Assembly: GCA_017436865.1 (NCBI GenBank)
Contig: JAFSCH010000114.1
Span: 1 to 44,896, forward strand
Direction: 5' to 3'
Origin: Lachnospiraceae bacterium
Lineage (GTDB): Bacteria > Bacillota > Clostridia > Lachnospirales > Lachnospiraceae
Length of the DNA: 44,896 nt
A model generated the notes under the pieces. The model ran no database searches and was not told the origin of the DNA. It saw only the letters and a list, made by a program, of their open reading frames with translations. Position 1 is the stretch's first letter. The number at the start of each line of letters is the position of its first letter. Made by a program: the position numbers and the translations under genes. Positions 1 to 44,896 of the stretch are shown piece by piece.

Positions 1-79
1 TTACAATGAAAAACGGATTAAAGAGAAACTTGGTTGGATGAGTCCTGTTGAATACAGACTGTCCGCCTTGGCTGCATAA
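1..79 (+). CDS. IS3-family transposase OrfB, C-terminal end (partial)
   Basis: The reading frame starting at base 2 encodes a tail containing LGWMSPVEYR, then TAA at 77-79. This is the usual end of the OrfB (DDE integrase) subunit of IS3-family transposases, where a KL..MSP.EYR motif follows the catalytic core. The start, the OrfA gene and the DDE residues lie outside the window. It is read away from the left edge and stops 62 bases before the IS terminus. Confidence 0.85.
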   Translation, partial: YNEKRIKEKLGWMSPVEYRLSALAA

Positions 80-83
80 AAAT

Positions 84-112
84 AGCGTAGCAGCCATTAA
101 AACTGCTACGCT
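84..112. terminator. Perfect hairpin inside the IS right end
   Basis: AGCGTAGCAG at 84-93 pairs with CTGCTACGCT at 103-112, a 10-base perfect stem with a 9-base loop. On the minus strand the stem is followed by ATTTTTATG, so it can act as an intrinsic terminator for transcription leaving the truncated minus-strand operon. On the plus strand it follows the transposase stop codon, but the downstream T-tract is poor. Confidence 0.6.
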
Positions 113-138
113 TAAAAGTCTAACTTTTTGGGGTCACC

Positions 139-540
139 TCACATTTCGGCATTTTTTCTTTCAATTTCGTTAAAAGAAAATACATACTTTTTAAAATAAT
201 ACGGATCATCTTCAATTTTTACTTTCTCTACCTTATTAATTTCTCCATCATTTCGATATTCACTCATTATTAACAACGTAGTGTTTCTGTCCATTTCTGC
301 TCTATGATATTTTTTCTTTCTAAATTGTATTGCCAACTCCTTTACAAGAGTTCCATCTACAACATCCCTCAAATTTTCATTCTTTAAATCTAAGACTAAA
401 AAAACCTGACTGGCATTCTCTTTCGAAATGAAGGGGCGCACATAAACATTTTTAATTTCATCAGCACATTGATATGTAACCAGAATCTCCTCATCAGCCA
501 AATATAATAATTCTTCTAAAACATCATAAATAATATTCAT
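139..540 (-). CDS. ABC-3C system middle component-like protein, truncated by IS
   Basis: The 133-residue product has an acidic N-terminus, a central MDRNTTLLIM stretch and the late motif EDDPYYFKKYV. These resemble the middle component (MC1 type) of ABC-three-component systems, which accompanies an effector and an SMC-like ATPase. It starts immediately after the stop codon of the upstream effector gene, with a GGAGGG ribosome site inside that gene's end, so the two are coupled. The stop codon is the terminal TGA of the adjoining IS, so the C-terminus is probably missing. The ATPase gene expected downstream is not present between here and the IS. Family assignment is from recalled motif similarity; truncation follows from the shared stop and IS terminus. 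Confidence 0.6.
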   Translation of the reverse strand: MNIIYDVLEELLYLADEEILVTYQCADEIKNVYVRPFISKENASQVFLVLDLKNENLRDVVDGTLVKELAIQFRKKKYHRAEMDRNTTLLIMSEYRNDGEINKVEKVKIEDDPYYFKKYVFSFNEIERKNAEM

Positions 541-2115
541 CTATTCTCCCTCCAAATGTCTGCAAAAATTTTCAAGACTTACCATTCTTACCTTCTTTAA
601 TTTGGCAATATGCTCATTCTCTTTTTCTTCTTGTTTCTCCACAAATTTCTTTCCTACAATCATTGCTTTATTTGCAATAGATTCAACATCAACATTTTTG
701 CTAATAAAACAATCGCAATCCATAAGCAATTCAAACAAATTCCTGTTATCTACTACATCGGAACATATAGTTCGAACATCATCAAGATTTTCATCTAAAA
801 TAATGGTTGTCAAAACGTATTGTAGCGTGTCTTCATCTATATATGAAATTGCTGTTTTATCCTCTTCGAATGCCCTAGATATATCTCGTATACCCACTAA
901 AAACGGATCTGCTATTCCTCTAGCATCCGTATAATCAGAGTATGTATACATATTCATCCCTTTATTTATGTTCGGATTAGTTAACAATAAAAACTGTTTC
1001 ATTTCATCCACAGTCATATTTGCTATTTTATTTAACGCCGATATTACCAAACAAATTTCACAGTTTTTCTTGTTACAATGTGCGCAAAAGCGATTCGCAA
1101 CATCAGCAAACCTTTCTTTTATATAATATTGATAAAACTCTTCTTCATTCGCATCAATATCATCACATGTCAACCACTCTAATATTTGATTAAAATATAT
1201 CTTTCTATCTAAATCTCCCTTTTTGTATAATAGGAAATTCAAATTTCTCTCAATAATATGTTCATCCAATTTCCCCAAAAGAAACAAGTACCTCTTTTCT
1301 TTATGTCCTTGAGACTTCCAATATGAATGAAGTCCCATAATTGAAATTGTTTTATCTATTTCATCAATTATTAAATCCTTGAGTCTATTCACTTCACAAT
1401 ACTTTGTATCAACACCTTCAATGGAATATGTATATAAATCAATTTTATCAAGAAGCACATCTGATATACTATTAATTGCTAATATATTAGCATTAATTTG
1501 CTCTTCAAGAGCCAAGCAAGCTTCTTCTATATTCTCATTAGTTAGTTTATTCTCACTTGGATTCTTGTCCATTAATGCATTTTTTAACTTGCTAACAAAA
1601 TTACTTGGACGTCCCTTATGCACCTTCAGCACTTCATTTCTAACGTTCAAATCAAAACGCACGTTATTTATCATATTCAAAGTGTCCTGCAGTTCCTTTG
1701 GGTTGGCAATCAAATCTTTCAGATGCTCTTTTATAGTCTTACCGGCTAACATTATATCTGTAGTAGCATGTAAATAAGCATTCTTTAGCGTTGGAATTTT
1801 TTGTACATGATACACAAGTCCTAAAAATGCACTATCATAGCTTGCGATTACATTTGATGCATGATTTTTAACTTGATGAACACTTAAATACTCTTCATTA
1901 CCACTTACTATTCTTCCGATTGAAAAATCTTCTAGATGTTCTATCTCCAAAAAATGTTTTGACAGCTCAATTTTATTTTCATTCATCGTTTTAGTACTAT
2001 CATACAATGTCACTATTTCTTTTACAGACAATAAAATGGCCAATTTGCCTTGATGATTATATCCATTCCAACTATTAGATGCGTCAAAAATGACACCTGG
2101 ATTTTCCTTAGACAT
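541..2115 (-). CDS. ABC-3C system effector: nuclease-like N-terminus plus ABC-3C C-terminal region
   Basis: The 524-residue product begins MSKENPGVIFDASNSWNGYN. The pattern GYNHQGK, then FLEIEHLEDFSI, then SVHQVKNH (about residues 20-90) resembles the PD-(D/E)XK/Cap4-type dsDNA endonuclease domain found at the N-terminus of ABC-three-component effectors; EDFSI and QVK would be the metal-binding residues. The remaining ~400 residues are mainly helical, with a Cys cluster (CAHCNKKNCEIC) around residue 345. ATG at 2115 is preferred over GTG at 2124 because AAGGAGG (2125-2131) lies 9 bases before the ATG and overlaps the GTG. Inferred role: defence effector controlled by the middle component and a now-absent ATPase. 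Confidence 0.6.
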   Translation of the reverse strand: MSKENPGVIFDASNSWNGYNHQGKLAILLSVKEIVTLYDSTKTMNENKIELSKHFLEIEHLEDFSIGRIVSGNEEYLSVHQVKNHASNVIASYDSAFLGLVYHVQKIPTLKNAYLHATTDIMLAGKTIKEHLKDLIANPKELQDTLNMINNVRFDLNVRNEVLKVHKGRPSNFVSKLKNALMDKNPSENKLTNENIEEACLALEEQINANILAINSISDVLLDKIDLYTYSIEGVDTKYCEVNRLKDLIIDEIDKTISIMGLHSYWKSQGHKEKRYLFLLGKLDEHIIERNLNFLLYKKGDLDRKIYFNQILEWLTCDDIDANEEEFYQYYIKERFADVANRFCAHCNKKNCEICLVISALNKIANMTVDEMKQFLLLTNPNINKGMNMYTYSDYTDARGIADPFLVGIRDISRAFEEDKTAISYIDEDTLQYVLTTIILDENLDDVRTICSDVVDNRNLFELLMDCDCFISKNVDVESIANKAMIVGKKFVEKQEEKENEHIAKLKKVRMVSLENFCRHLEGE

Positions 2116-2196
2116 TAGCAACACCCTCCTTAGTTTTTTATTAACACAAATTATCTATCACCAACAACATACTTGATTTTCCCAAGCACATACAAA

Positions 2197-2241
2197 AAGG
2201 TAAGAAAAACAAACGCACTACTGCCATTTTTTTCTTACCTT
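2197..2241 (-). repeat. 13-base inverted repeat upstream of the ABC-3C genes
   Basis: AAGGTAAGAAAAA at 2197-2209 is the exact reverse complement of TTTTTCTTACCTT at 2229-2241, with a 19-base spacer. It lies in the 218-base gap between the Schlafen-type gene and the ABC-3C effector. On the minus strand the 3' arm runs into TTTTTG, so it could terminate the upstream transcript; equally it could be an operator for the ABC-3C operon. No other feature was recognised in this gap apart from the palindrome at 2316. Confidence 0.5.
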
Positions 2242-2315
2242 GAGACCTAATTATATTTTGCCATATTATTCCAAGTATTTCAATGTGTTTTGTCTTGGTT
2301 TTTTATTCGCTCATT

Positions 2316-2341
2316 AATTCGCTCATCTAAATGAGCGAATT
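2316..2341 (-). repeat. 11-base inverted repeat directly after the Schlafen-type gene
   Basis: AATTCGCTCAT (2316-2326) and ATGAGCGAATT (2331-2341) form a perfect 11-base stem with a CTAA loop, beginning 3 bases after the stop codon. The same sequence with a 5-base loop occurs inside the gene at 2554-2580, and further ATTCGCTCA half-sites lie at 2305, 2533 and 2543. It has no T-tract on the minus strand, so a simple terminator is unlikely; it may be a binding site or a decayed copy of the coding repeat. Confidence 0.6.
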
Positions 2342-2343
2342 AA

Positions 2344-3726
2344 TTATAGTTTGATATAAACATTTCCTTTAGTTGTTTTGGTACTTTTAACAACTCCTAA
2401 ATCACACAACACCTTCATATATCTTCGTACTTGTGCCACTGACTTTCCGGTAACTTCAGCACCTTTAGCTGTTGTTATCTCATTATTGCTTTCTAAGTAA
2501 TTAACAATTTTCAAAATCGGTTCCTGTTTTATTTCGCTCACTAATTCGCTCATAATTCGCTCATTTTCTATGAGCGAATTAACTTGTTGCTTTGCACGCA
2601 ACAAATTCAAGTATCGTTTGCATGCTTTACACAATACCATAACACCGTTTTCTAAAATATCATATTCAGGCAATGGTCCTTCGTATTTTTTACACCCTTC
2701 ACGAATTTTGTCAAATCCTCTTCCCCAAGCTTCAATCATACCGCTTTTAAAAAATACATTTGCAAGTTTTGGGTTATAAGGATTCGAAGCATGTTTCTCA
2801 AAAAGCTTTTCTGTAGAATCCAAATTTGGTGGCATAGTTCCATCATTCCAAATATAAAGTTTATCCTCATAAACACTAATTTGAATTGGATTACAACTAC
2901 TATAATCTTTATGGACAACTGCGTTTAACAAAATTTCACGGAATGCATCTTTATGGAACATAAACTGTTCCACTCGCTGAATTCCCTTATAATCAATTAA
3001 TGCTTTCATATATTTTGTGTATACCAAGTCAACTGTCTTATCCACCTGCTCTAGCAATGGTCCATGCACTTCATCCTGATATACCAAATCAGAATCCGAT
3101 TCTCCGAAAAATCCGATTTTAATATATGCACCTGTTACCCACTTCTCTGGATCCTTGTGAAATGCTAAGATTGCAGCACGTAGCAAATATCCTTCATCAT
3201 CATATAAATGTAAATCATCCATTAAAATCTGTTCTGAAACATTTACATCTTCTTCTGTCAGACGTCCTCTTTCCACTGCCTTTTTCTTAAACAAATCAAT
3301 AGCATCTTTTTTCAAATCCTCTGCCTTAACTCTAGGAATTGGTACGCCATCCCAAGTTCTTCCCTGCGTCTTTAATAATGTGCGTTCTAATTCCTTTCCA
3401 GTAATTTCACGCATGGTACTTCCCGAACGATAATAGTACTTGCCTCGCAAACTAATTAAAGACGGATATTTATCTACGATAATTTCCAAATACTCCAATG
3501 TTCCTTCATACAAAAGATTCACGTCTACAATAATACCCATTGTATCTGTTATTTTATTAGGAATTTTTTCCAATAAATCACTAGCGTTCTCAATTCCTTT
3601 AACATTGCCGGAATCATCCTTACCAATATATAATTTCCCACCATACGCATTGGCATATCCACAAATCCATTTTAGATACTCTTCATGCCATGACTCTTTC
3701 CATTCGATAGTTTGATGTTCTTTCAT
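2344..3726 (-). CDS. Schlafen/AlbA-domain ATP-binding protein (COG2865-type regulator)
   Basis: The 460-residue product opens with TIEWKESWHEEYLKWICGYA, then GGKLYIGKDDSGNVKGI: the Schlafen AlbA_2 fold (residues 5-120). EILLNAVVHKDY and VYEDKLYIWNDG (about residues 265-300) match the HATPase_c_4 domain of these proteins, and the C-terminus (about 405-460) is a winged helix reading AEVTGKSVAQVRRYMKVL. Such proteins are often annotated as transcriptional regulators or RecG-like helicases and frequently sit in defence islands. The linker near residues 385-400 is encoded by repeated ATGAGCGAA units forming a palindrome. It is monocistronic, with GAAGGAAAG ahead of the ATG. Confidence 0.8.
   Translation of the reverse strand: MKEHQTIEWKESWHEEYLKWICGYANAYGGKLYIGKDDSGNVKGIENASDLLEKIPNKITDTMGIIVDVNLLYEGTLEYLEIIVDKYPSLISLRGKYYYRSGSTMREITGKELERTLLKTQGRTWDGVPIPRVKAEDLKKDAIDLFKKKAVERGRLTEEDVNVSEQILMDDLHLYDDEGYLLRAAILAFHKDPEKWVTGAYIKIGFFGESDSDLVYQDEVHGPLLEQVDKTVDLVYTKYMKALIDYKGIQRVEQFMFHKDAFREILLNAVVHKDYSSCNPIQISVYEDKLYIWNDGTMPPNLDSTEKLFEKHASNPYNPKLANVFFKSGMIEAWGRGFDKIREGCKKYEGPLPEYDILENGVMVLCKACKRYLNLLRAKQQVNSLIENERIMSELVSEIKQEPILKIVNYLESNNEITTAKGAEVTGKSVAQVRRYMKVLCDLGVVKSTKTTKGNVYIKL
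2554..2580 (-). repeat. Palindromic copy of the ATTCGCTCAT repeat inside the Schlafen-type gene
   Basis: AATTCGCTCAT at 2554-2564 faces ATGAGCGAATT at 2570-2580, a perfect 11-base inverted repeat with a 5-base loop; a third direct copy lies at 2543-2553. It encodes the linker SLIENERIMSELVSEI between the ATPase domain and the winged helix. The same palindrome recurs just past the stop codon at 2316. Confidence 0.6.
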
Positions 3727-3777
3727 CTACTTTCCTTCTTTCATTAATTGAGTATATCAAAATCCCTTTTACTCTTA

Positions 3778-4155
3778 TTACTCTAATATTTTTTCGGTTT
3801 TATATTGTTTTCTTTTGTGAATTCCAAACAAAATTCTTCCTAAGATTACTATTATCAAGATTCCTAGCAAACAAAAAATAATAATCTTTCTATGTCTTAT
3901 TACAAACTTTACAACCCAAATCACTCCATAAGTAATAGCCCAAATAATAACAAAACACAAAAACCTAATTATCCAGTGAATAATTGAACCTGTTCCTCGT
4001 CCAGATATCGTTTTACTACGATACATTTCTCCAACTTTTGAAAATGCAATTCCGTAAGACACAATGCCTATGGCAGTTAAAATACACCATTCCCAATACC
4101 ACTGAATCGGTAATCCTAGAGGCTCAATAGCCAATTCAAAAATAAATTTAAGCAT
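3778..4155 (-). CDS. Small multi-pass membrane protein of unknown function
   Basis: I do not recognise a named family. From ATG 4155 the product is about 125 residues, with a short amphipathic start (MLKFIFELAIEPLGLPIQWY), a first membrane segment (WCILTAIGIVSYGIAF), a basic loop with TISGRGTG, and two further hydrophobic helices (FLCFVIIWAITYGVIWVV and IIIFCLLGILIIVILG), ending in a Lys/Arg-rich tail. An earlier ATG at 4215 exists, but AGGA lies 7 bases before ATG 4155, so the shorter form is preferred. It directly follows the papain-fold gene on the same strand (85 bases to the preferred start). A partner or immunity role is only a guess from adjacency. Confidence 0.55.
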   Translation of the reverse strand: MLKFIFELAIEPLGLPIQWYWEWCILTAIGIVSYGIAFSKVGEMYRSKTISGRGTGSIIHWIIRFLCFVIIWAITYGVIWVVKFVIRHRKIIIFCLLGILIIVILGRILFGIHKRKQYKTEKILE

Positions 4156-4239
4156 CCTTTGTTCCTTTTCTAAGTAAAAACTATTATAAAGCATCCAACC
4201 GCTAACAGCAAGCATACAATAGATAAAAGATATTCATAC

Positions 4240-4719
4240 TTAATCAAGATATGGCCATATCTTCTCATATACTTTCATTAAAGTCTTCTGTCGCGCATTA
4301 GGTCTTCCACCAAATTCAGTAAATTTACTCGGATCTGTGAAATTTGTATTTTCTTCTCTGTTTCGTTCACGACAAAACAACTTGTAAAGTTCATTTTCTT
4401 CGCCAATATACACTTCTGGAATGTCACCTTGATATCTTATCTTACCTTTTAATTGGTCTCCTGTAATATCTATTATCACTCCGTCATTAGTCTTCAACCA
4501 CACATGTCTTCTTTGAAGATCATATTTATATGCTGCATTGATTTGATACGTTTCAATTCCTTTTTCTGCCAAATATTGTCCTAGCAAATCACAAGTTAAA
4601 TCACAGCATTCATTGGGAAAAAGATGGAATGGTGATATTCCTATAAACTTCCCTTCCGCATATGCTCTGTTCATAATTTCCCGAAAATGCATAGCCAATA
4701 ATTCTATATTTGTTCTCAT
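4240..4719 (-). CDS. Papain-fold (transglutaminase/NlpC-like) putative cysteine hydrolase or toxin
   Basis: The 159-residue product carries a plausible Cys-His-Asp triad in the correct order: NECCDLTCDLLGQYL (Cys at about residues 38-39 or 43), RRHVWLKT (His near 72) and VIIDITGDQ (Asp near 83-88). This arrangement is typical of compact papain-like folds such as Tox-PL domains used in polymorphic toxins and of bacterial transglutaminase-like proteins. There is no signal peptide and no carrier domain, so it acts in the cytosol unless delivered by another protein. The small membrane protein downstream (3778-4155) is on the same strand. Fold and triad are inferred from motif order; the substrate is unknown. 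Confidence 0.5.
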   Translation of the reverse strand: MRTNIELLAMHFREIMNRAYAEGKFIGISPFHLFPNECCDLTCDLLGQYLAEKGIETYQINAAYKYDLQRRHVWLKTNDGVIIDITGDQLKGKIRYQGDIPEVYIGEENELYKLFCRERNREENTNFTDPSKFTEFGGRPNARQKTLMKVYEKIWPYLD

Positions 4720-4796
4720 ATACTTACCGTTCCTTTTTGTGCAAATATGCTCTATATTTTATATATTACCATATTCTTCTTTACTTTCACACACTA

Positions 4797-4822
4797 AAAT
4801 ACGGAGCATTTCAAAACTCCGC
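4797..4822 (-). terminator. Probable terminator after the DUF6040 gene
   Basis: On the minus strand a stem GCGGAG/CTCCGT with a 10-base loop is followed by ATTTTAG, directly after the DUF6040 stop codon. The stem is only 5-6 bases, so it is a weak intrinsic terminator. The rest of the 4720-4825 gap is AT-rich and shows no other gene; the left boundary of the mobile element should lie near here. Confidence 0.45.
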
Positions 4823-4825
4823 ATT

Positions 4826-5782
4826 CTACCTATACCCCCTCGCTTCTCTCCAACCTTTCACATACTTCCTCACGCCTATATACACGCCATGCGTTATCAA
4901 CATCATCACCACCAAATTCACCGGAACAACTGCCCTTATCTCCTCGCCAAAGTACACCACAATCGCCAAACTAATCGTAGCCAACATAATGCTCACTCTA
5001 TCCCAACAGCATTCCAGATAAATCTCTCTTGCCTTTCGCACCCCAACATACACCCCAAAACCAATACCACCTATAACTCCAACGACAATAACCACCACTA
5101 TCAACCAATACAAGACATCTGTCAACGCCTCATTCTGAATTCCTTTTGTTATCTGTGCAGCCCACCTTGCGCCACCTACCAGCCACAACACAAACCATCT
5201 AATCACATTCCACACTCCCACAAAGAAAGCACCTACATCCTTCACAAACATTTTCGACTTAACCGCAGCAAAACTTGTCACCAGCAAAGAGTAAGCCACA
5301 AATCCAACCAACACTGTATCATACAATCCCTTGTGACACTTCCTACACTTTTCATATAGCACATTTTCTTTCACCGGTACTTTTACAATCTTTTGATGCG
5401 TTTCTGCGTACTCTCTTGCTTCCTCTGATGCACGAAGTTTATCTTGCAATGACTCTATCGTAAGCTCTGACCAAAATAATTTACCTCGCACGGTCTCTAA
5501 CGAATTTTTTGTTTGCTTCAAGTCCTTTTGTAACACCGGTACACTCGCGTTCCTGTTCTCGCAATTCAACTTCTCGTTTAATGCGAGACATTCTTGCAGT
5601 TGCGTCTTCTGTTCCGCTATAAGGCCTGTCTGTTCTTCTATAACCTTGCCCTGCTCCTCCAGAACACAACCCTGCTCCGCTATAACTTTGTCCTTGTCCT
5701 CGCTCTCTTTCTGCAGCGTTTCCACCAAGTCCATCAGCTCCAGTAATTGCTCGTCTTGCTTTAATCTGATTAATTCGCTCAT
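4826..5782 (-). CDS. DUF6040 family membrane protein of a mobilizable element
   Basis: The 318-residue product starts with a long Glu/Lys/Gln-rich coiled coil (about residues 5-140, with repeats such as VIAEQG, VLEEQG, VIEEQT). A CRKCHKG zinc-ribbon-like motif near residue 150 follows, then several hydrophobic segments including VLVGFVAYSLLVTSF, VLYWLIVVVIVVGVIGGIGF and VNLVVMMLITHGVYIGV. This matches DUF6040 proteins encoded beside MobA/MobL relaxases in Firmicutes mobilizable elements; their exact job is unknown, possibly membrane coupling. Its first ~300 bases overlap the 3' end of the relaxase gene in another frame. A GGGAGG site lies only 3 bases from its ATG. Confidence 0.75.
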   Translation of the reverse strand: MSELIRLKQDEQLLELMDLVETLQKESEDKDKVIAEQGCVLEEQGKVIEEQTGLIAEQKTQLQECLALNEKLNCENRNASVPVLQKDLKQTKNSLETVRGKLFWSELTIESLQDKLRASEEAREYAETHQKIVKVPVKENVLYEKCRKCHKGLYDTVLVGFVAYSLLVTSFAAVKSKMFVKDVGAFFVGVWNVIRWFVLWLVGGARWAAQITKGIQNEALTDVLYWLIVVVIVVGVIGGIGFGVYVGVRKAREIYLECCWDRVSIMLATISLAIVVYFGEEIRAVVPVNLVVMMLITHGVYIGVRKYVKGWREARGYR

Positions 5783-7100
5783 CTACCTCCCTCACTTTCT
5801 CTAATCTCCATTTAATTTCAGCAAGCGCTCGTTCTGTACTTGCAATGAACGATTCTCGTCGTTTAACTTCTCCGCCAATTCTTGCCATTGCTGATTCTGC
5901 TCCTGCAACGCCAGCAACTGCTCGTCCCTCTCCTCCAATTCCTGATACAGTTCTGCCATGAGCGATTGCTGTTCCTCGATGTGTCCTATCATATCTTCCA
6001 ACAACGGAATCACTTCTTGACTTTCTTCTAATGTCATCCACTCGCTCCTTCCATTCTTCCAATAACTTCGTTACCTCCAAATACACCTTCTGCAACTTTT
6101 TGAAAATGGCATTCTGCCTTTTTATCAATTGATTCTTTTCCACTTTCCAAGAGGGTACGCTAACTTTCCCTTCGTAAAATTTGTTTTCAATCTTCCTTGC
6201 ATTTGCCCCTTCATGAATAGTAGGAATCTCTAATCTGCCTTGCCGCGCAAATGAACGATGGTCTATCCACTTTTCTTTTGGCAAATATCGATTACACAGT
6301 TTCGCCCACTCACTTCTCCACAATTCACAATTCTTCGGATTATTCCATCCGGTTGCATCTACCACCACACGCTTCCACTGTTTTCGATTTCTGGCACCTA
6401 CCTTTTGATTTCCGTTCTCATCTAAAACCAGAATGCGAATCCCACACCGTTCCGGATTCTTTTTATCCTGCCACCAATTTGGATGCTCCATATCAATTAC
6501 AATGTTGCCATCCGCATCTCTGACAAACGCCCAGTCCTTCACTTCCTTATTTCCCCAAGAGCCATCCCCTTGAAATGGTCTCATTGTCAATAACAAATGC
6601 ACATGCGGATTACCATCCCCCTTGTCATGAATACTCCAGTCTGCACACATTCCTTTATCGACAAAATTGGTTTGTATAAATTCTGTTGTGTATTGTATCT
6701 GCTCTGCCCTGCTCCATTCTTTCGGTAATGAAAACTCAATTGACCTTCCAAGTTGTGCATCTGAATCTTTTTCTACTTTCAACACTTCATTCCATAATCT
6801 TTGCTTGCGAAAAGTCAGCCGAAACTTTTGAAGTGCTGCCTCCTTGTCCTCTACTCTTTTATATCGCACGGAATTCATAAATCGTTTTATATTTTCTTCA
6901 GGTACTCGCTCCCACTCCAGTGGTGCATTTTCGCACATCATCAACTGCGTGTAGACAACTTCCTTTTTCGACGTGTAATAACTCACTCTGCCCGTTTCCT
7001 CATTTTTCATCACGTCGCCATTAAGATAGGCGGAGGCTGCTATGATAGACCTTCCTTTACTTCTGCCGACTATCTTAATTGTGAAATGAAATATCGCCAT
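5481..7100 (-). CDS. mobL: MobA/MobL family relaxase
   Basis: From ATG 7100 (GGAGGT lies 6-7 bases upstream) the product is 539 residues. It starts MAIFHFTIKIVGRSKGRS, followed by IIAASAYLNGD holding the catalytic Tyr region, and the metal-binding HxH in GNPHVHLLLTMRPF. These are MobA/MobL relaxase hallmarks: nicking at oriT and 5' attachment to the transferred strand. The in-frame extension upstream of 7100 lacks a good ribosome site. The C-terminal ~185 residues (basic, Gly-rich, repeated GAT/GTE segments) are read from DNA that also encodes a coiled-coil protein (5801-6037) and the start of DUF6040. An oriT-like site lies 97 bases upstream. Confidence 0.85.
   Translation of the reverse strand: MAIFHFTIKIVGRSKGRSIIAASAYLNGDVMKNEETGRVSYYTSKKEVVYTQLMMCENAPLEWERVPEENIKRFMNSVRYKRVEDKEAALQKFRLTFRKQRLWNEVLKVEKDSDAQLGRSIEFSLPKEWSRAEQIQYTTEFIQTNFVDKGMCADWSIHDKGDGNPHVHLLLTMRPFQGDGSWGNKEVKDWAFVRDADGNIVIDMEHPNWWQDKKNPERCGIRILVLDENGNQKVGARNRKQWKRVVVDATGWNNPKNCELWRSEWAKLCNRYLPKEKWIDHRSFARQGRLEIPTIHEGANARKIENKFYEGKVSVPSWKVEKNQLIKRQNAIFKKLQKVYLEVTKLLEEWKERVDDIRRKSRSDSVVGRYDRTHRGTAIAHGRTVSGIGGEGRAVAGVAGAESAMARIGGEVKRRESFIASTERALAEIKWRLEKVREVDERINQIKARRAITGADGLGGNAAERERGQGQSYSGAGLCSGGAGQGYRRTDRPYSGTEDATARMSRIKREVELREQERECTGVTKGLEANKKFVRDRAR
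5801..6037 (-). CDS. Small coiled-coil protein nested in the relaxase gene
   Basis: The 78-residue, very acidic, Gln/Glu/Leu-rich product (EEQQSLMAELYQELEERDEQ and onward) is almost entirely a predicted coiled coil. It starts at an ATG with AAGGAG 7 bases upstream, a strong site inside the relaxase coding region in a different frame. It ends 18 bases before the DUF6040 ATG, whose N-terminus has the same coiled-coil composition. That suggests the two are translated in sequence and may pair with each other. No family name is recognised; reality is supported by ribosome site, spacing and coiled-coil periodicity. Confidence 0.6.
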   Translation of the reverse strand: MTLEESQEVIPLLEDMIGHIEEQQSLMAELYQELEERDEQLLALQEQNQQWQELAEKLNDENRSLQVQNERLLKLNGD

Positions 7101-7196
7101 TGCCCCACCTCCGTTCTGTGCGATTTGAATTTCACAAGCCGTCTGCAAGACCGCATCCAATGCGAAATTGGTCTGCATGAAATGCCGCGCTTATAA

Positions 7197-7229
7197 AGAC
7201 GACCTCTGGTTGTCTATAAGTGCGCCCTT
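7197..7229. other. oriT: Putative origin of transfer (oriT), RSF1010-like
   Basis: An inverted repeat AGACGACC (7197-7204)/GGTTGTCT (7208-7215) with a 3-base loop is followed by ATAAGTGCGCCCTT (7216-7229). The RSF1010/R1162 oriT has the same arrangement: an inverted repeat followed by the nick-region core TAAATGCGCCCT. It sits between the DUF3847 and mobL genes, the usual place for oriT in this type of element. Matches are read from sequence; function is inferred from family knowledge. Confidence 0.7.
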
Positions 7230-7238
7230 CTATCCAAA

Positions 7239-7550
7239 TCATAGAAAGGATTCTGAAACTCCGTCTTTTGCCATTGCCTTTGTGAAATATCTTCCGTTGG
7301 CCTCCTGCTTTTTGAGAAATGCAATCAGCTTTGGAATATCTTCCTCCTCAATCGCACTTCCCAAAACCGATTCCACAGCTCCGCCAATCTGACAGAGTCT
7401 GTGTGTACGTTTCTTGCGTTCTTCCGCATCATGTCTTTTCTTCAACTCTTTTTTCTGTGCCGCATACTGTTTCGCCTTTTCCAGACTTTCTTGCTCTCGC
7501 CTTTCCATCTCCAACATGCGTTCTTCAAAACTTTTCTTTGTCTTTGTCAT
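7239..7550 (-). CDS. DUF3847 family mobilization accessory protein
   Basis: The 103-residue product is highly charged, with an N-terminal helix (SFEERMLEMERREQESLEKA) and a Lys/Arg-rich stretch (KKELKKRHDAEERKKRTHR), then RLCQIGGAVESVLG and a short C-terminal helix. This fits DUF3847, found next to MobC-like and MobA/MobL genes in mobilizable elements and presumed to help assemble the relaxosome. It follows the MobC-like gene by 4 bases and precedes oriT, forming one minus-strand mobilization operon with mobL. Confidence 0.75.
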   Translation of the reverse strand: MTKTKKSFEERMLEMERREQESLEKAKQYAAQKKELKKRHDAEERKKRTHRLCQIGGAVESVLGSAIEEEDIPKLIAFLKKQEANGRYFTKAMAKDGVSESFL

Positions 7551-7554
7551 ACAT

Positions 7555-7917
7555 TCATCCTTCCTTTCCTAATCCATCCAATATTTCTAAAATTGTCCGA
7601 AGTGATTCCAACACTTCCAAATCTAACTCGTCCGCTTTCTGAACATTCATCAGATGCTCGTCAATCTCCACTAACTTCTTCTTTATCGCCTCATAGGTTT
7701 TCACATTTCCAAATGTGACAATCTTCTGATGCAAACAGCTCTGTGTAAAGAAATCTTGTTTTGACAATCCCGATAGCGCAATTCGATTTTCTATCAGTGC
7801 CTTTTCTTCCGGCGTCATTCGAAAATTCAAAATCGCGCTCCGTGTTCGTTTACAATCTCCTCTTCTCTTTACTTTCACATCTGAAATCAATCCGTTTCTT
7901 TGGTATATCCTTGCCAT
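7555..7917 (-). CDS. MobC-like plasmid mobilization relaxosome protein
   Basis: The 120-residue product has a basic N-terminus (KVKRRGDCKRTR), then ILNFRMTPEEKALIENRIALSG, the ribbon-helix-helix start typical of MobC-like relaxosome proteins. It continues with LSKQDFFTQSCLHQKI and a leucine-rich C-terminal helix. Such proteins bind near oriT and help the relaxase open the DNA. AGGAGG lies 6 bases from the ATG. It is the first gene of the mobilization operon, 20 bases after the integrase stop codon. Confidence 0.75.
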   Translation of the reverse strand: MARIYQRNGLISDVKVKRRGDCKRTRSAILNFRMTPEEKALIENRIALSGLSKQDFFTQSCLHQKIVTFGNVKTYEAIKKKLVEIDEHLMNVQKADELDLEVLESLRTILEILDGLGKEG

Positions 7918-7937
7918 AACAAATCCTCCTGTAAATT

Positions 7938-9026
7938 TTATAAATTCTCTTTGTTTCTATCTGCGTTCAACTTCTCCGCCAACGTCTTTTGAGTAGACGG
8001 ATAAAGATGAGCGTAATTGTAAGTGATATTGATTCCCTCATGTCCCATTCGCTCCGCAATGGCTACCGGCGAAAATCCAAGTTCAATGCAATGAGCCACG
8101 TGCGAATGACGGAGATCATGAATGCGAATCCGTTTTACCCCTGCCAACTTCGCACCTCTATCCATTTTCCTATGAAGATAACTTTTGGAAATGGTAAATA
8201 GCCGTGTCTTCTCGTCACATGTGTATAACATTCCAAAATAGTCCTCCAACTCCTCACAGAGAAATTCTGGAAGTTCAATTACACGATTGCTCTTTTCTGT
8301 CTTTGGCGTTGTGATATAATCCTCACCCTCTAAACGCTGATAGGATTTGTTGATCGTGAGTTTCCGTGTTTCCAGATTGACATCCCCTCGTTCCAACGCC
8401 AACAATTCTCCCTCACGAATTCCGGTCCAATAAAGCATTTCAAACGCATAATAGGAAATCGGTTTATCCTTTATCACTTCTGCAAATTTCAAATATTCCT
8501 CTTTCGTCCAAAACAACATTTCCTTACTCTTTGCTTTTCCCATCTTGCCCGCCTGCTTGGATGGATTGTTTGCCAACCCGTAAAACCGACAGGCATGATT
8601 GAAAATGGCACTCAACTGATTCTGCACCGTCCTCAGATACGTCTGAGAATAAGGCCTGTTGTTTTCATCTCGCATACTCAGCAACTTATTCTGCCATTGG
8701 ATAATATCCGTTGCCGTAATCTCCGCAAGGCTCTTGTTTTTGAAATAAGGGATAATCTTGCTCTGAATAATATGCTTCTTAGTTAGGAACGTATTGAGCT
8801 TTAGTCTCGGCTTCATATCTTCCATATAGATTTCTACAAACTGCGGAAATCCCATATTCACATCTTTTGTTTTCTTCAGCAGGAACTCTCGCTCATACTC
8901 CAACGCTTCTCGCTTGGTCGCAAATCCACGTTTGGTATGAATTTGATTCTCGCCCTGCCAATCCTTATATCTGATATAAACCTTCCATGTTCCTCTTTGT
9001 GTATCTTTACTAGCAGACATTTTCAC
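7938..9026 (-). CDS. int: Tyrosine-type site-specific integrase
   Basis: The 362-residue product has an AP2-like arm-binding N-terminus (RYKDWQGENQIHTKRGF), a SAM-like core-binding domain (about 60-160) and a catalytic domain. The catalytic residues appear in order: TGIREGEL (Arg), HDLRHSHVAH (His-x-x-Arg), MGHEG (His) and YNYAH (nucleophile Tyr). Length and motifs match Tn916/phage-type integrases. It is 5 bases downstream of the small Xis-like gene and transcribed with it from the promoter at 9319-9348. It should excise and insert the element; the attachment site was not identified. Confidence 0.9.
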   Translation of the reverse strand: MKMSASKDTQRGTWKVYIRYKDWQGENQIHTKRGFATKREALEYEREFLLKKTKDVNMGFPQFVEIYMEDMKPRLKLNTFLTKKHIIQSKIIPYFKNKSLAEITATDIIQWQNKLLSMRDENNRPYSQTYLRTVQNQLSAIFNHACRFYGLANNPSKQAGKMGKAKSKEMLFWTKEEYLKFAEVIKDKPISYYAFEMLYWTGIREGELLALERGDVNLETRKLTINKSYQRLEGEDYITTPKTEKSNRVIELPEFLCEELEDYFGMLYTCDEKTRLFTISKSYLHRKMDRGAKLAGVKRIRIHDLRHSHVAHCIELGFSPVAIAERMGHEGINITYNYAHLYPSTQKTLAEKLNADRNKENL

Positions 9027-9031
9027 CCCTC

Positions 9032-9226
9032 CTACGTCTTATTTTTCGTGCCATAACAATTTTCTTCGTAAAACTTACGATTCACTTTTCCCGCTATCAC
9101 AATCAGATTCGGATTCATCTTTAACATTCGCTCATTCATCTGGCGAATCATCTTGTAGCCTTGCGCCCGACTTACACCCCAATCGGCACAAACTTCGTCT
9201 ACATCCACATATAATTTTCTCGTCAT
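9032..9226 (-). CDS. xis: Excisionase-like small HTH protein
   Basis: The 64-residue product contains VDVDEVCADWGVSRAQGYKM, a MerR-like/excisionase helix-turn-helix, followed by a short wing region (PNLIVIAGKVNRKFYEE). Genes of this size and fold immediately upstream of tyrosine integrases usually encode the directionality factor. It is the first gene after the operator-bearing promoter at 9288-9375, and its 3' end is 5 bases from int. Confidence 0.7.
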   Translation of the reverse strand: MTRKLYVDVDEVCADWGVSRAQGYKMIRQMNERMLKMNPNLIVIAGKVNRKFYEENCYGTKNKT

Positions 9227-9287
9227 AGGTCTTTCTCCTTTCCTAAATTTTTTATGAAATGAAAAACATTCATTACTATTTACTGCC

Positions 9288-9375
9288 AGAACTCAATTTG
9301 GTTCTGTATTGTATTTTTATTATATAGAACCCATTTAGTTTCTGTCAAGTATTTTTCAGAACTTTTTTGAGTTCT
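9288..9375. promoter_or_regulatory. Three 18-base operators between xis-int and the XRE regulator
   Basis: Three imperfect palindromes of identical length and spacing style are visible: AGAACTCAATTTGGTTCT (9288-9305), AGAACCCATTTAGTTTCT (9326-9343) and AGAACTTTTTTGAGTTCT (9358-9375). Their shared form is AGAAC(N8)GTTCT with slight variation. The middle copy fills the spacer of the xis-int promoter, the first lies downstream of its -10 and the third upstream of its -35. They are the likely binding sites of the divergently encoded XRE protein (9446-9994). Confidence 0.75.
9319..9348 (-). promoter_or_regulatory. Promoter for xis-int and the mobilization genes
   Basis: On the minus strand TTGACA (9348-9343) and TATAAT (9324-9319) are both perfect, separated by 18 bases that coincide with the central operator. 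Repressor binding there would block RNA polymerase directly. The distance to the xis start codon is about 90 bases. Confidence 0.75.
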
Positions 9376-9404
9376 ATTTTTTTCTTTTCTTTTTTGGAAA
9401 TGTG

Positions 9405-9413
9405 TGCTATGCT
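9405..9413 (+). promoter_or_regulatory. Extended -10 promoter for the XRE regulator
   Basis: TGC directly followed by TATGCT (9408-9413) resembles an extended -10 element; no good -35 was found at 16-18 bases, which fits this class. It lies 32 bases before the XRE start codon and about 30 bases downstream of the third operator. Confidence 0.45.
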
Positions 9414-9445
9414 GAAAATACGATAGAAAGAAATGAGGGATTTTT

Positions 9446-9994
9446 ATGACTCAAGGTGAACGTATTCGATACATAAGAACAGAACGAGGACTAACACAAC
9501 AACAGCTCGGAGAAATGTGCGGATTTTCCGATTCTACTGCTGATGTTAGAATTCGCCAGTACGAAAGTAATAAAAAAACACCTAAAGACGATACACTTCA
9601 GGTGATTGCAAAAGCATTGAAAGTCAATTGTGCTGCAATTAAAAATTATGATTCCGGATGTGCTGAAGATGTTTTAGAAACACTCTTTTGGTTGGACCAA
9701 CAGAATTTCATAGATTTGTTTCCGTTAGATTGTGTAATAGATTATCACAATAATTGGAAATACAAAGGTTCATATAATGACGAAGAATATCTTACTATTG
9801 GTGATCCTTTTGGTATTGTTATCAAATACGGATTAGTAAATATGTTTATGGCAGAATGGTATCAACGTAAGATGCAATTAAAAAACAACGAGATTACAGA
9901 AAAACAGTATAACAACTGGAAATGGAACTGGCCGGAATCTTGTGATGATTCGAAGAGAACGGACTATTATGTGGATTGGATGAATTTACAGTAA
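9446..9994 (+). CDS. XRE-family repressor-like regulator of the mobile element
   Basis: Residues 3-65 form a Cro/CI-type helix-turn-helix (RIRYIRTERGLTQQQLGEMC, then a recognition region with DVRIRQYESNKKTPK). The remaining ~115 residues are an unrecognised domain rich in Trp/Tyr (WYQRKMQLKNNEITEKQYNN). It is transcribed divergently from xis-int across three matching palindromes, so it probably represses excision and mobilization and perhaps itself. The ATG at 9446 follows the extended -10 by 32 bases. The HNH nuclease gene starts 24 bases after its stop, suggesting co-expression. Confidence 0.8.
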   Translation: MTQGERIRYIRTERGLTQQQLGEMCGFSDSTADVRIRQYESNKKTPKDDTLQVIAKALKVNCAAIKNYDSGCAEDVLETLFWLDQQNFIDLFPLDCVIDYHNNWKYKGSYNDEEYLTIGDPFGIVIKYGLVNMFMAEWYQRKMQLKNNEITEKQYNNWKWNWPESCDDSKRTDYYVDWMNLQ

Positions 9995-10018
9995 TTACTA
10001 ATATTGAGGAAATTAATT

Positions 10019-11185
10019 ATGAATAACCAAAGAGAAGAAATAATCCAAAAGCTTACTGAGCGTGACGGCATGTATTGTTCTTCATGCGGCAAATTATTAG
10101 ACACAGAACATATAGCAATAGAACATATTATCCCTAAAACTTATGGAGGAACAGATGAACTCCATAATTTATTATTGGTCTGCCCAAAGTGCAATGCTTT
10201 ACTAGGTTCCAAACCAGCATTAACATTACAATTTAAAGAGTATATTGAAGATCTTTTGCAACAACATTCCTCTTATTCAAATATTCGGTCTAACATTAAG
10301 ACAGAAGACTCGATGTTGGATGCTGATCTTATCTTTGAACGTACAACAAATAATAAAACCGACACAATCATTGCCGAGATAAGTGTTGATGTATCCTATA
10401 CTTCTGATAGAATAGCTAATATTATTGAACTTTTAAATAATTACAAAAATCGTTGTCCTTTTGCCAAAATCGCCTTCATATTTCCTGGTGAACTATCCCA
10501 GAAATATATGCGCACCTTTAAAAGTGAAGGCATAGAAGTGTGGGACAGACAATATTTAGAAAGCACATTCAGAAATCAAATTATTTCTAAAAAAACAATT
10601 CTTAGCAAAATGTTTTTTTATACGACTGATGATGGTTCGTTTTCTACACTAACAAAAGATAAATATCTTGAAAAAATAGAAGAACTAAAAGGATGTCCAC
10701 GTGGCAAAGCTCATTGGGGACATTATCAAAGACTTGTTGGGGAAATTATAGAAATGCTATTCTCTCCTGAATTAGAAATTCCAGTTTCACAAAGCAAAGA
10801 CCAATACCATAGAAATCGAAGGGATTATACTATTGCAAACTATGCCACAAGCAATATCTGGAGTTTTTTAAGAGAAAGATATTGTGCGGAATTTATAGTC
10901 GTTGATGCCAAAAACTCTGAAAAAGCAATAACTAAACAAGATGTTCTACAAATTGAAAATTACTTAAAACAAGACGGAACCGGACTTTTTGGTATTATTA
11001 TTGCACGTGAGGGTATTGGGCATCCTGCATCGCATGCATTAAGAGATGCTTGGATACATAACAAAAAAATGATTGTAGTATTGAATGATGATGACATTGA
11101 ACAAATGCTACTTGATAAAAAGAACGGAAATGATCCCGCAAAAATTATACGCAAAAAAATTGAAGATTTTAGATTGTCAATTTAG
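10019..11185 (+). CDS. HNH nuclease fused to restriction-endonuclease-like domains (mobile-element cargo)
   Basis: From ATG 10019 (GAGG about 10 bases upstream) the product is 388 residues. The N-terminus is a zinc-binding HNH domain: YCSSCGK, then HIAIEHIIPKTYGG, HNLLLVCPKCNALLG (two CxxC pairs, HxxI and the conserved Asn). The C-terminal part has a PD-(D/E)XK-like pattern: EIIEMLF, RRDYTIAN (Asp) and EFIVVDAKNS (D-x-K), then QDVLQIENYL. The middle (about 75-180; AEISVDVSYTS, VWDRQYLEST) also looks like a restriction-fold remnant. The combination suggests a DNA-targeting defence or plasmid-interference effector. No methyltransferase or partner gene is adjacent. Substrate and trigger are unknown. 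Confidence 0.7.
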   Translation: MNNQREEIIQKLTERDGMYCSSCGKLLDTEHIAIEHIIPKTYGGTDELHNLLLVCPKCNALLGSKPALTLQFKEYIEDLLQQHSSYSNIRSNIKTEDSMLDADLIFERTTNNKTDTIIAEISVDVSYTSDRIANIIELLNNYKNRCPFAKIAFIFPGELSQKYMRTFKSEGIEVWDRQYLESTFRNQIISKKTILSKMFFYTTDDGSFSTLTKDKYLEKIEELKGCPRGKAHWGHYQRLVGEIIEMLFSPELEIPVSQSKDQYHRNRRDYTIANYATSNIWSFLRERYCAEFIVVDAKNSEKAITKQDVLQIENYLKQDGTGLFGIIIAREGIGHPASHALRDAWIHNKKMIVVLNDDDIEQMLLDKKNGNDPAKIIRKKIEDFRLSI

Positions 11186-11234
11186 CACTATACCACCGAA
11201 AAAATATCCAATGCCTTAAAATCACAATAAGAAT

Positions 11235-11265
11235 CTGTTAGGGGGATAACATCTCCCCCTGACAG
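11235..11265 (-). terminator. GC-rich stem-loop after the AraC-type gene
   Basis: CTGTTAGGGGG (11235-11245) pairs with CCCCCTGACAG (11255-11265), an 11-base stem with one G-T pair and a 9-base loop. It lies 5 bases beyond the stop codon of the minus-strand gene at 11270 and about 50 bases beyond the plus-strand nuclease gene, so it may end both transcripts. T-tracts are poor on both strands (ATTCTTATT on the minus strand). The right boundary of the mobile element probably lies between 11186 and here. Confidence 0.5.
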
Positions 11266-11269
11266 CGAC

Positions 11270-12172
11270 TTATGAGCAAATCCTTTTAACCGGAAATGTC
11301 AATTTTGCTCCTGTTTCCGGAGCTGCACCATAATTAAACTTAGGACACATCGTAAAATCATACTCATATCCATATTCTCTAGGATTGTAATTTTTATATG
11401 CCCTAAATATGCAATCAAGTGCAATTCCAAAATCTTTTTCATCTTCAAACGGTTCGCTTCTAAAAACAAGCATCGTGCCCGCCTCAATTTCTATCACTTC
11501 AAATCCTTTTGGAATTTCTTTATTATAATCACATGGCACCTCTATTCCAGCCGCAATGTTTGAAGTTCCATCCTTTATGAATTTATCTGGCAATTCTACT
11601 ATCGCTGCAGTATCTAGTTTTTCAGGGATACTGTTCAACAAGCCTTCCCAATCACAGCCACTCTCTTCACAAAACGACCAGTACTCATGTGCTTTCTTAC
11701 TTCGTAAAATAATCAGTTTCCGCTTTGGTTTTTCAACCGGAACAACCGTACATATCATAGTGTTTTTATCCATTTGCAATCTCTCCTTATGATTAAGATA
11801 AGTGTAATATGACCATACTGGATATTGCACAAACATGGGTATTGCTTTAGGATTTTTTCTATATTCATCGGGATTTATATTAAAGTTTCTTTTAAACGCC
11901 CGAGAAAATCCTTCATGAGTCTCGTAGCCTGCATCCATAGCAATATTTATGATACTTCCATTATTCTTTACGATTTCTTCTGCTGATGCTGTTAATATCA
12001 CTTTTCGGACATATTCTTTTGGAGTCATATGCAATAACTCAGAAAAAATTCTATCTGCATGCCGTTTCGAATAACCAATGTATTCATACATTCCTTCTAG
12101 TTCCAAACTTGGCTTTTCTTTAATATAGTCTTGCATTCCTTGTACAATATCTATTTTCTTTTTCTGATTCAT
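11270..12172 (-). CDS. AraC-family regulator with C-terminal GyrI-like ligand domain
   Basis: The 300-residue product has two helix-turn-helix units in the first ~105 residues (MYEYIGYSKRHADRIFSELL and SIINIAMDAGYETHEGFSRA), followed by the AraC signature FKRNFNINPDEYRK. The C-terminal ~150 residues (IPKGFEVIEIEAGTMLVFR and FTMCPKFNYGA) match the GyrI-like/AraC effector-binding fold that binds hydrophobic cations or drugs. It starts at an ATG with GAAGGTGAT upstream. No obvious target gene is adjacent; the downstream element ends at a stem-loop. Confidence 0.85.
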   Translation of the reverse strand: MNQKKKIDIVQGMQDYIKEKPSLELEGMYEYIGYSKRHADRIFSELLHMTPKEYVRKVILTASAEEIVKNNGSIINIAMDAGYETHEGFSRAFKRNFNINPDEYRKNPKAIPMFVQYPVWSYYTYLNHKERLQMDKNTMICTVVPVEKPKRKLIILRSKKAHEYWSFCEESGCDWEGLLNSIPEKLDTAAIVELPDKFIKDGTSNIAAGIEVPCDYNKEIPKGFEVIEIEAGTMLVFRSEPFEDEKDFGIALDCIFRAYKNYNPREYGYEYDFTMCPKFNYGAAPETGAKLTFPVKRICS

Positions 12173-12221
12173 ATCATCACCTTCTCAAATATTATACAGA
12201 AGAAAGATATCATTCTCTTGA

Positions 12222-12467
12222 CTAAATTCGCCATTTTTCACACTGTTCTATTCGTTTTCCATCATCGCCTTCATTTTCATCATACGAAAAACTCTTCAAT
12301 AAATCGCAAGGAAATACACTGCAATCTCCACAATGCATAATCTTCTTTTCCTCACAACACATCTTCACAGGGCAATTCCCCCAAAATGGAGCCGGAATAT
12401 TAACACAACCCTTACATTCTGTAAATCTGCATTCACTACACAAAATTCCACATCTAGACTCTATCAT
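12222..12467 (-). CDS. Small Cys-rich DUF3795-like protein
   Basis: From ATG 12467 (GGAGG 9 bases upstream) the product is 81 residues with 12 cysteines in pairs: MIESRCGILCSECRF, CKGCVNIPAPFWGNCPVKMC, CCEEKKIMHCGDCSVFPCDLL. This cysteine spacing is that of DUF3795, a probable metal or Fe-S binding family of unknown role. A longer frame upstream lacks a ribosome site. It follows the Nudix gene on the same strand. Confidence 0.7.
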   Translation of the reverse strand: MIESRCGILCSECRFTECKGCVNIPAPFWGNCPVKMCCEEKKIMHCGDCSVFPCDLLKSFSYDENEGDDGKRIEQCEKWRI

Positions 12468-12501
12468 TTGTAAATACCTCCAATAAACCAATAATACTTT
12501 T

Positions 12502-12978
12502 CTATGTCCTTGACACAAAATGTTTCGGTGGTTCATCCAATTTGTGAATTTCTTCTTTCATAAATTCTGGATAAATAATAACATCTTGAATCTGTTCGAT
12601 TGGCATCCAACCAATAAAAACATTACAATTGTCCTTATGTGACACAAACTCTCCCATATCAGGTATGTCGAAACCTTCACAAAGCTCGATTAGATAATAA
12701 AATGCTATATTATGTACTTGCTTCTCATTCCATGTATAAAAGCATTCCTCACTCCACAAAAAGCGTTCACACTTTATGTCTGCTCCCGTCTCTTCTTTAT
12801 ACTCTCGGATAAGTCCATCTTCTAATGTTTCTCCTATTTTCACATGTCCACCCGGCAAAGCATATTCATGACCATCTCGGTCTCTTTGTACTAAAATCTT
12901 ACCATCTCGAATTAACACGCCAACCGTTCTCAAATCACATATGTATTCATTTGTTGCAAATAACCAATCTTTATTCAT
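12502..12978 (-). CDS. Nudix hydrolase
   Basis: The 158-residue product contains a full Nudix box, GX5EX7REUXEEXGU, seen as GGHVKIGE then EDGLIREYKEETGA (about residues 43-66). That box binds Mg2+ and hydrolyses nucleoside diphosphates linked to another group. VLIRDGKILVQRDRDGHEYA precedes it. The substrate cannot be told from sequence. Its ATG overlaps the end of the upstream serine-hydrolase-like gene region (1 base apart), so both are in one operon. Confidence 0.85.
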   Translation of the reverse strand: MNKDWLFATNEYICDLRTVGVLIRDGKILVQRDRDGHEYALPGGHVKIGETLEDGLIREYKEETGADIKCERFLWSEECFYTWNEKQVHNIAFYYLIELCEGFDIPDMGEFVSHKDNCNVFIGWMPIEQIQDVIIYPEFMKEEIHKLDEPPKHFVSRT

Positions 12979-12979
12979 A

Positions 12980-13825
12980 TCAATCCTCTCCCAAACATAC
13001 GCTTTCTATTATCTTCTTATTCTCTGGATGTGGTCTATCCATATCAGACAATATAATAATCACCATTTCCTTTTCCGGAAGCACAGTTAAATATTGTCCT
13101 CCAAATCCTGCTGCATAAAAACACTCAACACCTGCTATCTCATTAATCCACCAGCCCAGACCATAAGGTGCGCATTCTGGGAAACCACCATCAGAATACC
13201 CTGTTACGCTCTGCTCGAAAAAATCTTCTGAAAACAATCGTTTTTCACCAACAGTTCCCTTGTTTAACATTAACTGTCCGAAGTCATTTAATATGTCCAC
13301 AGAAACTCGCATATTTTCGATATTGTCCCGATTCCATTGATATGTTCGGTTCGTAAAATGTGATAATAATTTTTCTTCAAATAATTTTGTTATTTCCATG
13401 TCATACACTTCTTCTAGTAAATAGACAATTATCTGCGGATCTGGCTTATATTGAAACAATATACCCGGTTCATTTTCAAACTTTAATTGCATTACTTCTT
13501 TTATGCCTTTTGGCATTGGTTCACGTGGTCCAGGCCAAATAAGCCCCGTAGTTTTTGACAATGCATGCTTTATTTTCAGTCTGTACCAATTTAGGTCAGT
13601 GACATCATTATGTAGGAAATAGTCAAGAACACAATCTTCTATTGATTCTATCTTCCCTTCATATATGGCTATTCCGACAAGAATTGCTAAAAAAGACTTA
13701 AATATACAACCTACTGGAAACAACGTATTTTCATCTATATCCTCACGTAATTGTTCAAAAACAACCTTCTTATTCCTAATAATCTGTATTGCTTTAATAT
13801 GGGGATATTCATACTTATTTATCAT
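12980..13825 (-). CDS. Beta-lactamase-fold serine-hydrolase-like protein with altered active site
   Basis: The 281-residue product aligns in pattern with class C beta-lactamase/penicillin-binding-protein-like hydrolases. The region FPVGCIFKSFLAILVGIAI corresponds to the SxxK helix, WYRLKIKHALSKTTGLIW to the helix after it, PYGLGWWINE and FYAAGFGGQYLTVLPE to the late active-site strand. The usual nucleophile Ser of SxxK is Cys here (CIFK), the YxN motif is YKPD, and the usual HxG is FGG. So it may be a Cys-based or inactive member. There is no signal peptide, so it appears to be cytosolic. Confidence 0.7.
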   Translation of the reverse strand: MINKYEYPHIKAIQIIRNKKVVFEQLREDIDENTLFPVGCIFKSFLAILVGIAIYEGKIESIEDCVLDYFLHNDVTDLNWYRLKIKHALSKTTGLIWPGPREPMPKGIKEVMQLKFENEPGILFQYKPDPQIIVYLLEEVYDMEITKLFEEKLLSHFTNRTYQWNRDNIENMRVSVDILNDFGQLMLNKGTVGEKRLFSEDFFEQSVTGYSDGGFPECAPYGLGWWINEIAGVECFYAAGFGGQYLTVLPEKEMVIIILSDMDRPHPENKKIIESVCLGED

Positions 13826-13837
13826 TTGGTTGTTCTC

Positions 13838-14332
13838 CTATCTAATTATCTTTTTCACTTCTTTTTTACTTGTAAGCCATATGACCTTCTCATCATACTT
13901 ATCCAACATGCTTTTAATCTCTTTCAGATTTTTATTCTGAAATGTATCCGTCCATGTCAGTAAAGAACAAACGGATTTAAGCGTCTCTTTCTTGCCCTTT
14001 TCCAGTCCTAAAAATCTCTTTATAGAACGTTTGATAATACGGCTTTTGTATAAATATTTAGGCATGTCCAAAACATAAATAATGTCCGCATCTTCAAAAC
14101 TCTGTTGAACCCAACTATAATACGCACCTTCAATAACCCAATCCGTATTAGACAGTATTCCTTGTAATAAAGATGCCCTTTTCTCAACTGGCATCTTTAC
14201 ACCATAACTTTCAGCACTATTATCCCACTGAATATCGTCTAAATCGAAATGTGGTATGCTATATTTTTTAGCAAAAAATTTTGCCAAGTAAGTTTTTCCC
14301 GTTCCACTACATCCAATAATATGTATTTTCAT
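13838..14332 (-). CDS. P-loop kinase-like protein (FlaR/adenylate-kinase-like family)
   Basis: The 164-residue product begins MKIHIIGCSGTGKTYLAKFF: a Walker A (GCSGTGKT), then HFDLDDIQWD, and WVIEGAYYSW around residue 65, the pattern of the small P-loop family often annotated as DNA topology modulation protein FlaR or adenylate-kinase-like. YVLDMPKYLYKSRIIKRSIKR is the Walker B/lid region. Most members are uncharacterised nucleotide or small-molecule kinases. It stops 13 bases before the serine-hydrolase-like gene starts, and a paralogue (14352-14852) lies upstream. Confidence 0.75.
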   Translation of the reverse strand: MKIHIIGCSGTGKTYLAKFFAKKYSIPHFDLDDIQWDNSAESYGVKMPVEKRASLLQGILSNTDWVIEGAYYSWVQQSFEDADIIYVLDMPKYLYKSRIIKRSIKRFLGLEKGKKETLKSVCSLLTWTDTFQNKNLKEIKSMLDKYDEKVIWLTSKKEVKKIIR

Positions 14333-14351
14333 TTAATTTCACATTTCCCCA

Positions 14352-14852
14352 TCATAAATTCTTCGAATATTCATTCACATCCCTGCGACTCTTAAAAATA
14401 ATACATTCAACATGTTTCGCTTCTTCTATCATCGAATAAAGTTTCTTTCTATTCCTTCGGTTAAACAATAAAACTTGTTTGTAAAACCGAAAATCGACAT
14501 GTTCTGGGCAATATCCACCCATGTCCGAGCGACTTTCTCCGTAATTCTTGATACATCGTGAAAACACTCCCCAAAGACACGCCAAACTTGGGAAGTCAAA
14601 ATAAAACACTGTATCACAATCTTTAATTCTTTCAGGTATAGAACGAATATTATTTCCATCTATAATCCATTCGTCTTTACTTAACTCCGTTTGCAGTATT
14701 TCATCAAACTTTTCTTTTGACACACTCTTCCAATTATCCTGCCAATATATTGAATCTATATGTATCAATGGCAACTGCATTTTCTCTGCTAATTTATAAG
14801 CAAACGTTGTCTTTCCACTTCCATTGCCACCGATGATTATTACTCGTTTCAA
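14352..14852 (-). CDS. P-loop kinase-like protein, paralogue of the neighbouring gene
   Basis: The 166-residue product has Walker A GGNGSGKTT, then LIHIDSIYWQDNW, WIIDGNNIRSIPERI and VFYFDFP, the same motif order as its neighbour. The start is a TTG at 14852, with AGGAG 7 bases upstream and no ATG nearby. The family is annotated as FlaR-like or adenylate-kinase-like; the phosphoacceptor is unknown. It lies between a Nudix gene and its paralogue on the same strand. Confidence 0.75.
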   Translation of the reverse strand: MKRVIIIGGNGSGKTTFAYKLAEKMQLPLIHIDSIYWQDNWKSVSKEKFDEILQTELSKDEWIIDGNNIRSIPERIKDCDTVFYFDFPSLACLWGVFSRCIKNYGESRSDMGGYCPEHVDFRFYKQVLLFNRRNRKKLYSMIEEAKHVECIIFKSRRDVNEYSKNL

Positions 14853-14862
14853 ACTTTCACTC

Positions 14863-15360
14863 CTAAATCAATCTCTTCAACTTTAATTCAAAAACTGGTT
14901 TTGCTACATACTCCATATACGTTGGTCTTCCTGCATACTCTAAGAATGCCTTATACCTTTCAATAATCGCCGGTGCTTTAATCATATCTAACACCTTATC
15001 TTTTGGAACATACATAGATTCTGAATTTTCCTCCGATGGACGCGGCACTCCGCCTTTTGCCTTACAGATAAAGTCTAACATAATTTTCGTTGGTATTTCC
15101 TTGACTCCATTGTATCCCGGATATTTTCCTGTGTTAGATGCAATGCAAAACACTTCACCCACTTCCACACCTATACCAGTTTCTTCCATAATCTCTCGTT
15201 TTACTGCATCGATTACGTTTTCTCCGACTTCAACTTGTCCACCTGGAAACACCCAACCCTGATTGTGTGTTTTTACCATGAGAACTTCTTCTTTATCGTT
15301 AATTACAATGCCTGCTCCAGCTATGATATGCGTAGGCATAACCCATTCTTTATTTCCCAT
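14863..15360 (-). CDS. Nudix hydrolase
   Basis: The 165-residue product has a complete Nudix box (GGQVEVGE, then DAVKREIMEETGI, residues about 40-62) preceded by VINDKEEVLMVKTHNQGWVF. It is the first gene of a minus-strand run Nudix, P-loop, P-loop, serine-hydrolase-like, Nudix, DUF3795. The start ATG follows AAAGGGG. The substrate is not evident; the C-terminus (about 120-165) is a helical extension seen in many gut Clostridia Nudix proteins. Confidence 0.85.
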   Translation of the reverse strand: MGNKEWVMPTHIIAGAGIVINDKEEVLMVKTHNQGWVFPGGQVEVGENVIDAVKREIMEETGIGVEVGEVFCIASNTGKYPGYNGVKEIPTKIMLDFICKAKGGVPRPSEENSESMYVPKDKVLDMIKAPAIIERYKAFLEYAGRPTYMEYVAKPVFELKLKRLI

Positions 15361-15495
15361 TACCTATAACCCCTTTCATTTAAATCCATTATACCTAATA
15401 CCTTTTCCTACCGCAATTTATTATTATGTAAATTACATTTTAAGAAACAAAAAAAGGCTCAAATATGGGTGGTCTCTCGAAAAGCAAGAATTCTG

Positions 15496-15524
15496 TTGCA
15501 ACTTTCCGTTGCATCTTTTATAAT
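15496..15524 (+). promoter_or_regulatory. Promoter for the 15593 gene
   Basis: TTGCAA (15496-15501) and a perfect TATAAT (15519-15524) are separated by 17 bases. The predicted start is near 15531, giving a leader of about 60 bases that holds the direct repeat at 15537-15615. Confidence 0.65.
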
Positions 15525-15536
15525 AATCTTGTGATT

Positions 15537-15615
15537 AGGGGACGACACCCATAACAAAAAAACAGTATCACAATTCATTTATAGCAAAGGGGATGATACC
15601 CATCGCAAAAAACAT
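15537..15615 (+). repeat. Imperfect direct repeat in the leader and at the start of the 15593 gene
   Basis: AGGGGACGACACCCATAACA (from 15537) and AGGGGATGATACCCATCGCA (from 15588) match at 16 of 20 positions, and both are followed by a run of A. The second copy contains the ribosome site and the presumed ATG of the gene; the first lies 51 bases upstream, close to the transcription start. It may be a decayed duplicate of the translation start or a regulatory target. Confidence 0.5.
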
Positions 15616-16165
15616 TGTTGTTGTAGATGAGCAAGGAAACTATTATGAAGCAACCTACCCCAAAAGGGCAAAAGGGCTTGTTAAGAATGGCAGGGCACGC
15701 TTCATAGATGAAAACACTATATGCCTTGCGTGTCCGCCATATGATATGGAGGATAATAATATGTCAAACAATACAGAAAATATGGCTATTGAAACAAAGC
15801 CAACAGAAAAACTTATAATGGATTATGTTCTTGAGCAGATTGAGAAAATTTCTACTGAAACAGAATATCTGCATAATGCAATTTCTGAACTTAGCAAAAC
15901 TAATTCTGTTGGACCTGGTGATGTCGGCACTCAAGAAAAAGCACACGCATTAGGAGAAATTGTTACAAGTCGAGAACACACAAATCAAAGACTTCTTTCT
16001 CTATACGAGAAAATGTACGATGATTTAAAGTCACAATCACTACCAAGTGAAAAAGAACGACTTGTTGCTATGTTACTCGGCGAATTAGGTAATCATGCGT
16101 TATCTGCATCAAGCAAGAAAGCAATTGAACAGGCCTTACAATATGCTATGCAAGGTCCGATGTAA
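15593..16165 (+). CDS. Conserved Clostridia protein of unknown function
   Basis: The 190-residue product has a compact N-terminal part (NIVVVDEQGNYYEATYPKRA, GLVKNGRARFIDENTICLAC; residues 5-50) that I recall as a recurring N-terminal module in Clostridia. A helical region follows (LEQIEKISTETEYLHNAISE; SEKERLVAMLLGELGNHALS). No enzymatic motif is seen. The start is uncertain: ATG 15593 abuts AAAGGGG, while AAGGGGATGAT itself resembles an extended ribosome site that would place translation a few codons later at a non-ATG codon. A strong promoter lies upstream and a hairpin terminator follows. Confidence 0.6.
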   Translation: MIPIAKNIVVVDEQGNYYEATYPKRAKGLVKNGRARFIDENTICLACPPYDMEDNNMSNNTENMAIETKPTEKLIMDYVLEQIEKISTETEYLHNAISELSKTNSVGPGDVGTQEKAHALGEIVTSREHTNQRLLSLYEKMYDDLKSQSLPSEKERLVAMLLGELGNHALSASSKKAIEQALQYAMQGPM

Positions 16166-16173
16166 AGCAACAC

Positions 16174-16205
16174 AAAACCGTTAGGGCAAACGCTCTAACG
16201 GTTTT
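16174..16205 (+). terminator. Terminator, copy 1 of a repeated hairpin
   Basis: AAAACCGTTAGGGC and GCTCTAACGGTTTT form a 14-base stem (one G-T) with an AAAC loop, 8 bases after the stop codon of the 15593 gene. The U-rich 3' arm makes it an intrinsic terminator in both directions. Two near-identical copies lie at 17580 and 18941. Confidence 0.85.
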
Positions 16206-16237
16206 ATAATTATATGTAGATTGTTTATAACAAAATG

Positions 16238-16267
16238 AACCTTTTGTGGCTTTTTTACGACTATATA
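16238..16267 (+). promoter_or_regulatory. Candidate ECF-type promoter for the sigma-factor gene
   Basis: AACC (16238-16241) and ACTATATA (16260-16267) are separated by 18 bases, upstream of the sigma gene at 16306. The other sigma gene (29314-30876) has AACC, 17 bases and ACTATATA in the same place. Most ECF sigma factors activate their own promoters through an AAC-containing -35 element, so this is a plausible autoregulatory site. Confidence 0.45.
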
Positions 16268-16305
16268 GTTGAAACCGGTTTTAATACATATGAGGAGGTG
16301 ATACC

Positions 16306-17574
16306 ATGGACGAATTTGAGCAGTTGTTAAATCAAAACAAGTTGGCTTTTGAACGATTTGTAAAATTTAGAATATCTAATCTCTCAGACGCTGAAGATAT
16401 ATTGCAAGATGTTTACTTTACAGCATATAAAAATTGGGGGAAACTTAAAGAAAAACAATCATTCAAAGCCTGGGTGGTCAGTATCGCTCGACACAAGTGC
16501 AATGACTATTATAGGAAACAAGCAAAATTTTCTGAAGTTCCCATTGATAATTTGGTAGAAACTGAACTTTTGCTAACTCGTCTTGGATATGCTGAAGCAT
16601 CTTTTATTGAAGATATCTTAGATAGTCTGTCTGATAAAGATAAACAAATACTGCACCTCACCTATTGGGAAGAGTTGCCTCAAAAACAGATTGCAAAGGC
16701 CTTGGATATTCCTCTTGGCACTGTTAAAAGTCGCTTACATGCTGCTAAACAAAATTTCAAAATGAACTATACTTCAAAATCTAATATAAGAAAGGATGAT
16801 GAATCAATGAGTAAACTACCAAGCAAATTGCCAGAATATAAAATTAGTGTCCTATCCCAACCTCCGTTTATTGTTAAATGTGAAGAACTTCAGGGTCTAA
16901 GCATCATACCAAAAATAGGAGAAAAAATAACGTGGGGGCTGTATAATTTTGCCTCAAAACAATGCGAAGAGTTTTCTGAGGTATGCGTTTTAGGCAAGGC
17001 TGAAGTTCACGGTATTGAAGGAGTTGAAATCAAAAGTGTCCAGCATGACATAAAGAATAATCAAGTGAATGAGAGACTATTTGTTGCACAACTCACAGAC
17101 ACTCATTGCAGATACTTATCAGAAACCCACTGGGAAAATGGCGTCAAGAAATGTTTCACCTTTCTCGATGGTGACATCTTTATGAATAATTGGGGATTCG
17201 GAGAAGACAATTGCGGTAACAAAATTTTGATAGAGCCTAATAATCTTATCAAACGCGAAGGCTCTCGGATCACCAAGACCGTAGAAAAAGAAGTATTGGA
17301 TGTAGTCGGTCGTTATACAGTTGAAATCGGCGACAAAAGTTATGACACTGTATGTGTAATGGATTTGGGGCATTTCAATAATGCTATTGCCATTGAGCAG
17401 TATATTGATAAAAATGGCAGAACAATCTTGTGGCGAAGATTTAACCGTGATGATTGGGCATTAAAACGTTATAAGAAAAAATGGAGTGAACAACTTCCAG
17501 AAAATGAACGCCTGATGATTAACGGCGAAACTTATGTTCACTGGTATGATTGTATTACGGATTATATAATTTAA
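16306..17574 (+). CDS. ECF-type RNA polymerase sigma factor with long C-terminal domain
   Basis: Residues 1-75 match sigma region 2 (LSDAEDILQDVYFTAYKNW) and residues 105-160 region 4 (PQKQIAKALDIPLGTVKSRL). About 260 further residues form an unrecognised domain with aromatic-rich strands (THWENGVKKCFTFLDGDIFM; ILWRRFNRDDWALKRYKKKW), much longer than a minimal ECF factor. Such tails often sense a ligand or inhibit the factor. An ideal GGAGGTGAT precedes the ATG. No separate anti-sigma gene is adjacent, so control may lie within the tail. It ends at the second repeated hairpin. Confidence 0.8.
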   Translation: MDEFEQLLNQNKLAFERFVKFRISNLSDAEDILQDVYFTAYKNWGKLKEKQSFKAWVVSIARHKCNDYYRKQAKFSEVPIDNLVETELLLTRLGYAEASFIEDILDSLSDKDKQILHLTYWEELPQKQIAKALDIPLGTVKSRLHAAKQNFKMNYTSKSNIRKDDESMSKLPSKLPEYKISVLSQPPFIVKCEELQGLSIIPKIGEKITWGLYNFASKQCEEFSEVCVLGKAEVHGIEGVEIKSVQHDIKNNQVNERLFVAQLTDTHCRYLSETHWENGVKKCFTFLDGDIFMNNWGFGEDNCGNKILIEPNNLIKREGSRITKTVEKEVLDVVGRYTVEIGDKSYDTVCVMDLGHFNNAIAIEQYIDKNGRTILWRRFNRDDWALKRYKKKWSEQLPENERLMINGETYVHWYDCITDYII

Positions 17575-17579
17575 GAGAC

Positions 17580-17611
17580 AAAACCGTTAGGGCAAACGCT
17601 CTAACGGTTTT
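17580..17611. terminator. Terminator, copy 2 of a repeated hairpin
   Basis: The same AAAACCGTTAGGGC/GCTCTAACGGTTTT stem with an AAAC loop lies between the convergent sigma-factor gene and the XRE gene at 17629, so it can end both transcripts. Confidence 0.85.
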
Positions 17612-17628
17612 GTAATATTTTTTCTTTA

Positions 17629-18765
17629 TTATTCTATTTCCACCGCTTTTTCTTTTTCGGTTGCCCTTTTTAACCGTTCTATCAATTCCATTATGCCTTT
17701 GTGTTCTTGGAAATAATCCTTCATCTCATTTACTCTGTATAAAAGCATTGCTCTTTCACTGCCTGACCAACATTTAAAATATTCGTTAGGGTTATATTCC
17801 AAAGAATCTACAAATATTGATGTGTATTTATAAGTATTTAATTCATCAAATTGTGCTGCCTCTTTTTCTGCAGAAAGTAAACATTCATACACCTTTTCCA
17901 TATTATTTTTGAGCAAATATAATTCGGCTAATCTTCGGTAATTCCAACCTACTATCCTGTGATAAAATTGATAATTACCATCTGGCATTAATAAAAAATA
18001 TAACTTATTTGCAGTTTCAACATACTGTATTCTTTCATCCACGGATAAATCCTGTGTAAAACCATATTCCTTTTGAAACGCTATTTTTACCATTGTCGTC
18101 GCAACGTAATCAACTGCCTCTAACATATTCTTTTGGAGTTGATGCTTTTTTTCTGTTCCTGATAATATTTGTTCCAATAAGAATTCTCTGCAGTGTTCCA
18201 TTTTTGCAATTCCCTTTGTCAACTGCAACGCTGCTGAAGTATTTCCTGCCTTAACATGGTGCTCACACAACAATTTGACCGCTCTGCAACGCTCTATCTC
18301 GTCTCTGCTTTCTTCCAAAACATTCTGACAAAGTGTATATATTTGATTAGAGAATTTCGCAGAAATATATTCTTCTTTTTGTGCTTTTGTCCCTTTCTCA
18401 TATAAATCCATAGTTTCTGCCAAGTTCATCATAAAATGATGGTCTCGTGGAAATTGTTTTCTTGCATCAAGCATGGCATCCTTGCACAAATCCAAGTCTC
18501 CATTTTTACGATATTCTTTATACATTTCTTCATATCTTTCTTTACTTTTGCAATGTTCTTCATTATTCATATCAAACAGAATATCCGTTGTAACGTTAAA
18601 AAAATTTGCCATAGCTGGAATTAGTGAAATGTCCGGATACGCAAGATTATTTTCCCAGCGACTTATACTTTGAAATGATACATTTAATGCTTCTGCCAAT
18701 TTTTCTTGAGTTATATTTTCTCTTTTTCTAAGTTCACGAATAACTTCACCTATATTTTTTCCCAT
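17629..18765 (-). CDS. XRE-family regulator with helical-repeat C-terminus
   Basis: The first 65 residues are a Cro/CI helix-turn-helix (ITQEKLAEALNVSFQSISRW, then NNLAYPDISLIPAMANFF). The remaining ~310 residues are helical with TPR-like spacing (RYEEMYKEYRKNGDLDLCKD and so on). Two relatives lie at 22483 and 28348. This class is very common in gut Clostridia; ligands, perhaps peptides, and targets are unknown. AGGAGG precedes the ATG. Confidence 0.85.
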   Translation of the reverse strand: MGKNIGEVIRELRKRENITQEKLAEALNVSFQSISRWENNLAYPDISLIPAMANFFNVTTDILFDMNNEEHCKSKERYEEMYKEYRKNGDLDLCKDAMLDARKQFPRDHHFMMNLAETMDLYEKGTKAQKEEYISAKFSNQIYTLCQNVLEESRDEIERCRAVKLLCEHHVKAGNTSAALQLTKGIAKMEHCREFLLEQILSGTEKKHQLQKNMLEAVDYVATTMVKIAFQKEYGFTQDLSVDERIQYVETANKLYFLLMPDGNYQFYHRIVGWNYRRLAELYLLKNNMEKVYECLLSAEKEAAQFDELNTYKYTSIFVDSLEYNPNEYFKCWSGSERAMLLYRVNEMKDYFQEHKGIMELIERLKRATEKEKAVEIE

Positions 18766-18940
18766 TAGTTGTTCCTCCTGATTATTACAATGATTTTCTT
18801 ATGTGACCACAATTAAATAATATAATATCTTAACTAAAATAACCATCACTCTTTGCAGGAAAAATTTTTCTCACTGAAGCAATGTAAATCAATTATTATC
18901 CATTACCATACACTATCTAAGATTCACCATATAGCAACAC

Positions 18941-18973
18941 AAAACCGTTAGGGCAAAACGCTCTAACGGTTTT
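18941..18973 (-). terminator. Terminator, copy 3 of a repeated hairpin
   Basis: AAAACCGTTAGGGC/GCTCTAACGGTTTT with an AAAAC loop lies 15 bases after the stop codon of the GNAT gene at 18989. The preceding AGCAACAC and following AATTATAT are also shared with copy 1, so homology extends over about 50 bases. The rest of the 18766-18988 gap is AT-rich with no further gene. Confidence 0.8.
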
Positions 18974-18988
18974 ATGAATTATATAAAT

Positions 18989-19417
18989 CTACAGATTTAA
19001 CACATAATTCTTTAATTCTTCCTCCTGGTCTGCAAATGCAAAGCCCAATGATTCAAACAACTTAATCGAAGGTATATTTTCTTCTTCAATGGAAACTTTT
19101 ATAAAATTTATTCCTTCCGTAAATTCGTCAATAATATAACCTATGCATTCTCTCGCATATCCTTTTTGTCGGTATTCAGATGCAATAAAAATGGATAGAT
19201 ATAATATATCATTGTCTCTTTCTATATGAATTCCACCAATAATAACACCTGATAATAAAATCTTGATATATTGCACATTCTGAGTTGAAGTACAATATTC
19301 AAAATAGTTATCTCCTATTGATAACCATTTTTTCACGGAAGGATCGCTGTGTAATTCCCTAAGAACGGCTATGTCGCTATCGTTTCTCTCTAGTTTCTTA
19401 AACTGTAGTTCACTCAT
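18989..19417 (-). CDS. GNAT-family N-acetyltransferase
   Basis: The 142-residue product has the acetyl-CoA binding motif A region (LSIFIASEYRQKGYARECIG, with the Q/R-x-x-G-x-G/A pattern) and motif B (NFIKVSIEEENIPSIKLFES, then LGFAF). The size is that of a single GNAT domain. The substrate is unknown. AAGGAGAG precedes its ATG and a repeated hairpin follows it. Confidence 0.85.
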   Translation of the reverse strand: MSELQFKKLERNDSDIAVLRELHSDPSVKKWLSIGDNYFEYCTSTQNVQYIKILLSGVIIGGIHIERDNDILYLSIFIASEYRQKGYARECIGYIIDEFTEGINFIKVSIEEENIPSIKLFESLGFAFADQEEELKNYVLNL

Positions 19418-19496
19418 CTATAATCCTCTCTCCTTGGTGCCATTCTATATTGTTCTCGTCTCAATTATTATACTACTAAGGTCAAAAGTATGAAAT

Positions 19497-20681
19497 TTAT
19501 TTAATAATATTATATCTCCAATTCACAATTGTAAATCCAACATCACATGCTGTAAACCCACCATGTGTCTTTGCATACTCTCCATATTGCAAATTATCAA
19601 AAGGTAGCACGCCCTTAGCCATAATGTCGTTAACAACAAAAGCAAAAATGTTGGAATACAATTCATCTGTGGCTTTTCCATCTGCAAAACGAATATTGCA
19701 ACAATCATTTAATTTAAAACCGTGCACCTCGTCAATTCCGCATCCTACAATGGCTATCAACTCGCCATTTTGGAATACACCATATTCTAGCATAGCTGAG
19801 TCCAGATAATGTTCTTCGTTTAGTAAGTGCTTAATGTATCCATCTGTTTTTCCGTCTGCCCATTTTACTATGTTGTCTTTATCTGCATACGAAAGTTCTC
19901 TGATAGTAACATGTTGAGGCAAATTATGTTTCATATGCTCACCTAAATACAAGGATAACGGAGTTGCTTCCGTTTTGCAATTGATACCATATGACTTAAG
20001 CTTCTCTTCCACTGTTTTTGGATTTTCATTAGAATAGAAATTCTTTATATTATCGAATCGTTTTATCCACTCAGCCAACAGTGAGAAATCTTCACTCACT
20101 AACTCTAGCCACATCCCACCGTTTCTGTCATCACCAATTCCTATAAATCCTTTTTTCAAATCACCCGATGGTGCTACTATTTTTAACCCCATATATTTGA
20201 TAGTTGTGCACAAATATCCGTAACGCTTGGCATCCTGTTCTAATAGATGATCAATAATAAAGTTAGAATCGATTTGTTTGAAATCGGCATTTTCGTGAAG
20301 AAACCTATTCACGCAAGAAGAATCTGTTAATTCACCCCAAGAAAGAAGCTTGTTTTTATTACGCTTTCGATACTCACTTGGTGTAACATCATAAAATTTT
20401 TTAAATGCTTTTATAAAACCCTCGTGCGAATCAAATCCTAATTCCAAAGCAATCTCCAAGACCTTCTTATCGGTATTTCGTAAAAGTTCAATAGCTTTTT
20501 TTATCCGCATATAATTTACATACGCCATAACAGTAAATCCCGTATGAGCAAGGAAAATCCGGTTAAAATAGTCAATAGAAAAGCCCGCATAATCAGCTAC
20601 ATTTTCTACGGATAAATCAGCATTATTGAAGTTTTTCTTTGCATAACAAATAGCTTTGTTGATAAGTTCAATGTTTTCCAT
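19497..20681 (-). CDS. AraC-family regulator with large C-terminal domain
   Basis: From ATG 20681 (GGAGGAG upstream) the product is 394 residues. Residues 1-110 carry two helix-turn-helix units (ENVADYAGFSIDYFNRIFLA; LEIALELGFDSHEGFIKAFK) and FYDVTPSEYRKRNK. The C-terminal ~250 residues end with a GNAT-like segment (GELIAIVGCGIDEV; DNLQYGEYAKTHGGFTACDV), so it may sense or acetylate a small molecule. An upstream in-frame ATG at 20762 lacks a ribosome site. Its stop codon is at the edge of a 79-base gap before the GNAT gene. Confidence 0.8.
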   Translation of the reverse strand: MENIELINKAICYAKKNFNNADLSVENVADYAGFSIDYFNRIFLAHTGFTVMAYVNYMRIKKAIELLRNTDKKVLEIALELGFDSHEGFIKAFKKFYDVTPSEYRKRNKNKLLSWGELTDSSCVNRFLHENADFKQIDSNFIIDHLLEQDAKRYGYLCTTIKYMGLKIVAPSGDLKKGFIGIGDDRNGGMWLELVSEDFSLLAEWIKRFDNIKNFYSNENPKTVEEKLKSYGINCKTEATPLSLYLGEHMKHNLPQHVTIRELSYADKDNIVKWADGKTDGYIKHLLNEEHYLDSAMLEYGVFQNGELIAIVGCGIDEVHGFKLNDCCNIRFADGKATDELYSNIFAFVVNDIMAKGVLPFDNLQYGEYAKTHGGFTACDVGFTIVNWRYNIIK

Positions 20682-20796
20682 ATTTTTCTCCTCCAATTTA
20701 TTATAAAAAGTACTCTTTACATCATTTATTGTAAATGAGAGAATCAAGAAAATCTTGAACAAAATCGCTTCCTTTTTTCTCTATATTTAGCCAACT

Positions 20797-22107
20797 TTAT
20801 GGGGTTAATCTATTAATATCTCTTGGAAATAGTGTTGCAAACCGAACATTGTCATATCCCAACAATTTTCCCGTAAATCTTTCTAAACCGATTCCTAACC
20901 CTCCATGCGGCGGCATTCCATGCTTATGAATCATCAAATAGTTTTCAAACAGATCAATATTCATATTGCGCTCCTTCATTTTTTTGAGTTGTTCGTCATA
21001 TGAGTGAATTCTCTGCCCACCTGTAGTAATTTCAACCCCGCGAAATAGCAAGTCAAAACTTGCCGTTTCGTTTGGGTTTTCCGAACAATCCATTGCATAA
21101 AAAGGACGCTTGGAACTAGGATAATGAGTAACAAAAACAAATTCGCTCCCAGTTTCTTTATAGATAATCTCACACAAAAGTTTTTCTTCTTCTGGATCAA
21201 AATCTTCCCAATCTTGTATCGGTCGATTATACATTTCAGAAATTTTAGTTTTAGCATCATGAAACTTAATTGCAGGAATATCCTTTATATATGGCAACTT
21301 AATGTTTAAAATCTCTAATTCCTTCGCATAATATTCGGATAAATATGACATAGTAAATATTAGCATATTTGTTTCCATATACATAATTTCTTCAAAACTG
21401 CTGATATATCCCATTTCAAAATCCACACTGGTGTATTCATTCAAGTGCCTAGATGTGTCATGCTTTTCTGCTCGGAATACCGGACCGATTTCAAATACTC
21501 GTTCAAACACTCCCACCATCATCTGTTTGTAGAATTGAGGACTTTGTGCTAAATAAGCCTCTTGGCCAAAATAGTCCAGCGCAAAAATATTGGCTCCGCC
21601 TTCTGCACCTGATTGAACAATTTTCGGAGTATGAATTTCTGTAAATTGGTTAGTAGACAAAAAAACTCTAAAACTCCTACAAATACCTTCCTGTAATTTA
21701 AATATAGCTCTTTGCTTTTCATTTCGGAGCGTAAGTGGTCTGTAGTCCAACAAATTATCCAAAGATGTATTAACAAACTTTTGATTGATCACGATTGGCA
21801 TCGTTTCCTTTGGAGTACTAAGGGTTTTTATCATTTGTATCTGTAATTCATAACCGACTCTACTCCGTTCTTCTTTGACAACAGTTGCCGTTAGGCAAAC
21901 ACAACTTTCTTCTGTGGGAATCGTAATATTATCTAAAGCAATGCATTGTACAACATCACGCTTGGTCCTTAATAAAACAAAGGAAAACCCCTTCATTTTT
22001 CTGACCTTGTATATACTTCCATGAAGGTAAACAGTTTTGCCCAAATAATTTATTAATTCCCACGACTCTACAACTTGATTTGTAGTAACTGATTGATTAT
22101 TTTTCAT
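20797..22107 (-). CDS. aspS2: Archaeal-type aspartyl-tRNA synthetase (AspRS2, probably tRNA(Asn)-accepting)
   Basis: The 436-residue product has an OB-fold anticodon domain (TVYLHGSIYKVRKMKGFSF) and class II motifs: EGGANIFALDYFGQEAYLAQ, motif 2 FRAEKHDTSRHLNEYTS and motif 3 GGLGIGLERFTGKLLG. GGQRIHSYD and the ~430-residue length match archaeal/eukaryal-type AspRS rather than the ~590-residue bacterial form. Such extra copies occur in Clostridia, often annotated as aspartate--tRNA(Asn) ligase. Location in an accessory island and a leader with an Asp-rich peptide suggest inducible expression, perhaps as an inhibitor-resistant paralogue. AAAGGA precedes the ATG by 7 bases. Confidence 0.85.
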   Translation of the reverse strand: MKNNQSVTTNQVVESWELINYLGKTVYLHGSIYKVRKMKGFSFVLLRTKRDVVQCIALDNITIPTEESCVCLTATVVKEERSRVGYELQIQMIKTLSTPKETMPIVINQKFVNTSLDNLLDYRPLTLRNEKQRAIFKLQEGICRSFRVFLSTNQFTEIHTPKIVQSGAEGGANIFALDYFGQEAYLAQSPQFYKQMMVGVFERVFEIGPVFRAEKHDTSRHLNEYTSVDFEMGYISSFEEIMYMETNMLIFTMSYLSEYYAKELEILNIKLPYIKDIPAIKFHDAKTKISEMYNRPIQDWEDFDPEEEKLLCEIIYKETGSEFVFVTHYPSSKRPFYAMDCSENPNETASFDLLFRGVEITTGGQRIHSYDEQLKKMKERNMNIDLFENYLMIHKHGMPPHGGLGIGLERFTGKLLGYDNVRFATLFPRDINRLTP

Positions 22108-22140
22108 TGTGTAATCCTTTCTATCTTTTATTTATGTTCT

Positions 22141-22440
22141 TCTTAGTATTAAAACATCACATCCATAAAGACATCGTCTTTATGTCCCATACGATCACCT
22201 TCTTTCATTATTACTCGCATGGAATCGGATAAAAGGGGTATAAAAATACCACACGAGTAAAGTATATTATCTTTACCAATGTGGTATATTGCTTTATATG
22301 CCACATAGGTACAACACATTAAGCGCTTGTACCTATGACTTTTCACAGATACAAACGCTAAATATCGTCGTCCCTATTAAGTTTATGAGATTTATTAATA
22401 TACATTGTACCACCTCATAAGGAATACTTAATTTTCATAA
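22141..22440 (-). promoter_or_regulatory. Structured ~330-base 5' leader of aspS2
   Basis: Between the promoter and aspS2 the minus strand folds into a chain of stems: 22305-22336 (ATAGGTACAA/TTGTACCTAT, perfect), 22281-22304 (GTGGYATAT/ATATRCCAC), 22257-22276 (GTAAAG/CTTTAC), 22237-22250 (GGTAT/ATACC followed by CCTTTT), a long-range TTACTCG/CGAGTAA pair (22260-22254 with 22217-22211), and the leader-peptide hairpin at 22164-22184. This suggests alternative structures that gate expression. It is not a T-box: there is no conserved T-box core in front of the gene. No other gene lies in this ~370-base interval. Confidence 0.6.
22149..22190 (-). CDS. Asp-containing 13-residue leader peptide upstream of aspS2
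   Basis: An ideal AAGGTGATC ribosome site precedes ATG 22190, giving MGHKDDVFMDVMF and a TAA 41 bases before the aspS2 start. Three of 13 residues are Asp, two adjacent. Its codons include a perfect 9-base hairpin (22164-22184: CATAAAGAC/GTCTTTATG with an ATC loop). This is the layout of an attenuation leader in which slow decoding of Asp codons would change RNA folding. Confidence 0.55.
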   Translation of the reverse strand: MGHKDDVFMDVMF

Positions 22441-22468
22441 ATATAACATTAGGAATCAGAAGTGTCAA
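22440..22468 (-). promoter_or_regulatory. Promoter for the aspS2 leader
   Basis: On the minus strand TTGACA (22468-22463) and TATATT (22445-22440) are separated by 17 bases. Transcription would begin near 22433, giving a leader of about 325 bases. The promoter is 15 bases downstream of the XRE gene stop codon at 22483. Confidence 0.75.
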
Positions 22469-22482
22469 GCATAATCATAGTA

Positions 22483-23553
22483 CTATCTTTTTAAACACCT
22501 AACAATGTCCTGGAATCCCTCGAAATCTCTTAGATATTCAAAATCCTCATGCATAATTAATTCTAGGACATTCTCTCTCTGCGAGTTGCTATTTGCTTTT
22601 GCAAATTTATCTGGCAAAATCTCTTGTTCTTGAAAAAGTAGCGAAGTATGGAGAGACTTCCCTAGATTATCATAAGTTTCAGCACATATAGCCGCTTTCT
22701 TCAACGCGTCTTTTCCTTTTCTGCTATCAAATTGACAATTCCGTGCTATTTCCACATAAACTCGCGAAAGAAATACATTGTAGAATCCATAATCGCCGTT
22801 TTCAAACACTACATCAAAAATCTTTGGTAACTTTTCTAATATTTCTATCCTTCTTTCTCTTGTTAAATCAGTGTTTTGTGCATATACATATATTAATCTA
22901 TGTATAAGGTGTAGTACAGCATTTAAACTTCCCTGTATAGAATCTATCTTTTCTCGTCCTTCCATTACACTTATACTTGTGCTCTCGACTCCATTCCACA
23001 GACTTGGTAATCTTTTTGTCCATTCAACAGCTTTTTCTTGATTTTCTAGTAGTTTATAGCATGTTGCAATATTTTTTATGCAATGGCATTTTTCGTCAAT
23101 AACATCTGTCAGTTCCAAGAAACGTTTTGATATTGATATAGACATTTCAAGATAATACTTTCTCTTTCCGTTAATATCTTGAAATCCCATTAAATAGGAA
23201 TCCGACATTATATTTAGAATGATAAGTTTTTCGTTCGGAAATATTGCGTACATCTTCTGCGATAATTCATATGCACCCTGAACATCCCCAAGCCGATGTG
23301 CTTCATCTCGTTTTAATGAGTATTCCTCCAGTGTTTTTTTATTGGTCTCATAATCAACGCCCAAAAGACTATCCACTGTAACGCAGTAAAAAGAAGCTAA
23401 TGTTGGCAAGAAACTAATGTCCGGGTAAGTTGTATTATTTTCCCAACGGCTCACTGACTGTTTAGAAATGTCTAATAGCTCAGCCACTTTCTCCTGAGTA
23501 AACCCTTTTGTAACTCGTAATCTTTTAATATTTTCACCAAAGTTAAATTTCAT
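22483..23553 (-). CDS. XRE-family regulator with helical-repeat C-terminus
   Basis: Residues 1-65 are a helix-turn-helix (FTQEKVAELLDISKQSVSRW, then NNTTYPDISFLPTLASFYCV). The remaining ~290 residues are helical, TPR-like, with KCHCIKNIATCYKLLENQEK and KRLPSLWNG. It is similar in plan to 17629-18765 and 28348-29142. It lies directly upstream of the aspS2 leader on the same strand and could regulate it, though aspS2 has its own strong promoter. Confidence 0.85.
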   Translation of the reverse strand: MKFNFGENIKRLRVTKGFTQEKVAELLDISKQSVSRWENNTTYPDISFLPTLASFYCVTVDSLLGVDYETNKKTLEEYSLKRDEAHRLGDVQGAYELSQKMYAIFPNEKLIILNIMSDSYLMGFQDINGKRKYYLEMSISISKRFLELTDVIDEKCHCIKNIATCYKLLENQEKAVEWTKRLPSLWNGVESTSISVMEGREKIDSIQGSLNAVLHLIHRLIYVYAQNTDLTRERRIEILEKLPKIFDVVFENGDYGFYNVFLSRVYVEIARNCQFDSRKGKDALKKAAICAETYDNLGKSLHTSLLFQEQEILPDKFAKANSNSQRENVLELIMHEDFEYLRDFEGFQDIVRCLKR

Positions 23554-23668
23554 AGTATCACGCTCCTATTATATTTTCTGTAGCTACAAGGTTATTATAA
23601 AAAATGAAATACCGTATAACAACTTCTCGTTTTAAGATGCGTATATCAATTTCTGGAACAACAGGAAA

Positions 23669-23690
23669 CCCACGAGCAGCAACTCGTGGG
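23669..23690 (-). terminator. Terminator after the AraC/GyrI gene at 23710
   Basis: CCCACGAG (23669-23676) and CTCGTGGG (23683-23690) form a perfect 8-base stem with a 6-base loop. On the minus strand it is followed by TTTCCTGTTG. It lies 20 bases after the stop codon at 23710. Confidence 0.6.
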
Positions 23691-23709
23691 CGTTTGTTGA
23701 TCATTTTTA

Positions 23710-24600
23710 CTATTCTATCGGTAACCACAATTCAACATAACTGTTATCCTTATCGTTACTGTATGCATGGAACACGGCTATTTCCGGTGCATCCGCCAAC
23801 TGATAGTCCGAACTCTCTATCCATTCTGGAACCGCCTGTTTACGCATTTTTAAATGTTCATCCATTGCAAAAACGCTTCGTTCCGTTTCAACTACCAGAT
23901 ATTTGCGAGACGGTACACGAATAACGCTCAATCTCTCTGCATTTTCTTTTCCTACAGTCTCTTCAAGGTGATCATTAAAATATTGTGGAATTACTGTGCC
24001 AATCGTAAAATCATATCCCTCATCATTGATAGAGGAAATAACACTATACTCCACAGTACAATCCTTCGCCATTCCTTGCAATGCATAACGGATAAATCTT
24101 GTTTCTCCCTTGACCATAAAATCATGTTGTTGATTATATCGGTCAGATGGAGAACCTGTAAAGTGAGTTGTATACCCAGTTAGAGTCATTTCCGGTTTTT
24201 CCTCGATTCTGTAATTCATAACACTGCCTCCTTCTAAAAAAATCTTTAGAACAAGTCGAGAAAAGGATTTGAGATTACCTCCTTTAGCTCGCGCTTCCGA
24301 AGGAAGTATCCCATGAAACCGTTGAAATGCCTTTGCAAAGCCGTCCGGACTTTCATAACCATATTTCAAAGCAACATCTATTACCTTTGCATCACTTGAA
24401 GCAAGTTCCTGACCTGCAAGTGACAATCTGCGATTACGGATATACTCGCCTATTGTAAATCCACAAAGTATACTAAACACTCGTTGAAAATGATAACTAG
24501 ATGAAAAACTTTGTGCTGCCACAACCTCATAATCGATAGGCTCAGTTAGATGTTCTTCAATATAGTCGATAGCTTTCTGCATTCCTGTTATCCAATCCAT
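23710..24600 (-). CDS. AraC-family regulator with GyrI-like effector domain
   Basis: The 296-residue product begins MDWITGMQKAIDYIEEHLTE, with helix-turn-helix units (SYHFQRVFSILCGFTIGEYI; VIDVALKYGYESPDGFAKAF) and QRFHGILPSEAR. After a linker it has the GyrI-like effector fold (MNYRIEEKPEMTLTGYTTHF; ERLSVIRVPSRKYLVVETE; YVELWLPIE). It is a close paralogue of 27341-28252. Such proteins resemble Rob/SoxS-type multidrug sensors, but no transporter is adjacent. Confidence 0.88.
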   Translation of the reverse strand: MDWITGMQKAIDYIEEHLTEPIDYEVVAAQSFSSSYHFQRVFSILCGFTIGEYIRNRRLSLAGQELASSDAKVIDVALKYGYESPDGFAKAFQRFHGILPSEARAKGGNLKSFSRLVLKIFLEGGSVMNYRIEEKPEMTLTGYTTHFTGSPSDRYNQQHDFMVKGETRFIRYALQGMAKDCTVEYSVISSINDEGYDFTIGTVIPQYFNDHLEETVGKENAERLSVIRVPSRKYLVVETERSVFAMDEHLKMRKQAVPEWIESSDYQLADAPEIAVFHAYSNDKDNSYVELWLPIE

Positions 24601-24680
24601 AATGCCCCTCCTTGTCTGCCTTTATGATAGCAAACAGATGATTTCTTTACCCGATATTAAATGCGAAGATTGGTCGGATA

Positions 24681-25583
24681 TCATCTTTTTTCAAATACAA
24701 GAATACTCCATACCCCTTCATCACTCTTTCTGTCAAGTAATTTCAATCCGGTTTGTGAAGCTATTTCTTCAATCTGCCCAACATCACTGTATAACCTTAA
24801 CTTTCTAAGCCATAAACGTGTTTCTTCAATAGAAAAGCCGTATTTTTCAAAATAAGAATACCATGTCGTTCCTTCTAAATTTTTGCACCGTAATACCATT
24901 TTACCAGAATGTTCTAGTATGCGAGAAGCTTCACTTAGTATTATAGGTATTTCCCTACACTCCTCAAGACCTTGGTTACAACATACTGTGGTAAACATTT
25001 CATTATCAAACGGCAGATTCCACAAAGAAGCTGCAATCCCCAACCCATTCACACCAAAATATTTTGCAATGGCATCTGCATTTTTGGCACAGAGAAAATC
25101 AATGTCAACGCCAATATACAAATCACTATCTTTCATCACTCTCATTACTGCTGCAGTTCCTAGCCCTGCTCCTATTGTCAATTCACATATTGTATTCTTA
25201 GATGCGTGCATTATATTACTTGTATAGTAATCCCATAATTCTGGTTCTTTAGCCAATAACACAGATGCCATATCAGCCTTACTCTTTCCGTTTTGGATAG
25301 TCACATTTGACAATATGGCCTTCTGCAAATCATCAAATGTAATTTCCTCACCCAATGAATTTCTACCCGATACCCATACTGGTGAACCGTTGTTTATGTA
25401 ATATTCCATCCTTTTTATAAACTCGTTTCTATCTGGGATGTGTTCCATCATAAAAGCTTTCTTTTCATTAAAATATGTTTCCGGATCATGAGGATAATAT
25501 TGGGAAACTATTTTCTCCATAAACGTTTTTAATAACGGAATATCCTCCCAAAATAGAACCTCATCTAATGCGTTTAGTATCAT
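24681..25583 (-). CDS. Class I SAM-dependent methyltransferase
   Basis: The 300-residue product has the glycine-rich SAM-binding motif NTICELTIGAGLGTAAVMR, then LYIGVDIDFLCAKNAD (acidic residue after strand 2), NLPFDNEMFTTVCCNQGLEE (motif around strand 4) and ASRILEHSGKMVLRCKN. The N-terminal ~120 residues form an extra helical region. The substrate is unknown; proteins of this kind near AraC/GNAT genes often modify small molecules. It has its own promoter at 25620-25648. Confidence 0.8.
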   Translation of the reverse strand: MILNALDEVLFWEDIPLLKTFMEKIVSQYYPHDPETYFNEKKAFMMEHIPDRNEFIKRMEYYINNGSPVWVSGRNSLGEEITFDDLQKAILSNVTIQNGKSKADMASVLLAKEPELWDYYTSNIMHASKNTICELTIGAGLGTAAVMRVMKDSDLYIGVDIDFLCAKNADAIAKYFGVNGLGIAASLWNLPFDNEMFTTVCCNQGLEECREIPIILSEASRILEHSGKMVLRCKNLEGTTWYSYFEKYGFSIEETRLWLRKLRLYSDVGQIEEIASQTGLKLLDRKSDEGVWSILVFEKR

Positions 25584-25619
25584 AAGTAAAGTCCCCCTTT
25601 AAATGTAAACTTTACTGTA

Positions 25620-25648
25620 TTTATACTTCCAAATAACTATGTATACAA
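25620..25648 (-). promoter_or_regulatory. Promoter for the methyltransferase gene
   Basis: TTGTAT (25648-25643) and TATAAA (25625-25620) on the minus strand are separated by 17 bases; the start codon is about 37 bases beyond the -10. Confidence 0.6.
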
Positions 25649-25700
25649 GTCTGTTTTTCTCTCCTTTTTTGTGGTATAATATATGTGTAAATAATAAGAA

Positions 25701-26150
25701 TCATAGCACCTTTACAAATACTTCATCTTGGTTTTTTGCTGTGTATGACCTATCTCTGTGATATCCTCTTGCTTCATAGAAATGTTCTGCTGTATCTGTT
25801 GTCAGAATTGATTTGCAAATTCCGTTTTCTTTAAAAAATTCTTCCGCAAGCCGGATAAGTTTCGAACCATAACCCTTGCTTCTGTATTCTTCGGCAATCC
25901 AGAACTCACGGATAAAGCCCAAATTTTCCTCAAAGAACCCATCAGATAATTGAATGATTTTAAATAGAATGAAACCTACAGATGTTCCGTTCTCATCTAA
26001 TCTAACATATGCTTTGTTTTTACTCTCTTCTGTTAGTTCTTTAAAAAGAGCATCCCAATTTTTTATTTCCACTCCAAATTCCTTAAAATACTTTTTGAAT
26101 GCATTCTGAAATGCTACGTTTGAAAAATCTGAAATTAAAATATCTTTCAT
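25701..26150 (-). CDS. GNAT-family N-acetyltransferase
   Basis: The 149-residue product has motif A FIREFWIAEEYRSKGYGSKL, then CKSILTTDTAEHFYEARGYH, the standard single-domain GNAT pattern. The substrate is unknown. It starts 35 bases after the GNAT gene at 26186 and may share its attenuated promoter. Confidence 0.85.
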   Translation of the reverse strand: MKDILISDFSNVAFQNAFKKYFKEFGVEIKNWDALFKELTEESKNKAYVRLDENGTSVGFILFKIIQLSDGFFEENLGFIREFWIAEEYRSKGYGSKLIRLAEEFFKENGICKSILTTDTAEHFYEARGYHRDRSYTAKNQDEVFVKVL

Positions 26151-26185
26151 GTTCTCTACCTTACACCCTTTTCAAAAAATATATT

Positions 26186-26686
26186 TCACAACTGCTTTTG
26201 AAACATAATTAACCCTTCCATATCCATGAAGAATTCAAATGGCTCCGTTTTTGTTTCAGTAAATCCTAGTGCATACTGTGTTCTTATTGATGCTTCGTTG
26301 TGTGGCTCTACTGTGCAATATAAGAATTTGGCATGACACTCTACTAATTGATTGATCCCAGCCTTTAGGATCTGAGTGGCAATACCTTGCCGTCTATATT
26401 CAGATGCCACCCACAAATCTGTATAAAACCATTTTGATGGCTCTATACTATTCTGAATAAAACTTGCATACCCAATAACATAATCCTTTTCTTTGAGTAA
26501 CAAAACTGCAAAGTAATCAGAGGAGCTTTTTGCTCGATATATCGTGTTAGTTAAGCCTCTTATTACCTTGTCCGCAATATTCCCATGTTGCTGTGCAATT
26601 GAGTTTAGCATGTTATAGCTTGGTTCTTTTGTTACTAATACTTGATAATCTCCTACTGTTATAAATTTTTCTGTTTGTCTGTTCAT
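26186..26686 (-). CDS. GNAT-family N-acetyltransferase behind a leader-peptide attenuator
   Basis: The product from ATG 26686 is 166 residues; AAAGGGG lies 7 bases upstream, whereas the alternative ATG 26692 is only one base from it. Motif A is YTDLWVASEYRRQGIATQIL and motif B ends in LGFTETK. The leader with a 16-codon reading frame and a terminator (26705-26815) implies induction by something that stalls ribosomes. That is the behaviour of antibiotic-resistance acetyltransferases, but the substrate cannot be named from sequence. Confidence 0.85.
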   Translation of the reverse strand: MNRQTEKFITVGDYQVLVTKEPSYNMLNSIAQQHGNIADKVIRGLTNTIYRAKSSSDYFAVLLLKEKDYVIGYASFIQNSIEPSKWFYTDLWVASEYRRQGIATQILKAGINQLVECHAKFLYCTVEPHNEASIRTQYALGFTETKTEPFEFFMDMEGLIMFQKQL

Positions 26687-26704
26687 AAACATACCCCTTT
26701 CAAA

Positions 26705-26739
26705 TATAAAAAATCGCCCCTGACAAAATCAAGAGCGAT
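26705..26739 (-). terminator. Attenuator terminator before the GNAT gene
   Basis: In the minus-strand RNA, AUCGCUCUU (26739-26731) pairs with AGGGGCGAU (26721-26713) over 9 bases with three G-U pairs, a 9-base loop, followed by UUUUUU. It lies between promoter and gene, downstream of a short reading frame, so it is a premature terminator rather than an end-of-gene one. Confidence 0.75.
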
Positions 26740-26764
26740 AATCTACATATAATAAGAAAGAGGT

Positions 26765-26815
26765 TTATCTTGTAGACAAAACGGCGTTTGATTTTATCAG
26801 TTTATAAATTGTCAT
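26765..26815 (-). CDS. 16-residue leader peptide of the GNAT gene
   Basis: AAAGGAGGGTGG precedes ATG 26815, which encodes MTIYKLIKSNAVLSTR and stops at TAA 26767-26765. The ribosome-site segment GTGGACAAAA can pair with TTTTGTCTAC inside the reading frame, so ribosome position would affect folding. The arrangement (promoter, strong start, short frame, terminator, resistance-like gene) is that of ribosome-mediated attenuators of antibiotic-resistance genes. Confidence 0.7.
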   Translation of the reverse strand: MTIYKLIKSNAVLSTR

Positions 26816-26849
26816 TTTGTCCACCCTCCTTTACTAATTGATTGTCTAA

Positions 26850-26878
26850 ATTATATCATTTTAATATTAAAGATACAA
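26850..26878 (-). promoter_or_regulatory. Promoter for the GNAT leader
   Basis: TTGTAT (26878-26873) and a perfect TATAAT (26855-26850) on the minus strand are separated by 17 bases; the leader-peptide ATG is 35 bases beyond the -10. Confidence 0.75.
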
Positions 26879-26890
26879 TACATGTTTTGA

Positions 26891-27322
26891 TTAAACTTTT
26901 TCCATGAAACCTATTTTTTCAGCAGTTCTCCTCATTGCGATGTTTGAGTCACTTGTAGTACAGGTTGCTGTTTTCCCATTATTCAAGATAATAGCGGTGC
27001 AGTGGCTCACAATAATTTCCCCATAGCCCTTACACCGGGATTCCGGTAGAGTCGACACGCCAGCAACTTCCCATGCTGTTTGACTATACTTCCATATTCC
27101 AGCACGGGATACGATTTTCCCATCTTCAAAAATTACATAATCATCCCATGTATCGTAATCAAACCCGTCAAAATACTCTTCTTTCGGACACATTAGACTT
27201 TTATCAAAAGAGCCAAAATATTCATTTAGTTGTTCATAATTCTCATATGCATCGAACTCCAAAACGCAATTATGCGTAGAGCCCTTGAAAGAATCTTTTG
27301 TACATTGAAACTTAATATCCAT
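26891..27322 (-). CDS. GNAT-family N-acetyltransferase
   Basis: From ATG 27322 the product is 143 residues (an upstream TTG at 27331 is too close to AAGGAG). The N-terminal half is acidic (FDAYENYEQLNEYFGSFDKS). The second half is GNAT-like: EVAGVSTLPESRCKGYGEII (motif A) and SDSNIAMRRTAEKIGF (motif B). The substrate is unknown. It starts 18 bases after the AraC/GyrI gene at 27341, suggesting co-transcription. Confidence 0.8.
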   Translation of the reverse strand: MDIKFQCTKDSFKGSTHNCVLEFDAYENYEQLNEYFGSFDKSLMCPKEEYFDGFDYDTWDDYVIFEDGKIVSRAGIWKYSQTAWEVAGVSTLPESRCKGYGEIIVSHCTAIILNNGKTATCTTSDSNIAMRRTAEKIGFMEKV

Positions 27323-27340
27323 GATAGGCAATTCTCCTTT

Positions 27341-28252
27341 TTAGCATTTTTCTATTGGTAACCATATCTCAACATATCGCTTATTTCTATCATCTGTAAG
27401 TCTCCAATGAATCAATACAAGTTCCGGTGCATTAGCAATTTGATATCCCGAACTTGGTAACCATTCTGAAACAATGCGTTGTCTCAAATCAGTATATTTT
27501 CCGATTGGGTATTTTATTTTTTCTGTTTCAAATATTGCATATGTTTGTCTTGGTATTAATACATTCTCAAACCCCATATCTTCCATAAAGTCAACACCAG
27601 TAATTTCCGGATTGTACATATCTTCTCTCTCATCCGAGGCTAACTCAGTTGCAATATAATAATCATACCCATCATCATCAACATTTGTCACTATACAATA
27701 ATGTGTGGCGTAATCGCATGAAGCCCCTATTAGAAGCCATTGTTTTGCACGCGTTGTAACCCAAAATTGATTTTCTTGTTCCAATCTCTGACTTCCATAT
27801 GGAACACCTTGAAATCTCTGCTTATATCCTGTAAGTATCATTTCTGGTTTTTCTTCAATTCTGTAATTCATAACATTTCCACCTTCCAAAGATATTTTGA
27901 CAGACAATCGGGCAAAAGAACGCAGTACCGCCCCGGCTTTGCACGCTGCCGAAGGAGTAACCCCATGAAACTTTTGAAATGCTTTAGCAAAGCTGTCCGG
28001 ACTCTCATAACCATATTTCAAAGCAACATCAATAACTTTCATGCCTGTTTGTGCAAGATCTTGTCCTGCCATGGATAATCTTCGATTTCTGATATACTCT
28101 CCCAAAGTATATCCGCAGAGAATACCAAACACCCGTTGGAAATTGTAACTTGACAAACAACTGCATCTTGCAATTTCCTCATAATCCATTCTCTCTGTGA
28201 TGTGCTCTTCAATATAGTCAATCGCATTTTGCATTCCTGTAATCCAATCCAT
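27341..28252 (-). CDS. AraC-family regulator with GyrI-like effector domain
   Basis: The 303-residue product begins MDWITGMQNAIDYIEEHITE and has the same layout as 23710-24600: two helix-turn-helix units (VIDVALKYGYESPDSFAKAF), QKFHGVTPSAACK, then MNYRIEEKPEMILTGYKQRF and a GyrI-like effector domain ending YVEIWLPIE. It appears to be a duplicated copy. The GNAT gene at 26891 directly follows. AGGAGGG precedes the ATG. Confidence 0.88.
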   Translation of the reverse strand: MDWITGMQNAIDYIEEHITERMDYEEIARCSCLSSYNFQRVFGILCGYTLGEYIRNRRLSMAGQDLAQTGMKVIDVALKYGYESPDSFAKAFQKFHGVTPSAACKAGAVLRSFARLSVKISLEGGNVMNYRIEEKPEMILTGYKQRFQGVPYGSQRLEQENQFWVTTRAKQWLLIGASCDYATHYCIVTNVDDDGYDYYIATELASDEREDMYNPEITGVDFMEDMGFENVLIPRQTYAIFETEKIKYPIGKYTDLRQRIVSEWLPSSGYQIANAPELVLIHWRLTDDRNKRYVEIWLPIEKC

Positions 28253-28347
28253 TCTTGACCCTCCTGTTGTTTATGGTTATCTTACCAGAATTCAATTTTG
28301 GATACCCGACATTCTCTGCAAAAATTAAACGGGCAACAGTGACCTCT

Positions 28348-29142
28348 TTACACTTCTTTTTGCTGAGTTATCTTTTTTCTAATAGATTTAACTAAATCAT
28401 TCTCTTCGCCATCAAAAAGAATGCTAAGAATCTTTGTCGCTTTCTCAAGATATCCGTTATCACCTTCTGTTTCAGCAAGTGCTGTCAAATGATGTGAAAT
28501 AGCCCATGCAAGTGGATTTAACGACTCTTTTGCGACCCTCCGTTTTTCTTCTCCTTGCAGAAAATATACAAGAGCATTTTCGCGAGCTTTATATAAATTG
28601 GGTAGTTTCTTCGCCTGTTCCAAAGCTTTATCATACTCACCATTTTTCCAATAAGCAAAACAAATATTGTAAAGAGTTGCGCCACGCACCTCTGAATCTG
28701 CTCCATATCGAAGTATTTGTTCCTGAACTGCGATAGATTCTTTCAGATATTCAGTCTTTTCTTCTTCTGTTCCCTCCAGTTTTTCAAGAGATGTAGATAA
28801 CTGTACGAGTAAAAGTGAATCATTGGGAAACATTTTTAATGCTTGCCTCATAAGACTTACATTTTCCTGGTGCTGACCACTACGATTATTTTTATCCCAA
28901 AGGTCATTAATCTCTTTATATTTCTCTGATTTCACAACTTCACTCATACCAACAAGTTCATCAATACTGATATTAAAGTAATTCGCTAATGATGGTAACA
29001 TTGTAATATCTGGATACCCTTCGCCCCGCTCCCATTTACTTATAGACTGAAATGAGATTCCTAGATGAGTAGCCAATTCTTCTTGTGTCAAATTAAGTTC
29101 TCGACGTAAACGTTTAATATTTTCACCTATTAATAATGTCAT
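28348..29142 (-). CDS. XRE-family regulator with helical-repeat C-terminus
   Basis: From ATG 29142 (GGGAGGA upstream) the product is 264 residues. Helix-turn-helix: LTQEELATHLGISFQSISKW, then ERGEGYPDITMLPSLANYF. The tail (about 80-264) is helical with TPR-like pieces (AYWKNGEYDKALEQAKKLPN). It is the shortest of the three related regulators. No obvious target is adjacent. It is separated from the sigma-factor gene upstream by a terminator. Confidence 0.85.
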   Translation of the reverse strand: MTLLIGENIKRLRRELNLTQEELATHLGISFQSISKWERGEGYPDITMLPSLANYFNISIDELVGMSEVVKSEKYKEINDLWDKNNRSGQHQENVSLMRQALKMFPNDSLLLVQLSTSLEKLEGTEEEKTEYLKESIAVQEQILRYGADSEVRGATLYNICFAYWKNGEYDKALEQAKKLPNLYKARENALVYFLQGEEKRRVAKESLNPLAWAISHHLTALAETEGDNGYLEKATKILSILFDGEENDLVKSIRKKITQQKEV

Positions 29143-29262
29143 AAGTTCCTCCCAATACATCTTTTTTAGAAACTTCTGACTACATTATATAGGTTTCGTG
29201 CATTTCACTCAATAACATCTAGATTGACTCTTTTCTACGCTAAGTAGAATTATTCCACTACA

Positions 29263-29286
29263 AAAGCGGAGTCGAAACTCCGCTTT
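29263..29286. terminator. Terminator after the second sigma-factor gene
   Basis: AAAGCGGAGT (29263-29272) and ACTCCGCTTT (29277-29286) form a perfect 10-base stem with a CGAA tetraloop, 28 bases after the stop codon of the minus-strand gene at 29314. Confidence 0.75.
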
Positions 29287-29313
29287 CATTGTACCACAAT
29301 TGGCATATTCACA

Positions 29314-30876
29314 CTATTTTAAAATAATATATGTGGTCGGAAGCAATGAATCACCACTATATGGAAGCAAATACTTATGTTCACACAAACTTGCAACCGG
29401 TGCGGATATCGCATCTTCAAACAATCGTAAAAAAGCCATGTCCTTGGCCATCTTTTTTAAATGAACTGGCATATGATTTTTCATAATTTTCGTAACAGTT
29501 TCCATTAAATTTTCTGCTTCACCGGCAATCTGTTCTGTAGTGTCCTCAAGTAATTTCTTTAATTCCTGATACTGTCCTTCTGTAAACACCGGTGCATTAC
29601 AACGAAGTCCATTTGCATCGTTGATAACATAACCTTTTCGTACCATTTCAGCTGCAATGGCTTTATCATTTTCACTAAAATGCTTTGTATTGCCTTTTGC
29701 AATATCCAAGAAAATATTTGTTACCTCCTGCCTATTAAAGCAATAGTGATGTACCATTTCTCCATTAATAGGAAAATCCATAAACTGAATATAATCACCG
29801 TTACTATTGGATACATTGGATATTCCAAAACAAAACTCCGAGGTCCATGAACCCGACTCACAAACCTCTTCTCCCCATACAAAGCATTCTGTACCAAACT
29901 TATCCTTTGGATATACGATGTTAACTCTGTTTTGCAGTTTTTCAATTACCGCATTATACAGGATGAAACTAACCATTTGCCAATTAAAGGAATTGTCATT
30001 CATATCTGCTCCGACAAAGCCAATATCCTTTATTTCTTTCTTGTATTTGTCAATTGATTTAATAACCAATTCCGTAATACACTCTCGAAGATTAGCAGTT
30101 TTTGTTGCTACCTCACCCACAAAATCTTTTGTAAAGATGACGATGTTGGTATAATACCTATTGCCATCCTTTTTTAAGAGTTCATAATCACACAATTCCT
30201 TTAATTTATCTTCCATGTAAGGAAGGGAAACTCCGATTTCTAAACTAATCTGTTCAGCAGTGAGTTTATCATTATAACAAGCAAACAATATGTTTTGTGA
30301 AATTTTACTTTTGCACAAATGATAATAATGATTTGCTCCTTTTCCCCAAAACATCAGAGACATTCCTTTTGGATTGTAACTTTTTTCTCCATAATTTCGT
30401 TCCATACTCATACCTTCTTTCAATAATTGTCTCGATTTAAAAAGGAGATACTTAACCATGCTTTCACCGACGGAAAGCAATTTGGATATTTCTAAGCAAG
30501 ACTTATTTTCTATATAATACAGAATTACAGCTTTACGATATTTTTCTGCAAGTAACGATAATTCACGCCTAAGCAGATACACGTCTAAAAAATCGTTCTC
30601 ATCAACAATTTCTGCCGGTAAATCTTCGAGCAACTCGCACTCTTGATTTTTGACTTTTCTCTTGCACCACTGCTTATATACATTACCGGCCACAGCCCAT
30701 ACAAAACTATAAAACGAGTCCGCATTCCTGATATTGTCAGCGGATTTATATATCTGTAAAATAATATCCTGTGCCAAATCTTCTGCCTCGAAATGGTCAG
30801 ATGTTCGCACAATACAATACGAATAAAGCGTCTTTGCCATTTCGGTAATTTTTGTATCTAACTCCGCTCTTTCCAA
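29314..30876 (-). CDS. ECF-type sigma factor with winged-helix and long C-terminal region
   Basis: Sigma region 2 (SDHFEAEDLAQDIILQIYKS; SFVWAVAGNVYKQWCKRK) and region 4 (LEISKLLSVGESMVKYLLFK) occupy the first ~165 residues. A winged-helix-like segment follows (LTAEQISLEIGVSLPYMEDK, LKKDGNRYYTN), then ~250 residues of unknown fold. The start is probably TTG 30876, with AAAGGAGGTG upstream; the in-frame ATG at 30915 sits on the predicted promoter and lacks a ribosome site. That gives 520 residues. Like the sigma gene at 16306, it has no neighbouring anti-sigma gene and an ACTATATA box upstream. Confidence 0.75.
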   Translation of the reverse strand: MERAELDTKITEMAKTLYSYCIVRTSDHFEAEDLAQDIILQIYKSADNIRNADSFYSFVWAVAGNVYKQWCKRKVKNQECELLEDLPAEIVDENDFLDVYLLRRELSLLAEKYRKAVILYYIENKSCLEISKLLSVGESMVKYLLFKSRQLLKEGMSMERNYGEKSYNPKGMSLMFWGKGANHYYHLCKSKISQNILFACYNDKLTAEQISLEIGVSLPYMEDKLKELCDYELLKKDGNRYYTNIVIFTKDFVGEVATKTANLRECITELVIKSIDKYKKEIKDIGFVGADMNDNSFNWQMVSFILYNAVIEKLQNRVNIVYPKDKFGTECFVWGEEVCESGSWTSEFCFGISNVSNSNGDYIQFMDFPINGEMVHHYCFNRQEVTNIFLDIAKGNTKHFSENDKAIAAEMVRKGYVINDANGLRCNAPVFTEGQYQELKKLLEDTTEQIAGEAENLMETVTKIMKNHMPVHLKKMAKDMAFLRLFEDAISAPVASLCEHKYLLPYSGDSLLPTTYIILK

Positions 30877-30916
30877 TGTGGCACCTCCTTTTTGTTTTTT
30901 CACCGGTGTTTTCATT

Positions 30917-30945
30917 TATATAGTGGAACGAAATATCATATGGTT
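30917..30945 (-). promoter_or_regulatory. Candidate ECF-type promoter for the second sigma-factor gene
   Basis: On the minus strand AACC (30945-30942) and ACTATATA (30924-30917) are separated by 17 bases. This pairs with the 18-base-spaced AACC/ACTATATA before the other long-tailed sigma gene, and both are followed by TGAAA and CCGG nearby. Confidence 0.45.
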
Positions 30946-31014
30946 AAAGTTTGAAGAAAATTTAATTATATATAAACACTTAAACTTTAATTTCTGCAAG
31001 CATTTTGCAAGCAC

Positions 31015-31048
31015 ATAAAAAAGGAAGCCCCGTTTTATAAGGCTTCCC
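31015..31048 (-). terminator. Terminator of guaA
   Basis: On the minus strand GGAAGCC (31047-31041) pairs with GGCTTCC (31029-31023) with an 11-base loop, followed by TTTTTTAT. It lies 13 bases after the guaA stop codon. Confidence 0.85.
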
Positions 31049-31060
31049 AAACATTTTCAA

Positions 31061-32062
31061 TTATTCCCACTCAATCGTTCCGATTGGCTTCGGTGTCAAA
31101 TCAAGTAGAACTCGGTTGATACCAGGAACTTCATGAGTGATTCGGTCGGTAATGTGATGAAGAATCGGATATGGAATCTCCTCAATCGTTGCTGACATAG
31201 CGTCTTTTGTGTTGATAGCACGAATGATTGCTGGCCAACCTTCATAACGGCTTTCGTCCTTAACACCAACACTCTTGATATCTGGTACAGCAATAAAGTA
31301 CTGCCATACTTTTTCAGCAAGACCGTTCTTGTCGAACTCTTCACGCAAGATAGCGTCTGCTTCACGAAGTGCTTCCAGACGGTCACGTGTAATTGCACCA
31401 AGGCAACGAACACCAAGTCCCGGACCTGGGAATGGCTGACGATAAACCATAGCGTGTGGTAAGCCAAGAGCTTCACCTACTACACGAACTTCATCTTTAT
31501 ATAAAAGTTTAATCGGTTCTACAAGTTCAAACTTGAGATCTTCCGGAAGACCGCCTACATTGTGATGAGACTTAACTGCTTTCTTACCTTCAGCTGCCTT
31601 GATAGATTCCAGAATATCAGGATAGATAGTTCCCTGAGCAAGGAATGTAATATCTTCAAGTTTTCTTGCTTCTTCAGCAAATACAGTGATAAATTCTGCA
31701 CCGATAATCTTACGCTTGCTCTCTGGATCTGATACACCTGCAAGTAATCCCAAAAAATGATCAGTTGCATCAACATAAATCAAGTTGGCATCCATTTCGT
31801 CCTTAAACGTTTTTATAACACCTTCGGATTCGTCTTTGCGCATTAAGCCGTGGTTAACATGTACACATACCAACTGCTTACCAATTGCTTTGATTAAAAG
31901 TGCTGCAACAACTGAACTGTCAACACCGCCTGAAAGTGCCAACAAAACTTTTTTGTCGCCAACTTGCTCACGAACTGCTGCAACTTGTTCTGCGATAAAC
32001 GCTTCAGCAAGTTCCGGTGTTGTGATACGTTCCATCGTATCTGGTCTCTTGTTTGAATCCAT
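31061..32062 (-). CDS. guaA: GMP synthase ATP-pyrophosphatase subunit without amidotransferase domain
   Basis: The 333-residue product has the PP-loop LLALSGGVDSSVVAALL, VHVNHGLMRKDE, AQGTIYPD, RQPFPGPGLGVRCLG and the C-terminal dimerisation end TPKPIGTIEWE of GMP synthase (XMP to GMP, last step). The ~190-residue N-terminal glutamine amidotransferase domain of the usual ~510-residue bacterial enzyme is missing. This is therefore the split (archaeal-like) form; a separate glutaminase subunit is not in the window. Its promoter is at 32128-32156 and GAGGAAAAACT precedes its ATG. Confidence 0.9.
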   Translation of the reverse strand: MDSNKRPDTMERITTPELAEAFIAEQVAAVREQVGDKKVLLALSGGVDSSVVAALLIKAIGKQLVCVHVNHGLMRKDESEGVIKTFKDEMDANLIYVDATDHFLGLLAGVSDPESKRKIIGAEFITVFAEEARKLEDITFLAQGTIYPDILESIKAAEGKKAVKSHHNVGGLPEDLKFELVEPIKLLYKDEVRVVGEALGLPHAMVYRQPFPGPGLGVRCLGAITRDRLEALREADAILREEFDKNGLAEKVWQYFIAVPDIKSVGVKDESRYEGWPAIIRAINTKDAMSATIEEIPYPILHHITDRITHEVPGINRVLLDLTPKPIGTIEWE

Positions 32063-32127
32063 AGTTTTTCCTCCTACTTATCATGCGACTTTAACATGTT
32101 TTTATTATTTCAATCTTACAGAACAAT

Positions 32128-32156
32128 TATAATGAATCACTTTACAGAAATCAATT
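32128..32156 (-). promoter_or_regulatory. Promoter of guaA
   Basis: TTGATT (32156-32151) and a perfect TATAAT (32133-32128) on the minus strand are separated by 17 bases. The -35 overlaps the last codon of nth. The leader is only about 60 bases, with no room for a purine riboswitch. Confidence 0.7.
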
Positions 32157-32808
32157 ATTTTTTTACACCATTTCTTGGGCAAATATCATTTAAACAACAT
32201 TTTTCACAATATGGCGTCGTTCTAGCCGTACAAACTGCCCTTCCATGGTACACTAGACGATGACAAAAATCGTTGCCCTCCTCTGGCGGAATGATTTTCC
32301 AGAGTGCCATCTCCACTTTCTTCGGCTCAGTAAATCCATCTACAAGTCCCATGCGATTCACAAGACGAATACAGTGTGTGTCCGTAACAATTGCCGGCTC
32401 ACCGAATACATCACCCATAATGAGATTGGCACTTTTTCTACCCACACCCGGAAGCGCAAGCAATTCATCAAAAGTCTTCGGTATCTGGCAACCGTATTGG
32501 TCACGCAATATTTTCATACAAGCACTGATATCTTTTGCCTTGCTTTTACCTAATCCACATGGGCGCACGATTTCTTCAATTTTATCCACATCGGCGTCAG
32601 CAAGTGCCTTGACGTCCGGATATTTCTCATATAATTTTTCCACAATGATGTTGACGCGTTCATCGGTACACTGTGCGGCAAGTCGCACACTGACAAGAAG
32701 CTTCCATGCCTCGTCGTACTCCAAAGAGCACTCGGCATCCGGATATTCTGCTTTTAAGCGCTCGATAATCTCCTCCGCCAACATCTGTTTCTTCGTTTTC
32801 CTAGCCAT
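32155..32808 (-). CDS. nth: Endonuclease III (DNA glycosylase/AP lyase)
   Basis: The 217-residue product has the helix-hairpin-helix LLALPGVGRKSANLIMGDVF with catalytic Lys, VTDTHCIRL with catalytic Asp, and a C-terminal 4Fe-4S loop C-x6-C-x2-C-x5-C (CTARTTPYCEKCCLNDIC). This is the base-excision repair enzyme for oxidised pyrimidines. Length and motifs are standard. It precedes guaA on the same strand. Confidence 0.95.
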   Translation of the reverse strand: MARKTKKQMLAEEIIERLKAEYPDAECSLEYDEAWKLLVSVRLAAQCTDERVNIIVEKLYEKYPDVKALADADVDKIEEIVRPCGLGKSKAKDISACMKILRDQYGCQIPKTFDELLALPGVGRKSANLIMGDVFGEPAIVTDTHCIRLVNRMGLVDGFTEPKKVEMALWKIIPPEEGNDFCHRLVYHGRAVCTARTTPYCEKCCLNDICPRNGVKK

Positions 32809-32840
32809 TTATCACTATTTCTCCCTTTTTTCCAAGCATC

Positions 32841-33389
32841 CTATACATTTGCAACTTTCTCTTCTCTTTTCCTCATCACATGCTTCACAATACGATACGC
32901 AGCAAAACTGCACACAAGTCCTACTACGAAGCCTCCAAGAATATCTGTTGGGTAGTGAACCCCAACATACAGTCTTGATAACGCAACCATGGTTGCCAGA
33001 ATAATCGCAGGAATACCAATCTTCTTCGGCACCCATTTCGACAAGGCAAGCATCGCCGCAAATGAACCGCCGGAATGTCCTGACGGAAATGAACGATACG
33101 GTGAGACTCCTCCTACAAGCGGCACAATTGTCTCATTTACTACAAACGGTCTCGGTCTTGCCACTAATCCTTTGAGCGTCACATTGATAATCAAAAAGTC
33201 AAATAAGAGTGACAGCAATACTGTAATCCCGATTGGCCTTGTCTTCTTCCAAAATAATAACACAATTCCGAGGGCAATCCAAAGGTATCCTTCATCTCCC
33301 AGATGCGTCACAAATATCCAAAAACCATCCATCACTCCCCGTAAATGTTCCTGTATCCATAAAATAATTGAAGCTTCAAACTGATTCAT
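32841..33389 (-). CDS. PAP2-family membrane phosphatase
   Basis: The 182-residue product shows the three PAP2 motifs: KGLVARPRP, PSGHSGGS and SRLYVGVHYPTDILGG, with about five membrane segments (ALGIVLLFWKKTRP, ITVLLSLLFDFLIINV and others). It likely hydrolyses lipid phosphates such as undecaprenyl pyrophosphate or phosphatidylglycerophosphate. AGGAGG precedes the ATG. Confidence 0.9.
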   Translation of the reverse strand: MNQFEASIILWIQEHLRGVMDGFWIFVTHLGDEGYLWIALGIVLLFWKKTRPIGITVLLSLLFDFLIINVTLKGLVARPRPFVVNETIVPLVGGVSPYRSFPSGHSGGSFAAMLALSKWVPKKIGIPAIILATMVALSRLYVGVHYPTDILGGFVVGLVCSFAAYRIVKHVMRKREEKVANV

Positions 33390-33399
33390 GATCTTCCTC

Positions 33400-33576
33400 C
33401 TAAATCTGTTTTCTGACTATCTGGTACTCGTCCCCGAACTGATAATACGGACACTCGCGAAAATCTCCCTTGATAAAACGGTACATCTCGTCCTCATCTA
33501 AGTTTTTCGTACACACATAGTATTCATATTCTTCATCGTATTCATAATTCATGCAGGTCTCGCAATTACTCAACAT
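33400..33576 (-). CDS. DUF6472-like small protein
   Basis: From ATG 33576 (AAGGAG 7 bases upstream) the product is 58 residues: LSNCETCMNYEYDEEYEYYV, then CTKNLDEDEMYRF, CPYYQFGDEY. Four Cys, many Tyr/Asp/Glu, typical of DUF6472, a small conserved Clostridia protein of unknown role. It ends 10 bases before the PAP2 gene and is probably co-transcribed with it. Confidence 0.75.
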   Translation of the reverse strand: MLSNCETCMNYEYDEEYEYYVCTKNLDEDEMYRFIKGDFRECPYYQFGDEYQIVRKQI

Positions 33577-33654
33577 AATCCTTCTCCTTCTTACATGACA
33601 AATATTCTGCTCGTATTTTATCACACAACAACAACACTTGCAAACGCTTACACA

Positions 33655-33683
33655 TTGTCATTTTGATTTTATTATGCTATACT
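33655..33683 (+). promoter_or_regulatory. Promoter of the DtxR-like regulator
   Basis: TTGTCA (33655-33660) and TATACT (33678-33683) are separated by 17 bases; the gene starts 25 bases later behind GGAGG. Confidence 0.7.
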
Positions 33684-33708
33684 AAGTTCAACTCATTGGA
33701 GGTGCATT

Positions 33709-34080
33709 ATGAGAATTATGATAAATGAATCTGCAGAAAACTATCTGGAAACAATTTTGGAGCTCAGCCAGATCCTTCCAGTTGTTCGTTCTGTTGATAT
33801 TGCAAATGAATTAGGATATAAAAAATCAAGCGTCAGCGTTGCAATGAAGAATCTTCGCGAGAAGGAACACATCACGGTGACCGATGCCGGTTTCATATAC
33901 TTGACTGAATCAGGGAAGGCTATTGCAGAAATGATTCATGAACGCCATGAGCTTCTGACAGCGTGGCTTACAAGTCTCGGGGTTCCAAAAGAGATTGCTT
34001 CCGACGATGCCTGCAAATTAGAGCATGTGCTTAGCAAGGAGAGTTTCGATGCAATTAAAAAACATGCTCAGAGACTGTAA
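33709..34080 (+). CDS. DtxR/MntR-family metal-dependent regulator
   Basis: The 123-residue product has the DtxR winged helix (ESAENYLETILELSQILPVV; VDIANELGYKKSSVSVAMKN) and the start of the metal-binding dimerisation domain (IAEMIHERHELLTAWLTSLG; ACKLEHVLSKESF), with His/Glu/Cys ligands in the usual places. The SH3-like third domain is absent, as in MntR. Convergent orientation to the feo genes and a matching palindrome before feoA suggest iron control of FeoAB. GGAGG lies 6 bases from the ATG. Confidence 0.85.
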   Translation: MRIMINESAENYLETILELSQILPVVRSVDIANELGYKKSSVSVAMKNLREKEHITVTDAGFIYLTESGKAIAEMIHERHELLTAWLTSLGVPKEIASDDACKLEHVLSKESFDAIKKHAQRL

Positions 34081-34100
34081 AGTCTACATACGAATTAAAA

Positions 34101-34138
34101 GGATATTCACATCAAACACGGTGTGAATATCCTTTTTT
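34101..34138. terminator. Strong terminator between the regulator and the feo genes
   Basis: GGATATTCACA (34101-34111) and TGTGAATATCC (34122-34132) form a perfect 11-base stem with a 10-base loop, followed by TTTTTT on the plus strand. Confidence 0.9.
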
Positions 34139-34146
34139 ATTTTACA

Positions 34147-34305
34147 CTATTGTTCGGATGACGATTCACGATATTTCATACAGCCTTTGGAACAGCTCGA
34201 GCAATTGCCTGAACATCCTCCGCCTTTTTTATGATTCTTCACCATGGAGCGAACAATCAAACATATCACAGCCATCAGAACAGCCAATACAATCGCATCT
34301 CCCAT
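34147..34305 (-). CDS. FeoB-associated Cys-rich membrane protein
   Basis: The 52-residue product begins MGDAIVLAVLMAVICLIVRS, a single membrane helix, followed by a basic stretch and a cysteine cluster (GGGCSGNCSSCSKGCMKY). This is the small FeoB-associated Cys-rich protein family. AGGAGG lies 7 bases before the ATG at 34305, and it follows feoB by 14 bases. It probably helps ferrous-iron uptake, perhaps by binding iron at the inner face. Confidence 0.85.
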   Translation of the reverse strand: MGDAIVLAVLMAVICLIVRSMVKNHKKGGGCSGNCSSCSKGCMKYRESSSEQ

Positions 34306-34319
34306 AAATACCTCCTATC

Positions 34320-36476
34320 TTATCTATCCGGCGCCTTATAACCTTTGCGGAAAATCAAATATAGAAGAACAACGAGTGCAAGCACTGCTACAATTGTAAA
34401 TACACTAAATACTGTTTCACCCAGAATAAGTCCAATCAGTTGATATACAATCATAGAAATCGCATAAGCAAATCCACACATGTAGCAAACAGTTCCCCAT
34501 GTCCATTTGGCACTTCCCATTTCACGTTTAATCGCGCCGATTGCCGCAAAACACGGTGCACAGAGCAGATTAAAAATCATAAAGCTGTAAGCGCGAACCG
34601 GACCAAAATCAGCTGCAACCATTTTCCAAATCTCATCTCCGGCCTCACTAAGTTCGCCACCAAAGTTATACAGCGTACCAAAAGTCATAACAACTTCTTC
34701 TTTTGCAATCAGACCCGTAACTGTTGCAACAGTGGCTTTCCAAGCCATATCTCCCATCCAGCCCAAAGGATAGAAAATCCAAGCAAACAATTTACCGATA
34801 TTTGCCAAGAAAGAAACATTGCTGTCTTCTACTGTAACAAATGCACCATCTACATATCCATAACTCTGTAAGAACCAGAGAACAATAGAACTAAGCAAAA
34901 CAATTGTGGTTGCTCTCTTTACGAAATCCCACCCTCTGTCCAAAGTGGAATAGAACACATTGCGCGGAGACGGCAAATGGTAAGTCGGAAGTTCCATAAC
35001 AAACGGCGCCGGTTTTCCTGCAAATGCTTTAAATTTTTTCAAGATAACACCGGAAATAACCACCGCGCTGACACCGATAAAGAATGCGGAGGTTGCAACT
35101 AGTGGTGAGTTTCCAAATACAGCACCTGCAAACAATCCGATGATAGGCATCTTTGCACCGCAAGGAATAAATCCGGTTGTCATTACCGTAATCTTACGGT
35201 CGTTTTCCTGCTCAATTGTACGGCTTGCCAAGATTCCTGGCACTCCACAGCCAGTTGCCACAAGCATTGGAATGATAGATTTACCCGAGAGACCGAATTT
35301 TCGAAGCACACGATCCATAATAAATGCAACTCTTGACATATATCCGACATCTTCCAAAATAGATAAGAGCAAGGATAACACCAAAATCTGCGGAACGAAT
35401 CCGAGCACCGCACCGACACCTGCCAAAATACCATCCATAATGAGCGCATAGAGCCAACCACTTACGCCAAGCGCAGATAAGATTCTATCAAACAGACTCG
35501 GCATCCACTCACCAAAGAGTACATCATTTGCCCAATCCGTACCCATGGTACCGATAGAAAACGAAAAACTCCCCATCGCAATTGCATACATGAGAAACAT
35601 TACACCTGCAAAAATTGGCAAAGCAAGAATCCGATTTGTTACAATTCTATCTACCTTATCAGAAAGGCTGAGTGCATGTTTAGTTGCTTTCTTCTTTACT
35701 GCCTTTCCTACAACGCCACCAATGTATGTATAACGTTGATCTGCGATTATGGACTCCGCATCATCATCCATCTCTCTTTCGCAATCCACAATATGACGTT
35801 CCAAATGTGCGAGTGTCTGCTGTGTCAATGCTAATTCTTTACGAACCACTTCATCACGTTCAAACAATTTAATTGCGTACCAACGCAGATATGTAATATC
35901 TACGATTTCATCAATTTCCTCTTCAATATGAGCCAACGCATGCTCTACACTACCATTAAACACATGCGGTCTTTCCCCGTGCTTATGGTTTTTTGCCAGC
36001 TCCACTGCCTTTTCTGCAGCTTCCTTACCACCTTCACCCTTCAACGCACTGATTTCCACACAGACACATCCAAGTGCCTTACTAAGTTTGTCTAAATCAA
36101 TCGTGTCACCATTTTTACGAACCAAGTCAATCATATTTACAGCAACAACTACCGGATAACCAAGTTCAATAAGCTGTGTGGTCAGATACAGGTTACGCTC
36201 AATGTTCGTGCCATCTACGATATTCAAGATTGCATCAGGATGCTCATTTACTAAATATGTACGTGTCACCACTTCCTCCGGCGAATACGGAGATAAAGAA
36301 TATATACCAGGCAAATCCTGAATTATTACATCAGGATGTCCTTTTAAAACGCCTTCTTTCTTCTCAACTGTAACTCCCGGCCAGTTACCGACATATTGGT
36401 TTGAACCGGTCAAATAATTAAACAATGTTGTTTTACCACTGTTTGGATTACCCGCTAATGCGATTTTTAAATTCAT
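34320..36476 (-). CDS. feoB: Ferrous iron transport protein B
   Basis: The 718-residue product has an N-terminal G domain with GNPNSGKTTLFN (G1), DLPGIYSLSPYSPEE (G3) and NMID (G4), a helical GDI-like linker and a permease region with the Gate motif and Cys signature (LVATGCGVPGILASR). Repeated membrane helices follow to the C-terminus. This is the GTP-driven Fe2+ transporter. It lies downstream of feoA (31-base gap) and upstream of the small Cys-rich partner. Confidence 0.97.
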   Translation of the reverse strand: MNLKIALAGNPNSGKTTLFNYLTGSNQYVGNWPGVTVEKKEGVLKGHPDVIIQDLPGIYSLSPYSPEEVVTRTYLVNEHPDAILNIVDGTNIERNLYLTTQLIELGYPVVVAVNMIDLVRKNGDTIDLDKLSKALGCVCVEISALKGEGGKEAAEKAVELAKNHKHGERPHVFNGSVEHALAHIEEEIDEIVDITYLRWYAIKLFERDEVVRKELALTQQTLAHLERHIVDCEREMDDDAESIIADQRYTYIGGVVGKAVKKKATKHALSLSDKVDRIVTNRILALPIFAGVMFLMYAIAMGSFSFSIGTMGTDWANDVLFGEWMPSLFDRILSALGVSGWLYALIMDGILAGVGAVLGFVPQILVLSLLLSILEDVGYMSRVAFIMDRVLRKFGLSGKSIIPMLVATGCGVPGILASRTIEQENDRKITVMTTGFIPCGAKMPIIGLFAGAVFGNSPLVATSAFFIGVSAVVISGVILKKFKAFAGKPAPFVMELPTYHLPSPRNVFYSTLDRGWDFVKRATTIVLLSSIVLWFLQSYGYVDGAFVTVEDSNVSFLANIGKLFAWIFYPLGWMGDMAWKATVATVTGLIAKEEVVMTFGTLYNFGGELSEAGDEIWKMVAADFGPVRAYSFMIFNLLCAPCFAAIGAIKREMGSAKWTWGTVCYMCGFAYAISMIVYQLIGLILGETVFSVFTIVAVLALVVLLYLIFRKGYKAPDR

Positions 36477-36507
36477 AATTTTTTCTCCCTTTTACAAATG
36501 TATGTCA

Positions 36508-36729
36508 CTACTCTACTTCAATCATGTCGGCATCCGCTTTGCGAAGTGTCAATTCGTATCCTCGGAGATTTAACTCCATCGGATCGCCAAGCGGTGCCAC
36601 TTTTCGCACATAGATCTCTACACCTTTCGTAATTCCCATATCCATAATTCTCCTTCTGACTGGACCATCGCCATGCACTTTTATAACTACTGTTGTTTCA
36701 CCTACTTTGATATCTTTCAAAGTTTTCAT
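36508..36729 (-). CDS. feoA: Ferrous iron transport protein A
   Basis: The 73-residue product is an SH3-like FeoA domain (TVVIKVHGDGPVRRRIMDMG, then LGDPMELNLRGYELTLRKAD). It likely supports FeoB. It is the first gene of the feoA-feoB-small partner operon, with GGAGGG before the ATG and a DtxR-like operator upstream. Confidence 0.95.
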   Translation of the reverse strand: MKTLKDIKVGETTVVIKVHGDGPVRRRIMDMGITKGVEIYVRKVAPLGDPMELNLRGYELTLRKADADMIEVE

Positions 36730-36764
36730 TGTGTCTCCCTCCTGTTAGTCTATTATTATCTCGA

Positions 36765-36818
36765 TTAGTTTAGACTAACCCACAAGCAAAGACTACCACT
36801 TGGTAATCTTTCTGTCAA
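36765..36818 (-). promoter_or_regulatory. Promoter and DtxR-type operator of the feo operon
   Basis: On the minus strand TTGACA (36818-36813) and TAGTCT (36795-36790) are 17 bases apart. Just downstream is the near-perfect palindrome TTAGTTTAGACTAA (36765-36778), and a second half-site GTTAGTCTA (36744-36752). The palindrome resembles iron boxes of DtxR/IdeR proteins (TTAGG...CCTAA), placed where a repressor would block transcription. The rest of the 36730-36846 gap is AT-rich. Confidence 0.65.
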
Positions 36819-36846
36819 GCATAATTTTGCTAATTTTTTACATTTT

Positions 36847-37961
36847 TTATAATCCAAAATATGCATCTATTCCGTTTGCTATTCCTTGTACCATGTTATT
36901 TTGCATGGTGGAATCCTGCATCGCGCGGTCTTCTGATGCGTTGCTCATAAAGCCTAATTCTAAAATAGTCACAGGCACACTACTCCAGTTGATTCCCGTC
37001 ATGGTGTCGTTGGTTTTCACCCCGCGATTGATAAATCCAGTGGCGGCACAATATGCATTTATGACATGGCGACTCAAACTTATGCTTGCGTTTGACAAGT
37101 GACTCACATACGGATTATTTGCTGATGGTGCAAGCGTCTCTGCGCCTCTCACACTTAGGCCGGCACCGTTTGCGTGAATGCGAACTGCAATATCAGCATT
37201 CACCGAATTCGCGTACTCCGCGCGCTCTTTGTTGCTGATATTGACATCGTGTGTGGAGCGCGTCATATGAACCACATAACCACGGTTTTCCAATTCCGTC
37301 TTGAGTTTCAGGCTGATATCCAGATTCAGAATATATTCCGCAACTCCAGTTACCACGCCACGGGTTCCGCTAGTCACACGTGCCTTCATAGTAGAAGAAC
37401 CTGGTCCATTCGGCTCTTTCGCACTGTCGCCTCGGAGCTGATGACCTGGGTCAATTACGATAACAATGTTATTCGGGTCACGATGCTGCCCTGGAATCGC
37501 TTCCACTTTCGATGTGTTTTGCTGTTGTACAATCGACTTTTCTTCCGGTTTCACGCTAACGATATACTGCGTGCTGACATAACCAATAGTATCGCCCACC
37601 TTCACTTGCGCCCACCATTTTCCTCTGTGCCTTTTTTTATCTCTGTTCCCTTTGAAATGACAGTAATAATCGTGCCGCTTCCATTCGGTTGTTCTCTGAG
37701 ATTGAGATTTGAGGTTGTCCAAGCCGATACTGCTGTACTCTCGTCAAATGTTGCTATTGTGGTTTCTGCCTGTACTTCTTCCGCATTCTCTACGGAAGTT
37801 TTATTTTCATCCTCTTCCGGAACATCGCTGATAATCTCCTTATTCTTTTCCGAATGACCTGTCTGAGTGTTCTTACTATTATTAAAAATGATAACACCTA
37901 CTGCAATTGCAATTACAAGCACTATCAAAACTGAAATTATACCAATAATTCTTTTCTTCAT
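36847..37961 (-). pseudogene. N-acetylmuramoyl-L-alanine amidase (SH3b plus Amidase_3), frameshifted
   Basis: Two overlapping frames together encode one protein of about 370 residues. Frame 1 (37961-37602) gives an N-terminal membrane anchor (IISVLIVLVIAIAVGVIIF), an acidic linker and the first half of a bacterial SH3 domain (TSNLNLREQPNGSGTIITVI), then a stop. Frame 2 (to 36847) gives the second half (KVGDTIGYVSTQYI) and a full Amidase_3 domain with zinc ligands in VIDPGH, VAEYILN and RIHANGAG, and catalytic Glu in ILELGFMSN. The frames join by -1 (one extra base) near 37615, where adding one G to ATGGTG yields the natural ENGWAQV, or at an A7 run at 37632-37638 (A-AAA-AAA slippery site). 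It is a decayed gene, a programmed frameshift or a sequence error. Confidence 0.8.
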
Positions 37962-38002
37962 CTCTCTATACCTCTCATGTGATAAACCTATTATATTATT
38001 TC

Positions 38003-38031
38003 TTTACTTTTTTTGCCATATTGAATATAAT
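38003..38031 (+). promoter_or_regulatory. Promoter of proX
   Basis: TTTACT (38003-38008) and a perfect TATAAT (38026-38031) are 17 bases apart, about 32 bases before the start codon. Confidence 0.5.
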
Positions 38032-38062
38032 AATCTCTATAAGATTCGGAAGGAGAATGGTT

Positions 38063-38554
38063 ATGGAAAATCAAAAACAACGAATTTACGACGAATTAGA
38101 CAAAATGAATATTAAATATGAAGCTGTAGAACACGAGCCGGTACATACCATGGAAGACATGGACCGCTTAGGGCTCCCTGCAAAAGGAACACTCTGCAAG
38201 AACTTATTTCTCAGAGATGCTAAGGGAAAACGTCATTTCCTTGTGACTGCCGATGAGAATGCAAAAGTTGACTTGAAAGCATTGGCTCGCCAGCTCGGAA
38301 CCAGCAGCCTTAGCTTTGCCTCAGAAGAACGTTTGGAAAAATATTTGAAATTAAAACAAGGAAGCGTAACACCATTTGGATTGATTAACGACACAGACCA
38401 TGCGGTAGAATTCTTCATCGACCGTAATTTATCAAAATGCAAGAGTCTCGGTATTCATCCTTGCGACAACACTGCGACAGTATTCTTATCTTATAAAGAT
38501 TTGGACAAGTTCCTGTGGAATCTCGACATTGATGTGATTCAGATTCGATTCTAA
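38063..38554 (+). CDS. proX: Prolyl-tRNA deacylase (ProX/YbaK family)
   Basis: From ATG 38063 (GGAG 8 bases upstream; ATG 38057 is too close) the product is 163 residues. KGTLCKNLFLRDAKGKRHFL, then KVDLKALARQLG, GSVTPFGLIND and GIHPCDNTATVFLS are signatures of the YbaK/ProX editing fold that removes misacylated Ala or Cys from tRNA(Pro). The length is that of a free-standing ProX. Confidence 0.9.
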   Translation: MENQKQRIYDELDKMNIKYEAVEHEPVHTMEDMDRLGLPAKGTLCKNLFLRDAKGKRHFLVTADENAKVDLKALARQLGTSSLSFASEERLEKYLKLKQGSVTPFGLINDTDHAVEFFIDRNLSKCKSLGIHPCDNTATVFLSYKDLDKFLWNLDIDVIQIRF

Positions 38555-38577
38555 AAATAAAATATCCTTTATAATGG

Positions 38578-38605
38578 TTGATTATTCCAAAAATGTATGT
38601 ATAAT
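38578..38605 (+). promoter_or_regulatory. Promoter of nagB
   Basis: TTGATT (38578-38583) and TATAAT (38600-38605) are 16 bases apart. The early transcript holds a 7-base stem (AGGGTAG 38617-38623/CTGCCCT 38634-38640) that may stabilise the RNA. Confidence 0.65.
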
Positions 38606-38667
38606 AAAATTCATAAAGGGTAGTTGTTAAATGCTGCCCTCTAAATAATTTTATGGAGCGTGATAGT

Positions 38668-39453
38668 ATGAAACTGATTATCAAAGACAACTACGATGAG
38701 ATGAGTGCATGGGCAGCACAACATATTGCCAATGCAATTAATAATCACAAAGGAGACGGTCCGTTTGTATTAGGTCTTCCAACTGGTTCTTCTCCACTTG
38801 GTGTATACAAGAACTTAATTGAAATGAACAAAGCCGGAAAGGTAACCTTTAAAAACGTGGTAACTTTCAATATGGATGAATATGTAGGCCTTCCTAGAGA
38901 ACATGACCAGAGTTATTGGTACTTTATGCACGATAACTTCTTCAATCATATCGATATTCCTGCTGAAAATATCAATATCCTTAACGGCATGGCTGAGGAT
39001 CTTGAGGCAGAATGTTTGCGATACGAAGAAAAAATTGCTTCTTATGGCGGAATCGACCTTTTCCTCGGTGGTAGCGGAGTAGATGGACACATTGCATTTA
39101 ACGAACCATTTACATCTCTTACTTCTCGCACAGGAGTCCGCGCTTTAACACAGGATACATTGATTGTAAACTCTCGTTTCTTTGACAACGATCCTAACAA
39201 GGTTCCTAAAACAGCTCTTTCTGTTGGTGTTGGAACAGTTTGCGATTCTAAAGAAGTTCTTTTAGTTATCAACGGACATAGTAAAGCACGTGCTTTACGT
39301 CATTGCGTAGAGGGTGGTGTGGATCACGGTTGGACAATCAGTGCACTTCAACTTCATCCAAACGGGGTTATTGCTTGTGACGAGGCGGCTTGTGGTGAAT
39401 TGAAAGTAGATACATACAAATACTTTAAAGAAATATACAAAGACGAAAAATAA
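38668..39453 (+). CDS. nagB: Glucosamine-6-phosphate deaminase
   Basis: From ATG 38668 (usual start MKLII) the product is 261 residues. [27 protein letters not shown] and [12 protein letters not shown] are NagB signatures (active site Asp, His, Glu). It converts glucosamine-6-P to fructose-6-P and ammonia in amino-sugar breakdown. It stands alone; nagA and regulators are not next to it. A bidirectional terminator follows. Confidence 0.95.
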
Positions 39454-39471
39454 TACTAAGTTAACACATGT

Positions 39472-39504
39472 AAAAAGCACTTCGGAATCCTCGAAGTGCT
39501 TTTT
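39472..39504. terminator. Bidirectional terminator between nagB and the radical SAM genes
   Basis: AAAAAGCACTTCG (39472-39484) and CGAAGTGCTTTTT (39492-39504) form a perfect 13-base stem with a 7-base loop and T-runs on both strands; it overlaps the stop codon of the last radical SAM gene. Confidence 0.9.
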
Positions 39505-40871
39505 TATTTGTCAAGATATTCTCTTGCAATCTGTACTGCTACCTGATTGAAAATTTCAGGGAAACTGTCGCAATATGCTTCGTATATATCTTTCTTACTT
39601 TCTATGGCCTGTGCTGCACATCCACCCCCACAAAACATCATGTACTTACAGTTTTTGCATTTTTTTATTTTATCTACCGTGCGTTGATTCCATGTCGAAA
39701 AATTCTCATTATAAATAAACTCCCCTTTCTCAACATCAACCTTGGCAACAATTGCTTCCTCCTTGTGCATCAAATCCCAGCAGGTGTACACATTTCCAAA
39801 AGGGTCCACAGTATACTTGCCACTGTGTGCAACGCAGAACTCTGATCTTAGTTCCATGAATTTTTTCTCTGTCATAAGAGGCTTTAATCGTCTGTAAATT
39901 CTGGCATATGCACTGTTATAGCAATAATTACTGCAACAATTTCCAATTTGCCCCATTACGGAAACATTAGAAAATACATTATCCTCTCTCTCGAAGCTAT
40001 CCATAGTAGCACAAAAATAGTAGGCAAAATTTGGATATTGCGTCAATCCCAAACGCTCATATTCTGCTGCCATTTGCGGAATCACATGACTATTTTCTCG
40101 GTTTACATTCGTTCTAAAAGTAACTGTTTTTCCTGTCTCTAGAGCTCGAAGTGCATTTTCTACAATACGATCAAAACTTCCATTTTTTCCAGACGGCTTT
40201 CTCCTTGCATCATGCACTTCTTTTGGCCCATCAATTGTAATTTTTACAGCCGTAAAATTATATTTTGAAATAATATCCAGATACTCATCTAAATAATAAC
40301 CATTTGTAATGACCGACATCGGAATCTGCTGTTTGTCGCATTTGTCGCAGGCGTAAGATACAATTTCTTTATTTCTCGGGAGAAAAGGTTCGCCACCAAA
40401 AAACACAAAATTCTTGATACTCTTTCCTTCAGCCACAAACCGTTCCATTTGCCTAAAGATAGCGTCTACCATGTCTCGACTCATATATGCTTTTAATCGT
40501 TCCGGATGCTCTTTTCTAATTACTCTTTCGAAACAATATTCACAGTCAAAATTGCACGCTAAAGTTGGCACAATGGACATAATGATATTCTGGCAATTAC
40601 AATCATGAATCTTCTTGCAAATGCCCGTTACACGTTCTATCTCTTGGCCCTCATAATCCAAAAACCCTCTTTGCATAAGAAAATGATATGTTTTTTCATC
40701 CATAGGTGGAAGAATTCTGTCATTTTTATCTGCGGTATCTAGTAGTTGCCCCAGGCTGTCATTAACTAACGCATACGCTCCATTTGCGCCGTTAAAAATC
40801 ACCCAGTGTCCTGACTGATCTCCCACCGGAAGGCAAATATTAAATTTGCTAGTTCTTACCTTTTTATTCAT
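39504..40871 (-). CDS. Radical SAM/SPASM peptide maturase with N-terminal recognition-like domain
   Basis: The 455-residue product has an N-terminal ~95-residue region (HWVIFNGANGAYALVNDSLG; MQRGFLDYEG) like the recognition domains in thioether-forming maturases. Its radical SAM core has CNFDCEYCF (about residues 112-120), FVFFGGEPFLPRNKE, ITIDGPKEVHD, and a SPASM C-terminus with clusters CVAHSGKYTVDPFGNVYTCW and CKNCKYMMFCGGGCAAQ. Such enzymes make thioether or C-C crosslinks in RiPPs. It is the last gene of a cluster with two other radical SAM genes and a Cys-rich peptide. Confidence 0.85.
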   Translation of the reverse strand: MNKKVRTSKFNICLPVGDQSGHWVIFNGANGAYALVNDSLGQLLDTADKNDRILPPMDEKTYHFLMQRGFLDYEGQEIERVTGICKKIHDCNCQNIIMSIVPTLACNFDCEYCFERVIRKEHPERLKAYMSRDMVDAIFRQMERFVAEGKSIKNFVFFGGEPFLPRNKEIVSYACDKCDKQQIPMSVITNGYYLDEYLDIISKYNFTAVKITIDGPKEVHDARRKPSGKNGSFDRIVENALRALETGKTVTFRTNVNRENSHVIPQMAAEYERLGLTQYPNFAYYFCATMDSFEREDNVFSNVSVMGQIGNCCSNYCYNSAYARIYRRLKPLMTEKKFMELRSEFCVAHSGKYTVDPFGNVYTCWDLMHKEEAIVAKVDVEKGEFIYNENFSTWNQRTVDKIKKCKNCKYMMFCGGGCAAQAIESKKDIYEAYCDSFPEIFNQVAVQIAREYLDK

Positions 40872-40899
40872 CCGACGTCTCCTATTGTTACTTTACTAT

Positions 40900-41913
40900 T
40901 TACGCTTGTTCCCTATCACACAACCAGCACCCCGGGTCCTCACGCATATAATTCCCATATGTTGCTAGCGCAGCACAGCGACTTCCACCCTGACACAGCT
41001 TTCGATGTCTGCAGCCCTTGCATGCCTGTGGTATCCGCTCTGCTCTTAACCTCCTTAGTACGTCGCTGTTATAATATATTTCTTCTAAGTCATTTTCAAA
41101 CACATTTCCGCAAGACAAAGCAAATTTACGACAAGGATATACTTCTCCTTTTTCATCCACAGCTAAAGCACGAATTCCTGCGCTGCAGTGATACGGATAT
41201 TCGCCTGATGCTAAAAACTGTAATGCACGTATGTTCTTGATTGCAAGCGAAACTTCATGGTTGATAGAATTTCGTTTTTCTGTCTCCAGTATCTCAACAT
41301 ATTCCTTTGTTTCCATCGGGTTCAACGGAGAAAGTACCTGATTATCCTGACATGGTACATATCTGTCACTCCATAAAACACCGACATGATGCTGCCTGCA
41401 AATCTCAGCCACCTCCGGAAATTGCATATAATTCATCTTATGCGCTGTAAAAGATACTCTTGTCGAGATACCATTCGCATACATGGTGTCTAACCCTTCT
41501 AAAACTCGTTTGAAATTTCCCTCACCACGAATAAAATCATGTGTCTTTTCATTTCCATCTATACTTACTTGAAGACACGGAATCGACAGACTGTTGAAAT
41601 CTTCCATCAACTCCTTTCCTAAGACTGTCCCATTTGTCATAATTCGGAAAGTAAATCTGTCACTGTATATTCTAATCAGTGCAAAAATTTCATGTATCTG
41701 CCTATGAAGAAAAGGCTCTCCCCCAGTAATATACACAAACGGAAGAACCTCTTTCTCTTCTTTTCTTATTCTGTTTATCAATCTCTCATATTGCTTGAGG
41801 ATTCTCTCTACATCATCCGCTGAAAGTTCAGAGGCGTTCGGCGCAATATAGCAATGCTTACACCGACAATTACACCTACCGGTGATGTGGATTTGTAAAT
41901 GAAACTGCGCCAT
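40900..41913 (-). CDS. Radical SAM/SPASM protein coupled to the Cys-rich peptide gene
   Basis: The 337-residue product has CNCRCKHCYIAP (CxxxCxxC at about 14-22), FVYITGGEPFLHRQIHE, QVSIDGNEKTHD and a SPASM tail (YHCSAGIRALAVDEKGEVYP; CKGCRHRKLCQGGSRC). Its ATG overlaps the stop codon of the precursor peptide gene as TAATG, so both are translated together. That coupling is strong evidence it acts on the peptide. It has no obvious extra recognition domain. Confidence 0.85.
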   Translation of the reverse strand: MAQFHLQIHITGRCNCRCKHCYIAPNASELSADDVERILKQYERLINRIRKEEKEVLPFVYITGGEPFLHRQIHEIFALIRIYSDRFTFRIMTNGTVLGKELMEDFNSLSIPCLQVSIDGNEKTHDFIRGEGNFKRVLEGLDTMYANGISTRVSFTAHKMNYMQFPEVAEICRQHHVGVLWSDRYVPCQDNQVLSPLNPMETKEYVEILETEKRNSINHEVSLAIKNIRALQFLASGEYPYHCSAGIRALAVDEKGEVYPCRKFALSCGNVFENDLEEIYYNSDVLRRLRAERIPQACKGCRHRKLCQGGSRCAALATYGNYMREDPGCWLCDREQA

Positions 41914-42092
41914 TAACAGTAACTGTTAGAAGGACAGTCGGTATAACACTCACAAGGACTATAACAATAACAATTAGGGTTACATCCATAGCAACCATCA
42001 CAGTTGCAGTTACAGCTTCCATAACAATCCGCTCCACTCGCTTCAAATCCCTGTGAATTCTCATACATGTCTACAAAAATCTGGCTCATCAT
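41913..42092 (-). CDS. Cys-rich RiPP precursor peptide (candidate)
   Basis: From the ATG at 42092 (GGAGGG 4 bases upstream; the ATG at 42104 overlaps that site) the product is 59 residues. A leader-like start (MMSQIFVDMYENSQGFEASG) is followed by a core with 12 Cys, mostly spaced by 1-3 residues and mixed with Tyr, Asn and Gly (CYGSCNCNCDGC, CNPNCYCYSPCECY, CPSNSYC). No GG-protease site or signal peptide is apparent. It lies between three radical SAM/SPASM genes on the same strand and overlaps the next as TAATG. The fit is a thioether-type Cys-rich RiPP; a metallothionein-like protein is a less likely alternative. Confidence 0.8.
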   Translation of the reverse strand: MMSQIFVDMYENSQGFEASGADCYGSCNCNCDGCYGCNPNCYCYSPCECYTDCPSNSYC

Positions 42093-42133
42093 ATTTCCCT
42101 CCATATATCTTTGACTTTTTATACTTATTAAAT

Positions 42134-43459
42134 TTAGTAATCACTTGACTGAATAATTCCTTTATCTCGTAATCCTTTTAATGCCTGACGGGCAACATCC
42201 AGTTCCAATTCAAACTTCTTGCTAAACTCATCCAAGGTAAATCCTTTTCCTCTAAAACTGTCTATGTATTCCGCAAATGCTTTTGTACAATATACGTGAT
42301 TGCCGCGATAAGAAATCCGCATACCAAAATCTTCTTCTACGAATCTCAGATACTCTTGAACTACAAAATATGTATCATAATTCCATCTTGGCAGATACTC
42401 CGATGTCTTTTGAAACACCAAAGGCAACCTTTTCAAATCAGAATACGTGTCCAAACAATTATATTTGCACTTTCTTGGAAGGCCATCCACACGGCAGCCA
42501 CCGCGACAGACCTCTCTTACCTCGCATCCAGAACATTCCGTTGGAATCATGGATTCGTCACGCCACTCACTCATTCTCTCCCAAATATCAGCAAACGGTT
42601 CTTTTTGAATATCTCCATACTCCTTAGAATCTCTGGCGCAAGCTCTAACCTTTCCTTCTGCCGTAACCACATAACTAGATTTCCCCGCTTCACAACCACC
42701 TGCAAAAGCAAATAAATCATATGCTTCCTGCGTTCCGATAGAACATGGAGTAATAGGCGACGCCGCTTTCACCTTCATGTCCAACTCGTCACTGACGCGA
42801 CAACAATTTTCCAAATAAACAGCAAAATCACCTTCATCTAACATATATTCATCAAAACGGTCAATCGCATTAATCGGTTCAGACACCCTAGTAATACTGA
42901 TGAGGTTTGCTCCATAACGTTCCTTTAAAAATTGGGCAGTTTCAAAAATAGAATGTAAATTAATGCGGGATACCACCATATTGAAACTGAAAATCACACC
43001 AACGTCCTTACAGATATCCATAGCCTCCACCACTCGCTCATAAGCTCCCGGAGTACTTACAATTCTATCAAACTCTTCCGGATTTGCGGAAGGAAAGGAT
43101 ACAAACAAGCCCACTCTGCGACGCACAAAATACTCAGCCATCTCCCTTGTAATAAGTGCTGCATTAGTATTAATAGCAATGCTTATCTTATTCTCCTGAA
43201 GAAGTTCCAATGCCGGCTTAATTTTATCAAATGCAACGAGCGGCTCTCCGCCCGTAAAGATAACACGTGCCGGTTGATTCTTTATAATCTTCTCAGCAAT
43301 CGCAAGATACTCCGAGGTATCCATACTCTTGTTCATACACGCCTTTACTTCTTCATCGGTTCGCCAATAATTGAAGCAATGAACACAATTGTGATTACAA
43401 TATGCGGTAACCTCCCAAAAAGCAGTAGGAGGATATTTCACCGTGCGATAATTTCCCAT
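42134..43459 (-). CDS. Radical SAM/SPASM protein with C-terminal winged-helix-like domain
   Basis: From ATG 43459 (GGAG 9 bases upstream; the ATG at 43474 has none and lies 14 bases from the predicted transcript start) the product is 441 residues. Motifs: TAYCNHNCVHCF (CxxxCxxC), VIFTGGEPLVAFDKIK, SFPSANPEEFDRIV, SPASM CEAGKSSYVVTAEGKVRAC and CSGCEVREVCRGGC. The last ~85 residues (FTLDEFSKKFELELDVARQA, LKGLRDKGII) are a PqqD/winged-helix-like segment that may bind the precursor. It is the first gene of the cluster. Confidence 0.85.
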   Translation of the reverse strand: MGNYRTVKYPPTAFWEVTAYCNHNCVHCFNYWRTDEEVKACMNKSMDTSEYLAIAEKIIKNQPARVIFTGGEPLVAFDKIKPALELLQENKISIAINTNAALITREMAEYFVRRRVGLFVSFPSANPEEFDRIVSTPGAYERVVEAMDICKDVGVIFSFNMVVSRINLHSIFETAQFLKERYGANLISITRVSEPINAIDRFDEYMLDEGDFAVYLENCCRVSDELDMKVKAASPITPCSIGTQEAYDLFAFAGGCEAGKSSYVVTAEGKVRACARDSKEYGDIQKEPFADIWERMSEWRDESMIPTECSGCEVREVCRGGCRVDGLPRKCKYNCLDTYSDLKRLPLVFQKTSEYLPRWNYDTYFVVQEYLRFVEEDFGMRISYRGNHVYCTKAFAEYIDSFRGKGFTLDEFSKKFELELDVARQALKGLRDKGIIQSSDY

Positions 43460-43494
43460 TCTTTGTATCTCCATAAAAATGTTCTATATTATTT

Positions 43495-43523
43495 ATAATA
43501 TCTCACGGATATTATAGTGTCAA
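43495..43523 (-). promoter_or_regulatory. Promoter of the radical SAM/Cys-rich peptide cluster
   Basis: On the minus strand a perfect TTGACA (43523-43518) and TATTAT (43500-43495) are separated by 17 bases. Immediately upstream (43543-43555) is CCGTTAGTCAAAT, repeated at 44711 upstream of the toxI promoter. Confidence 0.75.
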
Positions 43524-43542
43524 TCCTAAAAAGATGTTTTCC

Positions 43543-43555
43543 CCGTTAGTCAAAT
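43543..43555. repeat. 13-base repeat flanking the toxIN/small-protein block, copy 1
   Basis: CCGTTAGTCAAAT at 43543-43555 is identical to 44711-44723, and GTTAGTCAAA occurs a third time at 44724. The two copies flank the block from the frameshifted Cys-rich gene to the toxI promoter. They may be a regulator site or traces of insertion. Confidence 0.4.
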
Positions 43556-43587
43556 TATTTATATTTTATCAATAAAAGTCTATTATA

Positions 43588-43916
43588 TTACTTCCTTTTT
43601 AAACTGGCACGGGATACCGAAATTGTGAACTCATCACAATGGCATCCGTATCCTGTTGAAGTAGCTACCACCCATCCTTTTTGTTCACGCATATCATTAG
43701 CAAATTTTTTAATTCCAATTTTTTGAAATGAACATCCACACTTAAATTTGCAATCTATCCTAGCATAGCGTGAAACCCCATCATCCAAATCGTAAGCCGC
43801 CTTTAATTCGGATTTGTTGTGTGCAACTTGTGAAACATCGCCATTATTTTTCACCATGATATAACATGTTTTTTTAAATCATAAGGAAAGCATTCCTGTT
43901 CTTTAGCACTTCTCAT
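43588..43916 (-). pseudogene. Small Cys-rich protein, probably frameshifted
   Basis: No family recognised. A frame from ATG 43916 (behind GAGGAGAAGAA) encodes 21 residues (MRSAKEQECFPYDLKKHVIS then W) to a stop at 43851. The next frame (89 residues from ATG 43857) continues with KNNGDVSQVAHNKSELKAAY, CKFKCGCSFQKIG and GYGCHCDEFTISVSRAS. Adding one G at 43854-43855 (ATGGTG to ATGGGTG) fuses them as HVISWVKNNGDVSQ, giving about 109 residues; an A7 run at 43866-43872 is an alternative slip point. The Cys pairs (CxxxCxC, CxC) suggest metal binding. It lies between toxN and the RiPP cluster. Confidence 0.6.
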
Positions 43917-43947
43917 TTCTTCTCCTCATTTGTAATATGATATCAAA

Positions 43948-44508
43948 CTATTGATATTCTTGTAATTTCTTTAGTAAGTACTGTTTACACAATTTTTCTA
44001 ACTTTTGATAATCCAACGCTGATTTTACATAACCTGCAGTCAAATCATTTGCGGCCTTTTGCTTATATAACAAATTTGCATTTGCTATAATCTTTTCTCG
44101 ATTCTTACGAATGAATATCATCTCATTTTGAATAAGGTCTTTATATGTACTGTCCGTTTCATTTTCCAAATCATATAATTTTAATTCAGTTTCCGGAACT
44201 GGAATCATATGACTAATTCTTAATGTTCCTTTTAATTCTTTTTCGCCAGATGCATTCTTCACTACAATACGAATAATCGGTACTATGCTCTTTTTTATAA
44301 CCTTACTTTCTCCAGCAATTTGATAGTCAGAATCTTTTGGCGATGACAGAGGAATGTAATATTTGTACTCGCCTATTTGCATTACAACACCTAAATATTT
44401 TCTGGTATGCGTTCTTGCATTTATTTTATTAGAGTAAACATTAGGATACTGTTCGCGGAGCCATTCCACATATTCATCAGAAACACTATACAGTTTAAAT
44501 TGTTCCAC
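43948..44508 (-). CDS. toxN: Type III toxin-antitoxin endoribonuclease, ToxN/AbiQ family
   Basis: The 186-residue product has the ToxN/AbiQ pattern: KLYSVSDEYVEWLREQYPNV near the start, TRKYLGVVMQIGEYKYYIPL followed by SSPKDSD (the active-site region), RISHMIPVPETELKLYDL and a C-terminal helical half (NREKIIANANLLYKQKAAND). These are RNases held inactive by a repeated RNA antitoxin and often cause phage-abortive infection. Start is GTG 44508 with AAGGTGAT upstream. The toxI repeats and terminator lie directly upstream, as expected. Confidence 0.9.
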   Translation of the reverse strand: MEQFKLYSVSDEYVEWLREQYPNVYSNKINARTHTRKYLGVVMQIGEYKYYIPLSSPKDSDYQIAGESKVIKKSIVPIIRIVVKNASGEKELKGTLRISHMIPVPETELKLYDLENETDSTYKDLIQNEMIFIRKNREKIIANANLLYKQKAANDLTAGYVKSALDYQKLEKLCKQYLLKKLQEYQ

Positions 44509-44536
44509 GAAATCACCTTCTTCATTAGTATATAGG

Positions 44537-44645
44537 AAAAAATAAGGGAGCTAAATGCTCCCTCCGAGTTTAAAATTCTCCACTTGTATGGCAGGAGCTC
44601 TCCCGAGTTTAAAATCTTCCACTTATATGGCAGGAACTCTCCCGA
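44537..44645 (-). ncRNA. toxI: toxI antitoxin RNA: two 39-base tandem repeats plus terminator
   Basis: Two tandem 39-base units lie at 44607-44645 and 44568-44606 and share TCGGGAGAGYTCCTGCCATA and AAGTGGARRATTTTAAAC, differing at four positions. A partial unit leads into the hairpin GGGAGC/GCTCCC (44546-44562), followed on the minus strand by TTATTTTTT. This is the standard type III layout (promoter, RNA repeats, leaky terminator, toxN); the toxin trims the transcript into repeat-length antitoxins. Confidence 0.88.
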
Positions 44646-44668
44646 ATATAGTTTTTCTATCTATAATA

Positions 44669-44697
44669 ATTATATGCGCACTAATACAAAAAAGCAA
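44669..44697 (-). promoter_or_regulatory. Promoter of toxI-toxN
   Basis: TTGCTT (44697-44692) and a perfect TATAAT (44674-44669) on the minus strand are 17 bases apart, about 20-25 bases before the first repeat. Confidence 0.65.
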
Positions 44698-44710
44698 TAA
44701 CTTTTTTATT

Positions 44711-44734
44711 CCGTTAGTCAAATGTTAGTCAAAC
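44711..44734. repeat. GTTAGTCAAA tandem repeat upstream of toxI (copy 2 of 13-base repeat)
   Basis: CCGTTAGTCAAAT (44711-44723) is directly followed by GTTAGTCAAAC (44724-44734), a tandem 11-base near-repeat. The first part is identical to 43543-43555. Confidence 0.45.
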
Positions 44735-44756
44735 ACAATAAAAAAGCACCTCGAGT

Positions 44757-44896
44757 TGAACCGACCCCCAAAAGTTAGACCAAAAAATCTAACGATTGGG
44801 AGGTCGGTTTTTTAATGGCAAAATACAGTTTTGAATTTAAGAAGAAGGTTGTGGAAGAATATCTGCTGGGAAGAGGAAGCACTCACGAATTAGCAA
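44757..44896 (+). mobile_element. Left end of a second IS3/IS150-type element
   Basis: TGAACCGACCCCCAAAAG begins at 44757 and matches the inverted right terminus at 124-141. It is followed by a ribosome site and the orfA start at 44815. Segments 44761-44769 (CCGACCCCC) and 44798-44806 (GGGAGGTCGG region), and GTTAGA/TCTAAC, are complementary, so RNA read in from outside would hide the orfA ribosome site. The element continues beyond the window. Confidence 0.85.
44815..44896 (+). CDS. IS3-family transposase OrfA, N-terminal start (partial)
   Basis: ATG at 44815 opens MAKYSFEFKKKVVEEYLLGR followed by GSTHELA, the N-terminal helix-turn-helix region of IS3/IS150-type OrfA (sequence-specific binding of the terminal repeats). 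GGGAGG lies upstream. It runs off the window edge. Confidence 0.85.
   Translation, partial: MAKYSFEFKKKVVEEYLLGRGSTHELA

Follow-up and report, generated by a model that had tools for sequence, protein, structure and literature searches.

The window, a stretch of 44,896 nucleotides from a Lachnospiraceae contig, carries on its minus strand, at positions 39504–43459, a unit of four genes encoding three dissimilar radical SAM/SPASM enzymes, here called A, B, and C, and one very short cysteine-dense peptide. Judged from the sequence, it is moderately probable that this unit is a thioether-forming RiPP maturation operon with an unusual set of enzymes. A Cys-rich precursor gene adjoins a SPASM-type radical SAM gene, which is the arrangement by which thioether RiPPs (ranthipeptides or sactipeptides) are recognized. 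The RiPP interpretation, proposed before in a sequence-only reading of this DNA, is well supported by the coupling of the peptide gene to that of B, by the CteB-like fold of C, and by the location of B and C relatives beside Cys-rich substrates, while the unusually heavy cross-linking of the product, which was also proposed there, is a feature that we still infer. The cross-links themselves are predicted from the sequences.

Gene order, expression signals, and distribution of the unit

ORF calling in the window returned the four minus-strand genes at the same positions and in the same order as in the sequence-only reading. Gene A (42134..43459) encodes a 441-aa protein, in which about 115 residues form a C-terminal extension. 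It is followed by the gene of the likely precursor peptide of 58–59 aa (41913..42092, or 42089), and by those of B (40900..41913; 337 aa) and C (39504..40871; 455 aa), the latter with an RRE-like N-terminal domain. Pfam detected the Radical_SAM domain in all three enzymes and the SPASM domain in A and B, C exceeded the cut-off of the general SPASM domain model TIGR04085 (55 bits vs. 27), and the CX3CX2C motif was invariant in alignments of the enzymes with their relatives. By these measures the enzyme motifs are intact, and the earlier description of three radical SAM/SPASM enzymes around one peptide holds.

The start of A at 43459 is preceded by GGAGA; the ATG at 43474, which would give a longer form, has no ribosome site. 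The peptide start is preceded by GGAGGG, and the start of C at 40871 by AGGAG. B has no ribosome site of its own and begins at a TAATG that overlaps the peptide stop, as noted before. The promoter claimed earlier is present as a sigma-70-type TTGACA-17-TATTAT site (43495..43523, minus strand), which with 11/12 consensus matches was the best of 20 promoter-like sites, but the number of such sites is in line with the chance expectation of 18.5 ± 4.8. A possible terminator, an inverted repeat of 14 pairs at 39472–39504, separates C from the downstream gene, whose end converges with that of C; only on the plus strand was it predicted as a terminator. Rfam gave no match.

Neither a peptide exporter nor a protease was found by Pfam among the 12 neighboring ORFs scanned, which agrees with the earlier statement on the lack of an adjacent transporter or protease. 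One flank is largely unseen, because the contig stops at 44896, about 1.4 kb upstream of A. At 43948–44645 on the minus strand there is a type III toxin–antitoxin locus with a ToxN/AbiQ homolog (PF13958, 125 bits; PADLOC AbiQ, 146 bits), preceded by a 39-bp repeat in 2.1 copies and a terminator-like hairpin. An ORF that runs off the contig end (44815–44896, plus strand) resembles by eye the start of a transposase, but its 27 residues gave no Pfam match. With 7.68% contamination in its genome bin, the contig cannot be assigned to its host with certainty.

Each of the three enzymes was searched for in a genus sample of 38 genomes (37 congeners and the own genome), and the larger draws, which overlap and are uneven, covered B and C (family), A (order), and B (class), among others. 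Within these 38 genomes and the larger draws the whole unit was seen in its own genome only, and the fetched neighborhoods of B and C relatives never contained A, B, and C together. The search for co-occurrence, which had been suggested before, found the complete unit once, and the relatives of B and C were found to adjoin Cys-rich products. No cluster DNA was found in phages, the flanking DNA matched other genomes in short pieces only, and a synteny check with the congener G196 gave no counterpart of the downstream gene. The absence of the unit from the rest of the genus sample, together with the nearby contig end and the toxin gene in between, could indicate a decayed or recently acquired remnant, which came with the toxin gene, lost its exporter, and makes no product now. 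We regard this explanation as quite improbable: all four frames are open and have ribosome sites or coupling, and the G+C content of the unit genes (0.38–0.41) is similar to that of the neighboring genes.

The cysteine-dense peptide

The count of 12 Cys in the peptide was confirmed; it also contains seven Tyr, lacks Lys, Arg, His, and Trp, and in its 58-residue form is 21% Cys. The six frames of the analyzed DNA comprise 15512 open windows of 59 residues, and only the one that holds this peptide has at least 12 Cys. It is likely a precursor with a leader of about 21 residues and a core of 37. The Cys spacings in the core, CYGSCNCNCDGCYGCNPNCYCYSPCECYTDCPSNSYC, are four CX3C, four CXC, two CX2C, and one CX5C, and just 0.03% of 20000 shuffled cores lacked CC pairs and had the first ten Cys gaps equally short. 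The peptide contains the stretch CDGCYGC, which comprises two CxGC steps, and two Asp-Cys steps. A likeness of its leader to CefA leaders was dismissed, as 4% and 11% of shuffles scored as high.

No family matched the peptide in Pfam up to E 1 or in NCBIfam up to E 10. In the order, 34 of 392 genomes (own included) gave a match at E 0.1 or better, and the best non-self match (E 0.0012) has stops inside. In 19 loci with weak peptide matches (L022–L040, about 1.5 kb on each side), no ORF related to A, B, or C was found at E 1e-4, and two ORFs matched the peptide itself at about 3e-5 in a comparison against a set of four sequences. The sequence-only reading had named homologs without the enzymes as evidence against a RiPP; we read these weak matches as reflecting Cys composition and do not take them as homologs, with the qualification that, for a peptide of 59 residues, these were searches of limited size. 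No peptide homologs were found in plasmids or the PDB, and none was confirmed in viral contigs.

The high Cys content, with four CXC and two CX2C steps, could also fit a metal-binding, metallothionein-like protein, or an Fe–S donor, working in the service of the enzymes rather than as their substrate. Conservation of the metallothionein type, named before as another refuting result, was not found, as no metallothionein model matched among the Pfam (up to E 1) and NCBIfam (up to E 10) families, again in searches small for such a short peptide. The lack of this match and the seven Tyr argue against a metal-binding role, as do the relatives of B, which are linked to the tails of other proteins with the same kind of Cys spacing, and we consider such a role very improbable.

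Relatives of the three enzymes

The predicted model of C (pLDDT 83.4) matches the fold of CteB over residues 8–452, with the N-terminal part, from residue 8, spanned by few alignment rows. The match lends some support to the recognition-like N-terminal region that had been ascribed to C. Because C models on the thioether enzyme CteB end to end, it is, on this prediction, the likely leader-binding partner. When the best 25 NCBIfam families per enzyme were compared, C remained under the cut-offs of TIGR04463 (155 of 525 bits), the Clo7bot maturase (99 of 600), and CcpM (71 of 500); a comparison with Clo7bot/CcpM-type systems had been suggested earlier. The same genome contains a CcpM-like system just under the cut-offs (L046, G000:C77:18000-37000, and L105; CcpM 494 of 500, TIGR04066 180 of 200, TIGR04069 35 of 70 bits), in a region with an S8 peptidase, two more SPASM-type genes, and, further along the contig, a C39 exporter. 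It also contains five consecutive radical SAM genes (L047 661-10955, G000:C61), three of the SPASM type and two best matching B12-type families, which adjoin an ABC-transporter-looking gene.

Relatives of C were found in three of 38 genus genomes at 1e-25 and in four of 397 family genomes at 1e-35 (own included); the nearest ones, at about 30–32%, are in two family genomes, and viral contigs contained one partial 32% relative. In three of four loci (L059, L060, and L063, not L061), the C relative adjoins a short peptide with Cys that resembles a Nif11-leader peptide, and the one such peptide that was scanned reached 20 bits (cut-off 32). In one family genome, three tandem C-like maturase genes, 31–33% identical to C over the first 270 residues, occur together with a small Nif11-looking peptide (L063 10318-15551). 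The genus also has two true CefB genes (625 and 620 bits; cut-off 600), beside which, in two congeners, lie CefA Cys-every-fifth peptides (L092 2468-2818 and L093 6974-7369; 43 and 63 bits, cut-off 30). The location of C relatives and of CefB beside Cys peptides suggests that C, too, belongs among the enzymes for Cys-containing peptides. C is remote kin of CefB, with 153 of 600 bits (NF038107), which is below the cut-off, and the window peptide does not match NF038108. The window Cys are not at every fifth position, and the CefB loci have one rSAM enzyme each, together with what on visual inspection looks like an ABC transporter gene.

A has no close kin among the sequences found. Its best NCBIfam match is NirJ2 (112 of 500 bits), and its relatives were found in two of 38 genus genomes at 1e-20 and in two of 392 order genomes at 1e-25, own included, the other one having 27% identity in each case; there were none on plasmids at 1e-20, and viral contigs contained one 26% relative. 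The winged-helix tail ascribed to A stands as regards the C-terminal extension itself, but the HTH matches in it are under threshold (E 0.0035), and the predicted model is poor there. These sub-threshold matches were also the only sign of an RRE in A; an hhalign comparison with two PqqD-like proteins lacked the power to show an RRE, in C as well as in A. Gene order and position are all that connects A with the peptide.

B has no N-terminal recognition domain, and its closest named family in NCBIfam is the ACGX maturase TIGR04340 (153 of 400 bits). Its relatives, counted with the own genome, were found in eight of 38 genus genomes at 1e-25 (best other, E 4e-38), six of 397 family genomes at 1e-30, and five of 274 class genomes at 1e-40. 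In seven other genomes, three from the family draw and four from the class draw, the relative matched at E 1.5e-55 or better (35–40% identity). Each of the seven follows closely upon a longer gene, with its nearest start codon 1, 1, 2, 2, 2, 11, or 11 bases past the stop of that gene (two of the starts are TTG and were picked by us). These pairs of a Cys-tail gene and a radical SAM/SPASM gene are located at L041 6938-9663, L042 9263-12096, L043 8030-10527, L101 5737-7358, L102 5464-8035, L103 5639-7802, and L104 6408-8383. Ser/Gly/Cys tails such as CSSCGGGCSSCGGGCSSCGGGGSW and SSCSSCSSCSSCSSCSSCGGCGGGD form the C termini of the proteins that the longer genes encode; six tails have three or more CxxC, and the seventh (L042) has a single CSSC. 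Three of the products match DUF2207, one passes TIGR04222 (46 bits, cut-off 43), two have sub-threshold DUF2207/TIGR04222 matches, and one has neither; we read the three that lack a passing match as membrane proteins as well. As a control, at least three CxxC within the final 40 residues were found in six of 337 ORFs of at least 100 aa, taken from 29 fetched loci that are not a random sample, and all six were neighbors of B relatives.

In a 28-row tree, B and the seven relatives form one branch (support 97/93), and nine ACGX-type rows, labeled as such by us and including one annotated acgM, form a separate branch (100/100), which adjoins that of B at 92/90. The branch of the seven without B has a support of only 70/69, so that the place of B relative to them is weakly defined. 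The next tier of B relatives is of the ACGX type or other kinds, and a genome_contigs search gave seven at 24–29%. Plasmid searches returned 25 records for B and eight for C, all under 60% identity, of which five regions were read; viral contigs contained no B relatives. On an Indioceanicola plasmid, three radical SAM-annotated genes surround a PqqD-type gene (L084 1165-5020).

B starts at the stop of a free Cys peptide, and its relatives start past a longer gene with a CxxC tail. Judging by its CDGCYGC stretch, the window peptide looks like a free-standing counterpart of these tails, from which it differs in being free and in having CX3C and CXC steps in addition. The B group could consist of SPASM enzymes that cross-link the CxxC-repeat tails of membrane proteins (DUF2207, TIGR04222-like), a RiPP-type modification on whole membrane proteins, and the window unit could be derived from such a pair, with the tail turned into a free peptide and two more maturases added, each reading a different Cys spacing. 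We offer this tentatively, as a serious possibility and not yet a probable one. The tolerance of PapB, which is reported to accept Cys-Xn-Asp with n = 0–6 (PMC9413430), counts against a strict rule of one enzyme for one spacing. A literature search found no paper on DUF2207 with radical SAM or RiPP, and for TIGR04222 nothing beyond the MNIO paper, which proposes TIGR04222 membrane proteins with Cys tails as MNIO substrates (PMC12452194). The B relatives, too, lie beside Ser/Gly/Cys-tail proteins, one of them over the TIGR04222 cut-off, while here a radical SAM enzyme replaces the MNIO and the window substrate is a free peptide.

Known systems and a proposed pathway

By the sequence comparisons, no named maturase family fits A, B, or C, all of which are far under the cut-offs. 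The CteA/CteB (SCIFF) and PapA/PapB ranthipeptide systems resemble the unit in having a SPASM enzyme with an N-terminal RRE, to which the RRE-like domain of C may correspond, and a short Cys-rich peptide, and the fold of C fits CteB; they differ in having one enzyme per peptide and not three, C does not reach the cut-offs of the SCIFF maturase (84 of 425 bits) and PapB (110 of 340), and the window peptide has no family. The ACGX system (acgA/acgM, TIGR04341/TIGR04340) is similar as regards the closest named family of B, the sister tree branch, and the Cys-repeat peptide just upstream, but B is under the TIGR04340 cut-off, and ACGX repeats are missing from the window peptide, as is a match to TIGR04341, with which the Roseburia acgA control scored 74 bits (cut-off 28). 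Cluster 115, compared here by its published description, has 3–5 rSAM enzymes, a Cys peptide with an Asp-Cys motif, and a peptidase and a hydrolase (PMC9062424); it shares with the unit the several rSAM enzymes on one Cys peptide and the Asp-Cys steps, and differs from it by the peptidase and the hydrolase. Because clusters with 3–5 rSAM enzymes are thus already in print, the unit is a variant and not a new category.

In thuricin CD, two dissimilar rSAM enzymes, TrnC and TrnD, act as a complex on the same precursors, and only the radical activity of TrnC is reported to be strictly essential (PMC12093266); that system has two enzymes, two precursors, and adjacent ABC transporter genes (PMC8172795). 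For this reason three enzymes need not give three sets of links. It could then be that only one or two of the window enzymes cross-link, and the others are scaffolds or perform other core chemistry, such as epimerization or C–C links at the seven Tyr. Consistent with this, the solved structures that A and B resemble in sequence or fold include SuiB, SkfB, and PqqE as well as the epimerase EpeE, and thus do not point to one type of reaction. On the other hand, the radical SAM and SPASM cysteines are kept in all three enzymes, and we consider this explanation rather unlikely.

In the preferred reading, that of a thioether-forming operon, residues MSQIFVDMYENSQGFEASGAD would be the leader, bound by the RRE-like N-terminal domain of C. 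A and B, which have no such domain, would act on the same core either by themselves or within a complex in which C provides the access. From SAM, each enzyme would generate a 5′-deoxyadenosyl radical, which would take hydrogen from an acceptor residue near a Cys, followed by bond formation to the Cys sulfur. The most likely target of B would be the CX2C stretch CDGCYGC, given that CxxC tails are what the B relatives are associated with. As product one would expect an acidic peptide with a high density of bridges, which would either remain in the cell or leave it through an exporter encoded elsewhere, conceivably one of the three C39-type exporters of the same genome (C77, C101, C108). The support for this pathway comes from one genome, and hence is without covariation, with A linked by position and no adjacent exporter or protease.

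With its three dissimilar SPASM enzymes, one very short substrate, and few Cys spacings, the unit could serve as a small system to test the division of labor among maturases. The relatives of B suggest that radical SAM enzymes modify membrane proteins at their C-terminal tails, which would run parallel to the MNIO chemistry proposed for TIGR04222 tails.
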